64,000 nucleotides of DNA from an uncultured Dehalococcoidia bacterium. GTDB lineage: Bacteria > Chloroflexota > Dehalococcoidia > Lucifugimonadales > UBA3495. This document shows, piece by piece, positions 1 to 64,000 of the stretch. Under the pieces are notes generated by a model that searched no databases, was not told the DNA's origin, and saw nothing but the letters and a program-made list of their open reading frames with translations. The stretch covers positions 434,001 through 498,000 of the forward strand of contig CATOSP010000002.1 in the NCBI GenBank assembly GCA_951812625.1, written 5' to 3'. Position 1 is the stretch's first letter. Every line of letters begins with the position of its first letter. The translations under genes and the position numbers were made by a program.

Positions 1-249
1 TCGGAAAACCGCCTGCAATCCAGCCTGGTCGTAGCCGATAATCCCGATGTGGAAGTAGTCCCGCACCTCCATGCCCTGTGAGCAGCGCAGAGAGACCGCA
101 TTGAGAATGCCGCTGATGGCTTGCTCGGACTGTTCCTGCTTGGTCTGACCGGGTTGCCCGGCCAGGGCCTCCATCATGGAACCTGACTGGTCAAGCAGGA
201 ACAGCAGGCAAGCAGGATTGGCCCGGCTAATGTCGGCGGTATACGGCAT
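1..249 (-). CDS. vWA-domain protein, partial (N-terminal 83 aa; continues beyond window start)
   Basis: Reverse-strand translation MPYTADISRANPACLLFLLDQSGSMMEALAGQPGQ...GMEVRDYFHIGIIGYDQAG; MIDAS DxSxS motif; close paralog of the next gene. Confidence 0.8.
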   Translation of the reverse strand, partial: MPYTADISRANPACLLFLLDQSGSMMEALAGQPGQTKQEQSEQAISGILNAVSLRCSQGMEVRDYFHIGIIGYDQAGLQAVFR

Positions 250-334
250 TGGCAGCTATGCGCCTCCTGTTTTCAGGTTCTCAGTGCGGTCGATCTCTTG
301 AGCCTCGACTCCTTCTGTGGCCTATGAGATAAGG

Positions 335-1201
335 TCAGTGCAGGTCCGAAGGTACGTTGGAGGGCCCGCGGGTGCCGATGTCCAAGAATTGCACCAGCGA
401 CTCCATGTTGGCGTTGAACACGAACCCGCGTGAGTTGTCATTCACGGACAGGTCCAAGGTGACGGCCATAGCCCGGCTGGACTCGGGCAGGACCGAGGAC
501 ATGCGAAACAGCGTCTTGGCGTGTTCGTCGGGCAGGCTGTCCTCACTGTCCGGATACTGTATCGGCACGGCTGCCGTTTCGGAAAGGTGGATGTTGAAGA
601 GCAGGGTGTTGCCGTCAGAGGTGCCGAGTCCCATTATCTCGTCGGCCTGGGCCTGCGGGTCCCCGTCGGTGGCCATGCCGTCGGAGATGTTGATCACTAT
701 GGGCGGGAAGGAGTCGGGATGTTCGTCCGTCCAGCTCCGCAGGGACCCGAAGGCGCTCCCCAGCGCCTCGCACATGGGGGTGCCGTATTCGGCGTGAGGA
801 CGGAACCAGACGGGCACTTTCCGGGTGACTTCCACCAGGCCACCCGCTCCGTCGGGTTCCTTGACCTGCCGGTCTTCCACCTCGGCCAGATCAACCACCT
901 GGCTCACCAGGAGGAATGGAGACTCGGGAGATGTGCCTTGGAGCGTGCTTCTCACGGTTGCCCGCCCGGTGTTGTCCGTGTTATAGCCGATCACGCCGAT
1001 GTGGAAGTAGTCCCGGACTTCCATGCCCTGGGAGCAACGCAGGGAGAGTGCGTTGAGTATGCCGTTGAGCGCGATCGCCGCCTGGTCCATTTTACGGAAG
1101 CCGGGCTGACCGGACAGAGCCTGTTCCATCGAACCTGACTGGTCAATAAGGAACAGGAAGCAGGCAGGGTTAGCCCGGCTAATGTCGGCAGTATATGGCA
1201 T
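335..1201 (-). CDS. vWA-domain protein (tandem paralog)
   Basis: 288 aa ORF, MPYTADISRANPACFLFLIDQSGSMEQAL; MIDAS DQSGS. Confidence 0.85.
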   Translation of the reverse strand: MPYTADISRANPACFLFLIDQSGSMEQALSGQPGFRKMDQAAIALNGILNALSLRCSQGMEVRDYFHIGVIGYNTDNTGRATVRSTLQGTSPESPFLLVSQVVDLAEVEDRQVKEPDGAGGLVEVTRKVPVWFRPHAEYGTPMCEALGSAFGSLRSWTDEHPDSFPPIVINISDGMATDGDPQAQADEIMGLGTSDGNTLLFNIHLSETAAVPIQYPDSEDSLPDEHAKTLFRMSSVLPESSRAMAVTLDLSVNDNSRGFVFNANMESLVQFLDIGTRGPSNVPSDLH

Positions 1202-1824
1202 GGCTGTTTCTCTCCTTTCAGTTCCGGATTGTCAAGTTTAGGCTCGGCCCCAAAGTCTCATCACGTGGCCCGCTGTAATCTTCACACGGTTGGCTGGGTC
1301 GATTTAGCATCTGATCGAATTCGGGACCTTGAACCTAGAATAGCGCTACTTCGAGGGCTTCGTTGACACATGCTCGCAGAGGGTAAAGGCGGTGGGATAG
1401 TGGCCGTGGCAACAAAGCTGGATAGTAACTCACTGTATGGCCCCTGAATATCGAAAGAAAGGGGAAAATCACTAGAAGAAGGGTAGGATAGCCTCATATG
1501 GAAGGCCATTTACGCTGAAGCGAACCATGCTCAAGTCCAATGGATGACATACGGACGGTTATATGCAGCTTGCCATCCAATCCGCTGGTCTGGATTGGAG
1601 CCGCCGTTTCGCGTGTTGAATGTTACATCGGGTCACGATACCCGAAGTATACTACCATGATTTCGACCGGCAACAAGCTCGGAATGCCGTGGAGAGGTGA
1701 GCTTTCGGTGCGCGGTTGCTGTGTTCTAGGGCACAGTGGTGAGCTTTGAGTGTACCGATGTGCGGTCACTGGGGAACACGCCAGGGCCTGGTGGGGTGTG
1801 TTACTATATGGCCCGGAGTAAGGA

Positions 1825-2400
1825 GTGGTGAACGGGGCCCCTACGCGCGATAGCTACCTCATCCGCGTCCGCAATGTGTCCCTGCTGCCGGGGGAGCGGG
1901 TGAACCATCTCTTTTCCCCATCTCTCGGGTTCATCAAAGAGCCGTCCGCACGGGGGCACCTCCTTGTAGCCACAGATCGACGTGTGATGGCGTTTGCCCA
2001 GGACGATGGCCGGGATGAGACTTATCTTGCTACTCTGGAATCCCTGCAGGCCGTGTCGTACCGGGGGGAGTCAAGGGGAACAGGCTCACTCTTCCAGGGG
2101 CTACTGGTGGTCCTCGGAGCGCTGATCATGTACCTGATACTGGCATACCAACTGACTGGGCAGTTCCAAGGTCCGCTCATACCCGTCATCCGCATGGATG
2201 CGGGAGCTGTTGCTGTCATGTTGGCGGTGGTTGTGGTCGCGTGGCTATTGTGGAAGCACTACTTCACGAGCCAGAGGGGCACCATTTCCTTCCAGGGAGG
2301 CACATGGTCATTCTCGTTCCCGTGCCGGAGCCGCGAGGCCAGAGGGCACGTCTACCAACTGCTGGATGCAGTCTTCCGGGCGCAAGGAGGGGGAGGTTGA
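1825..2400 (+). CDS. hypothetical membrane protein
   Basis: 191 aa ORF with two hydrophobic segments (LLVVLGALIMYLILAY; AGAVAVMLAVVVVAWLLW). Confidence 0.65.
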   Translation: MVNGAPTRDSYLIRVRNVSLLPGERVNHLFSPSLGFIKEPSARGHLLVATDRRVMAFAQDDGRDETYLATLESLQAVSYRGESRGTGSLFQGLLVVLGALIMYLILAYQLTGQFQGPLIPVIRMDAGAVAVMLAVVVVAWLLWKHYFTSQRGTISFQGGTWSFSFPCRSREARGHVYQLLDAVFRAQGGGG

Positions 2401-2502
2401 GGCTGGGGAGCCGTTTCCGGACCGGATATAGCCCTGGTGCAGTGAGAATAAACACCAGCACGTCAGGAGCGATGTTCGGGCGGCTGGCGCCGGGACAGAT
2501 CT

Positions 2503-3540
2503 TCAGCCCAGAGTAAGGCTGGGGTCGATGTCCAATTCCAGCCCGAACTGGTCGCCTCGTAGGTACTGGAAGTAGGCACAGGCGGCGATCATAGCCCCGT
2601 TGTCAGTGCATAAGACGGGCGGAGGGATGATCACAGGCAGCGGCGACCGCTGGGAGACTTCTTGCCGCAGCAGGGCATTGGCCGCCACTCCACCGCCGAG
2701 CACCAGTCCCTTTGCCCCGTAGCTCTCGGCCGCCTCGAAAAGCTTGGCGCTCATCACGTCGACCAATGACTCCTGGAAAGCAGCCGCCATCTCCCTGATC
2801 ATGCCCGTCAGTTCCCCTCCCTCCAACCCCTCGGCGACTTCCGGGTAGATCCCCCTGGCCTGAGCCATGTGCAGCAGGGCCGTTTTGACGCCGCTGAAAC
2901 TGAAGTCCAGCGTTCCCCGCATCCAGGCCCGGGGCAGCCGTTCCTGCCCGAGTGCGCCTTCAGACACCCGCTGGATCTCGGGACCTCCGGGAAAACCCAG
3001 GCCCAGGATGCGGGCTGCCTTGTCGAAGGCTTCACCGGCGGCGTCATCCCGGGTACGTCCCAGCAGTCTATAGTTCCCATGGCCTTCCATCAGAACCAGG
3101 TCGGTGTGGCCCCCTGAGGCGATCAGGCAGGCCAGTGGGAAGCCGGGGTCTTCGTCTGGAACATGGGACGTCAGCCACGACGCATAGATGTGACCCTCGA
3201 GGTGGTTGACCCCGATCAAAGGCCGGTCCAGGGCAAAGGAGAGGGCCTTGGCGGTGTTCAGCCCGGTTATCAGAGCCCCCCCTAGGCCAGGGCCGTAGGT
3301 AACTCCGATAGCATCGATGTTCTCCAGGGCCAGACCCGCGTCGGACACCGCTTTTTCCACGACCGGAACCATGTCACGGACGTGCTGGCGGGACGCTACC
3401 TCCGGAACGATACCACCGTATATGGAGTGCAGGTCCACTTGTGATGCGATGACGTTCGTCCATAGTTGGCGTCCGTCTTCAACCACGCCGACGGCAGTCT
3501 CATCGCAGGAGGTCTCTATACCTAGGACTTTCAGGCCCAT
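2503..3540 (-). CDS. tsaD: tRNA N6-adenosine threonylcarbamoyltransferase TsaD
   Basis: MGLKVLGIETSCDETAVGVVEDG, GVTYGPGLGGALITGL, GGHTDLVLM; start trimmed from ORF 2503-3660. Confidence 0.96.
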   Translation of the reverse strand: MGLKVLGIETSCDETAVGVVEDGRQLWTNVIASQVDLHSIYGGIVPEVASRQHVRDMVPVVEKAVSDAGLALENIDAIGVTYGPGLGGALITGLNTAKALSFALDRPLIGVNHLEGHIYASWLTSHVPDEDPGFPLACLIASGGHTDLVLMEGHGNYRLLGRTRDDAAGEAFDKAARILGLGFPGGPEIQRVSEGALGQERLPRAWMRGTLDFSFSGVKTALLHMAQARGIYPEVAEGLEGGELTGMIREMAAAFQESLVDVMSAKLFEAAESYGAKGLVLGGGVAANALLRQEVSQRSPLPVIIPPPVLCTDNGAMIAACAYFQYLRGDQFGLELDIDPSLTLG

Positions 3541-3710
3541 CTCACATCCGCGCTCCAGGAACAAAACTGGGTTCTCGGCAGACAAGCGCGCACTTCTATA
3601 CCTGCCGGACACTGTCAAACAACGCTGGAAATCATAGTTTGAACGCCCCGTCAACGTCAACTTTACACTGATTTGGGGGCGATGCTATCATCCTGAAACA
3701 GGTCGGCCGA

Positions 3711-5048
3711 TTGGCTACGATTACAATGGGTGAGCTTAGGACCGGCTCGCGGAGGTGTTCTCAGCAAATGGAGTCTGCAGACTTATGGAGGTTGGCGTTA
3801 CTGTCCGTTTGCCTGGTGTTCTCGGGCTTCTTCTCCGGTTCGGAGACGGCTCTGGTTGCCCTTTCCAGCGCCAGGCTGACCCACTTGGTGAATACGGGAC
3901 ACCCTGGGGCAAACAGGGTGTCCCGGCTTATCCAACGGCCAGAACAATTTCTGGCTACAGTCCTCTTAAGCAACAACTTGGTGAACACCGCGGTAGCAGT
4001 GCTGGGGACTTCCCTCGTCGTAAGTTTCATGGGGAACACTTCCAAGGCAGTGTTGGTCTCCACCCTCGGCGTCACGCTAGTGCTGCTCATATTCGGAGAG
4101 ACTCTTCCCAAATCCATCGCGTGGCGGAGGTCGGAGAGCTTCGCATTTGCGGTTTCACGCCCTCTGACTGTGGTGGGCATCGTCCTGACGCCGGGGACCA
4201 AGTTGCTTCAGATTCTGAGTTCCTTCTGCAATCGGCTGCTTGGCATTTCCGGGTCCCCACCGCAGATTGGAGAAGAGGAAATACGCACCCTGATCGCCGT
4301 GGGGGCCCAATCGGGGGTCGTTGAGCAGAGTGAGGCCGAGCTCTTGGAGAAGGTTTTCAGGTTCGGCGACCGGCAGATGCGGGAGATCATGACCCCCCGG
4401 CCGGAGATCATCTGGCTGGAACGGGGCATGAGCCTGGAGCGGTTCCTATCCCTCTATTCTGAGTACAGTCACACCCGGTTTCCCGTGTACCAGGACACGA
4501 CAGAGAATGTGGTTGGCGTATTGTCCAGCAAGGACGTGATGCAGGCCATGGGTCAGGGGAAGCTCCAGTCCCAGGACAGTGTTACGGGGCTGATGCGGCA
4601 GGCATTCTTCGTCCCGGAAACGAAGGCGGTGGGCGATACCTTCAGCGAGATGCAAAGTGGCGGTCACGGACTGGTCTTGACCGTGGACGAGTTCGGCGGA
4701 ATTGCAGGTCTGGCAACCACGAAACAGCTACTGGAGATAATCGTCGGACAGGTAGGAGACGAGGGAGACGCGCCCGAGGAAGTCTACGTCCCGGTGGACG
4801 AGCATACGTACATACTGGACGCCGGCGTCGGCATAGGCGAGATCAACGAAGAGTTGGGTCTGGGACTGCCTGAGGGTGACTACCAGACTGTGGCCGGATT
4901 CGTCCTCGACACTCTGGGGCGCATACCAGACACGGGGGATGAGATCGAGTATGACTCGTTGAGGCTGAAGGTTACCGAGATGAGTGGGGTGAGGATAGAC
5001 CGGGTCGAGGTCCGAAGGGTACGCTCTGACCAGGATGAGGCGCATTAG
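3711..5048 (+). CDS. CNNM/CBS-domain transporter (HlyC/CorC family)
   Basis: 445 aa; DUF21-like membrane N-terminus (FSGFFSGSETALVALS), CBS region (MTPRPEIIWLE), CorC C-terminal domain. Confidence 0.9.
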   Translation: MATITMGELRTGSRRCSQQMESADLWRLALLSVCLVFSGFFSGSETALVALSSARLTHLVNTGHPGANRVSRLIQRPEQFLATVLLSNNLVNTAVAVLGTSLVVSFMGNTSKAVLVSTLGVTLVLLIFGETLPKSIAWRRSESFAFAVSRPLTVVGIVLTPGTKLLQILSSFCNRLLGISGSPPQIGEEEIRTLIAVGAQSGVVEQSEAELLEKVFRFGDRQMREIMTPRPEIIWLERGMSLERFLSLYSEYSHTRFPVYQDTTENVVGVLSSKDVMQAMGQGKLQSQDSVTGLMRQAFFVPETKAVGDTFSEMQSGGHGLVLTVDEFGGIAGLATTKQLLEIIVGQVGDEGDAPEEVYVPVDEHTYILDAGVGIGEINEELGLGLPEGDYQTVAGFVLDTLGRIPDTGDEIEYDSLRLKVTEMSGVRIDRVEVRRVRSDQDEAH

Positions 5049-5665
5049 TGAAATCGCTTCTGGTGCGTCACGGTGAGACGGATTGGAACAAGGCGGGCAA
5101 GTTCCTGGGCCAATTTGACGTGCCTCTGAACGACAGGGGGGTTGCCCAGGCAAGGGAAACCGCCAGTGCCGTGGCGGCTGACAGCCCGGTCGCTCTCTAC
5201 TCCAGCCCGTTGGCCCGTACCATGCAGTTGGCGGAGGAGGTGTCCCGGCTGACTGGCCTTCCCGTCAAGCCTATGACGGGTTTGAAGGAGCTTGACCTGG
5301 GAGATATGGAAGGACTGACCGGCTCGGAACTGAGAGAGCGTTCGCCGGGGTTCTTCTCCGAGTGGCGGGTGAACCCGGGTCCGGTTTTGATGCCCGGTGG
5401 GGAGTCCCTGGTCCAATTGCAGGACAGGGCATGGGCGGCCTTCGAGGAGATGGAAGCGAACCATCGGGCAGATGAGTGCCTGGTGGTTGTGTCTCATAAT
5501 TTCACTATCCGAACAATCATCGGCAAGATATTGGGGATTCCCTGGGCTAATTTCCATAACATGGCGCTCAATCTCGGGTCTATCAGTACTATCGAGAGCA
5601 GTCAGAGAGGCCGCAGGCTGGTGACGTATAATTCCACCAGCCACCTATCCCCAGAGAACCTCTAG
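5048..5665 (+). CDS. histidine phosphatase family protein (phosphoglycerate mutase-like)
   Basis: LVRHGETDWNKAGKFLGQFDVPLNDRG; GTG start overlapping previous stop by 1 nt. Confidence 0.92.
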   Translation: MKSLLVRHGETDWNKAGKFLGQFDVPLNDRGVAQARETASAVAADSPVALYSSPLARTMQLAEEVSRLTGLPVKPMTGLKELDLGDMEGLTGSELRERSPGFFSEWRVNPGPVLMPGGESLVQLQDRAWAAFEEMEANHRADECLVVVSHNFTIRTIIGKILGIPWANFHNMALNLGSISTIESSQRGRRLVTYNSTSHLSPENL

Positions 5666-5674
5666 CGGTAATTC

Positions 5675-7195
5675 ATGGCCGGTGTTACAGACCTAGACCG
5701 GCGAGTGTCGGAGGCGCTCCGCAGGGTGGGGGACGCTGCCATTGGGCATACTCTGGTGGCGGCGGTCTCTGGCGGACCCGATTCGGTGGCCCTGCTGCGT
5801 AGCCTGCACCGACTTTCCGACCCCTTCGACCTGACCATCCATGTTGCCCATCTGGACCACGATTTTCGAGGTGAGGAAGCCGTAGAGGACGCCCGATTCG
5901 TCGCTGCTCTAGCACAGGAACTAGGGCTACCCTGCACTGTGGAAAAGCAGGACCCGGAGGAGTATCGGGTCACGCGCAACATCTCATCTTTTGAACAGTT
6001 GGCCCGCGAGATGCGCTACTCTTTCCTTGCCACTACCGCCAGGGACGTAGCGGCACCCCTGGTGGCACTGGGGCACACGGCGGATGACCAGGCCGAGACG
6101 GTGCTCCTGCACGTGCTGCGCGGTTCCGGTCTGAATGGCCTACGGAGTATGCGCGAGGTGTCCCCCTGGCCGTGGCCCCGGGACGTATCTGACGTAAGTG
6201 TGTTCCGTCCCCTGCTGAGCGTGACCAAGGCCGAGACCGCAGCCTATTGCCGCGAGATTGGGCAGCCATACCGGGAGGACAGCGGGAACCTGCTTCCCCG
6301 GTTTACCCGGAACCGCGTCCGACGGGAGTTGATGCCCCATTTGGCGTCTGAGTACAACCCGAGGGTCCGCGAGTCGCTGCTGCGCCTTTCCCGGGCGGCT
6401 AGCCTGGAGATTGACTTCGTGGAATCGGAGGTTCACCGTATCTGGCCAACGGTGGCTAAGGAAGGACAGGGCCAGGTCAGCCTTGGGGTGGCCGAATTTT
6501 CGGCCCTGCACCCCGCGCTGCGGTCGGCGGTGCTGAGACGGGCCTACGCCTCCATAGCAGGGGACACCCTCCGGTTGCGGGAGAGCCACGTTCAGTCAAT
6601 GCAAGCGGCAGTGGAAGGCGCGGTAACCGGCTGGAGGGTCCACTTACCGGAAGGCCTGATCTTCCGCCGTGAGTACGGAAGCCTAGTGATGGCGCGGGAA
6701 GGCGGACATGAACTTGCCCATCCCATACTGGAGGGGGAGCATGTGCTGGACCTGCCGGAGGCCCCAGGCGAGGAGCGGGAGCACGCAGCCGGCGGCTGGC
6801 AAGTGCGGATGCGGGTTGAGGAATCCGGTGCGCCGTACCCGTTCTTGGAAGCACCGACAGGCGGTGCTGATGGTCCGGTTGAGGGTAATGGCATGGGACA
6901 GTTCCGAATGGTGGAGAGACTGTCGTTGCCATCCCTTGGTGGCCCGGTAACCCTCAGGACGCGGCTGGCCGGGGACCGTTTCCAGCCGCTGGGGATGACA
7001 GGGGAGAAGAAGCTTCAGGACTTCTTCACTGACGCGAAGGCGCCGCGCTCTCTGCGCGACCGCATCCCGCTGTTGGTGTGCGGCGGGAGAATCGCATGGG
7101 TGGTGGGATACCGCATCGCTGAGTGGGCCAAGGACAACTCGGCGGGAGCGCCTGGGCAAAGAGTGCTGTGGGTGCAGATGTCTACGGGTGGTTGA
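5675..7195 (+). CDS. tilS: tRNA(Ile)-lysidine synthetase
   Basis: PP-loop VAAVSGGPDSVALL, GHTADDQAETVLLHVLRGSGLNGL, C-terminal TilS domain. Confidence 0.95.
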   Translation: MAGVTDLDRRVSEALRRVGDAAIGHTLVAAVSGGPDSVALLRSLHRLSDPFDLTIHVAHLDHDFRGEEAVEDARFVAALAQELGLPCTVEKQDPEEYRVTRNISSFEQLAREMRYSFLATTARDVAAPLVALGHTADDQAETVLLHVLRGSGLNGLRSMREVSPWPWPRDVSDVSVFRPLLSVTKAETAAYCREIGQPYREDSGNLLPRFTRNRVRRELMPHLASEYNPRVRESLLRLSRAASLEIDFVESEVHRIWPTVAKEGQGQVSLGVAEFSALHPALRSAVLRRAYASIAGDTLRLRESHVQSMQAAVEGAVTGWRVHLPEGLIFRREYGSLVMAREGGHELAHPILEGEHVLDLPEAPGEEREHAAGGWQVRMRVEESGAPYPFLEAPTGGADGPVEGNGMGQFRMVERLSLPSLGGPVTLRTRLAGDRFQPLGMTGEKKLQDFFTDAKAPRSLRDRIPLLVCGGRIAWVVGYRIAEWAKDNSAGAPGQRVLWVQMSTGG

Positions 7196-7209
7196 ACGGA
7201 GTAGCTGGC

Positions 7210-8052
7210 CTAGAGGCCCAAAAGACGGGCGGGGTTGTCTTTGACCAGCATTCCGACCTCCACTTCCTCCAGTCCGGCCTGGAGGAGGGTGGCTATGCCC
7301 ATTCGCAAGCCCTCCGCGGGCATGGGGTGGAAGTCCTGGCCGAAATCGGTGCTGACGATGCACCGTTCCATGCCGATGGCCGTGATGGTGTCAACCAGGT
7401 CCCGGGGCATCATCCGGTAGGTCAGGGGCATCATCACGTGAAGACAGTGTTCGATGTATGCGCCCATTGACGCCAGGGTCTTCATGTCCTCGAGGGTCAT
7501 CCCGGTCCAGAATGACATGGTGGTAGCGTGGGTGACTACGACGCGCTCTATGGCCATGTTCCGCGCTTCGGACACGAGGGCCATGCTCTCATCGGTGGAG
7601 AGGTGGCCGGTGGCCAGCACCATATCATGGGCTTTGATGGACTCCAGGATGGGGTAGACCTCTGGCACCAGTTTGCCGTCGTCGTCCAGGATGGAGATGC
7701 CGCCGCTCAGTCCCTTGTGCTGGCGGTCGGCGCGGGCGGAGAAGGTTGGCATCCAGACTACGCGGCCGCCCATCTTGGCGGTGGACTCCACGGCCATTGG
7801 GTTGAGGCCGCCCACCTCCACGTCGAGGGCGACGCCGCCGATGAGGGTGATGCCCGGAACGGCCTGTGAGGCGGTGTATGCCATCGGTTGGGTGGGATAC
7901 TCATGGCTCTTGAGTACCATGCCCCTCATTCCCATGTCCAACGCCTGCCGGGCCACGTCTATGGCGCTTCCCCGGCGCTCGACCCTGGGGTCGGGGGCGC
8001 AGTGGACGTGGATGTCCAGGGCCCCTTCCATGAGTCTGTCTACATTGCTCAT
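7210..8052 (-). CDS. DUF6282-like amidohydrolase-fold protein
   Basis: MEGALDIHVHCAPDPRVERRGSAIDVARQALDMGMRGMVLKSHE; metal-binding HVH. Confidence 0.75.
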   Translation of the reverse strand: MSNVDRLMEGALDIHVHCAPDPRVERRGSAIDVARQALDMGMRGMVLKSHEYPTQPMAYTASQAVPGITLIGGVALDVEVGGLNPMAVESTAKMGGRVVWMPTFSARADRQHKGLSGGISILDDDGKLVPEVYPILESIKAHDMVLATGHLSTDESMALVSEARNMAIERVVVTHATTMSFWTGMTLEDMKTLASMGAYIEHCLHVMMPLTYRMMPRDLVDTITAIGMERCIVSTDFGQDFHPMPAEGLRMGIATLLQAGLEEVEVGMLVKDNPARLLGL

Positions 8053-8264
8053 GTGGTCACCCTCTCAACCTGCATTCCGGCGCCGTTCCGTCGGTTGCGA
8101 ACTCCCAATTCGTATGCCAGGAAATAGCCGCGGACGGTAAATTTGCGCCAGCATAAGTCAGCCGTTGGTGGGTGTCAATGGGCCTTATCCTCTTCAAGCA
8201 GACAGTGTTGATACCGGCCGCAAGCTGTGTGAAAATTGCAATTCGTAAGGGAGGACTGGCCAAC

Positions 8265-8477
8265 ATGACTTACACGTTCAAGGTTTCCCTGCAAGAAGAA
8301 GAGGACGGACGTTGGAGCCCTTGGATTGATTCGCTGCCCGGATGCGCGGACTGGGAATAAACAAAGTCCGAAGCGTCGGAGGAGCTGTGAAAGGTGGCCG
8401 AAATGTTCGTTCAGTCCATGCTGGAGCGCGGCGGCACTTTACCCCTGCTCCCAGCAGAGACCCCGGCGTGCTGTTAA
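8265..8477 (+). pseudogene. HicB-like antitoxin relic with two in-frame stop codons
   Basis: MTYTFKVSLQEEEDGRWSPWIDSLPGCADWE*TKSEASEEL*KVAEMFVQSMLERGG...; TAA at 8358-8360 and TGA at 8388-8390; frame otherwise continuous. Confidence 0.75.
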
Positions 8478-8492
8478 TGTCGCCGGGGTTTT
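8459..8492 (+). terminator. Rho-independent terminator-like hairpin
   Basis: ccccggcg - 12 nt loop - cgccgggg followed by tttt. Confidence 0.6.
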
Positions 8493-8591
8493 ACATTAGC
8501 TAGGGTTTCTCTCTGATCTACTCTCCAGACAGATTTGAAGGGCATCCCTAGATTCCTTGCCAATCCTGTCGATAATCTCCTCTCTTGCCTC

Positions 8592-8861
8592 TCAGGACCC
8601 CGCTCTTCCAACGAAGCTCAATCGTCCGTCTAGTAGGTGTTCCATTTTCTTTTCCGAGAATCGTATGTCTAGCTCAAGACAGGCTTCGAGAAGCAGGAGG
8701 TTCTCCATGTCGGCGGCGGATATTTCGACGTTGGAAACGCTTGATAAGACCATCGAGTCGCTTCCGGTTGGCGACGCAACGTTATCTGCCGCACAACCGA
8801 CGGTTGCGACTGCGAGAACGACGAAAGGGATAAGCTTGGTCATTCGACCCTTCGCCTGCAT
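8592..8861 (-). CDS. small putative lipoprotein
   Basis: MTKLIPFVVLAVATVGCAADN signal peptide plus lipobox-like VGC; short and no family recognised. Confidence 0.45.
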   Translation of the reverse strand: MQAKGRMTKLIPFVVLAVATVGCAADNVASPTGSDSMVLSSVSNVEISAADMENLLLLEACLELDIRFSEKKMEHLLDGRLSFVGRAGS

Positions 8862-8907
8862 CCGGGAGTAATAGAAGTGGGGTTTGGAATTAAGTGTCCC
8901 GGCGAGT

Positions 8908-9825
8908 TCAGGACGAGGGCCGATGCTGGCGATACCAATCGATGATGTCGGAGCCTTTGGCGGCCCACACTCCGCTGCGCCGGGTCATGTAATCCAACGC
9001 CGCGTCCAGGTATCCGATTCGGAAGGGCTGGCCTATCAGCCAGGGGTGAAGGTGGAGGGTCAGGACGCGCCCGTTTTCGGCGCCGTCGTGGTAGAGGGCG
9101 TCGAATGCTTCCGTCAGCATGTCCTGGTACCGGTCAATGGTGACTTTGCGGTCGGCCAGGGCACTCACGTCGTCCAGTTCCCACATGATTGGGAGAGCGT
9201 ATAGCTCGCCTTCCTGGGTGGTCATAGGAAAGGGCTGCTCATCATTGACCCAATCGCAGACATAGCGGATTCCCGTTGAGGCCAGCAGTTGAGGTGTGCG
9301 GGAGGACTCTCCGTATTCCGGTCCCAGCCAACCCTGTGCCTCATTTCCGGTCGCGCCATTCAGTGCGTCCAGAGACTCCCGGATATAACCCTGCTCCTCC
9401 TCGGATGTCATGTTGCTGGTGATCATCCGGCTCACCGAGATGCCGTGGCCGATAAACTCACAGCCCCTGCCAGATAGGTGCCGGACAAGGTAGGGATAGT
9501 TCGTCGCAGTGAGGGCGTCCATGGCCACGGTCGGGGGTATGCCGTGCCTCTCCAGAACGTCAAGGACACGAAAGATGCCGACCCGGTGCCCGTACTCCCG
9601 GTGGGACAGCCGGGCGTAGTCGGGGAAGGGACGCGACGCGGACCCGCCGGCGAGGTTGCCGGCCTGGAAGCTGCCCGGCGGAGACTGCCATTCCATGTGC
9701 TCAAGGTTGATGATCACGCAGATGGCTATGCGGGCGTCGTCTGGCCATCGCAGGCGGCCCCGTTCGCTGATGGGAGACCATTCGTGGTGCTCATGGTCCA
9801 TTCCGGGGCGGCGCTGTGCGGGCAT
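8908..9825 (-). CDS. polysaccharide deacetylase family protein (PuuE-like)
   Basis: MPAQRRPGMDHEHHEWSPISERGRLRWPDDARIAICVIINLEHMEW...; start trimmed from ORF 8908-10140; paralog of next gene. Confidence 0.85.
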   Translation of the reverse strand: MPAQRRPGMDHEHHEWSPISERGRLRWPDDARIAICVIINLEHMEWQSPPGSFQAGNLAGGSASRPFPDYARLSHREYGHRVGIFRVLDVLERHGIPPTVAMDALTATNYPYLVRHLSGRGCEFIGHGISVSRMITSNMTSEEEQGYIRESLDALNGATGNEAQGWLGPEYGESSRTPQLLASTGIRYVCDWVNDEQPFPMTTQEGELYALPIMWELDDVSALADRKVTIDRYQDMLTEAFDALYHDGAENGRVLTLHLHPWLIGQPFRIGYLDAALDYMTRRSGVWAAKGSDIIDWYRQHRPSS

Positions 9826-9956
9826 ATTCTTCTTACCTCTCGAGAGTTGTCCTCGGACTATGCAGACTGTCTTCATGGAAGGGGAGAAGCCCCATTGCCA
9901 TGAGTTGAGCGTGGTTCCATTTGGCGGCTTGGCCGTTGGCAGGCGGCGATTAGCTG

Positions 9957-10868
9957 CTACTTGTTGATTTCCCGGGCGCGGGCCACCGCCTGATCGTAGT
10001 AGTGTTCCAAGTAGTAATCGGCTATGTCGTCTGCCGTAGTCTGCCACACGCCGTCGTGGGACATGATGTGGTCCAGGACCTCGTGCAGGTACTTGATGCG
10101 GTGGGGTTGACCCATCAGGAAGGGGTGCAGGGCGATGCACATTACGCGCCCGCTTTCAGCGCCCTCCCTGTAGAGCTGGTCGAACTGGTCCTTGCAGATT
10201 CGGGCGAAATAATCGCCCTCGTAGTGGTTGTCCCGCAGCACTGAGGAGTCGTTCAGCTCGATGGAGTAGGGGACAGAGATGAGCCTGCCACTCTTGACCT
10301 TGATGGGCACCGGCTGATCGTCGTGCATCCAGTCGGTGTGATAGACCAGCCCCGCCTCTGCCATGAGGTCTGGGGTGTTGACGCTGCCCGAGATGGCCGG
10401 TCCCAGCATCCCCTTCAACTGCTTGCCGGTGTGACGCTTCAAGGTGTCTATGGTGTCCCGGTAGAACTCCCGTTCCCGCTCCTCAGTGTACCCGTAGAGG
10501 TAACGGGTGTTGTAGATCCCGTGGCTCATGAAGTCCCAGTCGCGCTCGACCATTGCCTCGGCAATTTCCGGGAAATGCTCCAGGACGGCCATGTTCAGAG
10601 AGACACAGCAGCGGATGTTGTACTTGTCTAGCGGTTCCAACATGCGCCAGAACCCGATCCGGTTGCCGTAGTCGCGGTAGGTGTACTGCTGCACGTCCGG
10701 ATAAGGGGTGCGCGGCCAGGGGTTGCGGACACCCTCAAAGTCGGGCAGATACTCGTAGTGCTCGATATTGGGAGCGATCCAGACGGCGACGCGAGCGTCG
10801 TTGGGCCACTTGATGACAGGACGGTCGATGATGGGGCTGTAGTCCACACGGTCGGGCGGCAGGGGCAC
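9957..10868 (-). CDS. polysaccharide deacetylase family protein (PuuE-like)
   Basis: 303 aa; WPNDARVAVWIAPNIEHYEYLP..., RDWDFMSHGIYNTRYLYG, IALHPFLMGQPHRI. Confidence 0.85.
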   Translation of the reverse strand: MPLPPDRVDYSPIIDRPVIKWPNDARVAVWIAPNIEHYEYLPDFEGVRNPWPRTPYPDVQQYTYRDYGNRIGFWRMLEPLDKYNIRCCVSLNMAVLEHFPEIAEAMVERDWDFMSHGIYNTRYLYGYTEEREREFYRDTIDTLKRHTGKQLKGMLGPAISGSVNTPDLMAEAGLVYHTDWMHDDQPVPIKVKSGRLISVPYSIELNDSSVLRDNHYEGDYFARICKDQFDQLYREGAESGRVMCIALHPFLMGQPHRIKYLHEVLDHIMSHDGVWQTTADDIADYYLEHYYDQAVARAREINK

Positions 10869-10912
10869 GGCTCATTACCTCCAGGAGGACTTGAAGGTGG
10901 TGGGGATCGACA

Positions 10913-12337
10913 TCATCCCAGGTCCGGCCACCGCCCTCGCGTGGGAGACACGTTCTCATATACCTGGGCAATCCGGAACAATGTTCCTTCCTCCCATGGT
11001 CGTCCAATGAACTGGAGGCCGATTGGCAGGCCTCCTTCGCTCAGCCCGCAAGGAACAGATATGGCGGGGAAGCCGGTGGCGTTCATAGGACTGGTGTTGC
11101 GGGCGACCAGCCCGGAGCCGGGGCCGCGCACCCGATGTTCCTCGCCGCCGACTGTCACCGTTGCGGCATCGATGCGAGGCGCGGGCAGGGGTGTTGTGGG
11201 CGTCACCATGAAGTCCACTTCCTGGAGGGCACGGGCCGTATCTTCCTTGATGATGCGCTGGACTTTCATGGCCTTGGAGTAGTCGCGGCCCAGCACGAAC
11301 TGACCGGCCAGGGTGCGGTAGAGAGTATCGGGGCTGTAGTCTTCGCGGCTGGAGGTGATCAGCGGTTCGTGGGTGACCACGCTGTCGGCCATGCTGGAGA
11401 ACCGCAACGCTCCCACGTACTCCATGCTGGGGATACTGATTTCGCGGCTTGCAATCCCAAGTTCTTCCAGGGCAGCGATGGCGCTGCGGACAGCGGCCTC
11501 GACCTCCGGGTCCAGCAGGTCGAAGTAGTGGTTGGAGGGTATGCCCATGATCAGACCACTGCCACCCCGCTCCAGCACCAATGAGTAGTCGTCCACGGGC
11601 ACCGGGACGGTGCTGGGGTCCAGGGGGTCGTAACCGGCGATGGCCTGGAGCACTATGGCACTGTCACGCACAGACCGGGTCATGGGGCCGATGTGGTCTC
11701 CATTGTAACTGGTGACCATCAACCCCCGCTGGCTAACGCGGCCAAACGTCTGTTTCAGCCCCACCACGCCGCAGAAGGCTGCGGGCAGCCGCACCGAGCC
11801 TCCCAGGTCAGTACCCAGGGAGGCGAACGTGACTCCGGCGGCCACGTTGGCTCCGCCGCCCCCGCTGGACCCTCCTGGGATGTGGTCCAGCCCCCAGGGG
11901 TTGTGGACCGCGCCGTAGTGGGGGTTGTTGGAGGTCGCACCTGCGGCGAACTCCTCGAGGTTCTCCTTGCCAATGATGATTGCACCGGCCTCGCGGCAGC
12001 GTCGGACCACCTCGGCATCCTCGTCGGGAACGTGGTCCCGCAATACCTTGCTACCGACGGTGGTGCGAATACCGGCGGTGGCGATGTTGTCTTTGATGCC
12101 GATGGGGATTCCCTGGAGAGGGCCGAGATATTCGCCGCGTGCCAGGGCCTGGTCCTGTTCCTCGGCCTGGGCCAGGGCTTCGCCACGCAGGATTGTGATG
12201 AACGAGTTGAGGGCGGGTTGCCGCAGGTCGGCTTCGGCCAGCGCGGCCTCGGTCAGCTCGACCGGAGAGACTTCCCGCGACTGGATCATTGGGGCTATTT
12301 CGGAGATGGTCAGCTTGAGCAGTTCGGAGCTAGGCAT
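10913..12337 (-). CDS. amidase (amidase-signature family, GatA-like)
   Basis: GIPIGIKDN (Lys), GGSSGGGG (cis-Ser), GTDLGGSVRLPAAFCG (Ser nucleophile): Ser-cisSer-Lys triad present. Confidence 0.92.
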   Translation of the reverse strand: MPSSELLKLTISEIAPMIQSREVSPVELTEAALAEADLRQPALNSFITILRGEALAQAEEQDQALARGEYLGPLQGIPIGIKDNIATAGIRTTVGSKVLRDHVPDEDAEVVRRCREAGAIIIGKENLEEFAAGATSNNPHYGAVHNPWGLDHIPGGSSGGGGANVAAGVTFASLGTDLGGSVRLPAAFCGVVGLKQTFGRVSQRGLMVTSYNGDHIGPMTRSVRDSAIVLQAIAGYDPLDPSTVPVPVDDYSLVLERGGSGLIMGIPSNHYFDLLDPEVEAAVRSAIAALEELGIASREISIPSMEYVGALRFSSMADSVVTHEPLITSSREDYSPDTLYRTLAGQFVLGRDYSKAMKVQRIIKEDTARALQEVDFMVTPTTPLPAPRIDAATVTVGGEEHRVRGPGSGLVARNTSPMNATGFPAISVPCGLSEGGLPIGLQFIGRPWEEGTLFRIAQVYENVSPTRGRWPDLG

Positions 12338-12533
12338 CTGCGTCGCCCCCTTCCGCAGCTCTGAGCAGCCGCGAGGACATGACCGCCGACAGGTCTAGAT
12401 TGCGGATGTTCTCCACCTCGGCCAGATAGCTTTCAAGCTCCGGACGCACCAGGGCCAGTTCCTCCTCGGACAACTCGAACCCGCCGAACTCGGCAATCAT
12501 TCTTTTGAGTGTCTCATCCGAAATGGCCATCAT
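12330..12533 (-). CDS. GatC-like small subunit
   Basis: 67 aa; LSEEELALVRPELESYLAEVENIRNLDLS; overlaps amidase start by 8 nt. Confidence 0.65.
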   Translation of the reverse strand: MMAISDETLKRMIAEFGGFELSEEELALVRPELESYLAEVENIRNLDLSAVMSSRLLRAAEGGDADA

Positions 12534-12778
12534 TTACTCCCCGAGGCCCGAAGTCCAAGTTTAGCGTGAGTGTACATTGCAGGCATGGCCGAGGCAATAG
12601 AAGGGTTGGGTCAGAGGATGAGGGCCGATACATGCCAAACTGGTTTCCGCATTGCATCCACGAGCAGTGCCTGCGCACGTTTATATTCTGGTCACATGGT
12701 AGTATCATTGTGTGGTAGACGAGCTTTCAGGGGCGGCATTATGGAGACTGTTCAGTTTCCCGGGCGGGAGATGCTGCG

Positions 12779-14632
12779 TTGAGAAACCTGGCGAACTTTC
12801 TTGTCCATCTCTTCGGACGCAGCGGCGACCGGGGGCATGCTTACCTGTCGCTATTCCATGACCAGTGCCTGCTGTGTGAGGAACTGATCGGGGATTCGAA
12901 GGCCTACATGGCCTACCGGGTCTGCCCATACTGCCGGTTCCACTATACCCTGTCAGCCCGGGAGCGGGTGGAGTTACTGGCCGACAGGAAGACGTTCAAA
13001 GAGACGCAAAAGTACCTTAGCTCGCTTGCTCCACTGTCCTTTTCCAGGAAGGGTCCGTACCACAAGCTGTTGACCCAGGACCAAAACCGCACCGGGCTTA
13101 CTGAGGCGGCGGTCTCTGGAAGTTGCCGCATCGGCGGGACGGAAACCATGCTGGTAGTGTTGGACTTCGGGTTTATGGGTGGCAGCATGGGGGCTGTGGT
13201 TGGCGAGAAGGTGGCTATGGCTCTGGAGACGGCGGCCCGCCGGGAAATGCCTCTGGTCGCACTGGTCACTGGCGGAGGCACCAGGGTACAGGAAGGCGTA
13301 CTGTCCCTGATGCAGATGGCTAAGACAGTCACAGCGGCGAACCGCCTCCGTGAGAAGGGAATGCCCTTCATCGTGGTACTGGCCAACCCGTCCACGGGGC
13401 AGGCGTACGCCAGCTTCGCCAACCTGGCGGACGTGATTCTTGCCGAACCCGGCTCCTTGATTGGTCTCTCGCCCTTGCGGACGATGCGGGAAGCATCGGA
13501 CCGTCCACTGCCTCTGGACGCCCACACGGCGGAGGCCCACCTTAACCACGGCCTGCTCGACGTCGTGGTAGACCGGGAAGTGCTGACGCCTCGAGTGGCG
13601 ACGCTGTTGCAAGCCCTGACTCACCAGAAGTTGGGGAAAGCCAACCCAAAGGATCGGCAGCGCTCCAGCCTGGACGCGAATTTGGATGATTATTCGGCAG
13701 AGGCGGACGCCTGGGAGTCGGTGGCTATTGCCCGGGATGAGTCCCGGCCGTTGGCCCTGAACTACATGCGAACCCTGCTCGATCCTTTCATAGAGCTGCA
13801 CGGGGACAGGCTAAACAGCGACGACCGCTCGGTGATTGGCGGGTTGGGCTACCTGTGCGGTGAACCCGTGGCGATCATAGGCCAGCAGCGCTCCCCACGT
13901 GGTGAAGGGGGGCGTTACCATGTTCTCCCAGAGGGTCTCCGCAAGGCCCAGAGGATCATAAATCTCGCCAGCCGGTTCAAACTGCCGTTGATTACTCTAA
14001 TAGACACGCAGGGTGCGGACCCGGGGCTGGAAGCGGAGGAACAGGGCATCGGAAACGCCATTGCAAGCACTTTGTCCCTGATGTCTGAAGCTCCGATACC
14101 AATCGTGAGCGTGATCATCGGGGAAGCCGGCAGCGAGGGAGCACTGGCCCTTGGCCTGTCCGACCGTGTGCTAATGCAGCAATACGCAGTGTACTCACCC
14201 ATCTCGTTGAATCACAACCTGGGCGGACCATACCCGGACCACATGCTGGACCGGGAGGCAGCCGAGGCTTTGATGCTGACAGCCCAGGACTGCGTTGAGT
14301 TGGGGATCGTGGATCAGGTGGTTCCGGAACCATCTGGCGGTTCCCACACCAGCCTACAGGAGGCGGCCACTGCCATGCAGGTATCGCTGCTCAAGCATGT
14401 CGCCGAGCTTTCCAAATTCTCGGAAAGCAAGCTATTGAAGCGGCGTTACCAGAAATTCCGGCGCATGGGTGAGACGAGCAACTACTCCCAGGAAGCGATG
14501 AACCGGGAAGTGGAACTGCTCATGGCCATTTCTTCCGCGCCGCGTGAGAACGGGAGAAACGGGCGGAGCGGCAAGAAGGCCGGTCAGGAAGAGGAGACAC
14601 TGGTGGTACAGGCCGCGGAGTTGGACGACTAG
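12779..14632 (+). CDS. accDA: acetyl-CoA carboxylase carboxyltransferase, fused beta-alpha subunits
   Basis: 617 aa; N-terminal zinc ribbon CLLCEEL...CPYC, AccD-like domain then AccA-like domain (IELHGDRLNSDDRSVIGGLGYLCGEPVAIIGQQ); TTG start. Confidence 0.9.
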   Translation: MRNLANFLVHLFGRSGDRGHAYLSLFHDQCLLCEELIGDSKAYMAYRVCPYCRFHYTLSARERVELLADRKTFKETQKYLSSLAPLSFSRKGPYHKLLTQDQNRTGLTEAAVSGSCRIGGTETMLVVLDFGFMGGSMGAVVGEKVAMALETAARREMPLVALVTGGGTRVQEGVLSLMQMAKTVTAANRLREKGMPFIVVLANPSTGQAYASFANLADVILAEPGSLIGLSPLRTMREASDRPLPLDAHTAEAHLNHGLLDVVVDREVLTPRVATLLQALTHQKLGKANPKDRQRSSLDANLDDYSAEADAWESVAIARDESRPLALNYMRTLLDPFIELHGDRLNSDDRSVIGGLGYLCGEPVAIIGQQRSPRGEGGRYHVLPEGLRKAQRIINLASRFKLPLITLIDTQGADPGLEAEEQGIGNAIASTLSLMSEAPIPIVSVIIGEAGSEGALALGLSDRVLMQQYAVYSPISLNHNLGGPYPDHMLDREAAEALMLTAQDCVELGIVDQVVPEPSGGSHTSLQEAATAMQVSLLKHVAELSKFSESKLLKRRYQKFRRMGETSNYSQEAMNREVELLMAISSAPRENGRNGRSGKKAGQEEETLVVQAAELDD

Positions 14633-14666
14633 CTCCGTATCAGTTTCCTGCGCAAGGGAGGTTCCC

Positions 14667-14698
14667 AAAAGACCCATGCGGTGTGGCATGGGTCTTTT
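14667..14698. terminator. bidirectional terminator between convergent genes
   Basis: aaaagacccatgc-ggtgtg-gcatgggtctttt, perfect 13-bp stem with A/T tracts on both sides. Confidence 0.9.
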
Positions 14699-14707
14699 CG
14701 TTGCAGC

Positions 14708-15517
14708 CTAGTCTGCCTCTCGGCCCATTTCCCTCAGGCTTTCGCGCATGTTTCTGGCCACTTTAGAAAATTCCTCGCCAACCGACGGGTCTGCAAGGGC
14801 TGTGGGTTTCGAGGTATCCCGGTAGGATGAGCGGAGGGCCAATGTGCCCAGGAACGGGGCGTCTACCTCGCTGGCCAGTTCCTGACCGGCACCCTCGCCG
14901 AAGATTTCCCCGGTGTAGTTTTCGACCACGCCCAAGACGCCTAGATTCAGCTTGCGGATCATGTTGATGCAACGCTTGGCGTCCATGTTGGCCAGTTCCT
15001 GAGGAGTGCTGACGACAACGAACCCGTCCATAGGCAGGGTCTGCATGACGGTGAGGGGAGAGTCAGAGGTGCCGGGAGGCAGATCCACTACCAGGTAGTC
15101 CAAATCTCCCCAGTCGGTGACTTGCAGGAACTGGTTGATGGCGTTGTGGATCATCGGGCCGCGCCAGATAATTGCCTCCTCCTCGTTCTCCTGGAAGAAG
15201 GCCATCGACACCACTCGAACTCCCCACTTTTCCGAGGGGTGTATCTGGCCGTCGATGTAGTCGGGCTTGTCCTCGATTCCCAGAACCTTGGTGACGTTGG
15301 GGCAGTCTATATCAACGTCAAGCAGGCCGACTTTGCTGCCTTCCTGGGCCAGCGTCACCGCCAGGTTGACAGCGACGGTAGTCTTGCCGACGCCGCCCTT
15401 GCCGCTGTAGACGCCCACCTTGGTCTTGATTTTGGAGAGGCGATCGTTGATCTCACGCTTCTGCTGCCAACTGCGCTTGATCTGTTCCAGACGGGCATTC
15501 TCTTGTGGAGTTGACAT
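14708..15517 (-). CDS. Mrp/NBP35-type P-loop ATPase (Fe-S carrier)
   Basis: KVGVYSGKGGVGKTTVAVNLAVTLAQEGSKVGLLDVDIDCPN; start trimmed. Confidence 0.93.
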   Translation of the reverse strand: MSTPQENARLEQIKRSWQQKREINDRLSKIKTKVGVYSGKGGVGKTTVAVNLAVTLAQEGSKVGLLDVDIDCPNVTKVLGIEDKPDYIDGQIHPSEKWGVRVVSMAFFQENEEEAIIWRGPMIHNAINQFLQVTDWGDLDYLVVDLPPGTSDSPLTVMQTLPMDGFVVVSTPQELANMDAKRCINMIRKLNLGVLGVVENYTGEIFGEGAGQELASEVDAPFLGTLALRSSYRDTSKPTALADPSVGEEFSKVARNMRESLREMGREAD

Positions 15518-15644
15518 AACATCCTCGCGCCGACCGCCTCCGCGACCTCGGGAGACTGGTCCTATCAGCGGCTCCCCGGTCCGCATAGCGGTATGGGGCG
15601 GCATTCTCAGCCGGATAGTGGGGGAAAAGGGGTTGCCCTTGGGC

Positions 15645-15965
15645 TTAGAGGCCGAGTTGGGCCTTAGCTTCCTCGCTGATGAGGTCAGGAGACCAGGGTG
15701 GGTCGAAGACGAGCTCGATCTCCACCTCGCCGATACCCTCGATGTCGTTAATGGCCCATTCCGCTTGTTGGGCGATATACGGTCCCATGCCGCAGCCGGG
15801 GAACGTCAAGGTCATCTGAACGTACACGTCGCTGTTGTCATTGACCTGTACGTCGTAAATCAGCCCCAAATCAACCACATTAACGGGAATCTCGGGGTCG
15901 TAAACACTCTTCAGGGTGTCGTAGATCTCTTCCACGCTGACTTCCTCTGACATATATGCCTCCAC
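15645..15965 (-). CDS. MIP18/DUF59 family metal-sulfur cluster assembly factor (SufT-like)
   Basis: VYDPEIPVNVVDLGLIYDVQVND...MTLTFPGCGMGPYIAQQ. Confidence 0.93.
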   Translation of the reverse strand: MEAYMSEEVSVEEIYDTLKSVYDPEIPVNVVDLGLIYDVQVNDNSDVYVQMTLTFPGCGMGPYIAQQAEWAINDIEGIGEVEIELVFDPPWSPDLISEEAKAQLGL

Positions 15966-16035
15966 CGGATGGGCTAGTTCAATTATTCAATTATAGGGAT
16001 AGTTGATTTCCGCAGTCAACAATTGCCGCCGTGGC

Positions 16036-17004
16036 TCAGGGCACCAGGATTACCTTGCCAGTGGTCGAGCGGCCCTCCAACTGCCGGTGGGCCTCGGGTG
16101 CTTCCGACAGGGGGAACACGTGCTCAACCCGGAGATTGAGTTGGCCGGAGCGGACCCATCCGAGGACGTCTCCTGCCCTCTGTTCCAGTTCATCCCTGGT
16201 GGCGGTGTAGTCGCCCAGGCCGGGGCGGGTGAGGAAGAGGGAGCCGTTGCCCAGCACCCTGGGGTCCATCGCAGGGACGGGTCCGCTGGCTTGCCCGTAC
16301 AGAACCATGTAGCCGCGCGGTGCAAGGCAGGAAATGCTCTGGTCGAAGGTGGTCTTGCCAACCGAGTCATAGACTACCTGGACACCTTCGCCGCCAGTGG
16401 CTTTCCTGACCTCCTCGGCGAAGTCCTGCTCTGTGTAGAGGATTACGTGGTCCGCTCCCGCTGCCTGGGCCAGTTCGGCCTTGGCCTCGGTGGACACGGT
16501 GGAGAATACATAGCCTCCCAGGGCCTTGACCATCTGGATGAGCAACAGGCCAACGCCGCCGGCGCCGGCATGAATCAGGGTGCGGTCGCCCCCGTTCACC
16601 GGGTATGTGGCGTAGCAGAGGTAGTGGGCGGTCATCCCCTGGAGCATGGCAGCCGCGCCGTCGCGAGCGTTCAGGCCCGCGGGCATCTTGATCAGCCGGG
16701 AAGCCGGGACGACAGCCTGCTCGGCGTAAGACCCCTGGATGCTGCAATAGGCGACCACGTCGCCCACGGCCACATCAGCTACTCCCCTACCGACGTCCCG
16801 GACTGTGCCCGCTCCCTCTACTCCAATGGTCTTTGGCAAAGGGGGGCCGGGGTTGATTCCTGCGCGGCTATAGACGTCGGTGTAGTTGACTCCCACGGCC
16901 TCGATCTCGACCAGCGCTTCCCCATCTCCTGGGGACAGGTCTGGAACGTCCTGGTACTTCAGGGCATCAGGCCCACCGTACTCGCTAATCTGTACTGCCT
17001 TCAT
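16036..17004 (-). CDS. quinone oxidoreductase / zinc-type alcohol dehydrogenase family
   Basis: MKAVQISEYGGPDALKYQDVPDL..., HAGAGGVGLLLIQMVKALG. Confidence 0.93.
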   Translation of the reverse strand: MKAVQISEYGGPDALKYQDVPDLSPGDGEALVEIEAVGVNYTDVYSRAGINPGPPLPKTIGVEGAGTVRDVGRGVADVAVGDVVAYCSIQGSYAEQAVVPASRLIKMPAGLNARDGAAAMLQGMTAHYLCYATYPVNGGDRTLIHAGAGGVGLLLIQMVKALGGYVFSTVSTEAKAELAQAAGADHVILYTEQDFAEEVRKATGGEGVQVVYDSVGKTTFDQSISCLAPRGYMVLYGQASGPVPAMDPRVLGNGSLFLTRPGLGDYTATRDELEQRAGDVLGWVRSGQLNLRVEHVFPLSEAPEAHRQLEGRSTTGKVILVP

Positions 17005-17388
17005 GGTTTGTCCTCCTGGACTCTGATCGGGTTCGGACTAAGACAAGTATACTCCGAATGTCGCTGTGCTCCCATATTCCTGGATTGCTATCGTCCGGCG
17101 AACCTGATATGATTGTTTGGTGCCACTTCACGAGTCATACGGAACGACGCATATATCTTCTGTTCCTGGTCGGATTGCGTATATGTAGGGAAGTAATTTA
17201 CCCGATAACGATCGAAGTACGACGGTAATCGTAATGGGGTTTGTGCCGAGGATGGGAGTGGAAAATCCGTCGACGAGCACGCCCCACACCCGGTGAAACA
17301 CTCGGATGTCCCAGCACTCCGCTCTCAACGAAGCCCATTGGGCGGAATGGCATAGGCGCCTTGGCCGCCTGCCGAAGGAGGACAGATC

Positions 17389-18219
17389 TTGGAAGGTGTA
17401 ACCGTACCGACACTCTCCGAAGCGCTCAGTCAGTTCATTACCTCCAAGAGAAGAAGCAAGAAAGTCCAGGAAGGTTATCATCAAGAAGTAGGGCGTTTCG
17501 TGGCCTGGTTCGGGCGGGACAGGAAGGTCGGTGACCTTTCGCCTTCAATGGTCGCGGAGTATGCACAGGTCATCAGCCAGGGTGGGTCTGACTCGGCCCA
17601 GCGTGTCAGTCCGGTAAAATTGTTCCTCACTTATCTCAAGGAAGAAGGTTGGGTCAGTGTGGGTCTGGCGACCCACCTGCGGGTCCCCAGAAACCGAAGG
17701 ACTGGCGCCCGCCGGTCCGACCGCTCCTCCAGTGACTCGGCGTCCCGTGCCGGGGTTACCCAGCTAAGCCAGGAGGGATACGATCGGCTGCTCGCGGATC
17801 TTGAATCGCTCAAGGAGGAACGGGTCAAGGTTGTCGACGACATCAAGTTGGCGATGGCAGACAAGGACTTCCGGGAGAATGCCCCTTTAGATGCGGCCAA
17901 GGAGCGCCAGGGATTCATCGAGTCGCAGATCAGAGGCCTGGAGGACAGCCTTGCCAAAGCCGAGGTGATCGATTCTACGTCGACTGTCCCGAGGCAGCGA
18001 GTGTCGGTCGGAGCCAAGATTACGCTGCAGGATGTGACCTCGGGTAGGAAGATGGTCTACACGCTGGTCGATGTGCGGGAAGCCGACGTGGCTTCGGGGA
18101 AATTATCGAATGTCTCTCCAATCGGTCAAGCGATCCTGGACCGAAGCGTGGGGGACGAAGTTACGGTCAACGTCCCCCGCGGGCAGGTCCAGTACCTGAT
18201 TCAGGAGATCTTGAACTAG
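17389..18219 (+). CDS. GreA-family transcript cleavage factor with N-terminal tyrosine-recombinase core-binding (SAM-like) domain
   Basis: aa ~7-103 integrase SAM-like (TLSEALSQFITSKRRSKKVQEGYHQEVGRFVAWFGRDRKV...VKLFLTYLKEEGWV..ATHLRVPR); aa ~122-276 GreA (LSQEGYDRLLADLESLKEE...DFRENAPLDAAKERQGFIESQIRGLEDSLAKAEVI...VGDEVTVNVPRGQVQYLIQEI); SD ggagga before TTG start. Confidence 0.88.
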   Translation: MEGVTVPTLSEALSQFITSKRRSKKVQEGYHQEVGRFVAWFGRDRKVGDLSPSMVAEYAQVISQGGSDSAQRVSPVKLFLTYLKEEGWVSVGLATHLRVPRNRRTGARRSDRSSSDSASRAGVTQLSQEGYDRLLADLESLKEERVKVVDDIKLAMADKDFRENAPLDAAKERQGFIESQIRGLEDSLAKAEVIDSTSTVPRQRVSVGAKITLQDVTSGRKMVYTLVDVREADVASGKLSNVSPIGQAILDRSVGDEVTVNVPRGQVQYLIQEILN

Positions 18220-18234
18220 GACCAGCCTTTCCGG

Positions 18235-18699
18235 CTAGCCGATCGTTGCAAGCGCGGCCAGAATGTTCTCAGGGTCGGGCAGTACCCCCGGCTCATAGGT
18301 CTCCCGGAACCGGACTACCCCCTCTTTGTCCACTATGATGACGGCGCGGTTGCCGCCGCCCCGTTCCTCGTTGTACAGTTCGTAGGCCTGGGTGGCTGCA
18401 CCCTTGGGATGGAAGTCTGAAAGCTCGGGATATGGCAGACCCCCCATAGCCGTGGTCCAGGCGCGGTGAGCGGGAACGGTATCGCAGCTGATGCCCAAGA
18501 CCTGGGCATTCTGCTCCTCAAACCGGCTGTAATACTGCCGGAAGAGGGTGGCTTGAGTCGTTCAACCAGAGGTGAAGTCGAACACGTGGAAGGAAAGCAC
18601 CACGCTCTTTTCGCCTTTGTACTGGCTTAGCGTGATGTCGCCCTCGCTGACCGATGGCAACTTAAAATCCGGGGCAACGTCGCCGACTTGTGCAGACAT
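18235..18699 (-). CDS. selenoprotein peroxiredoxin (BCP/AhpC-TSA-like) with UGA-encoded Sec at the peroxidatic position
   Basis: Continuous frame ATG 18699 to stop 18235 apart from UGA at 18562-18564: MSAQVGDVAPDFKLPSVSEGDITLSQYKGEKSVVLSFHVFDFTSGUTTQATLFRQYYSRFEEQNAQVLGISCDTVPAHRAWTT...; ORF track shows only 18235-18498. Confidence 0.92.
18517..18557 (-). promoter_or_regulatory. candidate bacterial SECIS element (peroxiredoxin)
   Basis: 25 nt 3' of UGA to apical loop: CTCAA..CCGGC-AGTATTACA-GCCGG-T-TTGAG, G in loop position 2. Confidence 0.55.
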
Positions 18700-18881
18700 A
18701 TACTAACCTTTCTATCCGATATTTGCGGGTCTGTGCCCTTGCACCCGACCCCCACGGACAGTATAACCTACGTCAATCCTCCTGACGACTGTTGGGGTAT
18801 TGGCGTCATTAGTCCCGGTCAAGTGGATGCCAGTGGGGCTGTGGTCAGCGACGCGGTAAGCCAAGGCTCTTGGCATGAGGT

Positions 18882-19886
18882 GTGCGGACGTTGCAGGTAG
18901 TGTTTGACCGAGGGGTGTACCTGCCCGAGTTGGACCTTTGGCTGGATTCCCTGCGCAAGAGGGACTTGGGACTCATATCTCACGCCCACTCCGACCACAC
19001 GGCGCGCCACAGCAGGCCAATACTTACTCCCAATACCCGGCGTCTCCTCGGCGATTACCTCAAGAGGTCTGATCCGGTAACCCTCGAATACCACGAACCT
19101 CTGGATACCCCCGGATACACTCTTACTCTCTACCCTGCCGGTCACTGTCTGGGTTCAGCCCAGGCGCTGGTTGAATCAAAGTCAACCGGGGGGCGGTTGC
19201 TGTACACCGGCGACATCAAAGTACGTCCCAGCCCGACCAATGAACCAATAGAGGCACCGGCCTGCGACACGCTCGTTATAGAGTCTACCTATGGCCAACC
19301 CCGGTATGTGTTTCCGAGCCAGGAAGATGTACTAGCGACCGCCTTTCGCACCCTGCGCAACTGGCTGTCGAAGGGAGAGCGCCCGGTAGTACAGGGTTAC
19401 ACCCTGGGCAAGTCACAGGAGCTCTTGAGCCATCTGTTGGATGAAGGGTTTGACGTGGAAGTTGAGAACAGCATTTTCGAGAAGGCGCTCGTATACCAGG
19501 ATGCGGGTATCCACTTCGAGAGCCAATTCCGAAGGTTTGTGGGAGACTGGCCTGAAGGGTCAGTGCTATTGTGCCCCCCGGGAAGAAAGAGCAGGGATGC
19601 GGTCAAAGGGTTCCGCGGCGTCAGGACGATGGAATTGACCGGCTGGGCGCTGGGTGGAGGCCGCCACTGGGGACGCCGAGGCGACGCATCGCTGCCTTAC
19701 AGCGATCACCCGGACTTCAATGAGTTAGTGGAGTACGTAGAGAGGGTGCAACCCACCCAGGTGTATACGATAAACGGGTTCCCGGACTTAGCGGCGCACC
19801 TGCGCTCCGAGGGTTACCCGGCAGTCCATCTTGCTCGTAACGGTGAGCATCAGGTTGACACCGGGGTCCAGATGAAGCTGTTGTAG
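18882..19886 (+). CDS. MBL-fold exonuclease / mRNA 3'-end processing factor-like protein
   Basis: LISHAHSDHTARH, YPAGHCLGSAQALVE, YTGDIKV, VIESTYGQPRYVFP. Confidence 0.85.
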   Translation: MRTLQVVFDRGVYLPELDLWLDSLRKRDLGLISHAHSDHTARHSRPILTPNTRRLLGDYLKRSDPVTLEYHEPLDTPGYTLTLYPAGHCLGSAQALVESKSTGGRLLYTGDIKVRPSPTNEPIEAPACDTLVIESTYGQPRYVFPSQEDVLATAFRTLRNWLSKGERPVVQGYTLGKSQELLSHLLDEGFDVEVENSIFEKALVYQDAGIHFESQFRRFVGDWPEGSVLLCPPGRKSRDAVKGFRGVRTMELTGWALGGGRHWGRRGDASLPYSDHPDFNELVEYVERVQPTQVYTINGFPDLAAHLRSEGYPAVHLARNGEHQVDTGVQMKLL

Positions 19887-19964
19887 CCAGGGTGACTGCC
19901 AAGGCCACGACGACCGCGAGGGCTGAGCGGGCGCCGGAGAACCGTTCAGACGCAAAATCTAGAA

Positions 19965-19986
19965 GGGAGGCCTGTGAAGGCCTCCC
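19965..19986. terminator. hairpin between convergent genes
   Basis: gggaggcc-tgtgaa-ggcctccc between the MBL gene (+) and leuA (-). Confidence 0.6.
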
Positions 19987-20027
19987 TCATTGTCCGGAAT
20001 ATGGGTCTGAGTGGAGTGCTTGCGGCC

Positions 20028-21587
20028 CTAGTCCGGGGTGCTGCCGGCCACCGGGGCGCTGGCTTCTTCGTCGGCGGCCAGCATCCGGTTGACCGCGCTC
20101 AGGTAAGCCTTGGCGCTGGCGACGATGATGTCCGTGGACGCGCCGCGGCCTGTGTAGACCTTGCCGTCGCTCTCGACGCGAATGGTCACCGTTCCCATTG
20201 AGTCGATGCCCTCGGACACGGACTGCACGTTGAAGTCAACCAGGCTGCAACTGCAACCGACCACCCGGTCGATTGCGTTGCACACGGCGTCGACCGGTCC
20301 GTTGCCGGTGGAGGCGTCGGTGTGGAGCTGCTGGTCAGGGCCGATGAGCCGGACCGTGGCGGTTGGCACGTCGTGGTCGCCACCGCTGAACTGAATTTGG
20401 TCGAGGGTGTACATGATTGGCTCGGAGGCGACACGCTTCTCCTCGTCCATCAGGATTTCAAGGTCTCGGTCGGTCACCTCGCGCTTCTTGTCGGCCAGGT
20501 CCTTGAACGACTCGAAGACGGCGCTGATTTCCTCCCTGGATAGGTTGTATCCGAGGGCTTCCAGCCTCGATTGCAGACCGGCGCGGCCGCTCAGTTTGCC
20601 CAGGACAAGGCTGCTGCCGGGGACCCCGACCCGCTCCGGCTGCATCACCTCGTAGGTGGAGCGGTCTTTGAGCACCCCGTCCTGGTGGATGCCGGAGGCG
20701 TGGCGGAAAGCGTTCTCGCCAACGACGGCCTTGTTGGCCTGCACCGACATCCCGGTGATACGGCTTACCAGGCGGCTGGTGGGGTAGATCTGGGTTGTGT
20801 CGATGCCCGTTTCTACATTGAACAGGTCCTTGCGGGTGTCAACGGCCATGATGATCTCTTCCAGGGAGGCATTGCCCGCCCGCTCGCCGATGCCGTTGAT
20901 GCAGCCTTCCACCTGGAATGCGCCGGCCTGGATGGCTGCCAGGCTGTTGGACACGGCTAGGCCGAGGTCGTTGTGGCAGTGAACGCTGAGGGTTACCCCA
21001 TCGATGCCGTGGACCCGTTGCCGGAGTTCCATCAGCAAATCGGCGAAGTCAGACGGAATGGCGTAGCCGACAGTATCGGCAATGTTGATCGTCGTAGCGC
21101 CCGCGCGGATCACCTCTTCCATCATCTGGAACAGGTACTCTTTGTTTGTGCGCGTGGCATCCATAGGGGAGAACTCCACGTCTGGGCAGTAGCTCTTCGC
21201 CCGTTCCACCATGCTCACAGCCATTTCCATGACCTCTTCCCGGTTCTTGCGGAGCTGGTGCATCTGGTGGATCTCCGAAGATGACAGGAACACGTGGATG
21301 CGCGGCCTATCGGAGTTCTTGACTGCCTCCCACGCCTGGTCGATGTCGTTGGGGACGGCCCGCGCCAGAGACGCGATGATGGGGCCCTTGACCTCGCGGG
21401 CGATGTTGCTGACCGCTTCGAAGTCACCGGGGGAGCTGGCGGCGAACCCCGCTTCGATGATGTCCACCCGCATCCTCTGTAGCTGCCGGGCGATCTCCAT
21501 TTTTTCGTCGCCGGTCATGCCAATGCCGGCGGACTGCTCTCCGTCCCGGAGAGTGGTGTCCAGGAAAAGCACTTTGTCGTCAGCCAT
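20028..21587 (-). CDS. leuA: 2-isopropylmalate synthase
   Basis: MADDKVLFLDTTLRDGEQSAGIGM..., HCHNDLGLAVSNSLAAIQAGA, C-terminal LeuA regulatory domain. Confidence 0.95.
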   Translation of the reverse strand: MADDKVLFLDTTLRDGEQSAGIGMTGDEKMEIARQLQRMRVDIIEAGFAASSPGDFEAVSNIAREVKGPIIASLARAVPNDIDQAWEAVKNSDRPRIHVFLSSSEIHQMHQLRKNREEVMEMAVSMVERAKSYCPDVEFSPMDATRTNKEYLFQMMEEVIRAGATTINIADTVGYAIPSDFADLLMELRQRVHGIDGVTLSVHCHNDLGLAVSNSLAAIQAGAFQVEGCINGIGERAGNASLEEIIMAVDTRKDLFNVETGIDTTQIYPTSRLVSRITGMSVQANKAVVGENAFRHASGIHQDGVLKDRSTYEVMQPERVGVPGSSLVLGKLSGRAGLQSRLEALGYNLSREEISAVFESFKDLADKKREVTDRDLEILMDEEKRVASEPIMYTLDQIQFSGGDHDVPTATVRLIGPDQQLHTDASTGNGPVDAVCNAIDRVVGCSCSLVDFNVQSVSEGIDSMGTVTIRVESDGKVYTGRGASTDIIVASAKAYLSAVNRMLAADEEASAPVAGSTPD

Positions 21588-21877
21588 AACCCTTTTTGTC
21601 ACTCCCTCCTGGTAGTCCCAGAGCGTTTCAGCGCCGGGGCCAGGTATGTGTCTTGGATAGCGCTCTAGGCGCAGAAAGCCATAGAAACTTGGCTTACCAG
21701 AAAGGGTCGCAGGGGCACGTAGTCCACCGCACCCAGCCCGGCCAAGACCAGTGTGCGACGGTGAACTACACTCAACGTCTCCTCAGCACTCAAGATTTGT
21801 CTCCTACCCGACAGATTTGTTCTGCGAGGGTTTAATTCCATAGTTCCTGAGACATTCAGAGATCGAAGCTACTAACT

Positions 21878-22873
21878 TTACCTCGGGTCCAGCCAGGGCA
21901 TCATGGAGCGCAGTTGCTTGCCGATGTTTTCTATAGGAGCGTTCTGCGCTGACTCACGCATCGGGTTGAACCGGGGGCGACCCTCGTCGTTTTCGCTTAT
22001 CCATTCACGGGCGAAGGTGCCGTCCTGAATCTCCCTCAAGATGGCGCGCATGTTCTCTCGCACATGCTCGTCTATGATGCGGTTGCGACGACTAAGGGAC
22101 CCGTATTCCGCAGTGTCGCTGACCGAGAAATGCATGTAGTTGTGCCCACCCTGGTACATGAGGTCTACGATCATCTTCAGCTCGTGAAGACACTCGAAGT
22201 AGGCGATTTCCTGGGGATAGCCCGCCTCCACCAGCGTCTCGAAGGCGGCGTTTACCAGAGCGGTGACACCGCCACAGAGGATAGACTGTTCCCCGAAGAG
22301 GTCACTCTCGGTCTCATCCTTGATGGTGGTCTCGAGGACCCCGGCTCCGGTGGAACCGACGCCCTTGCAGTAGGCGAGGCCGATCTGCTTCGCGTTGCCC
22401 GTGGCGTCCTGGTGGACGGCCAGGAGACTAGGTACGCCGATGCCCTGCTGGAACAGTTCGCGCATCCGGTGGCCTGGAGCCTTGGGGGCGCACATCATCA
22501 CGTCCACGTTGTCGGGCGGCACGATCTCACGGTAGTGGATGCTGAACCCGTGGGCCACCATGAAGGCGCTACCCGGCCTGATGTTGGGCGCGATCTGTTC
22601 CCGGTAGACGCTGCCCTGGATGTGGTCAGGGATGACCATCATTATGATGTCCGCCCGCTGGGCGACTTCCGGCACGTCGGCGACTTCCAGACCGGCTTCC
22701 TGGGCGGTGGCCCGGCTGCGGCTCTCCGGGTAGAGGCCGACGACCACGTTCTGCCCGTTGTCCTTCAGGTTAAGGGCATGGGCGTGGCCCTGGGAGCCAT
22801 ACCCGATGATTCCGATGGTCTTGTCGGAGATGACCGACAGGTCTGCGTCCTGATCGTAATAGACGTTTACCAT
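21878..22873 (-). CDS. ilvC: ketol-acid reductoisomerase
   Basis: MVNVYYDQDADLSVISDKTIGIIGYGSQGHAHALNLKDNGQNVVVGLY... Confidence 0.97.
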   Translation of the reverse strand: MVNVYYDQDADLSVISDKTIGIIGYGSQGHAHALNLKDNGQNVVVGLYPESRSRATAQEAGLEVADVPEVAQRADIIMMVIPDHIQGSVYREQIAPNIRPGSAFMVAHGFSIHYREIVPPDNVDVMMCAPKAPGHRMRELFQQGIGVPSLLAVHQDATGNAKQIGLAYCKGVGSTGAGVLETTIKDETESDLFGEQSILCGGVTALVNAAFETLVEAGYPQEIAYFECLHELKMIVDLMYQGGHNYMHFSVSDTAEYGSLSRRNRIIDEHVRENMRAILREIQDGTFAREWISENDEGRPRFNPMRESAQNAPIENIGKQLRSMMPWLDPR

Positions 22874-22956
22874 GTTACTCTCGCGTTTCCTTACTTCGTA
22901 CTTCTCTTGATGGTCTGAGTGTAGATTATGGGGTTTGTCCCATTACCGGACCTGCC

Positions 22957-23523
22957 TCACCCCGGCACGCTCGCCCTGGAGCCGTTTTCCGGAATTTCGA
23001 TCCCTATGGTATCGCTGGCCCTGGGATCTTCCTGCCCCCGCACCATTGCCACCAGGCCGGTGCGGAGCATTTCGATGATCCCGAATGGTTCCAGCAGGTG
23101 GTGGAGCGCGTTCACCTTGTCCTCTTCCCCCGTAACCTCAACCACCATGGACTGGGCACCAACATCGACCACGTTGGCCCGGAAGAGGTGGACCATCTGG
23201 ATGATCTCGGCACGGGTGGCTGGAGTGGTCCTGACCTTGATGAGGGCCAGCTCCCTGGCGACCGTCTCGTGGTCCGAGATGTCCGCGACCCGGATGATCT
23301 CGATAAGTTTATCCAACTGCTTGGTGACCTGGACCACTGTATCCTGATCACCGGTGACGACGAAGGTCATGCGCGATAGGCCGGGCTGTTCGCTCTTTCC
23401 GACCGCCAGGCTGGCGATGTTGAAGCCGCGCCTGCGGAACAGGCTGGCAATGCGGGTCAGGACACCCGGCTTGTCCTCGACCAGGGCGACGATGGTGTGT
23501 TCTTCCATCCCGGAGTTTGGCAT
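22957..23523 (-). CDS. ilvN: acetolactate synthase small subunit
   Basis: ACT domain MEEHTIVALVEDKPGVLTRIASLFRRRGFNIASLAVGKSEQPGLSRMTFVV. Confidence 0.96.
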   Translation of the reverse strand: MPNSGMEEHTIVALVEDKPGVLTRIASLFRRRGFNIASLAVGKSEQPGLSRMTFVVTGDQDTVVQVTKQLDKLIEIIRVADISDHETVARELALIKVRTTPATRAEIIQMVHLFRANVVDVGAQSMVVEVTGEEDKVNALHHLLEPFGIIEMLRTGLVAMVRGQEDPRASDTIGIEIPENGSRASVPG

Positions 23524-23526
23524 CGA

Positions 23527-25239
23527 TCAGCCTCCGCCCGACGGAGGAGCGACAGATACTTCCGGCTCGTCTTCCATCATTTCCTGAATTGAGCCGCCTG
23601 CTGGAATCATGGGGTAAACGTTTTCGCTCTCCCTCACCACGAAGTCAACGATCACCGGCCCAGGCGTCTCCATCGCTTGCTGTATGGCGTCGGCAACCTC
23701 TTCCTGCTTGGTTACCCTAAGACCGGTGATGCCGTAGGCGGCGGCCAGCTTCACGAAGTCGGGATTGCCGGAGTACACGGTGGCGAAGTAGTCCTTGTCG
23801 TAGAAAAGGTCCTGCCATTGGTGCACCATGCCGAGCGTCCCGTTGTTGAGGATGGCGAATTTCACGTCGATGTTGTTCTCCACCGCCGTGGCCAGGTCGC
23901 ACATGGTCATCTGGAAACCGCCGTCCCCTGCGACAGACCACACCGGCTTGTCGGGGCGGCCCATCTTTGCGCCGAGGGCGGCGGGGACCTCGAAACCCAT
24001 CGCTCCCAGACCGCCGGAGGTAATCAGTGTGTTAGGTGAATTGAACTTGCAGTGCTGCGCCGCCCACATCTGGTGCTGGCCCACGCCGGTTACCACGATG
24101 CAGTCTCCCCTGGTCACTTCTGAGAGAGAGTTCAGTACGTATTGCGGCAGCAGTTCTTCGGAGTCCCGAATATGGAGAGAAGGGTGTTGTGACTTGAGGT
24201 CGTCCAGGTGGCGCTGCCAATCAATGTGGACGTTGGGTTCCACAAGGGGTAGCAACTGGTCCAACACACGCTTCAGGTCGCCAACTACCGGGGCGTCTGC
24301 CTTTACGTTCTTGTCCACTTCAGAGGCGTCCACCTCAACATGGACGACCTTGGCGTTGGGGGCGAAGTCCTTCAACCGACCGGTAATCCTGTCGTCGAAG
24401 CGCATCCCAAGGGCGATCAACAGGTCTGCTTCGTCGATGGCCAGGTTGTTGTAGGCCATCCCGTGCATCCCAGGCATACCCAGGTTTAAGGAGTGGCCGG
24501 TGGGCATGGAACTAATGCCCAGCAATGTAGTGATTACTGGGATTTGGGCCTTTTCTGCAAGCTCGATAAGCCGGTCGTATGTGTGAGAGATCAGAACGCC
24601 GTGGCCGGCAAGGATGAGCGGCCGCTCTGCCTGGTTGATCAATTCTGCGGCGCGGGTCACCTGCTCAGGGTCGGCGTCGCCCGGCGGGTTGTAACCTGGC
24701 AAATTGGGAAGCTCCGGCCAGATGAACTCCGCCCGGAGGTCTTGCAGTACGTCTTTGGGTATGTCGACCAGGACTGGGCCAGGTCTGCCTGTGCGGGCGA
24801 TGTGGAAAGCTTCCTTGATTGCGGGAGCGATGTCCTCAACTTCCATCACCAGGTAATTGTGCTTGGTGATGGGAAGAGTGATTCCGGTTACGTCGGTTTC
24901 CTGGAAAGCGTCCCTGCCGATGGCGGGCCTGGGGACCTGACCGGTGATGGCGACTATGGGCACCGAGTCCATCTGTGCCGTCGCAATGCCGGTTACCAGG
25001 TTGGTCGCCCCAGGGCCGGAGGTGGCGGCGCATACACCCACCTTGCCGGTCACGCGAGCGTACCCGTCGGCAGCCATGGCTGCGCCCTGCTCGTGGCGGA
25101 CCAGTACGTGACGCAGTTGCGGGTACTTACCCAGGGCGCCGTAGAAGGGCAGCACGGCCCCGCCCGGCAGTCCGAAAATTACGTCCACGCCCTCCTTGAG
25201 GAGGCTTTCACAAACGATCTCCGCACCAGTTAACTCCAT
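23527..25239 (-). CDS. ilvB: acetolactate synthase large subunit
   Basis: MELTGAEIVCESLLKEGVDVIFGLPGGAVLPFYGAL... ThDP-binding GDGGFQMTMCDLATAVENNIDVKFAILNN. Confidence 0.97.
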   Translation of the reverse strand: MELTGAEIVCESLLKEGVDVIFGLPGGAVLPFYGALGKYPQLRHVLVRHEQGAAMAADGYARVTGKVGVCAATSGPGATNLVTGIATAQMDSVPIVAITGQVPRPAIGRDAFQETDVTGITLPITKHNYLVMEVEDIAPAIKEAFHIARTGRPGPVLVDIPKDVLQDLRAEFIWPELPNLPGYNPPGDADPEQVTRAAELINQAERPLILAGHGVLISHTYDRLIELAEKAQIPVITTLLGISSMPTGHSLNLGMPGMHGMAYNNLAIDEADLLIALGMRFDDRITGRLKDFAPNAKVVHVEVDASEVDKNVKADAPVVGDLKRVLDQLLPLVEPNVHIDWQRHLDDLKSQHPSLHIRDSEELLPQYVLNSLSEVTRGDCIVVTGVGQHQMWAAQHCKFNSPNTLITSGGLGAMGFEVPAALGAKMGRPDKPVWSVAGDGGFQMTMCDLATAVENNIDVKFAILNNGTLGMVHQWQDLFYDKDYFATVYSGNPDFVKLAAAYGITGLRVTKQEEVADAIQQAMETPGPVIVDFVVRESENVYPMIPAGGSIQEMMEDEPEVSVAPPSGGG

Positions 25240-25276
25240 GTCCTACCCTTCGCCTAGAGTGGGGGAAATTGGGCAA

Positions 25277-25560
25277 CAAAAAACCCATCCCATGAAGGGA
25301 CGGGTCTGAGTTCCCGCGGTACCACCCTTCTTTTCCTAGTGTTGGGGCCGTATCCCAAGGCGTTTCACCATCGGGGCGGTCAACGGTTCGGAACAACTCG
25401 ATGACGTTTATCGGGGTCAACCGCCGCGCTCTACTCTGTTCAAGCGGGACGCTCCCGGGCGAGTTGGGGGCCCTTCTGCCGCCGGACTCTCACCGACCGC
25501 CGACTCTCTGAGGCAGGGTACCCTTAATACTCCCGTTCTTCGCGGAATCCGTCAATTTTC
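25277..25560 (-). promoter_or_regulatory. T-box leader upstream of ilvB
   Basis: Antiterminator signature AGGGTGGTACCGCGG (complement of 25314-25328), stem I-like AGAGAGTCGGCGGTCGGTGAGAGTCCGGCGG, terminator ACCCGTCCC-TTCAT-GGGATGGGT-TTTTT. Confidence 0.93.
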
Positions 25561-25880
25561 TAGTGCGCGATGTTAACAGCACGGCCATCCATTGTCAACA
25601 TCAATAGCGCAGGAGGGCGCCTCTCTTGTCGGAATACAACACATCATACGATAGCTTCAGGCTGTCGAATATGCCGGTCCGTGGTGGGGTCGGCCTTCTG
25701 GATGCATTTCGAAAGTGCGTCGGCATTTGACAGGAATGCCGGAGTTCCGGTGATGAGGTGCTTCAAATAGAGTGTGATTGTTCCATGCTTGCACATATAA
25801 GTCGTATAGAAGGCATTTGAGTATGCTAGAATGTACGGTAGCAGTCGCCGCGAGCCCAATTTCAGTGGAGGTCGAGCCAT

Positions 25881-27566
25881 TTGCCCGAACGGATTTTTAT
25901 AGGTGTGGCATGGCCCTACGCTAACGGGCCATTGCACCTGGGGCACGTCGCCGGGTGCTACTTGGCTGCGGACATCTTCGCTCGGTATCACCGGCTCAAG
26001 GGTAACCAGGTTCTGATGGTATCGGGGAGCGACAGCCATGGCACGCCGATCACCGTTCGGGCCGAGCAGGAGGGCATCACCCCCGAAGAGGTCCTGAACA
26101 GGTACCACCCACAGTTCCTGGACACCTGGGAGCGGCTAGGAATTACTTTCGACCTGTTCACCACTACCCATACCGCCAATCACGAGAAGGTGGTCCACGA
26201 CCTCTTCACCACACTGATGGAACGTGGCTACATCTACAAAGAGTCGATGCCATTGGCTTATTGCCCGGAGTGCAACCGTTTCCTTCCTGACCGGTACGTC
26301 AACGGGACGTGCCCCCACTGCAGTTTCGAGCGTGCGCGGGGAGACCAGTGCGACGGCTGCGGACGGACTCTGGACCCTATGGACCTGCTGAACCCCCGGT
26401 GCATCCTGTCGGGGACTGAACCGGAGTTCCGGGATTCGGAGCACTTCTTCCTCAAGCTGTCGGCGTTCCAGGAACCCCTGCTGGAGTGGGTGGAGAAGCA
26501 ATCCCACTGGCGGCCCAACGTCCTCAACTTCACCCGCCGGTTTCTTGAGTCTGGGTTGAAGGATCGTGCCATAACCCGAGACCTGGAGTGGGGTATCCCC
26601 ATACCCGTGGAGGGTTACGGCGGGAAGCGCATCTATGTCTGGTTCGAGGCCGTGATTGGGTATCTGTCGGCGGCGGTCGAGTGGGCCAAGTCCTCCGGTA
26701 ACGAGGAGGAATGGAAGGACTTTTGGAAGTCTGAACAATGCCGGTCGTATTACTTCATAGGCAAAGACAACATCCCCTTCCACACCATAATCTGGCCGGC
26801 GATGCTGATGGGTTACGGTGGACTGAACTTGCCCTTTGACGTCCCCTCGAATGAGTTCCTCAGCCTGGAGGGTCGCAAGTTCTCCACTAGCGAAAACTGG
26901 GCGGTGTGGGTCCCCGACTACCTCGACCGCTATGACCCCGATCCCCTCCGTTACCTGCTGTCGATCAACATGCCCGAGTCGGGCGATGCCGACTTTTCCT
27001 GGGGAGAGTTCGTTCGTCGCAACAACGAGGAGTTGGTGGCGACCTACGGCAACCTAGTCAACCGTGTCCTGTCATTCACCTACCGTAACTTTGAGGGCAT
27101 CATGCCTGTACCTGGCGCACTCCGCGACCAGGACCGGGAGCTTCTTGACGTGGCACGCGCTGTAATGGAAGGGGTTGACAAGGACCTTCACGGTTGCCAC
27201 TTCAAGGCGGCGATTGGGCGGGCATTTGGATTGGCCCAGCAGGCCAACCGCTATCTGGATGCACAGGCTCCCTGGCGGGCAATCAGGACGGACCGGGGGA
27301 GCGCAGCCACAACCTTGTGGACCACTATCGCGGTGCTGAACTGTCTCAAGATGGTGCTGTTCCCGTTCCTGCCCTTCAGTTCCCAGAGCGTGCATGAGTT
27401 CCTTGGACTGGACGGCACTGTCGACTCCGCAAATTGGGACTTCGATAGCCTGGTCGGGGAAATCGGCCCGGGCAATCCCCTGCGCAGGCCCGCCCCGCTA
27501 TTCAAGAAGCTCGACCCCGAGTCGGTTGAAGAAGAAGTTCAACGGCTGGGCGTCACCGTCGCGTAG
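25881..27566 (+). CDS. metG: methionyl-tRNA synthetase
   Basis: FIGVAWPYANGPLHLGHVAGCYLAADIFARYHRLKG; zinc-binding CPECNRF...CPHCSFERARGDQCDGCG; FSTSENWAV. Confidence 0.95.
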   Translation: MPERIFIGVAWPYANGPLHLGHVAGCYLAADIFARYHRLKGNQVLMVSGSDSHGTPITVRAEQEGITPEEVLNRYHPQFLDTWERLGITFDLFTTTHTANHEKVVHDLFTTLMERGYIYKESMPLAYCPECNRFLPDRYVNGTCPHCSFERARGDQCDGCGRTLDPMDLLNPRCILSGTEPEFRDSEHFFLKLSAFQEPLLEWVEKQSHWRPNVLNFTRRFLESGLKDRAITRDLEWGIPIPVEGYGGKRIYVWFEAVIGYLSAAVEWAKSSGNEEEWKDFWKSEQCRSYYFIGKDNIPFHTIIWPAMLMGYGGLNLPFDVPSNEFLSLEGRKFSTSENWAVWVPDYLDRYDPDPLRYLLSINMPESGDADFSWGEFVRRNNEELVATYGNLVNRVLSFTYRNFEGIMPVPGALRDQDRELLDVARAVMEGVDKDLHGCHFKAAIGRAFGLAQQANRYLDAQAPWRAIRTDRGSAATTLWTTIAVLNCLKMVLFPFLPFSSQSVHEFLGLDGTVDSANWDFDSLVGEIGPGNPLRRPAPLFKKLDPESVEEEVQRLGVTVA

Positions 27567-27574
27567 GGGGCACG

Positions 27575-28558
27575 GTGCTCAAAGGCATAGATGAGCGCAC
27601 CTACTTGATCTACGCCCCAATTCGGGAGAAGTTGGTCCTGGTTGAGGAACGACTTCAAGGACTGGGGCCCGCCAGCCCTGACCACCTGAGAGCACTTGTG
27701 GGCCATGTGCTCAGCTCCGGGGGCAAGCGGGTCAGGCCTGCAATCACCCTACTGGCCGCGGGGTGTGGCCCCAATGACAACGAAAACCCCATAATCATGG
27801 CTTGCGCCGTCGAGTTGCTGCACTTGGCGACTCTGATCCACGACGACACAGTGGACAACTCAGACGTCAGACGCGGCAGGCCTACGGTCAGCAACCAGTG
27901 GGGAAAGCACGTGGCGGTGCTATTCGGTGACTATCTCTTCGCCACATCGGCGACCTACGTCTGCGACACCGGGAACGTCCGCGTTATTCGACGATTTTCC
28001 GAGACGATCATGGAGCTCGCCAGCGGTGAGCTCGTGGAGTACTTCAACACCTTCAAGACTGACCGCGCGCTTGAGCTTTACCGGGACAGGATCTATCACA
28101 AGACGGCATCGCTGTTTTGCACTGCGGGGGAGACGGGTGCAATCCTCTCAGGCGCACCTGAGCCGCAGGTACAGGCCATGCGGGAATATTGCTACAACGT
28201 CGGGATGGCGTTTCAGATGGTGGATGACCTGCTGGATATCCAGGGGGACGCCAGCGAGATGGGAAAGCCCGTGGGCAAGGACCTGATGCAGGGGGTGCTC
28301 ACCCTCCCGACCATCCTGCTAATGGAGAAATACCCGGAAGAGAACCCCGTACAGGCCCTGTTTGCCGATCCTTCCCACGACGGCAAGCTGGATAGAGTGC
28401 TTGAGATGATCAACAACTCTACCATCGTGGAAGAATGCTACGAGGTCATAGGGGACTACTGCGGCAAGGCAGCCGAGTGCCTGGAAATCGTTCCAGACAA
28501 CCCATCCCGCAGTTCACTGCTCTCGCTGCTTGAGTACATCCGGGAGCGGAGCCGCTAG
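27575..28558 (+). CDS. polyprenyl diphosphate synthase
   Basis: HLATLIHDDTVDNSDVRRGRPT, MVDDLLDIQGD. Confidence 0.94.
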   Translation: MLKGIDERTYLIYAPIREKLVLVEERLQGLGPASPDHLRALVGHVLSSGGKRVRPAITLLAAGCGPNDNENPIIMACAVELLHLATLIHDDTVDNSDVRRGRPTVSNQWGKHVAVLFGDYLFATSATYVCDTGNVRVIRRFSETIMELASGELVEYFNTFKTDRALELYRDRIYHKTASLFCTAGETGAILSGAPEPQVQAMREYCYNVGMAFQMVDDLLDIQGDASEMGKPVGKDLMQGVLTLPTILLMEKYPEENPVQALFADPSHDGKLDRVLEMINNSTIVEECYEVIGDYCGKAAECLEIVPDNPSRSSLLSLLEYIRERSR

Positions 28559-30132
28559 ATCTCCTTCAACCCCTCGTTCCAGGCGATACTCCCCCCCAAT
28601 ATCGTCAGTACGGAGCGGATGTCTTTGAGCCGGTGGTACTCCACCGACGTTGGGTCGGCGTCCAACAAGACCAGGTCGGCAAGCTTCCCCGGCGATATGC
28701 TCCCCTTCCTGCGGCTTGAGCCTTCGGATGTGGCCCCAGCGCTGGTGTGCATCCGAAGGGCATCCAACACAACCGCGTCGTGACCGGTTGTCCCTGCATC
28801 GCTCCATTCCGGAATGTGTCGTCCCTCTCTGGTTCCCCGGGTTACTGCGCTATAGATGCCGGGCCAGGGGTTGGGCCTGACCACTGGGGCGTCGGAGCCG
28901 AACGCTACCGGAACAGACGCCCGGCGCAGCGATGCGATTGGGTACAGGTGCGGGAGTAGGTCAGGCTCGACCTGCTCCAGGTAGCGGTCGCCGTTCCAGT
29001 AGATGAACGCAGGTTGGGTCACGACCATTGCCCCCGATTCACGAACCAGTTCGATCAAAGCCGCAGGACATTCGGAGCAGTGCTCGATGCGGTCTGGCGG
29101 AGTTCCTCGACTCCCGGAAACGAGGCCTACCTGCGACAACACTTGGGCGACCGCGGCCACAGCTTCCTGCTCTACGGCGTGTACTGCCACGGGAAACCCG
29201 AGATGGTGCGACTCCTCAACCATCTCCCGGAGCGTTTCAGGTGGAGGGTATAGCTGCCCGGTGGTGAGGGTAAGCATTATCTTGACGTGACCAACCCTCG
29301 TGCGATCATCGCCCGTTCCCCATTGGAGGTCTTGGGATACGAGGTCCTGCAGTTGTGGGAACCCCGCCATCATGGTAGTGCGGAAACCGATGGCTCCGGT
29401 GTCCCGGAGCCTTGAGAACGTGCTCCACTGGGAGAGGCCGTTGCTGGGCCCGGCATCCTGCACCGATGTCACTCCGTACCCGAGCAGGTGGGCGCTAAGA
29501 CGTTTCACCCCTTCTTCGACTTCGGTGTCGCTGCTGGTCCGTCCCAGCTGGTCTCGGAGGTAACCAGCCATATCCAGGAGCAGGCCGGTGGGCTGGCCTG
29601 TGACAGGGTTCCGGTCAATCACACCCTCGGGTGGGTCCGGCGTATCTGCGTGTATACCAGCCAGTTGCAAGCCGAGGCTGTTGAGTACCGAGGCGTGGCC
29701 GCTGCGGTGGTTAAGTCTCACGGCATGATGGGGGGCTACCGTGTCCAGGTCCTCCCGGTTGGGGTGGCGGCTCTCGGCTAGGGCAGTGTCGTCGTACCCG
29801 TACCCCCGTATCCAGTGACCGATTGGAGTTTGAGCGGCGCGTTGATGGACTGCCTGTGCCAATTCGGCGATGGATGAGACCGAATCCGGCCCGCAGTCGA
29901 GTCCCTGAATCGCCGCCACCTGGGCCAGTATGTGACAGTGGGAGTCGATGAGGCCGGGAATCAGTGTAAGTCCTTGGCAGTTGATGGTCCGCGCATGGTT
30001 CCCGGCCGATGCCTCTGCCGTGGACCGGTCGCCAACGGCGGCAATGGTGTCGCCCCGGATAACCACGGCGGTGGCAGAGGGCTTGCGCCGGTCCATCGTC
30101 AGCACCCGTGCGTTGACCAGCAGCAGATCCAT
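28555..30132 (-). CDS. YtcJ-like amidohydrolase
   Basis: MDLLLVNARVLTMDRRKPSATAVVIRGDTIAAVGD..., LIPGLIDSHCHILAQV; start trimmed. Confidence 0.9.
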   Translation of the reverse strand: MDLLLVNARVLTMDRRKPSATAVVIRGDTIAAVGDRSTAEASAGNHARTINCQGLTLIPGLIDSHCHILAQVAAIQGLDCGPDSVSSIAELAQAVHQRAAQTPIGHWIRGYGYDDTALAESRHPNREDLDTVAPHHAVRLNHRSGHASVLNSLGLQLAGIHADTPDPPEGVIDRNPVTGQPTGLLLDMAGYLRDQLGRTSSDTEVEEGVKRLSAHLLGYGVTSVQDAGPSNGLSQWSTFSRLRDTGAIGFRTTMMAGFPQLQDLVSQDLQWGTGDDRTRVGHVKIMLTLTTGQLYPPPETLREMVEESHHLGFPVAVHAVEQEAVAAVAQVLSQVGLVSGSRGTPPDRIEHCSECPAALIELVRESGAMVVTQPAFIYWNGDRYLEQVEPDLLPHLYPIASLRRASVPVAFGSDAPVVRPNPWPGIYSAVTRGTREGRHIPEWSDAGTTGHDAVVLDALRMHTSAGATSEGSSRRKGSISPGKLADLVLLDADPTSVEYHRLKDIRSVLTILGGSIAWNEGLKEI

Positions 30133-30397
30133 GTTGGGCCCATCCGCGCAACGTGCCCTCCGCCAGGTTCCTGCCCTGTGGGGGCTGCGTGGCTTCTCCG
30201 TGGCCTCCGTTGCGTTGTGGTCTTGTCCAATGGAGGTCGAGGACATGACGGTACTAAACTCGCTGACTCTTTCCACGGGATCAGCAGGATCCGACTACTA
30301 CAAGTATATCCGTTGCTGGCGGGGCTGAGAAATCACACAACTGGGCCATAGTTGCGAAAGACCACTAAAGTTATATGTATAATTAACAGCATAATCA

Positions 30398-30426
30398 TTG
30401 ACGTATATCCGTATAATACCTATAAT
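30398..30426 (+). promoter_or_regulatory. sigma70-type promoter upstream of dnaJ-hspR-clp
   Basis: TTGACG - 17 nt - TATAAT, 30 bp before ATG. Confidence 0.75.
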
Positions 30427-30455
30427 TTTATTGGAGCCTACAGGAACGGTGAGAT

Positions 30456-31409
30456 ATGAGCGATTACTACGAATTGCTAGGAGTATCTAGGACAGCGTCC
30501 CAGAACGACGTCCGGAAGGCCTACCGTCGCCTGGCGCGCCAGCATCACCCCGATGTCAACAAGGGCGACAAGGCTTCCGAGGAGAAATTCAAGCAGATTA
30601 ACGAGGCTTACGGCGTTCTGTCCGACGAGGATAATCGCCGTAAGTATGACCGGTATGGCGACAATTGGGAACACGCTGACCAGATTGAAGAGAACGCCTC
30701 GCGGGACCGGCAGAATAGCACCTTTTTCTGGCCGAGCGATGGCGGACCAGGGCCAGATGTCGAGTTCGATGTCGGTGGCGACCACAATTGGAAGAGCCGT
30801 TTCTTCCGGGATAGAAGCGGGGCGCAGCCGGGCGTGGAGTTCGACACCGGTCCCGGGGGAATATTCGACGACCTTCTCCGCAATTTGCGGAACAACCCTC
30901 GGCAGGCCCAGGCGCAAGAGTTAAGCACGGAAGTGTCCCTGGATGAAGCATTCAGGGGGACGACAAGGCTGGTAGACCTGCCCGATGGCAGGCGGCTTGA
31001 GGTCAAGATTCCTGCGGGCGTGGACAATGGCTCCCGGGTCCAGGTCTCGCCCGACGGCAAATCTGCGGGTGATCTGCACCTGGTTGTTTCGGTCAAGGAA
31101 CATCCAAGATTCGAGAGACAGGGCCGCGACCTCTATACCGAGGTAGAAGCGCCGCTGGAGGACGCGATCCTTGGCACGAACCTCACGGTGCAGACTCTGA
31201 CTGGACGGCTTGCCCTGACTATTCCGGCGGAGACCCAGAACGGGAGAAGGTTCCGGCTTGCCGGGCAGGGAATGCCCGAGCTGAATAACCCCGCCTCGAG
31301 AGGCGACCTGTTCGCCACCATCAAGGTAAAACTGCCCACGGGCCTGAACGATGAAGAACAGGGGTTGTTCCAGCGCCTGAAGGCCATCCGGTCTCAGAGA
31401 GGAGACTGA
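30456..31409 (+). CDS. DnaJ/CbpA-type co-chaperone
   Basis: [40 protein letters not shown]...; DnaJ C-terminal domain, no zinc finger. Confidence 0.94.
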
Positions 31410-31411
31410 AC

Positions 31412-31768
31412 ATGATTATGGAAGACCAGTCCAAAGACGAGCCATGCTTCGTGATCAGTGTAGCGGCTAGGATAGTTGGGCTGCACGCCCAGACCTTGCG
31501 GTATTACGAGAGGGTTGGCCTGATCTGGCCCTCCCGTACCGTCGGCAGGCAGCGTCTTTATTCGGCGGCCGACATCGAGCGGTTACAACGTATCAAGACC
31601 CTGACAGATGATATGGGAGTGAATCTTGCTGGGGCAGAGGTAGCCATGAAGCTCATGGCCCGAATCGAGGAGTTGGAATCCGAAGTCCGGCAGTTGACCG
31701 AAGACATTAGACGTAGGCACGGCAGCAACACGGTCAGGATCGCCAGCCGGCGCCTGACCAACCACTAG
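31412..31768 (+). CDS. hspR: MerR-family regulator, HspR-like
   Basis: VISVAARIVGLHAQTLRYYERVGLIWPSRTVGRQRLYSAADIERLQRIKTLTDDMGVNLAGAEVAMKL; adjacent to dnaJ and clp. Confidence 0.85.
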   Translation: MIMEDQSKDEPCFVISVAARIVGLHAQTLRYYERVGLIWPSRTVGRQRLYSAADIERLQRIKTLTDDMGVNLAGAEVAMKLMARIEELESEVRQLTEDIRRRHGSNTVRIASRRLTNH

Positions 31769-34233
31769 TGGCAGGAGGTGTCACGATGGTATGGAGACCA
31801 GACCAATTCACAGAACAGGGAAGGGAAGTAATCCAGATCTCGCAGGAGATCGTGCGACGTTACCGTCACAGTCAATGGGACGTGGAACACATCCTGCTGG
31901 CCCTCCTGGAGTTGGACCACGGACTGTCGGCGGAAATCCTGGACCACATGGGTGTTGAGGTCGAGGCAGTCAAATCGCGTGTCCGCCGGGGGCTGGAGGC
32001 TTCCCCCAAGTTGACTGGTCAGAGTGGCCAGATTTACCAGACGCCCCGGTGCGCAGCCCTGCTGGATAATGCCAAGGAGGAGGCCGACCGGCTTAATGAC
32101 GCGTACATGGGAGCGGAACACCTTCTCATCGCCGCGGTGAAGGATGCACAGGGAGACTCGGCGGCGGTCTTCCGGGAGTTCGGTATTGACGAGGAAAAGG
32201 TATACGAGGCGCTCAGGGCCGTGCGTGGCAGCCGCCGCGTGTCCGACCCCAACGCTGAGAGTCTTTACCAGTCGCTGAGGCGTTTCACAATTGATCTGAC
32301 CAAGCTGGCCGAGGAGGGAAAGCTGGACCCGGTAGTCGGGCGCGACTACGAGATACGCAGGGTAATGCAGACCCTGACCCGGAGGAGGAAAAACAACCCG
32401 GCCATCATCGGTGAGGCGGGTGTTGGCAAGACAGCTATCGCAGAAGGACTGGCTTCCCGCATCGTCTCAGGTGACGTCCCTGATTCCCTGAAGGACCGGC
32501 GCGTCCTGGCGCTCGACATGGGTTCGCTGGTGGCGGGCTCCAAGTTCCGCGGTGAGTTTGAGGAGCGGCTCAAGGCCGTGGTAGACGAGGTCAAGGAGGC
32601 CCAGGGGGAGATCATCCTCTTTTTGGACGAGATTCACACTATGGTCGGGGCTGGCGCGGCCGAGGGCGGCATCGACGCCAGTAACTTGCTCAAACCAGCG
32701 CTGGCCAGGGGTGAACTCCAGTGCATCGGCGCCACCACCACGGACGAATACCGCCGCTATATCGAGAAGGACGCGGCGTTGGAACGCCGCTTCCAGCCCA
32801 TTTTGCTAGAGGAACCGACAGTTGAGGAGACGGTGGAGATTCTCCGCGTGCTGAGGCCGCGCTACGAGGCCCACCACAAAGTTACCATCGAAGACTCTGC
32901 ACTCGATGCGGCGGCCCGCCTCAGCGATCGCTACATCGTTGACCGCCACCTGCCTGACAAGGCGGTGGATTTCATAGATGAGGCGGCGAGCAAGCTGCGT
33001 ATAGACTCGGAGAGCCTCCCGTCCCGCCTGAAAGAGATGGAAGACAACATCCATCGTCTGGAGGACCAGGAAGAATCTGCATCCCAACGCTCCGAGTACG
33101 AGCGGGCAGCACAGCTACGCACGGAACGGCTGCGCTTGGAGGATGAGTTCCGGCGGGAGAGAGAGGAGACCCTGGGCAACCGGGCGATGGACATGGTGGT
33201 GGATGAGTACGACATCGCTGAGCTGCTGTCCAGGTGGACCGGCATTCCGGCGGGGAGAATGCTGGAGGGTGAAAGCGAGCGGCTGGTCCACATGGAGGAT
33301 GGTCTGCACCAGCGACTTATAGGCCAGGACGCGGCGGTAGTCGCCGTTTCCGAAGCCATCCGTCGCGGCAGGTCCGGTCTTAGCGACCCCAGGCGTCCAA
33401 TCGGTAGCTTCATCTTTCTCGGACCGACGGGAGTGGGCAAAACTGAACTTGCCAAGGCCATGGCGGAGTACTTGTTCGACGATGAGAGCAACATGGTCCG
33501 CGTCGATATGTCGGAGTACATGGAGAAACACACCGTTTCGCGGTTGGTCGGCGCGCCTCCAGGCTACGTGGGCTACGACGAGGCGGGCCAACTAACCGAG
33601 GCTGTGCGCCGCCGCCCATACCGGGTGGTACTGTTCGACGAGATCGAGAAGGCTCATCCGGATGTGCTGAACATCCTGCTACAAATTCTGGAGGACGGGC
33701 GGCTTACCGACGGTCACGGGCGCACCGTCGATTTCCGCAACTCCGTGATCATCATGACCAGTAACCTGGGAACGGAGGGGTTCCGTCGCCAGCCGTTCGG
33801 GTTCCGCGCCGATGGCCTGGATCGTGCATCGGACGAACAGCGTCTGCGCGATTCGGTGAACGACGCTCTTAAGAGGACTTTCCGTCCCGAGTTCCTGAAC
33901 CGGATCGACGATATTGTCGTGTTCCAGCCCTTGACCCAGGATCAGATTGTTCAGGTAGTCGGGTTGATGGTCAAGGATGTCCAGGCGCGGCTGGCGGAGA
34001 GAGGCATCACATTCGATCTGACGGAAGAGGCCCGCTTGTGGTTGGCCAGGGAGGGGTTCGACCCGGTGTATGGTGCAAGGCCCCTGCGCCGTGCGGTTCA
34101 GCGGCACCTGGAGAACGCCCTTTCCCGCCGGGTCCTGTCCGGAGATGTACAGGATGGTGACCACCTGACGGTCGATGCCGGTGAGGATGGATTGGTGTTG
34201 AGCAATCCGGTACTGGAGGCCCAGTTGGTATGA
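31768..34233 (+). CDS. Clp ATPase (ClpC-like, two AAA domains, short middle domain)
   Basis: [38 protein letters not shown]; Clp N-terminal repeats. Confidence 0.93.
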
Positions 34234-35156
34234 GGACGTTCGCCGGGCGTGAGGGATTCGATCATTCCCTTGGTCACTCTCCCCGACTTGGCGGGGTGGC
34301 CTATGGGTCCGTTGATCTCGATGGCGTAAATGTCCACTATGCGGAAGCCGGTGACGGGCCAGCGCTGCTGCTGGTCCATGGGGTGGCTGGGTCTCACGCT
34401 ATCTGGTGGGACAATATTCTCCCACTGGCCGAGGCTGGGTTTCGCGTTCTGGCCCCCGACCTTCCTGGTCATGGTGACTCGGACAAGCCAAAAGCAATCA
34501 GCTACGATCCTAATGCCGGGGCTGCCCTTCTGGGCCGGTTTCTCATCGCTATGGGTGTGGATAAGGCGGTGGTGATAGGTAACTCTGCCGGTGGGCTGAT
34601 GTCCGCATTATTTGCTCTCGACCAACCACACAGGGTTGAGCGTCTGGTCCTGGTGGCCGCAGGGGGTATGGGTCGGGATGTGACCTGGTTCCTCCGTTTG
34701 GCGTCGCTGCCAGTGCTGGGCGGGCTTGCGTACCAGCCGGGGCTGGCGACCATCGGCAGTATGGACAGGAAGATGCTGTTTCATAAACCACCGCCCTTCG
34801 CCGACGAGTTCTTGTCCGAGCTGCATAGGGTCCAGGGGCTTCCAGGGTCCCGGCAGGCGGCGCTCCGTTCCATCCGCTCCGGGGTTAACTTTAGTGGCCT
34901 GAGGAAGGAGCGTCTGATCCTCGACAGGCTGTCCAGGTTGGAAGTCCCGGTGTTGACAATTTGGGGCGAGAACGACCGGGTGCTGCCAGTCGAGCACGCA
35001 TCGGCCGTCCGACGTGCCCTGCCCTCCAGCCAGCTAGTCATCTACCCGGAGTGCGGACACTGGCCGCAGATGGAGAAGTCAGGGGAGTTCAACCAGTTGG
35101 TCACCCGATTCGTGCAAGGCGAGATAGACCGGGAGCCTGAGCCCCCGAAGCGATGA
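34230..35156 (+). CDS. alpha/beta hydrolase
   Basis: LLLVHGVAGSHAIWWDNILPL, VIGNSAGGLMSALFA, ECGHWPQME. Confidence 0.92.
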   Translation: MRTFAGREGFDHSLGHSPRLGGVAYGSVDLDGVNVHYAEAGDGPALLLVHGVAGSHAIWWDNILPLAEAGFRVLAPDLPGHGDSDKPKAISYDPNAGAALLGRFLIAMGVDKAVVIGNSAGGLMSALFALDQPHRVERLVLVAAGGMGRDVTWFLRLASLPVLGGLAYQPGLATIGSMDRKMLFHKPPPFADEFLSELHRVQGLPGSRQAALRSIRSGVNFSGLRKERLILDRLSRLEVPVLTIWGENDRVLPVEHASAVRRALPSSQLVIYPECGHWPQMEKSGEFNQLVTRFVQGEIDREPEPPKR

Positions 35157-35740
35157 GTTCCGTCAGGCGAGTCGCCTCCAGGGCCGGCCGGATAGACTGG
35201 CGACGAAATGAGAACCGCGTGCGTCTGGCCCTTTTTCTGGCGGCGATCGCAATGGTCGGCGCGGCCTTGCTGTTGAGAGACTGGTTGACGCTAACCCAGG
35301 TTGGGTATGGCGGTATCGCCCTGGCTTCCTTGATCGCCAGTGCCGGGCTGATTATTCCGGTTCCCGCTCTGGGCGCGGCGTGCGTAGGCGGAGCGCTCTC
35401 CCTGAACCCATTGATAGTCGGCCTCGTTGCCGGGTCGGCGGAGACACTGGGCGAACTGACCGGGTACTTTTTCGGATACAGTGGGCAGGGAATGGTCCAG
35501 CGCAGGCGACTGTACATGCGGCTGGAGCTGTGGATGCGCCAGAGGGAATGGTTCCCTCTGGCATTGTTGTTCCTGTTATCCCTGATCCCGAATCCTGTAT
35601 TCGACGTTGTTGGCTTGGCTGCAGGGGCGCTGCGAGTCCCTGTTTGGAAATTCCTGTCCACCGTATGGGTTGGCAAGACCCTGAAATTCTTCGCGGTCTC
35701 ATACCTCTGCGCCCACGGGTATAGCTGGTTCTTCGCGTAG
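35153..35740 (+). CDS. VTT/SNARE-associated-type membrane protein
   Basis: 195 aa multi-TM; GSAETLGELTGYFFGYSGQG, ALLFLLSLIPNPVFDVVGLAAGALRVPVWKF. Confidence 0.8.
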   Translation: MSSVRRVASRAGRIDWRRNENRVRLALFLAAIAMVGAALLLRDWLTLTQVGYGGIALASLIASAGLIIPVPALGAACVGGALSLNPLIVGLVAGSAETLGELTGYFFGYSGQGMVQRRRLYMRLELWMRQREWFPLALLFLLSLIPNPVFDVVGLAAGALRVPVWKFLSTVWVGKTLKFFAVSYLCAHGYSWFFA

Positions 35741-35914
35741 AGGGAGAATTGGTGATCGGCATATGCTTGATACGATGCTGGCGGCACAGCCTCCGAAAGT
35801 GTATCCTTGATTCGTCGCACTCCGGGGCATTCAGGCACGCCAGCCGACCTAGACCACCATGGCAGGCAACGGCCAATGACCACCTGTAGACTGGCCAGTA
35901 CAAGGGAGAATCCG

Positions 35915-36445
35915 GTGATTCGCAGCATTAACGGCAAGATACCCAACATCCATCCCTCGGTATTTGTAAGCGAGTCTGCCTACATTGTCGGGGATGTGAC
36001 CATCGGCGAAAACTCCAGTGTATGGCCTGGGGCTGTGATCCGGGGCGACTACGGCAAGATAATCATCGGGAAAGCCTGTTCAATCCAGGACAACTGCGTT
36101 CTCCATACCGACGATTACCTGGAGTTGGGAGACAACGTGCTGATGACCCACGGCGCAGTCGTCCACGGTGGCATAATTGGCAGCAACGTGCTCCTGGGTA
36201 TGAACTCGGCGGTGCTGGAGAGCGCCAAAGTGGGCAACTATTGTCTCGTGGGAGCGTGTGCGCTGGTACTGGCCGACAGCGAAATTCCCGACAACTCCCT
36301 TGTCCTCGGCGTACCGGGACGGGTCCGCCCGCTGACCCAAGAGAACATGGAACGGCTGAAGGATCCGACGGCGGTCTATGTGGAAAACGCGAAGGTATAT
36401 ATCGAAGCTGGTCTAGGGCTGCAAATACCTCGACAACAGGCATAA
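35915..36445 (+). CDS. gamma-carbonic anhydrase family protein (left-handed beta helix)
   Basis: Hexapeptide repeats VIRSINGKIPNIHPSVFVSESAYIVGDVTIGENSSVWPGAVIRGDYGKI; GTG start. Confidence 0.92.
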   Translation: MIRSINGKIPNIHPSVFVSESAYIVGDVTIGENSSVWPGAVIRGDYGKIIIGKACSIQDNCVLHTDDYLELGDNVLMTHGAVVHGGIIGSNVLLGMNSAVLESAKVGNYCLVGACALVLADSEIPDNSLVLGVPGRVRPLTQENMERLKDPTAVYVENAKVYIEAGLGLQIPRQQA

Positions 36446-36456
36446 GACGATTTGCT

Positions 36457-37692
36457 ATGACCAGCGAAAGCCGGAAACTTCCTCTCCCTCTGGATGGTGT
36501 TCGGGTGCTGGACGTCACCCACATTGTGGCCGGCCCCTTCTGCTCCATGATCCTTGCCGACATGGGGGCGGAGGTCATAAAGATAGAGCGCCCGCGGACC
36601 GGCGAGCGCGCCAGGATCAATACACCGTTCCTTGAGGCTGAGGACGGTGAACGGGTCAGCGCCCGTTACCTCGGGGTCAACCGCAACAAAAAGAGCGTCA
36701 CCTTGGACCTACGGGACTCCCGTTGCAGAGCCGCATTTGAAAACATGGTCAGGGCGTCTGATATCCTGCTGGACAACTGGGGGCCTGGCGCGCTGCGTCG
36801 GCTGGGTTTGGGCTACGACGTGTTGTCGGCACTGAACCCGGGCCTGGTATATGCCAGCATCACCGGCTACGGTGACGCTGAGGGGCTGCGCGGCCCCTAC
36901 TCCGATTGGCCGGCTAACAACCCATGCGTTCAGGGCATGGGCGGCTGGATGGAGATAACCGGCGCGCCGGGCGGGCCGCCGCAGATGGTTGGGGACAACG
37001 TCGGCGACTCGGTTCCGGGCGTATGGACCGCCCTGGGCATCGTGATGGCCCTGGAGACCCGACACAAGACCGGCCTCGGGCAGCACGTGGACATGGCCAT
37101 GTACGATTGCATGGCCGCCCACACTACCAGCAGTATGCCCCTCTACCAGGCCACCGGACAGACTACGGGACGCGCCAGGGAGAACATGTTCAGCGCCCAG
37201 TTGGTTCTGCGAGCCAAAGATGGTTACGCTGTCCTGGCCGGAGCGGGCGACGAGGAAAAGTGGGTGGCCCTGTGGGAGTTGATCGGCCGTCCCGAGTTGG
37301 GCGAAGACCCACGGTACCGTGGCATAGGTATCAGTGGCGAGTTCTACTTCGACCACATCGTTCCGACCATCGAGGAGTGGTCCCAGCACCTGCCCAAGCT
37401 GGAAGTGGCCAAGAGGCTGATAGAGATTGGATATTCGATGGGTATGGTGCAGAACACGGCTGACCTGGACAATTGCCCCCACCTGGCAGCCCGAAACATG
37501 TTCGTGGAGAGCGGCGATGGGCACGGCGGCCGGTTCCGCACCGTCGCCACGCCCATCAAGCTGACCGGCTGCGAGGACACCCCATCCGGCCCACCGCCGC
37601 TGTTGGGAGAGCACAACCAGGAAATCCTCTGCGGCATCGGCGGGTTGAGCGGCGAAGAATTGACAACCTTGGAGTCCGCCGGAGTAGTTTAG
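36457..37692 (+). CDS. CaiB/BaiF CoA-transferase family protein
   Basis: LPLDGVRVLDVTHIVAGPFCSMILADMGAEVIKIERP...NRNKKSVTLDLR. Confidence 0.94.
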   Translation: MTSESRKLPLPLDGVRVLDVTHIVAGPFCSMILADMGAEVIKIERPRTGERARINTPFLEAEDGERVSARYLGVNRNKKSVTLDLRDSRCRAAFENMVRASDILLDNWGPGALRRLGLGYDVLSALNPGLVYASITGYGDAEGLRGPYSDWPANNPCVQGMGGWMEITGAPGGPPQMVGDNVGDSVPGVWTALGIVMALETRHKTGLGQHVDMAMYDCMAAHTTSSMPLYQATGQTTGRARENMFSAQLVLRAKDGYAVLAGAGDEEKWVALWELIGRPELGEDPRYRGIGISGEFYFDHIVPTIEEWSQHLPKLEVAKRLIEIGYSMGMVQNTADLDNCPHLAARNMFVESGDGHGGRFRTVATPIKLTGCEDTPSGPPPLLGEHNQEILCGIGGLSGEELTTLESAGVV

Positions 37693-37724
37693 GCCGGAGT
37701 AGTTCGGGAAGGAGACAGACTCCC

Positions 37725-38984
37725 TTGTTCAGAGCGCCCAGGGGCACCAGCGATTTGCTGCCGGAGCAGCAGAAGTATTGGCGTTACATTGAGTCCAAGG
37801 CTATGGAACTGGCTGGGGAGTACGGCTTTGGCCGCATCGACACGCCGGTGTTTGAGGACTCCGGCCTGTTCATCCGCTCGGTCGGCGAGGGTACCGACAT
37901 CGTCGAGAAGGAGATGTATACTTTCGAGGACCGGGGCGGAGACAGTGTCACCCTGCGCCCTGAGGGCACTGCCCCGGTTTGCCGCGCTTACCTTGAACAT
38001 GGGATGCACAATCTTCCCCAGCCGGTGCGCATGTACTATTTCTGCCCCGTGTTCCGGTACGAACGCCCCCAGGCCGGGCGGTTCCGGGAGCACCACCAGT
38101 TCGGTGTGGAGGTCCTGGGAGACCCCGACCCGTCAGTAGACGCCGAGGTCATCGAATTGGCGTCAAGATTCATGTCGTCGCTGGGCCTGTCTGATATTGA
38201 CATCCTGGTCAACAGCATAGGCGACCCTGAATGCCGTCCCGCTTACATCTCCCAGCTCAAAACGTATTATTCTGGATTTACGGACCGGCTCTGCGAGGAC
38301 TGCTTGTCCAGGCTGGACCGCAACCCGCTTCGTCTGCTGGACTGCAAGGTGGAGACCTGCCGCGCCCTGGGTGATGAAGCGCCCCGGTCCTCCGACCACC
38401 TGTGCCAACCGTGCCAGGAACACTGGGACCGGCTGCGGGACTATCTCGCCGCGATGGAAATTTCATACCAGGTAGACCACCGCCTGGTCCGTGGCCTTGA
38501 CTATTACACCCGCACAGTGTTTGAAGTCCAGCCCAGGGATGTTGGGGGTCAGTCCACGATTCTCGGTGGGGGACGTTACGACGGGTTGATAGAGGAACTG
38601 GAGGGAAGGCCGACTCCGGGCATCGGGTTCGCAACCGGCATGGAACGTCTCACTTTGAACCTGCAACGGGGCGGGATCGAAGTCCCGGAGATTGTGTCCC
38701 CCTCGTACCTCGTGGCCAACGTCGGTGCAGAGGCGAGGCCGGCGGCCCTCAAACTCGCTGCCGAGCTCCGTCGTGCAGGCGTAGGGGCAATACTCAGCAG
38801 CGGCAGCCGTGCTCTGCGTGGCCAAATGCGTCAGGCCAATGCCCTGAACGTGCCCTACGCCCTGATACTGGGCGAAGACGAGATACAGCGCGGCGAGGTC
38901 GTAGTCCGGGACATGGCATCCTCCACTCAGGAAACCGTGCCCCTCCAGGACTTTATGGGCGCGGTCGCCAACCGCTCAGCTTAG
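37725..38984 (+). CDS. hisS: histidyl-tRNA synthetase
   Basis: LFRAPRGTSDLLPEQQKYWRYIES...TLRPEGTAPVCRAYLEHGM...VRGLDYYTRTVFEV; TTG start. Confidence 0.96.
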   Translation: MFRAPRGTSDLLPEQQKYWRYIESKAMELAGEYGFGRIDTPVFEDSGLFIRSVGEGTDIVEKEMYTFEDRGGDSVTLRPEGTAPVCRAYLEHGMHNLPQPVRMYYFCPVFRYERPQAGRFREHHQFGVEVLGDPDPSVDAEVIELASRFMSSLGLSDIDILVNSIGDPECRPAYISQLKTYYSGFTDRLCEDCLSRLDRNPLRLLDCKVETCRALGDEAPRSSDHLCQPCQEHWDRLRDYLAAMEISYQVDHRLVRGLDYYTRTVFEVQPRDVGGQSTILGGGRYDGLIEELEGRPTPGIGFATGMERLTLNLQRGGIEVPEIVSPSYLVANVGAEARPAALKLAAELRRAGVGAILSSGSRALRGQMRQANALNVPYALILGEDEIQRGEVVVRDMASSTQETVPLQDFMGAVANRSA

Positions 38985-39180
38985 CTGAGCGCGGTCCCGG
39001 CCACCTTACATCTGGACCTGGGTCCTTCTTGGCTATCGTCAGGACCGCTGGCTCCATAATCCTCGGTGGTCCAATTTGCACAAATTTCAAAAACATGACA
39101 TTTTCCGATTGATTGTTCGCCTTGATTGTTAGAACATGCGTGCGGCGCTTATCGGGAGGTCAACCTGTTGACCCGGGCCA

Positions 39181-39423
39181 ATGAGCGAGGTCCTTATCCA
39201 AATCTATGAAGGACGGACGCACACCATGAAGATCTTCTACAGGGGTTACATGATCGAACAGGCGATTCCGGGACTCGATTCCAGGATATACGGTCGTCGA
39301 CCCGACCGTGAAGAACTGGCCGACTGCCCATCCAACCGCTCCGCGATGGAGTGGGTTGACCGGGTGAGTGAAGTGGAGGAAGCCCTGCGCACCGACCGCA
39401 TGGCAGAGTTGGCGATGCTGTAG
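39181..39423 (+). CDS. hypothetical small protein
   Basis: 80 aa ORF, MKIFYRGYMIEQAIPGLDSRIYGRRPDREEL; followed by strong hairpin. Confidence 0.55.
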   Translation: MSEVLIQIYEGRTHTMKIFYRGYMIEQAIPGLDSRIYGRRPDREELADCPSNRSAMEWVDRVSEVEEALRTDRMAELAML

Positions 39424-39454
39424 CCCGGAAACAAGGGCCGGTGGCCCTTCGTCA

Positions 39455-39489
39455 AACAGTTGGGGCCGGTACTGCCGGCCCCAACTGTT
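39455..39489 (+). terminator. perfect 15-bp inverted repeat after small ORF
   Basis: AACAGTTGGGGCCGG-TACTG-CCGGCCCCAACTGTT; lacks T-tract. Confidence 0.6.
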
Positions 39490-39573
39490 CATTAGGAGAC
39501 GTCCCAACCCTGGACGGCGGCCCAGGGTGTTGAAGCATGGAGCCATGGCATATGGCGGGTTCCGGAAGTGCCC

Positions 39574-40713
39574 CTAGTTGCTGTCGTCCGCCGCCGCACT
39601 TGCAGCGGCCTTGGCGCGCCGTTCCTTCTCCTTGAAATGGGGAATCACGTACTTCCCAAACAGCCGTATGGAGTTCTTCACCTCTGCATCGGTTGCCGGC
39701 CCGGCCTGAAAAATGGGCATGATCTCGTCTGCGCCGATGCGCTCGTAGTTCTCTATAACCTCGATGCACTCGTCGGGCGTACCGACGCAGAACCTCCCCG
39801 ATGACAGCACTTCCTCCGGGCTCACTCCCCGCCGCATCTGCGGGTCCCACTCGACCCTGCGCACGTGATGGCGGTAGTCGTCAGGTACGTTCCGCGTGTC
39901 GAAGCCCGACCAGCCCCGCTCGTAGTTGCGCAGTCTGATGTTAATGTTCCACGCAGCGATCTCGGCGCCACGCTCTCTGGCTCGCTGCTTGTTCTCGTCA
40001 CAGAATCCGATGCTGGACGCCACCACCTGGTTGTTGACGAACTTGCCCACCGGGTTGGCGTTCTTCAGCGCCTCCTTATAAATGCCGATGCGTTTCTCCA
40101 CCGTCTCATACTGGCCCAGAACGTTGCACAGGCACCCCAGGCCCATCTCTCCGGCCAACTGGAAAGTGTCCTCCTGGCTGCACGCTGACCACAGTGGCGG
40201 GTGAGGCTTCTGCATGGGCTTTGGGATGACCTCCCGCTCCGGCACATTGAAGTACCTGCCTTGGTGGGAGAAGACCTCGTCGGTCCAGATGCCTGGCAGC
40301 ATTCTCAGCGATTCCTCCCAGATGCCACGCGTGTCCTCCAGCTCTATGCCGAAGGGGGTGATCTGGTAGGGGTTGCCGGCCCGGCCCACGCCTACGTCCA
40401 CGCGCCCGCCGCTCATCACATCCAGCGTGGCCGTCTTGACCGCCACGTGCAGCGGGTGGTGTACTGGTAGCAGCACCACACCGAACCCCAGACGCATGTT
40501 CGTCGTATGCTGGCTCAGTACAGACAGCATCACCTCTGAGGCACTGGAATGTGCCCATTCGGTCAGAAAGTGGTGCTCCACGAACCAGACATGCTCGAAC
40601 CCCATCTCCTCGGCTAGGATGACCTGGTCAACTATCTCCCGCAGACGCTGGTGTTCCGCTTCCGGGGGAGCAGGTCGGGGCACTTGCACCTCGTAAAACA
40701 TGCCAAACTTCAT
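39574..40713 (-). CDS. LLM-class (luciferase-like) flavin-dependent oxidoreductase
   Basis: MKFGMFYEVQVPRPAPPEAEHQRLREIVDQVILAEEMGFEHVWFVEHHF. Confidence 0.94.
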   Translation of the reverse strand: MKFGMFYEVQVPRPAPPEAEHQRLREIVDQVILAEEMGFEHVWFVEHHFLTEWAHSSASEVMLSVLSQHTTNMRLGFGVVLLPVHHPLHVAVKTATLDVMSGGRVDVGVGRAGNPYQITPFGIELEDTRGIWEESLRMLPGIWTDEVFSHQGRYFNVPEREVIPKPMQKPHPPLWSACSQEDTFQLAGEMGLGCLCNVLGQYETVEKRIGIYKEALKNANPVGKFVNNQVVASSIGFCDENKQRARERGAEIAAWNINIRLRNYERGWSGFDTRNVPDDYRHHVRRVEWDPQMRRGVSPEEVLSSGRFCVGTPDECIEVIENYERIGADEIMPIFQAGPATDAEVKNSIRLFGKYVIPHFKEKERRAKAAASAAADDSN

Positions 40714-40818
40714 CTCGACAAAACTCCCAAGGGTCGGGCGGAGACCTTGGCACGGACCCTGACCCGAAATTTTGGCGTATTCTAGGCGGGTCTCACAGGG
40801 GAGTCAAATGCGAGGTCT

Positions 40819-41613
40819 GTGACGATCATTGGAATACAACCCGTTCATGGAAGACTTACGAAGATCGGAGATAGATGCTTGAGCACGCCATCAACACCCT
40901 CCTCGGCGAGCCGCACACTCACTTTCAGCAGGGTGGTAGATCTCTCTCGCGCGGTGCATCCGGGAATCCCGGTCTGGCCGGGAGACCCGCCGGTCGAGTT
41001 CGAGGGGATGGCCAAGTTCGAGGGGGAGGGCTTTTTCCTGCGTCGGTTCTCGATGGGAGAGCACACCGCTACCCATATCAACGCCCCTGCCAGCTTCCAC
41101 GTCGGCGGGACCTCCATTGAAGCCTATCCTCCGGAGTGCCTCGTAGCGCCAACGGTGGTCATGGACGTGCGTAGGGAAACCCAGGTCAACTCCGATTACG
41201 CTTTAACCCTCAGCGCGGTCAAAGCTTGGGAGGATACTCACGGGTCGATACCGGCTGGCTCGGCGGTCCTCCTCCACACCGGCTGGCAGGAAAAGTGGGG
41301 AGATACCCGCCAATACCTGGGGCTGGCCCAACGGGGGCGCATGAGCTTCCCTGGGTTCGGGATTGACGCGGCCCGCTACCTGTTGGAGGAACGCAGCGTG
41401 GCTGGACTTGGCATCGATACCCACGGATTGGAACCGGGCGCGAGTGAAGGCTTCCCGGTCAACTCGCTGGTCTTGGAGCAACCCCGGCTGGCCTTGGAAA
41501 ACCTTACCAATCTGGATAAGCTTCCCCCCACCGGCGCGACCATTGTCGTCGGAATCATCCGCCTGGAAGGGGGAAGCGGTTCTCCTGTTTCGGCACTGGC
41601 CTTGGTGCCCTAG
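40819..41613 (+). CDS. cyclase family protein (kynurenine formamidase-like)
   Basis: VVDLSRAVHPGIPVWPGDPPVEF..., MGEHTATHINAPASFH, LGIDTHGLEPG. Confidence 0.9.
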   Translation: MTIIGIQPVHGRLTKIGDRCLSTPSTPSSASRTLTFSRVVDLSRAVHPGIPVWPGDPPVEFEGMAKFEGEGFFLRRFSMGEHTATHINAPASFHVGGTSIEAYPPECLVAPTVVMDVRRETQVNSDYALTLSAVKAWEDTHGSIPAGSAVLLHTGWQEKWGDTRQYLGLAQRGRMSFPGFGIDAARYLLEERSVAGLGIDTHGLEPGASEGFPVNSLVLEQPRLALENLTNLDKLPPTGATIVVGIIRLEGGSGSPVSALALVP

Positions 41614-41628
41614 CCTTGGTGGCTATGC

Positions 41629-42027
41629 CTACAGGCGGGCGATTCCGGCCCGGGCGCAGTCCTCGTCCTCTTGAGAAGTGCCGCCGCCCACTCCACAGGC
41701 CCCGTCTACTGCGCCGTTGCGAATGATGGGCACTCCGCCCTGTCCCATGATCATGTGGCCGCCCTCGGCGATGGCAATGCCGCGCGGTGTCGGCTGGTCG
41801 GCCCGCTCCTGCAGCTCGCCGCTGGTCCGCCCAAATGCCGCAGAGGCCACCGCCTTGCCCTGGGAGCCGTACACCCCGGCCCAGATCGCTCCGTCCATCC
41901 GGTTGAACGCGATCAGGCGGCCACCGGTATCACAGACCGCCACGTTGATCTTGATGTTGAGTTCCTCCGCCTTTGCAATGGCCCCGGCGATGATCCTGTT
42001 GGCCTCGTCCAAACTCAATGCCATCAC
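41629..42027 (-). CDS. GlcG/HbpS family heme-binding-like protein
   Basis: MALSLDEANRIIAGAIAKAEELNIKINVAVCDTGGRLIAFNRMDGAIWAGVYGSQGKAVASAAF. Confidence 0.92.
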   Translation of the reverse strand: MMALSLDEANRIIAGAIAKAEELNIKINVAVCDTGGRLIAFNRMDGAIWAGVYGSQGKAVASAAFGRTSGELQERADQPTPRGIAIAEGGHMIMGQGGVPIIRNGAVDGACGVGGGTSQEDEDCARAGIARL

Positions 42028-42408
42028 TTACCTCCTGACAGGTTGGCTGCGCACTTCAGGTTCCGGTGCTCTCCAATTCTACTGTTCAGGGAATCCATTG
42101 CCAACAGCCGGACGTCGGAGCGTAGCGTTGCAATCAAGGACCTGCCCCGTGAAAACCCGGAGACTCGCCACCGGTCCCATCGGGGACAGTACGATCCCTG
42201 TACCACTCGCCGCACCACAGATTACTGACATTTGTCCCTTTCCGGTCCCGTAGGCGCTTCTCTATCATGTTTTGCACCGGTCTGGTTCGGGCTGGAGCGG
42301 AATCCAACCCGCTGGTCGTGGGACGGACCCCATCCGCGCAGGCTAGCCCCGTACCGGTCATGGGGGAGCGTTCCTGATGCTGGGTATACCCCACGTCAAA
42401 TAGATCGC

Positions 42409-42545
42409 CCCGCACCATGCCCAAGTCCGGCCAATGTGACGGAATTCGTAAAAGTGAGCGGAAATGAGCGGATTCGAGAGGAAATTGAAATTTTTTCCGC
42501 CAGTCCAACTTCAGGAACAGATCTTCAAAGAGCTGACACTGGAGG
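42409..42545 (+). repeat. dispersed repeat copy C (opposite orientation to copies L and R)
   Basis: ...ccaatgtgacggaattcgtaaaagtgagcggaaatgagcggattcgagaggaaattgaaattttttccgccagtcc...aaagagctgacactgga, shared with 56.8 and 57.3 kb. Confidence 0.85.
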
Positions 42546-42730
42546 CAGGACAGCCAACTACGGTCCCTCCGAAGCGGGGAACCTACTCCCGATGGGTCAC
42601 TGCCGGTCAGCCGGACCACCTGAAATAGAACGCCGCTGCTGCGGGCATATTCCATCCTATTTCAGCAGGGCCGCTTCTAGGTGTTATACTTCTTTCGGCG
42701 CACAACAGTCGTCGAGACCGGGGCGAAACC

Positions 42731-43561
42731 GTGCTTACCAAGCGCATCATTCCATGCCTGGACGTGGACGCGGGCCGGGTGGTCAAGGGGACCAGCTTCG
42801 TGGACATCCGCGACGCCGGAGACCCCGCGGAATTAGCATACCTCTACGATCGGGAGGGCGGGGATGAACTGGTCTTCCTGGACATCACCGCCAGCTCAGA
42901 TTCCCGGGACACAATGGTTGACGTGGTACGGCGCGTCTCCGACCAGGTGTTCATCCCCCTTACCGTGGGCGGGGGCATCCGCAGCGTGGAGGATGTTCGC
43001 CGGATGCTCAACGCGGGCGCCGACAAGGTCTCCCTCAACACGGCTGCGGTCAACGGCCCGTCCCTCGTGTCCGATGGGGCAGACCAGTTCGGGAACCAGT
43101 GCATCGTCGTGGCCATCGACGCCAAGCGGGTGACTGGCCCCACTGGAACTCAGGAGCCTTTGCCTCAAGACCTCCCCCTCGATGGCGACTCCCGGTGGGA
43201 GGTCTACACCCACGGTGGACGGACTCGCACCGGGTTGGACGCGGTCAAGTGGGCCGTCCGCGCCGTGGAACTTGGCGCGGGAGAGATCCTGCTCACCAGC
43301 ATGGACGCAGATGGCCATCTGGCCGGTTACGACCTGGACTTGACTCGTGCGATCTCCCAGGCTGTTCCCGTCCCGGTGATCGCCAGCGGCGGCGCGGGAA
43401 CGCTGGAGCACCTGTTCGAAGCGTTCACCGACGGTCAGGCCGATGCGGTCCTGGCAGCCAGCATTTTCCACTACGGTACTTATTCCATTGGGGAAGCCAA
43501 GGACTACCTGGCTGGAAGGGGCATTCCTGTTCGCCCGCGGCAGGCCGCGTCCCAGTCTTAG
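42731..43561 (+). CDS. hisF: imidazole glycerol phosphate synthase subunit HisF
   Basis: [32 protein letters not shown]...[29 protein letters not shown]. Confidence 0.96.
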
Positions 43562-43636
43562 TCCCTTGGCTCTTCAACTAGACCTCAACCCGGCCAACCC
43601 ACAAGCAGTCACATCGGGAGGGGACCCAACACCGAC

Positions 43637-44344
43637 ATGCCAATAATCACCACGGTAATCTTCGACATGTACGATACCCTCGTGGACAACGACCGGAATC
43701 GATGGAGTGAGACCTTTGACGAGATCGCGCGCACCCAGGGATTGGGAATCACAGGACAGCGTCTCGGCGAGGAATGGCACGCCGCGGAGGAGGGTTTCAA
43801 GACCCGCAGGATCACACCGGGTGCGCCTTTCGAGAGCTACTTCGATGGCTGGCGCAGTACCTTCGCCGACGCGTTCACCCGGTTGGGGGTAACGGGCGAC
43901 CCTGCTGCTGCTGCTAACAAGGCCATACTGGATCTGTCGGATCGCCAGCCGTTCCCGGAAACACGCGGTGCCTTGGAGTTCCTGCAGGAGAGTTGGCGCA
44001 CTGCAGTTTTGTCCAATGCAGACGACCGCTACCTCATACCCAACCTCCAGTTGCTCGGACTCAATTTCGAGGCAGTCCTGTCTTCAGAGGCGGCCCGCTG
44101 CTACAAGCCGATGCCAGGACTGTTCCAGACCATGCTGCGGAGGCTCGGGATATCCGCGGCGGAGGCAGTCTACGTGGGAGACAAGCAGTTCGAGGATGTC
44201 CAGGGGGCTGGCGGTGTGGGAATGCATACCGTGTGGGTGAACCGCGCTGGGGCAGGCCTCAATCCTGCCCTGCCGGAGCCGGCATTTCAGATACGAAGCT
44301 TGCTGGAATTGCCAACGATCCTGACAGAGGCATCCCAGACATAG
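43637..44344 (+). CDS. HAD-superfamily hydrolase
   Basis: FDMYDTLVDN, LSNADDRYL, KPMPGLFQTMLRRLGI, VGDKQFEDVQGA. Confidence 0.9.
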   Translation: MPIITTVIFDMYDTLVDNDRNRWSETFDEIARTQGLGITGQRLGEEWHAAEEGFKTRRITPGAPFESYFDGWRSTFADAFTRLGVTGDPAAAANKAILDLSDRQPFPETRGALEFLQESWRTAVLSNADDRYLIPNLQLLGLNFEAVLSSEAARCYKPMPGLFQTMLRRLGISAAEAVYVGDKQFEDVQGAGGVGMHTVWVNRAGAGLNPALPEPAFQIRSLLELPTILTEASQT

Positions 44345-44373
44345 GGACAGCCCCACCAGAGGAGAAGAAGGAC

Positions 44374-44994
44374 ATGAAGGTAAAGTTGAACGACCAGGGG
44401 TTGGTCCCAGCCATTGCCCAGGACATCAACACTGGACAGGTACTGATGCTGGGGTATATGAACCCTGGTTCGCTTAAGCGCACGGTTGAAGGAGTACAGG
44501 TGTGGTTCTATAGCCGCAGCCGGGAGGACCTGTGGCATAAGGGTGAAGTCTCGGGCAACTACCTTAATCTGAGGGAAGCATGGGTGGACTGCGATGGGGA
44601 TACCATCTTGCTCAAGGTCCAGCCCGATGGTCCGGCCTGCCACACCGGAGATACATCCTGTTTCTTCAACCCCTTGGAGGGGCTTCCCGAGGAATACGAA
44701 GTATCCGACGAAGGATCGGGGATACTGGAGGAGCTCTTCGCAGTCATCAAGGACCGTCAGAACGAGATGCCCGAGGGCAGCTACACCGTTGAGCTGCTCC
44801 AGGAGGGGGTAGACCGCATCTCCCAGAAGGTTATCGAAGAAGCTGGAGAGACGGCCATTGCCGCCGTGCAACGGGATGAATCCGCCTTGCCTCGTGAGAT
44901 GGCCGACATGCTCTACCACTCCCTCGTGCTGCTGGCGGCCTCCGGCCTGTCTCCTTCGGACGTTTGGGATGAGCTTCGCAACCGCAGGCGGTAG
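44374..44994 (+). CDS. hisIE: bifunctional phosphoribosyl-AMP cyclohydrolase / phosphoribosyl-ATP pyrophosphatase
   Basis: VLMLGYMNPGSLKRTVEG...WYS-like VWFYSRSREDLWHKGEVSGN...; HisE domain SYTVELLQEGVDRISQKVIEEAGETAIAA. Confidence 0.94.
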   Translation: MKVKLNDQGLVPAIAQDINTGQVLMLGYMNPGSLKRTVEGVQVWFYSRSREDLWHKGEVSGNYLNLREAWVDCDGDTILLKVQPDGPACHTGDTSCFFNPLEGLPEEYEVSDEGSGILEELFAVIKDRQNEMPEGSYTVELLQEGVDRISQKVIEEAGETAIAAVQRDESALPREMADMLYHSLVLLAASGLSPSDVWDELRNRRR

Positions 44995-45025
44995 CCACCG
45001 CGACCCGGTTGGGGTTTGCTGACTT

Positions 45026-45055
45026 CCGGCAGACGGAAGGCTACACGTCTGCCGG
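45026..45055. terminator. hairpin between convergent hisIE and S51-like peptidase genes
   Basis: ccggcagacg-10 nt-cgtctgccgg. Confidence 0.5.
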
Positions 45056-45727
45056 TAGCGCCTGCCCGGACGGGTACACGGCCCACTCTCCGTCACGGTA
45101 AACGGTGACATTGCCCGATCCAACGACGCGCCAACCGCCGGGCCGTCCCAGGCACCCGGTTCGGGCGTCGATGCCGAGGAAGGTAAGACCAGAGGGCGCA
45201 TCCCCCGTCAGTTCGCGGGACACTTCCTCCGGCTTCCTGTCCTCGTGGTGAGGCAGGACCACCACCTCCGGTACCAGGCCGAGGGCTTCCACCCAACCGC
45301 CGCTGCGGGGACGGCGCATGTAGGAACCCATAACCATCGCCCCGGCGCTCGAACCGGCCAGGACTGCGCCCCTCTCCACCGTCGCTAGAATGGTCTCCAG
45401 CAGCTTCGAGCCTTTCAACACCTCCAGCAGGTGGTCGGGACTGCCGCCCGTGAAGTAGACTACGTCGGTCTCGCTGACGGGCCGGATGAAGTCCTCGTCG
45501 TCGGCCTGCTTGCGGTCAAGTACCATGAGCTGGCTGGAGTCGCCGCCCAAGCTGCCGAAGTGTACCACGCCGTCATTCGCAGCTTTGGCGGGGCCTGTTA
45601 CCGCGGCGGTCGGGATTATCAGCACCTTTGCAGGCTGTTCCCCCGACGACCGCATTATCTCCCTGTCCATCCCCTCGCATCTGACGCGGAACTCCTCGCC
45701 GCCAACCAGACCAATCTCACCTGCCAT
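45041..45727 (-). CDS. peptidase S51-like (class I glutamine amidotransferase-fold) protein
   Basis: MAGEIGLVGGEEFRVRCEGMDREIM..., VYFTGGSPDHLLEVL, VLAGSSAGAMVMG. Confidence 0.8.
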   Translation of the reverse strand: MAGEIGLVGGEEFRVRCEGMDREIMRSSGEQPAKVLIIPTAAVTGPAKAANDGVVHFGSLGGDSSQLMVLDRKQADDEDFIRPVSETDVVYFTGGSPDHLLEVLKGSKLLETILATVERGAVLAGSSAGAMVMGSYMRRPRSGGWVEALGLVPEVVVLPHHEDRKPEEVSRELTGDAPSGLTFLGIDARTGCLGRPGGWRVVGSGNVTVYRDGEWAVYPSGQALPADV

Positions 45728-46015
45728 GACGCTACCTTTGCACGGATTGACTTGCTTACCCAATGTCCATACATACTGCTCGGTAAACGACGAATCGCGG
45801 CTGATTCACATAATTGACCGAGCGCGAGTGACGTAGCTAGAATACCATCAATTCCTGGAGATTGAAGTGCCAGAACCTGGTTCATTTCAGAACCCTGCAA
45901 TCCGACGCACGGACATGGTGAACACTGGCTACCTGTATGCTACCATTGGCCCTCTAGGGCCCTCTTCCAAAACCCCCGGATACACATCCTGAAGCGCCGT
46001 TCAAACCATTAGCGA

Positions 46016-47707
46016 GTGAAGGATTTCATGGCCTCTCATTCATTGCTGGATACAGTCAAAGACTTGGTCGCAGAAGCGGTGACCCGGGCCCGACGACAAG
46101 GCCTGCTCCAATTGGAGACCATGCCGGAGATCTTGGTGGAACGTCCCGCCAACCCCGGCCACGGTGATTTTGCTACAAGTCTGCCGCTGCGCTTGGCCCG
46201 CGCCACACGCATCAATCCGGTCCGCCTGGCGGAATCGCTGGTGGAACATATCCCGGAGAGCGAGATCATTGACAGTGTGGTTGTGGCGCCGCCCGGCTTC
46301 ATCAACTTCAGACTCCGGGACAGCTGGGTGCAACAGCAGGTGGAAGTCGTTCGAGAGCAGGGCCAGGAATACGGCGACGTGGACCTCGGCGGTCAACAGC
46401 CCATGATGGTCGAGTTCGTCAGCGTCAATCCCACTGGCCCCGTGCACGTGGGACACACAAGAGGCGCCGTGCTGGGGAGCGCACTGTCCCGCGTGCTGGG
46501 CGCAGCTGGCTACGCCGTGACTCAGGAGTACTACGTAAATGATGCGGGTACCCAGATGGAAGCCTTCTATGGGTCGGTATATGCCCGGTATCAGGAAGCC
46601 TTGGGACATCAGGCGGAACTGCCGTCAGGCGGTTACCGTGGGGACTATGTAATCGACCTGGCTCAGGAGATCGTTGACGCTGAGGGTTCCAGGTATTTGG
46701 AGATGCCAGAGGCCCAGGCCCTGAACGAGATCGGGGACGTGGCCCGGGAAAAGATGGTGGCCTTGATCAGGGAAGACCTGACCCGCATCGGAGTTTCATT
46801 CGACAACTGGTTTAGTGAACGGGACCTGTACCGGGACGGTGACTACCAGCGAGCAGTGGATCTGCTGCGCAATAAGGACTACCTGGCAGAGCGGGATAAT
46901 GCTACCTGGTTCACTTCCAGCGTACTGGGCGATGATAAGGACAACGTGGTGATTCGCTCCAGCGGCGACCCCACCTACTTCGCTTCCGACATCGCCTACC
47001 ATTACAACAAGTTCATAGTCCGTGGGTTCCAATCGGTGGTAAACATTTGGGGGGCAGACCACCAGGGCCACGTGCCGCGCATGAATACGGCTGTAGCGGC
47101 CCTGGGCATCAATCCAGACCGACTTACCATCCTCATATCCCAGATGGTCACCCTCAAGCGGGGGACGGAAGTCGTCCGCGCCTCCAAGCGTTCTGGAGAC
47201 TTCGTAACCCTGCGGGAGTTGGCCGAAGAGGTGGGGGCAGACGCCTGCCGCTACTTCTTCTTGGCCCGGACGCCGTCCACTCAGATGGAGTTCGATCTTG
47301 AACTGGCGAAGAAGGAGTCTTCCGAGAACCCGGTCTACTACGTCCAGTACGCACACGCCCGCAACGCCAGCATACTGAACTTGGCCCGCAGTCAGAACAT
47401 CGACTGGAGCCAAGGTGACGTGACCCTGCTCAACGACCCCAGCGAGCTGGCCCTGATAAGAACCATGATCCGCCTACCGGAACTGGTGGAGCACATGGCG
47501 CGTACCCTGGAGCCGCACCACCTTCCCCACTATGCAACGGAGTTAGCCACCGCGTTCCATGGGTTCTACGAAAACTGCCGTGTGATCTCGGCGCTTCCGG
47601 AAGACGGTCAAATGACCCTAGCCCGGCTGAAACTGGTTGAGTCCGCTCAGATCGTGTTCCGCCGCACCCTGGAACTGATGGGCATGACCACACCGGAGCG
47701 TATGTAG
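46016..47707 (+). CDS. argS: arginyl-tRNA synthetase
   Basis: VEFVSVNPTGPVHVGHTRGAVLGSALSRVL, KRSGDFVTLRELAEEVG; GTG (46016) or ATG (46028) start. Confidence 0.96.
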   Translation: MKDFMASHSLLDTVKDLVAEAVTRARRQGLLQLETMPEILVERPANPGHGDFATSLPLRLARATRINPVRLAESLVEHIPESEIIDSVVVAPPGFINFRLRDSWVQQQVEVVREQGQEYGDVDLGGQQPMMVEFVSVNPTGPVHVGHTRGAVLGSALSRVLGAAGYAVTQEYYVNDAGTQMEAFYGSVYARYQEALGHQAELPSGGYRGDYVIDLAQEIVDAEGSRYLEMPEAQALNEIGDVAREKMVALIREDLTRIGVSFDNWFSERDLYRDGDYQRAVDLLRNKDYLAERDNATWFTSSVLGDDKDNVVIRSSGDPTYFASDIAYHYNKFIVRGFQSVVNIWGADHQGHVPRMNTAVAALGINPDRLTILISQMVTLKRGTEVVRASKRSGDFVTLRELAEEVGADACRYFFLARTPSTQMEFDLELAKKESSENPVYYVQYAHARNASILNLARSQNIDWSQGDVTLLNDPSELALIRTMIRLPELVEHMARTLEPHHLPHYATELATAFHGFYENCRVISALPEDGQMTLARLKLVESAQIVFRRTLELMGMTTPERM

Positions 47708-48002
47708 TCGATCATCTACGGGCGCAGGGGAATGCGTCGCACCGTGCTGAATCCCATTCTTGGCGACCTTTAGCTTGCTTGAATTGTGCTGCGTTTGGGT
47801 TTATGATTGCCCCGTCGCCCGGCAAGGGGGGTCTTACGGTGGATTTCGTACGCGCAGACGCAGGTTCCGCCTCCGGCTCTTCCATTGCATCGGAACCCTG
47901 GTCAACCGGTCCCGTAATTTGACCGCTGTGCGGAGGATGCCTTAACCGGGTGTGTTTCCATTTCCTCCGGCAGCAGCAGGAGTTTGAGGCATACACAGCT
48001 AG

Positions 48003-49826
48003 ATGAGAACACTAATACGAGTTATAGGTCTGGCGGGACGCCACCGCGGGCGTCTCATCTTGGCATACGTTACAAGCGTCTTCGCTCTTGGCCTCTCCCT
48101 CTTTATCCCCTACCTCGTCGGCAAGGCGATCGACCTCCTCGTAGGCTACGAACCCCAGGGGGCTGGGGAATCCGGGATAATAGTCGCTCATACCGACGTA
48201 GCCCAATCGGCCCTGATCGTCTTGGCATTGCTCCTGCTGGTGGCAAGCCTTTTCAGGGGACTCTTCGACTTTGGCAGGACATACCTCACTGACTCCCTCT
48301 CACAGAAGGTGTCCTACGATGTTCGCAACATGATGTACGACAAGTTGCAGCATCTGAGCTTTGCCTTCCATGACAAGGAACACACCGGCAACCTCATGTC
48401 CAAGGTGACATCGGACGTTGAGGCCATCCGCCGCTTCGTCAACATGGGCATGGTGAGAGGAGTGGAAGTCCCATTCAGGGTGGGAGCCATCGTCATCTAT
48501 ATGGCCTTGTTGAATTGGCAACTCACCATGTTCACCCTGATTCTGGTCCCCTTCCTGCTCTTCCAATCGTCCATAGTGATGATTAAGTTGCGGGCGATGT
48601 GGCTGCACGTCCAGCAGATCATGGGTGAATTGGTCACAGTTCTACAGGAGAATCTGGTCGGTATCCATGTAGTCAAGGCGTTCGCCGCCGAAGACCACGA
48701 GCGACGCAAGTACAATCGCAAGGCCGAAGAACTGCGTCAGGAGTATTTCCGCAACGAGCGTCTCCAGGGTACCAACGTCGCGTGGATGACCCTCTACTTC
48801 AGCCTCACCCTCGGCGTGGTGCTATGGTATGGCGGCTGGGAGATCATGAGGGGCAACCTGGAGGCCGGCGCCTTCGCCACCTTCATCCTGCTGATGAACC
48901 AGCTCACATTCCCGGTGCGCATGACCCCGCAGATAGTAGGCAGTTTCGCACGGGCCGTATCCTCCGGGCGTCGGATTTACGAGGTGCTGGACTCCGAGTC
49001 TCCGGTGGTAGAGAGACCAAACGCGAGGGTGCTGGGAAGGGCGGAAGGATATGTACGGTTCAACGACGTTTCCTTCTCCTACGATCCCAGAATTCCCGGA
49101 TTGCAACATGTGGAGACCTTGGCGGAGCCGGGACAGATTACGGCGATTCTGGGTGCACCGGGGAGCGGCAAGACCACCATCGTCAACCTGTTGCCCCGGT
49201 TCTACGATGTGACGGCCGGTTCCATCACCCTGGACGGCGACGATATCCGGGAGTTCACCCTGGCGTCCTTGCGTCACAACGTGGGTATCGTGCAGCAGGA
49301 CATCTTCCTATTCAGTGCCACGATCAAGGACAATATCGCCTACGCCTCCCCCGATGCTACCCTGGAAGACGTGATGGAGGCGGCCAAGGTTGCCCAACTC
49401 CACGAGCACATAGCAAACCTGCCCCACGGTTACGACACGTGGGTCGGGGAGCGGGGTGTTACCCTCTCCGGCGGCCAGAGGCAGCGCCTTGCCATCGCCC
49501 GCACCATCTTGCTCAACCCGCCGGTCCTGATCCTGGACGATTCGACCTCCAGCGTGGACGTGGAGACCGAACGGTTGATACACCAGGCCATGACCGCCGT
49601 TATGAAGGGCCGGACCACATTCGTCATAGCCCACAGGCTGAGCACGGTTCGAGAGGCCGACATCATCCTTGTCCTGAAGGATGGGGAGGTGGCCGAGCGG
49701 GGTAACCACGAATCGCTTGTAGCCCACGGCGGAATCTACCGGGAGATTTACGATCTCCAACTGCGTCCCCAGGAAGAAGTACTGCTCGATGCAGCCATAG
49801 TCGGGGACGATGGAGGTGACAGCTAA
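48003..49826 (+). CDS. ABC exporter, fused permease/ATPase
   Basis: Walker A GAPGSGKTT, LSGGQRQRLAIARTILLNPPVLILDD. Confidence 0.95.
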   Translation: MRTLIRVIGLAGRHRGRLILAYVTSVFALGLSLFIPYLVGKAIDLLVGYEPQGAGESGIIVAHTDVAQSALIVLALLLLVASLFRGLFDFGRTYLTDSLSQKVSYDVRNMMYDKLQHLSFAFHDKEHTGNLMSKVTSDVEAIRRFVNMGMVRGVEVPFRVGAIVIYMALLNWQLTMFTLILVPFLLFQSSIVMIKLRAMWLHVQQIMGELVTVLQENLVGIHVVKAFAAEDHERRKYNRKAEELRQEYFRNERLQGTNVAWMTLYFSLTLGVVLWYGGWEIMRGNLEAGAFATFILLMNQLTFPVRMTPQIVGSFARAVSSGRRIYEVLDSESPVVERPNARVLGRAEGYVRFNDVSFSYDPRIPGLQHVETLAEPGQITAILGAPGSGKTTIVNLLPRFYDVTAGSITLDGDDIREFTLASLRHNVGIVQQDIFLFSATIKDNIAYASPDATLEDVMEAAKVAQLHEHIANLPHGYDTWVGERGVTLSGGQRQRLAIARTILLNPPVLILDDSTSSVDVETERLIHQAMTAVMKGRTTFVIAHRLSTVREADIILVLKDGEVAERGNHESLVAHGGIYREIYDLQLRPQEEVLLDAAIVGDDGGDS

Positions 49827-51775
49827 TGCGCGGAGGAATGGGCGGCGGGGGCGGCTTCGGTGGCATGATGGGCGGTATGCGCGGCCTTCATGCCGGCGGT
49901 ATGAACTCCCCCAGCATGGACAACCTTACTGACGAGGGCATTGTAGGCTCTGCATACGACAACAAGGTTGTTATGCGCCTGCTTACTTACCTAGCTCCCC
50001 ACAAGAGGGACGCTGTTCTCTCGATCTTTGCGATCCTGATATACACGGTAGGCAACGTGAGCGTGCCCCTGTTCCTGCTGCTTGGGATCGAGTGGGCGAT
50101 CAATAGCGGCGAAATCGCGCGGCTGCACACCATCGCCCTCATATTTCTCGGGGTGACGATAGTCTATTGTAGCGCGATGTACGTCCAATACATCCTGATG
50201 CCGAAACTTGGCCAGGCCATTCTGTATACCCTGAGAACCCAGATGTTCGGTCACCTGCAAGAACTGTCGCCGGCATTCTTTCACCGGACCCCGGTGGGGC
50301 GCATTATGTCCCGCAGCCAGAGCGATGTGCTTCAGTTGACCGAGACGTTCGAGCTCATGGTGCAGAGCATCGCAGACATCCTCAGCCTTGTCGGCATCTT
50401 GCTGGTTATGCTGGTGATCCTGCCTGCACTGGGGCTGGCGGACTGGAAACTGTCTCTGATATGCCTGAGTGTCATCCCTGTCCTCTTCTTCATCCTGGGC
50501 TACTGGCAAAGGTTCGCCAGGCGCTCCTTCATGCGCATCCGCCGCGCCATCGCGATGGTCAACGGCGAATACAACCAGAACATCACCGGCGTCCGCGTAG
50601 TGGAGAGCCTGAACCGCCAGGATGTAAACCTTGATCACTTCAAGGAGCTTAACCAGGAGCATCTGGACGCCAATCTCCAGGCCAGCCGCTTCTCGGGCGG
50701 GCTCCAGCCAATCGTCGAGATCCTGATTGGTTTCGCCTTCGGCGTGGTCGTGGTCTTGGGAGGCAGCCTGGTAGTTCAAGGCGGGGAGCCGACATGGGGC
50801 GTTTTGGTGGCTTTTCCCATGTGGATCCAGCGCTTCTTCGAGCCAATCCGCCACCTGACCATGCAATACACCCAGTTGCAACGGGGTATGGCCGCGGGCG
50901 TGCGTATCTTCGAGGTGATCGACCTTCAGCCGGAAATCAAGGATAAGGAAGACGCCCTCGACATGCCGCCCATCGAGGGGAACGTCAAGTTCGAGGATGT
51001 CAATTTCCACTACGTCCCTGGCGTAGACGTTCTGAACGATATCAACCTGGACATCAAGCCGGGCGAAAATGTAGCCTTGGTGGGTTCCACGGGGGCGGGC
51101 AAGAGTACTCTGGTAACCTTGATTTACCGGTTCGCCGATGTAACTAACGGGGCGATCACCATCGATGGGCACGACATCCGCGACGTGAAACGGGCGTCGA
51201 TGGTGAACCAGATGAGCATGGTGCTCCAGGAACCCTACCTCTTCTCCGGGACGGTGGAAGAGAACATCCGCTACCTCCATGAGGAGGCTACCGACGCAGA
51301 GGTTGAGGAAGCGGCCAGGGCAGTGGGCGCCCACGACTTCATCATGGCCTTGGACGGCGGATACAACTCAGTCTTGGCAGAGCGTGGAAGCAACCTGAGC
51401 GTTGGGCAGCGGCAGTTGCTCAGTTTCGCCCGCGCCGTGGTGGGCAACCCGCGCATTATCGTCTTGGACGAGGCCACCGCCAACATCGACACCCACACGG
51501 AGTTGCTGATTCAGGCCGCTCTCAGGCGTGTCCTGGTCGGCCGTACCTCCATCGTAATCGCCCACCGTCTGTCCACCATACGTAACGCTGACAAGATCGT
51601 CGTACTGGATCACGGCAGGATCGCGGAAATTGGCAACCATGAAGACCTCCTGCGTCGTGACGGGGTCTATGCCCGCCTGTACGCCATCAACTACGGCCTC
51701 AATCGTGGCCAGGCCGAGGTGTCCGGCAACGGCGCTACCGATATCCCGGCGACTGCTCCGGCGGACGACAGCTAA
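49826..51775 (+). CDS. ABC exporter, fused permease/ATPase, with Gly/Met-rich N-terminus
   Basis: MRGGMGGGGGFGGMMGGMRGLHAGGMNSPS...; Walker A GSTGAGKSTL; LSVGQRQLLSFARAVVGNPRIIVLDEA. Confidence 0.95.
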   Translation: MRGGMGGGGGFGGMMGGMRGLHAGGMNSPSMDNLTDEGIVGSAYDNKVVMRLLTYLAPHKRDAVLSIFAILIYTVGNVSVPLFLLLGIEWAINSGEIARLHTIALIFLGVTIVYCSAMYVQYILMPKLGQAILYTLRTQMFGHLQELSPAFFHRTPVGRIMSRSQSDVLQLTETFELMVQSIADILSLVGILLVMLVILPALGLADWKLSLICLSVIPVLFFILGYWQRFARRSFMRIRRAIAMVNGEYNQNITGVRVVESLNRQDVNLDHFKELNQEHLDANLQASRFSGGLQPIVEILIGFAFGVVVVLGGSLVVQGGEPTWGVLVAFPMWIQRFFEPIRHLTMQYTQLQRGMAAGVRIFEVIDLQPEIKDKEDALDMPPIEGNVKFEDVNFHYVPGVDVLNDINLDIKPGENVALVGSTGAGKSTLVTLIYRFADVTNGAITIDGHDIRDVKRASMVNQMSMVLQEPYLFSGTVEENIRYLHEEATDAEVEEAARAVGAHDFIMALDGGYNSVLAERGSNLSVGQRQLLSFARAVVGNPRIIVLDEATANIDTHTELLIQAALRRVLVGRTSIVIAHRLSTIRNADKIVVLDHGRIAEIGNHEDLLRRDGVYARLYAINYGLNRGQAEVSGNGATDIPATAPADDS

Positions 51776-51797
51776 GCCGAACCCTCGGAATACAAAG

Positions 51798-51848
51798 GGC
51801 ACTGAAAAGCCCCCGGTCCCATCGTGGGACTGGGGGCTTTTCAGTGCC
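51798..51848. terminator. long bidirectional terminator hairpin
   Basis: 24-bp arms ggcactgaaaagcccccggtccca / tgggactgggggcttttcagtgcc, loop tcg, one non-Watson-Crick position. Confidence 0.9.
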
Positions 51849-51868
51849 ACCTTGATATCATCCAACGT

Positions 51869-52519
51869 CTACGAGGCGGCTTCCTCCCCTGCGCCCAGAA
51901 CGCGGTTCATCGCCTCCTGGAACACCCCGTAGGGATGAGCGCCGGTGAAGAGCAAGTTGCCCACTAGGAAGGTCGGTATGCCCCTGATACCGTACTTGAG
52001 TGCCTCCTGGTACTGGCCCATTACTACCGAGGAAAGCTTCTGCTCCTCAAGGTCCCGGACCAAATCAGCGGAGTCCAAGCCGACGCCGTCGGCAATGCCG
52101 CTGATCACTTCCAGGTTGCCAAGATCCTGGTTGTCGCTCCAGAACGCCTGGTACGCTGCCTGGTGGAATTCCATGAACTTGCCATGCCGCTGGGCGTATT
52201 CCGTGGCTTCCAGGGCATACATGGTGTTGGGAGTTACCCGGGGCGGTTTCATTACTAGCCCGGCATCCTGTGCCTGACTGCGCAATGGCTCAGACAACTC
52301 GTCGGGGTTCTCGCCGCTTCTGGGTTCCCGAATCAGCCCTTCCTTGGGCGTGTCGGGGCGCAGCAGGTAGGCTCGGCCTTCAATTTGGATGTTGTATTCT
52401 TGCTCTAGCTTTTCGACCCGTTCCAGGCCGATGTAGCACCAGGGTCAAATGTAGTCATACCAGATAGCAACCCTGACAGGGTCGCCTTCTTGTCCGGGAC
52501 GCTGAATCGGTATGGTCAT
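51869..52519 (-). CDS. selenoprotein DsbA/FrnE-like thiol-disulfide oxidoreductase with U-P-W-C active site
   Basis: Continuous frame ATG 52519 to stop 51869 apart from UGA at 52445-52447: MTIPIQRPGQEGDPVRVAIWYDYIUPWCYIGLERVEKLEQEYNIQIEGRAYLLRPDTPKEG...; cis-Pro GIRGIPTFLVGN; ORF track shows only 51869-52297. Confidence 0.93.
52413..52431 (-). promoter_or_regulatory. candidate bacterial SECIS element (DsbA/FrnE)
   Basis: UCGGCCU-GGAAC-GGGUCGA, 7-bp stem with GG at loop start, apical loop 20 nt after UGA. Confidence 0.65.
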
Positions 52520-52629
52520 TGTCGGCTCCTTCGGACAGGCTGGGGCCGTTGGGGGTCCGTGGCCAGAGAGCGCTCGATTGGTGGCCGGTTCGGGTCAATT
52601 TTGGACGTGGAATCACGGAGAGCAAATTG

Positions 52630-53367
52630 CTAGGGTTGCTGGTGGTCCCTGGAAAGCGATTGGGGTGCGCCTTCCAGCAACGGGTCCAGCTCCAGCAAGC
52701 TAGTGATCTTGGGGCAGTCCGTGACGTCCTTCAGCCATCCGCCACGGTCCATCAGGATGCCGTGCATACCTACCGCTCGCGCTCCTAGTACGTCTGCCCT
52801 GTATTGGTCTCCAATGTGGATTGTCTCCCGCGCTTCGACTTTCGCCTCGCTGAGAACGCTCAGAAACATTGACTTGTCGGGTTTCTCCGCCCCGGCCTCA
52901 AGCGGCGTTACCCAGAAGTCAAGATAGCGGTCCAAACCCAACTGCCGGCAGATCTGGTTTATGTCGCGGCGCAGATTGGAGAGGACCCCGAGGCGGTAGC
53001 CCTGCTCCTTCAAGGACGTCAGGGCCGGGACCGTGTCTTCAAATGGGATGAAGTCCTTGGGTACGGATATGGCCACATCCCATATCTGTCTGGCCAGTTC
53101 AAGAGTTACGGGCACCCCGGCGTTATCCAGGATAATCTGCTCGTACCGTGCGAAGAAATCTGAACGCTCCTGGTCGGAGCGCAGGCTCAACGGCAGGTCC
53201 GCGTTCTCCTGGTTGAAGAAGACGTCGGCAACCGAATACCCGTGGTTGATGCTGTCCTTGGATACACCTAACCCCAACTCCCGGCATGCGGCCTGCTGAA
53301 TCTCATCAAGGGGCGGCCAAAACTGGACCAAGGTATTGTAAAGGTCGAAGGATATCGCTTTGATCAT
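52630..53367 (-). CDS. HAD-superfamily hydrolase
   Basis: MIKAISFDLYNTLVQFW..., LGVLSNLRRDIN, EKPDKSMFL, HIGDQYRADVLGARAVGM. Confidence 0.92.
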   Translation of the reverse strand: MIKAISFDLYNTLVQFWPPLDEIQQAACRELGLGVSKDSINHGYSVADVFFNQENADLPLSLRSDQERSDFFARYEQIILDNAGVPVTLELARQIWDVAISVPKDFIPFEDTVPALTSLKEQGYRLGVLSNLRRDINQICRQLGLDRYLDFWVTPLEAGAEKPDKSMFLSVLSEAKVEARETIHIGDQYRADVLGARAVGMHGILMDRGGWLKDVTDCPKITSLLELDPLLEGAPQSLSRDHQQP

Positions 53368-53619
53368 ACAGTTGCCGCTTCCTCGGTCCCCCGGTATCCC
53401 TCGCCACCCGGCCGCCGAGGCCATCGCCATAGCTGAATGGAGTCCCTTCAAAGGGGGGAAGGGCTGTCGCATTCTAGCATACCCTGAGTGGCTTTGGAAT
53501 CCTGGAGGCATGAGTTAAACTCGGCTTCAGGCTGAATGCAGCCGATACTTGCGCCTGGGCCGACGGTTAAGTATGCTGGTTCCGGCTTCGAACAGAGTCG
53601 TCATCAAGGAGGACGCAGC

Positions 53620-54081
53620 ATGCGGCTTGCCGTCGGCGCCGACCACGCGGGGTTTGAGCTAAAGCAACTTCTGGTCCCCTGGCTGCAGTCGGCGGGCCAT
53701 TCAGTGGTTGACGTGGGCGCCCATGAGCTGGACAACGACGACGACTACCCCGACTTCGCCGCCTCGGTGGCCGACACGGTCAAGGCTGGTGAAGCGGAGC
53801 GCGGGATCATATTCTGTGGCAGTGGGGTTGGTGCATCGATCACTGCAAACAAGGTGCCGGGGGTCCGCGCCTGCGTATGCCACGACACCTACACAGCTCA
53901 TCAAGGCGTGGAACACGACGACATGAACGTCGTCTGCCTTGGGGCGCGGGTAATTGGACTCGACCTTGCCAAAGATGTGTTGTCATCCTTCCTCGGGGCT
54001 AGCTTCATTCCCGAGCCCAGATTCAAGCGGCGACTTGAGAAGCTGATCGCCGTGGAGAGGAAGAGGCAGGGCGCCGCATAG
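53620..54081 (+). CDS. rpiB: RpiB/LacAB-type sugar-phosphate isomerase
   Basis: MRLAVGADHAGFELKQLL...IIFCGSGVGASITANKVPGVRACVCHDTYTA. Confidence 0.95.
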   Translation: MRLAVGADHAGFELKQLLVPWLQSAGHSVVDVGAHELDNDDDYPDFAASVADTVKAGEAERGIIFCGSGVGASITANKVPGVRACVCHDTYTAHQGVEHDDMNVVCLGARVIGLDLAKDVLSSFLGASFIPEPRFKRRLEKLIAVERKRQGAA

Positions 54082-54234
54082 ACGATAACCCCGTCCTCTC
54101 ACTTGCCGGCAACGCATCAAGATATCCACCTCTCACTGCTCTCCATGCCGCTCAAGGAGGCCTCTCCCGGACCCCGCATCCAGTCTTTCCCGGCGGGCCA
54201 CAAGATTCCCTGCACGCCATCCCAATCCAGTCTG

Positions 54235-55032
54235 TCAGAGAGGACTCTCCCATATCTGCTCAAGTAACCCCAGCACCTGGGATACTTCTACAGGGGAGTC
54301 TACCCGGTGCAGCGCCACGGTGGGTTGCCTGGCAGTGCCCACGAACACGGCGACTCCGTTCGATTCCTGAACCGTGGCAAACCCGTCCTCATCGGTCACA
54401 TCATCCCCGAAGAACATGGTAAGTGCCGCGTCCGGGAACATGCGCCGCAGTTCGGCGATCGCATTCCCCTTGCCCCAGTCCAGATTAGGCCGCACCTCCA
54501 ACACCATCTTCCCTGCGGTGGTCCTCAGTTGGCCCGACGTTGTATGCGGTATCAGCACGTCGCTGAACCGGCGGCGAACGGTTGCCTGGTCTGATTCTGA
54601 CACCAGCCTGTAGTGAACACTCAGCGTCAGGCCCTTGTCCTCGACAATGGTGCCCGGGATGGCAGACACTGCCTTGCCTAGTTCTTCGCACACTCCGGCG
54701 AGGGTCTCCCTAACCTGCTGGGCTTGGGGATGGGAGAATGATATTCCCCTCCCGGCAATCTCGAACCCGTGGTTCCCAGCGTAGATCAGCCCGGGCAAAT
54801 CGACCCTAGCCGACACGTCTGCGATACTCCGGCCGCTGATGATCCCGGTGATCAAGTTCTCCCGCATGGCCAGGCTGGCGAGATGTTGCCGCGTTTCGGG
54901 GGACAACACGGCAAGCTCGGGACGGTCCACGATTGGAGCCAGGGTGCCGTCGAAGTCAAACAACAGCATGGCCGTTCCGGCATCACGGATGCGGCGGGCA
55001 ACGCTAGGCCATACGCTCAACAGGTGGGGCAT
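54235..55032 (-). CDS. otsB: trehalose-phosphatase
   Basis: LLFDFDGTLAPIVDRPELAVLS..., GDDVTDEDGFATVQESNGVAVFVG. Confidence 0.93.
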   Translation of the reverse strand: MPHLLSVWPSVARRIRDAGTAMLLFDFDGTLAPIVDRPELAVLSPETRQHLASLAMRENLITGIISGRSIADVSARVDLPGLIYAGNHGFEIAGRGISFSHPQAQQVRETLAGVCEELGKAVSAIPGTIVEDKGLTLSVHYRLVSESDQATVRRRFSDVLIPHTTSGQLRTTAGKMVLEVRPNLDWGKGNAIAELRRMFPDAALTMFFGDDVTDEDGFATVQESNGVAVFVGTARQPTVALHRVDSPVEVSQVLGLLEQIWESPL

Positions 55033-55080
55033 GGGTGTGGATATTGAGTGAGTGAGAAGGCGAGTTCAGGGCTACGTGAG

Positions 55081-56589
55081 TCAGTGGTTGCGTATGGGGC
55101 GTCTGGCACGGCGGGCGCCCTGCATGAGCTCGACCAACAGCCGGGCGGCCCACTTGTAGATGTTGTTCTCCCGGACTATCGACCTCATGCGCACCATGCG
55201 GGTGCGACGCTCCTCGTAGGGCATTTCGACGGCTTCCAGGATGGCGTCGGCGAAATGCTCGGTGGCGTAGGGATTGACTATCAGTGCGTCGGTAAGCTCA
55301 TGTGCCGCGCCGGTGAACGGACTCAGGATAAGGACCCCGTCCTCGTCGAAACGACTGGCAACGTACTCCTTGGCCACCAGGTTCATGCCGTCGTGAAGGG
55401 AACTGACCACGCAGAACTGGGCCAGACGGCGCAGGGCGAGTAGAGACACGTTGGGAAGGTCGGTGGGGAGGTAGATGATTGGCTTCCAGTCCCGGACCGC
55501 GAACCGGGTGTTGATTTCCTCCAGCAGCCCGTCTATCTGCTCGGCCAACTGCTGATAGGCGTCGATGCTGGTGCGGCTCATCACCCCGGCCTGGACGAAG
55601 ACCACCTTCCCTATGTACTCGGGGTTCTTCTCCAGGAAGCGTCCCATTGCCCGGAAGCGGTGGGGGATCCCCTTGGTGTAATCAATGCGGTCGATACCCA
55701 GTCCGACGACCATGCCGTTAAGGCCCAGTTCGTCGGACAGACGCTCCATCTCATCGGTGACATATGGGCTGGCGGCGCTCTGGCAAACGTCCTCGAAGTC
55801 GACGCTGATGGGGAATGGCCTCACCAGGGTGGGTTCGTTATGGTGGCTGATGAGGCTGAAGTCCAGGTCCACACGACTGTCGATGGTGCGCGAGACAGTC
55901 TCGAGGAAGTTGTTGCAATGATCGCCGATGTGGAACCCCAGCAGGTCATTGCCCAGCAACCCGTCCAGCAACTCCGTCTGCCAGGGGCAGATGCGGAAGA
56001 TCTCCGGGTTGGGCCATGGGATGTGCCAGAACTGGCCGGTGATAATGTCCGGGTCGGCCTCCCGGAGGCGACGGGGCAACAGGGCCAGATGGTAGTCCTG
56101 GGTGAAGACCGCAGCGGGTTGCCCGTCGATTTCGTCCAGCACCTGGTTGGCGAACTCTTCGTTGACCGCCTGGTAGGTCTGCCAGTCTTCGGCGTCGAAC
56201 ACCGGCTCGGTGTAGGCGTTGTGGCACAGGGGCCAGAGGGCCTCGTTGGAGAAGCCGTAGTAGTAACCCTTCTCCTGCTCCTCCGTAAGCCATACCAGGC
56301 GCAGGGTATATTGCGGGTCGTCGGGAGGTACGGCAATCCTGTTCCGTTCGTCGACCGCGTACCAGTCCCCCTTGCCGCCACCGTAGGCGACCCACGTGCC
56401 GCCGCACTCCTGCATCAGGGGATCAAGGGCGGTAGTGAGCCCCCCGGCAGGCACGACGTAACGCAGCTTGCCTTCGATGAGCTCGTGGATGTAGGGCTGG
56501 CGATTGGAGACGACCACCAGCCGGTAATCCCCGATCTCGCGTTGGACGAGTCTCCTCAGGCTGTCGGCGTTCCAGGTAGGCGTGGTCAC
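55081..56589 (-). CDS. otsA: trehalose-6-phosphate synthase family glycosyltransferase
   Basis: [13 protein letters not shown]..., [51 protein letters not shown]. Confidence 0.93.
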
Positions 56590-56812
56590 GGTCTACCTCT
56601 GATTGGGGGAAAGCACCCGGGACTGGGCCCGGACCGGCAGTGAATCGCACTCTGGGGCCGCGAGACTATCGGAGCCGGAAACGGGCCGCTTGACGACGCT
56701 TACGCCCGGCTTGGTACGTCACAATTCTGCCACAAGCCGACCCCATAAATCAACTTTCGCCGACCCAGGGGGTCACGTTCCATTTCGAGTAGTCCGGCCA
56801 ACGTGTGGCGAG

Positions 56813-56892
56813 GAGGCGGGAAAATTTCATTTTCCCTACCAAATCCGCTCATTTCCGCTCACTTTTACGAATTCCGCTGCACTGCCAGGTGG
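56813..56892 (-). repeat. dispersed repeat copy L
   Basis: gggaaaatttcattttccctaccaaatccgctcatttccgctcacttttacgaattccg. Confidence 0.85.
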
Positions 56893-56906
56893 CGATGGGT
56901 TAGATC

Positions 56907-57299
56907 CTAAGCTTCGGCGGCGGCCCATTCCTTCCAGGGACGCTCTTCCACATCTTGGTCAAGCTCCGACTTCCTGGGCATGTGCCGGTTGATCCGCTCC
57001 CAGTCATAGGGAAGTAGGGCAAGCAGGATGTCCCTGGGCTCGGGGATGGCGTCCTTGTCCCGGAACCGGTCCACGCATTTGTGGAGGGCTATGAATGTGC
57101 GGAGGCGGAAGCCGGCCTTGACTATCTTTTTGATGAATCGGTGGGTCTCGGGCTGGGGTTTTTGCTCGTTGCGAGCTTTCTCGCATTCGAGGGTGTAATC
57201 CTCGGCCAGTTGGCGCAACTTGATGAAGGCGAGTTGGGGTGCGTACTTGCGCTGGAGAGCGCGGACGCGGGCCTGGAGGGACCTGATTTCGCTTCTCAT
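56907..57299 (-). CDS. hypothetical protein flanked by direct repeats
   Basis: 130 aa MRSEIRSLQARVRALQRKYAPQLAFIKLRQLAEDYTLECEKARNEQKPQPETHRFIKKIVKAGFRLRTF...; copy R lies immediately 5' of its start. Confidence 0.65.
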   Translation of the reverse strand: MRSEIRSLQARVRALQRKYAPQLAFIKLRQLAEDYTLECEKARNEQKPQPETHRFIKKIVKAGFRLRTFIALHKCVDRFRDKDAIPEPRDILLALLPYDWERINRHMPRKSELDQDVEERPWKEWAAAEA

Positions 57300-57309
57300 T
57301 TTCCGGTGT

Positions 57310-57446
57310 CAGCTCCTTTGAGATTTATTCCCGGAGCGCGGAGGGACTGGAGGGGAAAAATTTCAGTTTCCCCTCCATTTCCGCTCATTTCCGCTCACTT
57401 TTACGAATGCCGTCGCATTGGCCGGGGTCTGGGCACGGGTGCGGGA
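57310..57446 (-). repeat. dispersed repeat copy R
   Basis: gtcagctcctttgag...ggaaaaatttcagtttcccctccatttccgctcatttccgctcacttttacgaatgccgtcgcattggccgg...; direct orientation with L. Confidence 0.85.
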
Positions 57447-57745
57447 CGGTTCCCGACCGGCGGGTTGGACTTCGTTCCTGCTCCGGGAGACCGGCCGGGC
57501 CTTGCACGTACAAGACATGATAGGGAGTCGGAGCCTGGCTTGGAAAGCGGCAACTGTCAGTAATGTGGGTGTGGTGGGTGGGCCGGGAATGAGACCACTC
57601 TCTGTTGAGTTCATTTGGTCTATCCCGAAGGAGTCAGACGATTCGAGAGAAGGCTTCTGTGGGATTGCCCAGTACGTTGACCGGTAGTACGTCTCGGGTT
57701 GGATCGGCAGAATAGTCCGTGACTGGGGGAGAGGTGTCGAACCTG

Positions 57746-58588
57746 CTATTCGAACATCTTGAATTGTCCGCTTGCCGTCTTTTTTGACACAGCATTTCTT
57801 AGCTTTATGCCGAGTTTGTTCCTGCTGGCGTAAATGATATGGTATAGGGGTGTGTTGTTTGAGTTCCTGACTGGCATGTCATCCGCTGTGTAGTCGTAGC
57901 CGATCTTTCCCAATTCCCTCTCGTAGTGGTCTAGTAATGTCCGAGCGTCGGGTACCCCTCGCCCCTTCATTTCGAAGAACTCCCGATGGTCTGTAGGTAT
58001 ATTCAGAAACGCGTCCAACCTTGGAGATGGTTCCCACCACCTTCGCTTCATGTCGCCTATGTTGAAATTTATGAGGATGTCTAGTCGGCGATTTCTGGTG
58101 AGTCTCTTGAGATAATCGAACGAGAAGTCCCAAGCCCATGGGTCTAGCACTGCGAGTCCGAGCGATTTCCCTGCTGGAGGTAATTCCTTTAAGACCTCGT
58201 CCAAGGTTTCGGTAGCTTCACCAGAGAAATAGCATACCGTTTTCTCGGACGAAGCCATATCCTCAATCTGATTTGTTCGCACTCTCAAGCTGTCAATAGA
58301 ACTCTGGTTAAGGTCTCCGAAGTAGTAGTGATTGAATGGTACCCTTACGGCGATCAAGGGAGACCCGACCGTTTCCTCTCCCGAGTCTTTGATTACGCAC
58401 CTTCCTGGTCCTGAGAAAGGGTCCACATAGTAGAGCCTTCCTGGCCACTTTTTCCCCATCGCGCGAGTAAAGATGCCCGTAATCTCCTTAAGTGCGTACT
58501 CTTTGTCCTTCGCATGTTCTGCGACGCTCAACGCCGGCAAGCCATCTGATGCCTCAGTGAGGTATTGTCCGCGGTTCCTGGTATTCAT
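57746..58588 (-). CDS. tcmP: three-Cys-motif partner protein TcmP
   Basis: MNTRNRGQYLTEASDGLPALSVAEHAKDKEYALKEITGIFTRAM..., LYYVDPFSGPGRCVI, LAVLDPWAWDFSFDYLKRLT; start trimmed. Confidence 0.82.
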   Translation of the reverse strand: MNTRNRGQYLTEASDGLPALSVAEHAKDKEYALKEITGIFTRAMGKKWPGRLYYVDPFSGPGRCVIKDSGEETVGSPLIAVRVPFNHYYFGDLNQSSIDSLRVRTNQIEDMASSEKTVCYFSGEATETLDEVLKELPPAGKSLGLAVLDPWAWDFSFDYLKRLTRNRRLDILINFNIGDMKRRWWEPSPRLDAFLNIPTDHREFFEMKGRGVPDARTLLDHYERELGKIGYDYTADDMPVRNSNNTPLYHIIYASRNKLGIKLRNAVSKKTASGQFKMFE

Positions 58589-58625
58589 TGGATTTAGATT
58601 CCTCTTGTCGAAAAGTCCCGTATCG

Positions 58626-59381
58626 TTACCAAAGGCTGGGCATTTCCCGCCAAAGCAAGCCGTCATCCATGACTGCTTCATTACCGCCTCGTTTGTGCCT
58701 AATACCCCCCAATTGCTTCAGGAAAAAGGCAACACCGGCACTTGTGCACTGATCCCGCAGTGATCGGGCCCAATCCATATCCATAGGGCGAGCACCTGAC
58801 CCGCTTTCTCCGCCGACGATCACCCATTTCAACACACCTCTCTTCAGCCAAGGCGTGAGGTCGACATATCCTAGTAGCGGCTCTGCGGAAACGAAGCGTA
58901 CTGGTGCCGGAAGGCGCCCCAATACCGTGAGCCTCGGAGCATACTTCTGGCTCTCCACCGATGTGCCGACCCATATTCTTGGCGGCCAACCATCCGGGAA
59001 GTGCCTTTTGTTCTGTTCCCACCAGGCAACTGCCCTCCCTGGACGCTTGGTAAGCACCTGGAACACGTGCCCATGCTTGTTGGCAGCCTCCGCCATCACC
59101 GAGAACATTTCAAGAACGAAGTCAAAGGGCACCTTAGGATGGAAAACGTCGGACATGCTGTTCACAAAGACTCGCCGGGGCTTCTTCCACGACAAGGGGA
59201 CTTGCAATCGCTCGGGAATCAAGCGAACGTCCTCTGGTCTGGTCTCGTATCCTGGAACGCTCATCCCTCTAAGGCGTGGGTAGAGTGCGAACATATAGCA
59301 GTGGTCGCAGCCAGGCGACACACGAGTACAGCCGGTGACCGGATTCCAAGTCTCGTCTGTCCACTCAATCGAGGATGGCAT
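58626..59381 (-). CDS. DUF5131 / phage Gp37-Gp68 family protein (radical-SAM-like Cys motif)
   Basis: MPSSIEWTDETWNPVTGCTRVSPGCDHCYMFALYPRLRG...VIVGGESGSGARPMDMDWARSLRDQCTSAGVAFFLKQLGG. Confidence 0.92.
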   Translation of the reverse strand: MPSSIEWTDETWNPVTGCTRVSPGCDHCYMFALYPRLRGMSVPGYETRPEDVRLIPERLQVPLSWKKPRRVFVNSMSDVFHPKVPFDFVLEMFSVMAEAANKHGHVFQVLTKRPGRAVAWWEQNKRHFPDGWPPRIWVGTSVESQKYAPRLTVLGRLPAPVRFVSAEPLLGYVDLTPWLKRGVLKWVIVGGESGSGARPMDMDWARSLRDQCTSAGVAFFLKQLGGIRHKRGGNEAVMDDGLLWREMPSLW

Positions 59382-59543
59382 CAGGCTAACAACTTCTTCT
59401 ATTGCGAGTTAGTACAGAGGTTCGCTAATTATCGGCCTGTTGTCAACCGGACCTCGGCAGCACCGTTCTCGTTGAGAAGTCTGTGACGAAAATGGTCGTC
59501 TGCCCTTGGGTCGAGGTTCCGTTCCGCCGGATGCAGTGAGTCA

Positions 59544-60779
59544 TCAGCTGCTGCGGTCGGCGAACTCGGCCTTGGCGGCTTCCACCAGCGTGGCGTCGCG
59601 CAACAGGTCGCTGGCCGTCAGGCTCAGGGTCTTGGCCACCAGCAAAGCGTTGTTGAGCGCAAGATCGGTAACGGCAGTCTCGCACATATCCCTGGTGTGG
59701 GAGGCCACCGGCCCCTCGCTGACGGCGTACCTCATCTCGAATGCCGGCATGACCTGGCTGACGTTGCCGAAGTCGGTCGAAGCTCCGCTGCCTGGGCGGC
59801 CTGCCACCGGCTCATCCAGTCTCATTCCCATCGCCTGGGCGTTGGCTCCGACCGCCTGGGCCAGGACCACGTTGGGCTGAACGTTCTCGTAGAAGGGATA
59901 GAATTCCTCCACTTCGAGGCGCGCGCCGGTCATGGATGCCGCGCCTTCGGCCACCTGCCTCACCTTGTTCACCACCACATCGCTCAGGTACCGCCCGTCC
60001 CGGGAGCGGAGCATGAAGTTGGCGGCGGCGAACTCCGGAACCACGTTGGGCGCGGTGCCCCCGTCGGTGATCACGCCGTGAATGCGAACGTCGTCCCGCA
60101 AGTGCTGGCGCAGGGCGTCGATGCCGGTGAACAGGTGAATAACCGCGTTCAGGGCGTTGATGCCCGCCTCGGGCGCGGCGGCAGCGTGAGCAGCCTTGCC
60201 GTGGTACATGTACCGGTAGCCGACCATGGCCAGGCTCCAGCTCTCTCCCACGGGCGCGGACGCGGGTATGATGGTGCGGTTGGAGAAGGGATGGGACGAA
60301 ATGGCGGCGTCCACGCCATCGAATACTCCCGCCTCCAGCAAGCGTATCTTGCCACCGCCTCCCTCCTCCGCAGGCGTTCCGATAACCACCGCCCGCCCGG
60401 GCAGGTCGTGGGCGTTTGCCTGCAGGCCCAGGGCGGCTCCCATAGCGGCCATGGCGATGAGGTTGTGCCCGCAGCCGTGGCCAATGTCGGGCAACGCGTC
60501 GTATTCCGCCAGCACGGCGATGGTCGGGCCTTCGCCGCCTCCGCCCGGAATTGTGGCCCGGAACGCGGTTTCAACACCGCCGATGCCACGTTCCACCTTG
60601 AGGCCGCGATCTTCCAGGAAACCGGAAAGAGCGTTGGAGGAGTAATATTCCTGGTAGTTCAACTCCGGATGGGAATGGACGTCTTTCGAGAGGTCGAACA
60701 ACGCCTGCCTTGATGCCTCGATGGCCGAGTTGGAGCGGCTAGCCAGATCGTCTTTAGTTTCGGCACTCTGGTTAGTCAT
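59544..60779 (-). CDS. M20 family amidohydrolase (AbgB-like)
   Basis: VHSHPELNYQEYYSSNALSGFLED..., AEYDALPDIGHGCGHNLIAMAAMGAALGL, GTPAEEGGGGKIRLLEAGVF. Confidence 0.93.
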   Translation of the reverse strand: MTNQSAETKDDLASRSNSAIEASRQALFDLSKDVHSHPELNYQEYYSSNALSGFLEDRGLKVERGIGGVETAFRATIPGGGGEGPTIAVLAEYDALPDIGHGCGHNLIAMAAMGAALGLQANAHDLPGRAVVIGTPAEEGGGGKIRLLEAGVFDGVDAAISSHPFSNRTIIPASAPVGESWSLAMVGYRYMYHGKAAHAAAAPEAGINALNAVIHLFTGIDALRQHLRDDVRIHGVITDGGTAPNVVPEFAAANFMLRSRDGRYLSDVVVNKVRQVAEGAASMTGARLEVEEFYPFYENVQPNVVLAQAVGANAQAMGMRLDEPVAGRPGSGASTDFGNVSQVMPAFEMRYAVSEGPVASHTRDMCETAVTDLALNNALLVAKTLSLTASDLLRDATLVEAAKAEFADRSS

Positions 60780-60897
60780 GATGTGCCCTCTCCTTCGTGC
60801 ACAATGTTGGACGAGATTATATTGCCGCCGGGACTGACGGTCGGTATCTTGAGTATTCTACAGCGTAAGGACACCCTTTGCGGGGCCTATTTCCCCG

Positions 60898-61749
60898 ATG
60901 GAGGAAGCGATGCCAACCTTTGCCACCGATGACGGCGTGAACATTCACTACCAGGTTGCGGGACAGGGTCTGCCGCTCATATTCTCACACGAATTCGCGG
61001 GGGACATTACGAGCTGGGAGCCGCAGGTCAATTTCTTTGCCCGGCGCTACCGGGTTATCACCTACTGCCACCGGGGCTATCCGCCTTCCGGCGTGCCCGA
61101 GGAGCCTGGAGCATACTCGCAAGAACGGCTGGTCGCCGATATGCAGGAGTTGCTGACACACCTGGGAATCGAGGCGGCGTATGTTGCCGGCCTGTCGATG
61201 GGGGCGGCCACCGCGCTCAGTTTCGCCATTGCCCTCCCGGACATGTGCCGGGCATTGGTCGTGGCGGCCACAGGTACGGGGTCCACCGACCGGGAGCGTC
61301 ACCTGGAAGCCTTCAGGCAAAACGTCCAACGATTGCAGTCGGAGGGCATGGGAGGGTTCGCAGGCGAGTACGCCAGCGGGCCGACGCGGGTGCAGTTCCA
61401 ACGCAAAGACCCGGTGGGGTGGGAGAAGTTCCGGGCCGGTCTGGCAGCGCACTCGGCCATGGGGTCTGCGCTGATGACGCAGGGGGTGCAGCTGAAGCGG
61501 CCGACCGTGTTCCAGTTGGAGGAAGAGATGCGTCGGATGACGGTGCCGACGCTGCTGATGGTGGGCGACGAAGACGAGCCCTGCATTGAGCCAATGCTGT
61601 TCATGAAGCGGTGCATTCCCGGCAGTGGTCTGGTGATGTTTCCGCAGAGCGGTCACGCCATCAACCTGGAGGAACCCGCGCTCTTCAACAGCACGGTGCT
61701 GGACTTCCTAACCGCAGTGGAAGCGGGGGCCTGGGCCACCAGGGTCTGA
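60898..61749 (+). CDS. alpha/beta hydrolase
   Basis: PLIFSHEFAGDITSWEPQ, YVAGLSMGAATALSFA, MFPQSGHAINLEEP. Confidence 0.92.
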   Translation: MEEAMPTFATDDGVNIHYQVAGQGLPLIFSHEFAGDITSWEPQVNFFARRYRVITYCHRGYPPSGVPEEPGAYSQERLVADMQELLTHLGIEAAYVAGLSMGAATALSFAIALPDMCRALVVAATGTGSTDRERHLEAFRQNVQRLQSEGMGGFAGEYASGPTRVQFQRKDPVGWEKFRAGLAAHSAMGSALMTQGVQLKRPTVFQLEEEMRRMTVPTLLMVGDEDEPCIEPMLFMKRCIPGSGLVMFPQSGHAINLEEPALFNSTVLDFLTAVEAGAWATRV

Positions 61750-62259
61750 GGGACGAGGTTGCTGCCGTCCTGGTGAGGTGCCAATCCGGGAGTAAATTGG
61801 AGATGTATTCCTATTGGCAGTTGCTCTCAATAGGAGGTGGCTCTCGCCATTAGGAGGGTGTGTTCGTATGTTTCTCATTTACTCGTTGCCTTTTATGGAG
61901 GTGGCACACTGAGTGACTATCCTAACCTTGCTGGACGACGAGGCAGCGGAGGACACTAGACCGAGTAAGGACTGAGCGACGCCGTCACGCTGATTACCAT
62001 GAACTCCTTTTGACCACTTTGGTTGCCAGTTACTGCATCGGGCCTTCGCAACGGTCAGTGCCAGGTGTGGACTGCTATCGATGCCGCGGTTTCCCGTGGT
62101 CAAGGCGGGGGTTATACTCCATACATTCTGGAACACATACCCGAACCCGGTTCCCATGCTGTCCCAGGGGACTGGGCGGCGTTTATTTCGGACGGTGGTG
62201 CCACCCCAGTTCCAAACGAGGGAAGGTTGAGGAAGTTCGGCTTTGGCGGTCCGCCAGCG

Positions 62260-63531
62260 ATGCGCTACCCCGCATTCCGCGCCTTCTGGTTTGCGATGGT
62301 GGCGTCGGTCAGCGGGTTCCAGATCCTCCGGTTCGGGCAGTTCTGGCTCATCTTCGAGATGACGGGATCACCGCTGGCGCTGGGATACGTGGGACTGGCC
62401 AACGGGGTCCCTGCCATCGTGCTCAACCTCTTCGGCGGCGTGGCGGCAGACCGCATGGACCAGCGGCGGCTGATCGTGGCGGCCCAGGCAATCATCGCCG
62501 TCCTGATCTTCGGGCTGGCAACCCTCACGCTGCTGGACCTGGTGCAGGTGTGGCACCTGTTGGCCATGGCGTTCCTTGCTGGAGCCATCGAAGCCTTCGA
62601 CCAGCCGGCCCGCCGGGCCCTGTTCCCCCACCTAATCGAACGCAGGGACATGATGAGCGCCGTGGCGATGAACTCGGCGGTCTGGCCGGGCACCCGCATA
62701 GCGGCTCCGGCCGTTGCCGGAGTCATCATCGCCGTCTTCGGCACCGCCGCCGCATTCTACGTATCCGGCGCTGGTTTCCTGATCATGGCCGTGGTGGTCT
62801 ACTTCCTGTCCGTACCACGGGTCGCCGGACGGGTGAGAACAGGAGCCTTCCAGGACCTGAAGGAAGGAGTGAGCTTCGTCGGCCGCAACTCGATCTTCTC
62901 CTGCCTCATCGCACTCACCTTCTTCAACAGCTTCTTCGGAATGTCGTACATCCCGCTTATGCCCATATTCGCAGTGGACATACTGAGGGTGGGCGCCGAT
63001 GGACAGGGGTGGCTCATGGGTATCGGCGGGGTTGCGTCTCTAATGACGAGCATCTGGTTCGCGGCCTGGGGAGGCAACACGTCCAAGACCCTGCTCATCA
63101 TCGGCGGGGGGATAATGAGCGGACTTTCGGTGGCCGCCTTTGCCGTCACCTCGCTTTGGGTTGGCAGCTTCGTCCTGGCGCTGGTCCTCATGTTCGTGAT
63201 GGGAGTGTTCAACACCATGCAGAACACCGCCCTGCAGGCGTCCATGCAAATCCTGGTGCCTGACCACATCCGGGGACGGGTTATGGGCCTGTACGGCATG
63301 ACCTACAACATCCGCCCCCTGGGAGGGATGCAGGCCGGGGCGTTGGCGGGGCTCATCACCGCCCCCTTTGCGATCGCAATCGGAGGACTGGCCGTCGCTG
63401 TGTTCGCTGCAGCTACGGTGCTCAACCGGGACCTGCGACGGCTCACCGGCATGGTGCGCGAGTCCGAGACTCGCCTGAGCGACGAGGCGGCAGGTGCGCC
63501 ACAGGCGCAAACCACCACTGCGGGGAGTTAG
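62260..63531 (+). CDS. MFS transporter
   Basis: 12-TM-type protein MRYPAFRAFWFAMVASVSGFQILRFGQFWLIFEMTGSPLALGYVGLANGVPAIVLNLFGGVAADRMDQRRLI; a TTG at 62227 is an alternative start. Confidence 0.92.
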   Translation: MRYPAFRAFWFAMVASVSGFQILRFGQFWLIFEMTGSPLALGYVGLANGVPAIVLNLFGGVAADRMDQRRLIVAAQAIIAVLIFGLATLTLLDLVQVWHLLAMAFLAGAIEAFDQPARRALFPHLIERRDMMSAVAMNSAVWPGTRIAAPAVAGVIIAVFGTAAAFYVSGAGFLIMAVVVYFLSVPRVAGRVRTGAFQDLKEGVSFVGRNSIFSCLIALTFFNSFFGMSYIPLMPIFAVDILRVGADGQGWLMGIGGVASLMTSIWFAAWGGNTSKTLLIIGGGIMSGLSVAAFAVTSLWVGSFVLALVLMFVMGVFNTMQNTALQASMQILVPDHIRGRVMGLYGMTYNIRPLGGMQAGALAGLITAPFAIAIGGLAVAVFAAATVLNRDLRRLTGMVRESETRLSDEAAGAPQAQTTTAGS

Positions 63532-63580
63532 ACGCCCTACCGAGGGTGGTGATTTTCCCTGGCGAATCCACCTAAATCAA

Positions 63581-63615
63581 CCGCTGCGACAAACTCCCGG
63601 AGTTTGTCGCAGCGG
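63581..63615 (+). repeat. perfect palindrome upstream of alpha/beta hydrolase
   Basis: CCGCTGCGACAAACTCC-C-GGAGTTTGTCGCAGCGG, 18 bp before ATG at 63633. Confidence 0.85.
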
Positions 63616-63632
63616 TCCAAGATGGTGAATCC

Positions 63633-64000
63633 ATGCCAATTCTGGATGTGAACGGCGACCGGTTCCACTACCATGTGGACAACTTCTCCGACCCCTGGCG
63701 GGCGCAGGAGGCGGTGCTGCTGCACCACTCGGCGGGAGGAAATCTGCACAGGTGGCGTGCCTGGGCGCCCACCCTGGCCCGGTCCGGCCCGGTGGTGCGA
63801 TTCGACATGCGAGGACACGCCGGGACGCCTCCTCCTCCAGACCTGCGGTTCTCCCTGCCCGACCTGGCCGCCGACATTGCCCGGGTGATGGATGCGCTGG
63901 ATATAGACAAGGCACACCTGGTTGGGGCTTCGGCGGGTGGCATCATAAGCCTGCGTTTCGCTCATGACTTCCCTGACCGGCTCCATAGCCTGACGCTCGT
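63633..64000 (+). CDS. alpha/beta hydrolase, partial (runs off window end)
   Basis: MPILDVNGDRFHYHVDNFSDPWRAQEAVLLHHSAGGNLHRWRAWAPTLARSGPVVRFDMRGHAGT...LVGASAGGIISLRFAHDFPDRLHSLTL; absent from ORF track because it has no stop in the window. Confidence 0.88.
   Translation, partial: MPILDVNGDRFHYHVDNFSDPWRAQEAVLLHHSAGGNLHRWRAWAPTLARSGPVVRFDMRGHAGTPPPPDLRFSLPDLAADIARVMDALDIDKAHLVGASAGGIISLRFAHDFPDRLHSLTL

Follow-up and report, generated by a model that had tools for sequence, protein, structure and literature searches.

A class-wide fusion of GreA to a tyrosine-recombinase core-binding domain in Dehalococcoidia

Organization of the fusion gene

The window, which is the whole 64,000-nucleotide stretch of DNA from an uncultured Dehalococcoidia bacterium that was analyzed, carries a gene in which a tyrosine-recombinase core-binding (CB) domain is joined by a linker to GreA. 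The features of the gene are listed in Table 1. A scan for promoters and terminators returned a single weak promoter-like site, on the plus strand at 17085-17113, which is a weak lead at most. No conserved operon partner was found, as the neighbors vary between groups of relatives; a gene resembling RsmG (16S rRNA methyltransferase, judged by eye) is located upstream on the opposite strand at about 40 loci, including L066.

Table 1. Features of the fusion gene in the window.
Feature	Position	Strand	Basis
Fusion gene, 276 aa, CB domain, linker and GreA	17389..18219	+	ORF, domain matches, model, full-length relatives
Ribosome-binding site AAGGAGGA	17375..17382	+	6 nt before TTG start; sequence
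Tyrosine-recombinase core-binding (CB, SAM-like) domain, residues 8-98, five helices in model	17410..17682	+	hhalign, PDB profile search, Foldseek, AlphaFold2, genome profile search
Disordered basic Ser/Arg-rich linker, residues 99-123	17683..17757	+	pLDDT, net charge, dN/dS in relatives
GreA coiled-coil domain, residues 124-193	17758..17967	+	PF03449 E 7e-19; model helices 128-157 and 165-190
Coiled-coil tip DKDFREN, residues 158-164	17860..17880	+	alignment to 1grj; acids same in 110/110 rows
GreA C-terminal globular domain, residues 202-274	17992..18210	+	PF01272 E 2e-23

The convergent neighbor at 18235-18699 on the minus strand encodes a peroxiredoxin (AhpC-TSA) with an in-frame TGA at 18562-18564. 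This codon falls at the place of the peroxidatic cysteine (FDFTSG[TGA]TTQATLF) and is common to 21 of 21 related SAR202-type loci. The genome of the window has a SelB match above the cut-off and a tRNA-Sec candidate of 68 bits, and the product is probably a selenocysteine peroxiredoxin.

The N-terminal domain derives from a recombinase

The preliminary description of this DNA, made by reading the sequence, proposed that the N-terminus of the protein is the SAM-like domain of integrases. With the window sequence alone, matches of recombinase models to the N-terminal ~104 residues are weak: Phage_int_SAM_4 gives an E-value of 0.015-0.16, below its cut-off, and the XerC model TIGR02224 gives 5e-4 over residues 1-124. 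Therefore, a profile was needed to test the proposal, and one was assembled from 30 N-terminal domains of relatives and compared with the CB domains of XerC/D-type recombinases of the same class, leaving out the mis-cut alignment row L162. Over 99 columns, hhalign aligned the two with 97.2% probability (E 3.5e-11, score 63), compared with a score of at most 15 for two reversed and 20 column-shuffled controls. In the PDB, the profile matched best to a phage-integrase N-terminal domain (3nrw, E 2.4e-5). Likewise, a Foldseek search with the modeled domain gave 17 of 19 top structures that are named integrase or recombinase, including XerD (1a0p) and lambda Int, at probabilities of 0.54-1.00 (most 0.9 or more) and E-values of 0.05-0.9, such values being expected because the domain is small and helical. 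Finally, a profile search of 151 Chloroflexota genomes placed the fusions first (E down to 1e-34), followed by a second tier at ~1e-10 to 1e-3. The 12 open reading frames inspected in this tier all encode tyrosine recombinases or recombinase-like proteins, and two have degenerate catalytic motifs. These searches agree that the N-terminus is a recombinase CB domain and its identity is settled; the profile searches, failure of which had been named as grounds for giving up the assignment, succeeded.

No recombinase catalytic domain (R...HxxR...Y) was matched in the fusion protein, as the preliminary description had also noted, and GreA follows the CB domain instead. Two motifs that are conserved in XerC/D CB domains, TxRNY and SIARK, are lost in the profile alignment of the fusions, although position 72, which aligns to the K of SIARK, and position 77 are still basic.

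An AlphaFold2 model of the full protein (mean pLDDT 87.7, pTM 0.44) has N-domain helices at residues 9-20, 28-41, 52-63, 69-86 and 93-96, followed by a linker that is disordered at 103-120 (pLDDT below 50) and that joins the base, not the tip, of the GreA coiled coil. The CB and GreA domains show no defined packing in the model. In 12 close SAR202-type homologs, the CB domain has a median dN/dS of 0.053, close to the 0.040 of GreA and well below the 0.53 of the linker, and hence it is under strong purifying selection, nearly as strong as that on GreA.

The GreA domain retains both catalytic acids

Residues 125-274 match GreA_GreB_N (E 7e-19) and GreA_GreB (E 2e-23), both above the cut-offs, and alignment to Escherichia coli GreA (1grj) puts D160 and E163 at the positions of its catalytic D41 and E44. 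This bears out the earlier view that the GreA is complete with both tip acids. Residues D158, D160, E163 and N164 are invariant in 110 of 110 aligned fusion rows, a set in which a few sequences, including that of the window gene, occur more than once. The curated greA models, however, score below their cut-offs (TIGR01462 132.4 vs 139; NF001263 136.6 vs 145; NF001261 141.8 vs 167), and outside the two acids the tip differs from that of classical GreA (DKDFRENAPL vs GDLKENAEY). The GreA of the fusion thus belongs to a divergent subfamily and is not a standard GreA, and the difference at the tip could mean that its activity is altered.

Translation start and expression

A protein of this arrangement raises the question of whether the N-terminus is an annotation artefact, with translation beginning at GreA. 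Some start codon is present inside the linker in 70 of 109 relatives, and a modified lysine in one relative is numbered as if the annotation began at an internal methionine. Specifically, GreA of Dehalococcoides mccartyi CBDB1 (cbdbA743) is reported to be acetylated at K17, at a higher level in stationary phase (PMC7918482). In Dehalococcoides-like loci, K17 does not fit the start of the fusion and instead fits a count from internal Met116, corresponding to K132 of the fusion open reading frame. If this assignment is right, the protein is expressed and the annotated start misses the CB domain. The acetylation cannot be taken as proof that the CB domain is produced, since K17 fits the internal methionine and not the fusion start. 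Against an artefact, the stretch of the window gene between residues 92 and 153 is free of in-frame start codons, leaving GreA-only translation without a start codon in the linker; a sequence resembling a ribosome-binding site precedes the CB start in 91 of 109 homologs, but a linker start codon in just 11 of 109; and the CB domain has the low dN/dS given above. On these three grounds we reject an internal start, which is scarcely credible, and accept the N-terminus as real, as was originally supposed.

Distribution and origin of the fusion

The survey covered Chloroflexota, phages, plasmids and viral contigs, along with a single pattern scan of genome_contigs. The pattern scan located relatives encoded at 80 loci, the titles of which are all Chloroflexota or a group or species within it. 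In the phylum sample, the fusion is present in 36 of 38 genomes of the class to which the window belongs, and is found also in several other families of Chloroflexota. The fusion is ancient and class-wide, both of which escaped the preliminary description. A mobile or phage origin was considered and rejected, because phage and plasmid matches span GreA alone and the viral contigs contain no relative.

In a tree of GreA domains, 95 fusions are split from 28 short paralogs by a 100/100 branch. The tree was then enlarged with unfused GreA from other classes and with L178-L181, four fusions whose tip is of the classical GDLxENA form. In the enlarged tree, a 100/97 branch has every fused GreA domain on one side, and the short paralogs cluster with the unfused GreA from other classes; its root is not independently fixed and its bootstrap values are not fully settled. 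The tree is compatible with one fusion event, and this would be its simplest reading.

A separate arrangement was seen at six loci of Chloroflexota family f41 (L172, L174, L176, L177, L186, L187), where a GreA with a classical tip follows a different in-frame conserved region of about 210 residues (GVYVVEL...VLYAGATD.SIGGR). This region is GIY-YIG-like by eye and had no match in Pfam or the PDB, and these loci are possibly a second kind of Gre fusion.

In a survey with PF01272, a short and a long gre gene were found together in most genomes of the class. The long gene alone is present in three single-contig Dehalococcoides-like genomes (about 1.4-1.5 Mb) and several others; several of the genomes with the fusion as sole Gre are near-complete.

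The short paralog has lost the active site

Whether the genome of the window also has an ordinary greA was raised at the outset. A second gre gene is indeed present (L002, G000:C1:478232-478696), but it reads GGTVNN where E. coli GreA has GDLKEN and so lacks both catalytic acids; a classical catalytic second GreA is thereby rejected for this genome. The same is true across the class, where both acids are kept in 0 of 47 distinct short paralogs, the commonest pairs at the two positions being G/N, S/N and G/D. In 19 further loci, chosen to avoid sampling close relatives alone, the short copies with a readable tip are likewise without the acid pair, and the three of these loci that do have it (L220, L233 and L234) are fusions, L220 being ended by the end of its contig. 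Acid-less short proteins of this kind, L002 and others in the class, are candidates for non-cleaving, Gfh1-like competitors for the secondary channel.

As the second gre gene in the genome of the window has neither catalytic acid left, a point that the preliminary description missed, the transcript-cleavage factor of this lineage is probably the fusion, which would be the main such factor rather than an extra, specialized one. Given that the short copies are without the acid pair and the fusions have it in 110 of 110 rows, the fusion is probably also the only cleavage-competent Gre in most of the class.

Possible roles of the core-binding domain

In the Gre family, the coiled coil occupies the secondary channel of RNA polymerase with the tip acids at the active site (PMC4598747). 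We propose that the fusion is a chromosomal, vertically inherited GreA paralog whose N-terminal extension would be a domesticated tyrosine-recombinase CB domain. Its coiled coil is expected inside the secondary channel with the acids at the polymerase active site, whereas the CB domain, on a flexible linker of ~20 residues, would stay outside the channel because the linker departs from the base of the coiled coil. From there it could reach nearby DNA or the polymerase surface. In the clade of the window, the CB domain most likely binds nearby DNA with little sequence specificity, a contact that may keep the factor close to transcribing polymerases, and the short acid-less paralog would naturally compete for the channel. 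The cleavage activity, the binding of DNA and the purpose of the tether are all features that we infer from sequence, and we hold the chances to be evenly balanced that the protein is a GreA cleavage factor with a domesticated CB domain that binds nearby DNA in this manner.

In the 83 rows of the window's type, a basic residue is found at position 72 in 79, at positions 77 and 98 in all 83, and at position 101 in 82. For the window protein, net charge is +4 in the CB domain and +5 over linker residues 99-122, the former within the range of -1 to +12 seen for the XerC/D CB domains used for comparison. However, one nested clade of fusions, defined by a 100/99 branch, has CB domains with a net charge of -2 to -16 and mostly Gly-rich GGARGG linkers (L052, L054, L055, L057-L064, L066-L068, L070-L082). 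Given these charges, DNA binding cannot be family-wide, and the CB domain of this acidic clade may have another function. The description of the protein as DNA-tethered thus survives in part, being plausible for the clade of the window, with its near-invariant basic residues and basic linker.

The acidic domains bring in a serious rival, in which the CB domain, rather than binding DNA, has become a protein-docking module for RNA polymerase, another elongation factor or the ribosome, while GreA still cleaves. The acidic CB domains share the core residues F37, G42, Y58, F79, L80 and L93 with the others, and the loss of TxRNY and SIARK fits docking as well, but the almost invariant basic residues and the basic linker in the window's type do not, and on balance we consider docking unlikely, if well worth keeping in mind. 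Weighing these residues and the linker against the acidic clade, DNA tethering leads for the window's type. Another alternative is that the CB domain is autoinhibitory or regulatory, folding on GreA or the polymerase and restricting the channel until a signal or modification frees it. The stationary-phase rise in acetylation in strain CBDB1 would suit such a switch, the acetylated residue probably being K132 at the start of the coiled coil, yet the model has no defined interdomain packing (pTM 0.44, disordered linker), and we regard autoinhibition as improbable.

Recombinase CB domains take part in site recognition. The preliminary description went further in suggesting that the protein is possibly site-specific, its stronger reading being that the CB domain steers cleavage to specific DNA sites. 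Against this, the fusions have not conserved TxRNY and SIARK, there is no sign of a recognition site, and a Gre that is class-wide and often the sole one better suits a general factor. This reading is very improbable, and the suggestion of site specificity is not supported, leaving contact with nearby DNA at little specificity as the reading that we prefer for the window's clade.

Implications and relationship to known Gre proteins

Gre factors are commonly regarded as small, stand-alone proteins. For the class as a whole we tentatively suggest, with somewhat less than even confidence, that transcript cleavage has moved to a DNA-tethered GreA with a domesticated recombinase domain, and that the ancestral GreA has become a non-catalytic competitor for the secondary channel or has been lost. 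If this is true, backtracked polymerase in the class would be rescued by a factor in contact with DNA, and such coupling is found in no other Gre system known to us. A group that includes the SAR202 marine bacteria and, judging by sequence, Dehalococcoides appears to depend on a Gre with a recombinase-derived module. This provides a case in which the core transcription machinery has taken up a DNA-binding domain from a recombinase, and the fusion-bearing class offers a natural experiment on how tethering affects a secondary-channel factor. There is also a warning for annotation, since the short gene, which is likely to be named greA, is without the catalytic acids and the name would pick the wrong cleavage factor. 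No description of a Gre joined to an integrase or SAM-like domain came up in a literature search that covered few subscription papers.

Like E. coli GreA (1grj; TIGR01462, NF001261, NF001263), the fusion has a coiled coil, a C-terminal domain and both catalytic tip acids, but it differs in the added CB domain and linker and in the tip sequence. With the CB domains of XerC/XerD and the integrases (PF02899, PF13495; 3nrw, 1a0p) it shares the fold and profile homology, but it has neither a catalytic domain nor the two CB motifs and is joined to GreA. Long proteins that end in a GreA domain are already known as models, namely NCBIfam PRK06330 and PRK14720 (718 and 906 positions, respectively); these match the fusion in the GreA part alone and their N-terminal parts are unmatched. 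Lastly, Gfh1 is a Thermus Gre paralog that inhibits RNA polymerase, and as a second Gre within one genome it is comparable to the short paralog described here. Acidic tip residues are retained in Gfh1, which lacks a CB domain, whereas the fusion has the D..E pair of the cleavage type and the short paralog has neither acid.
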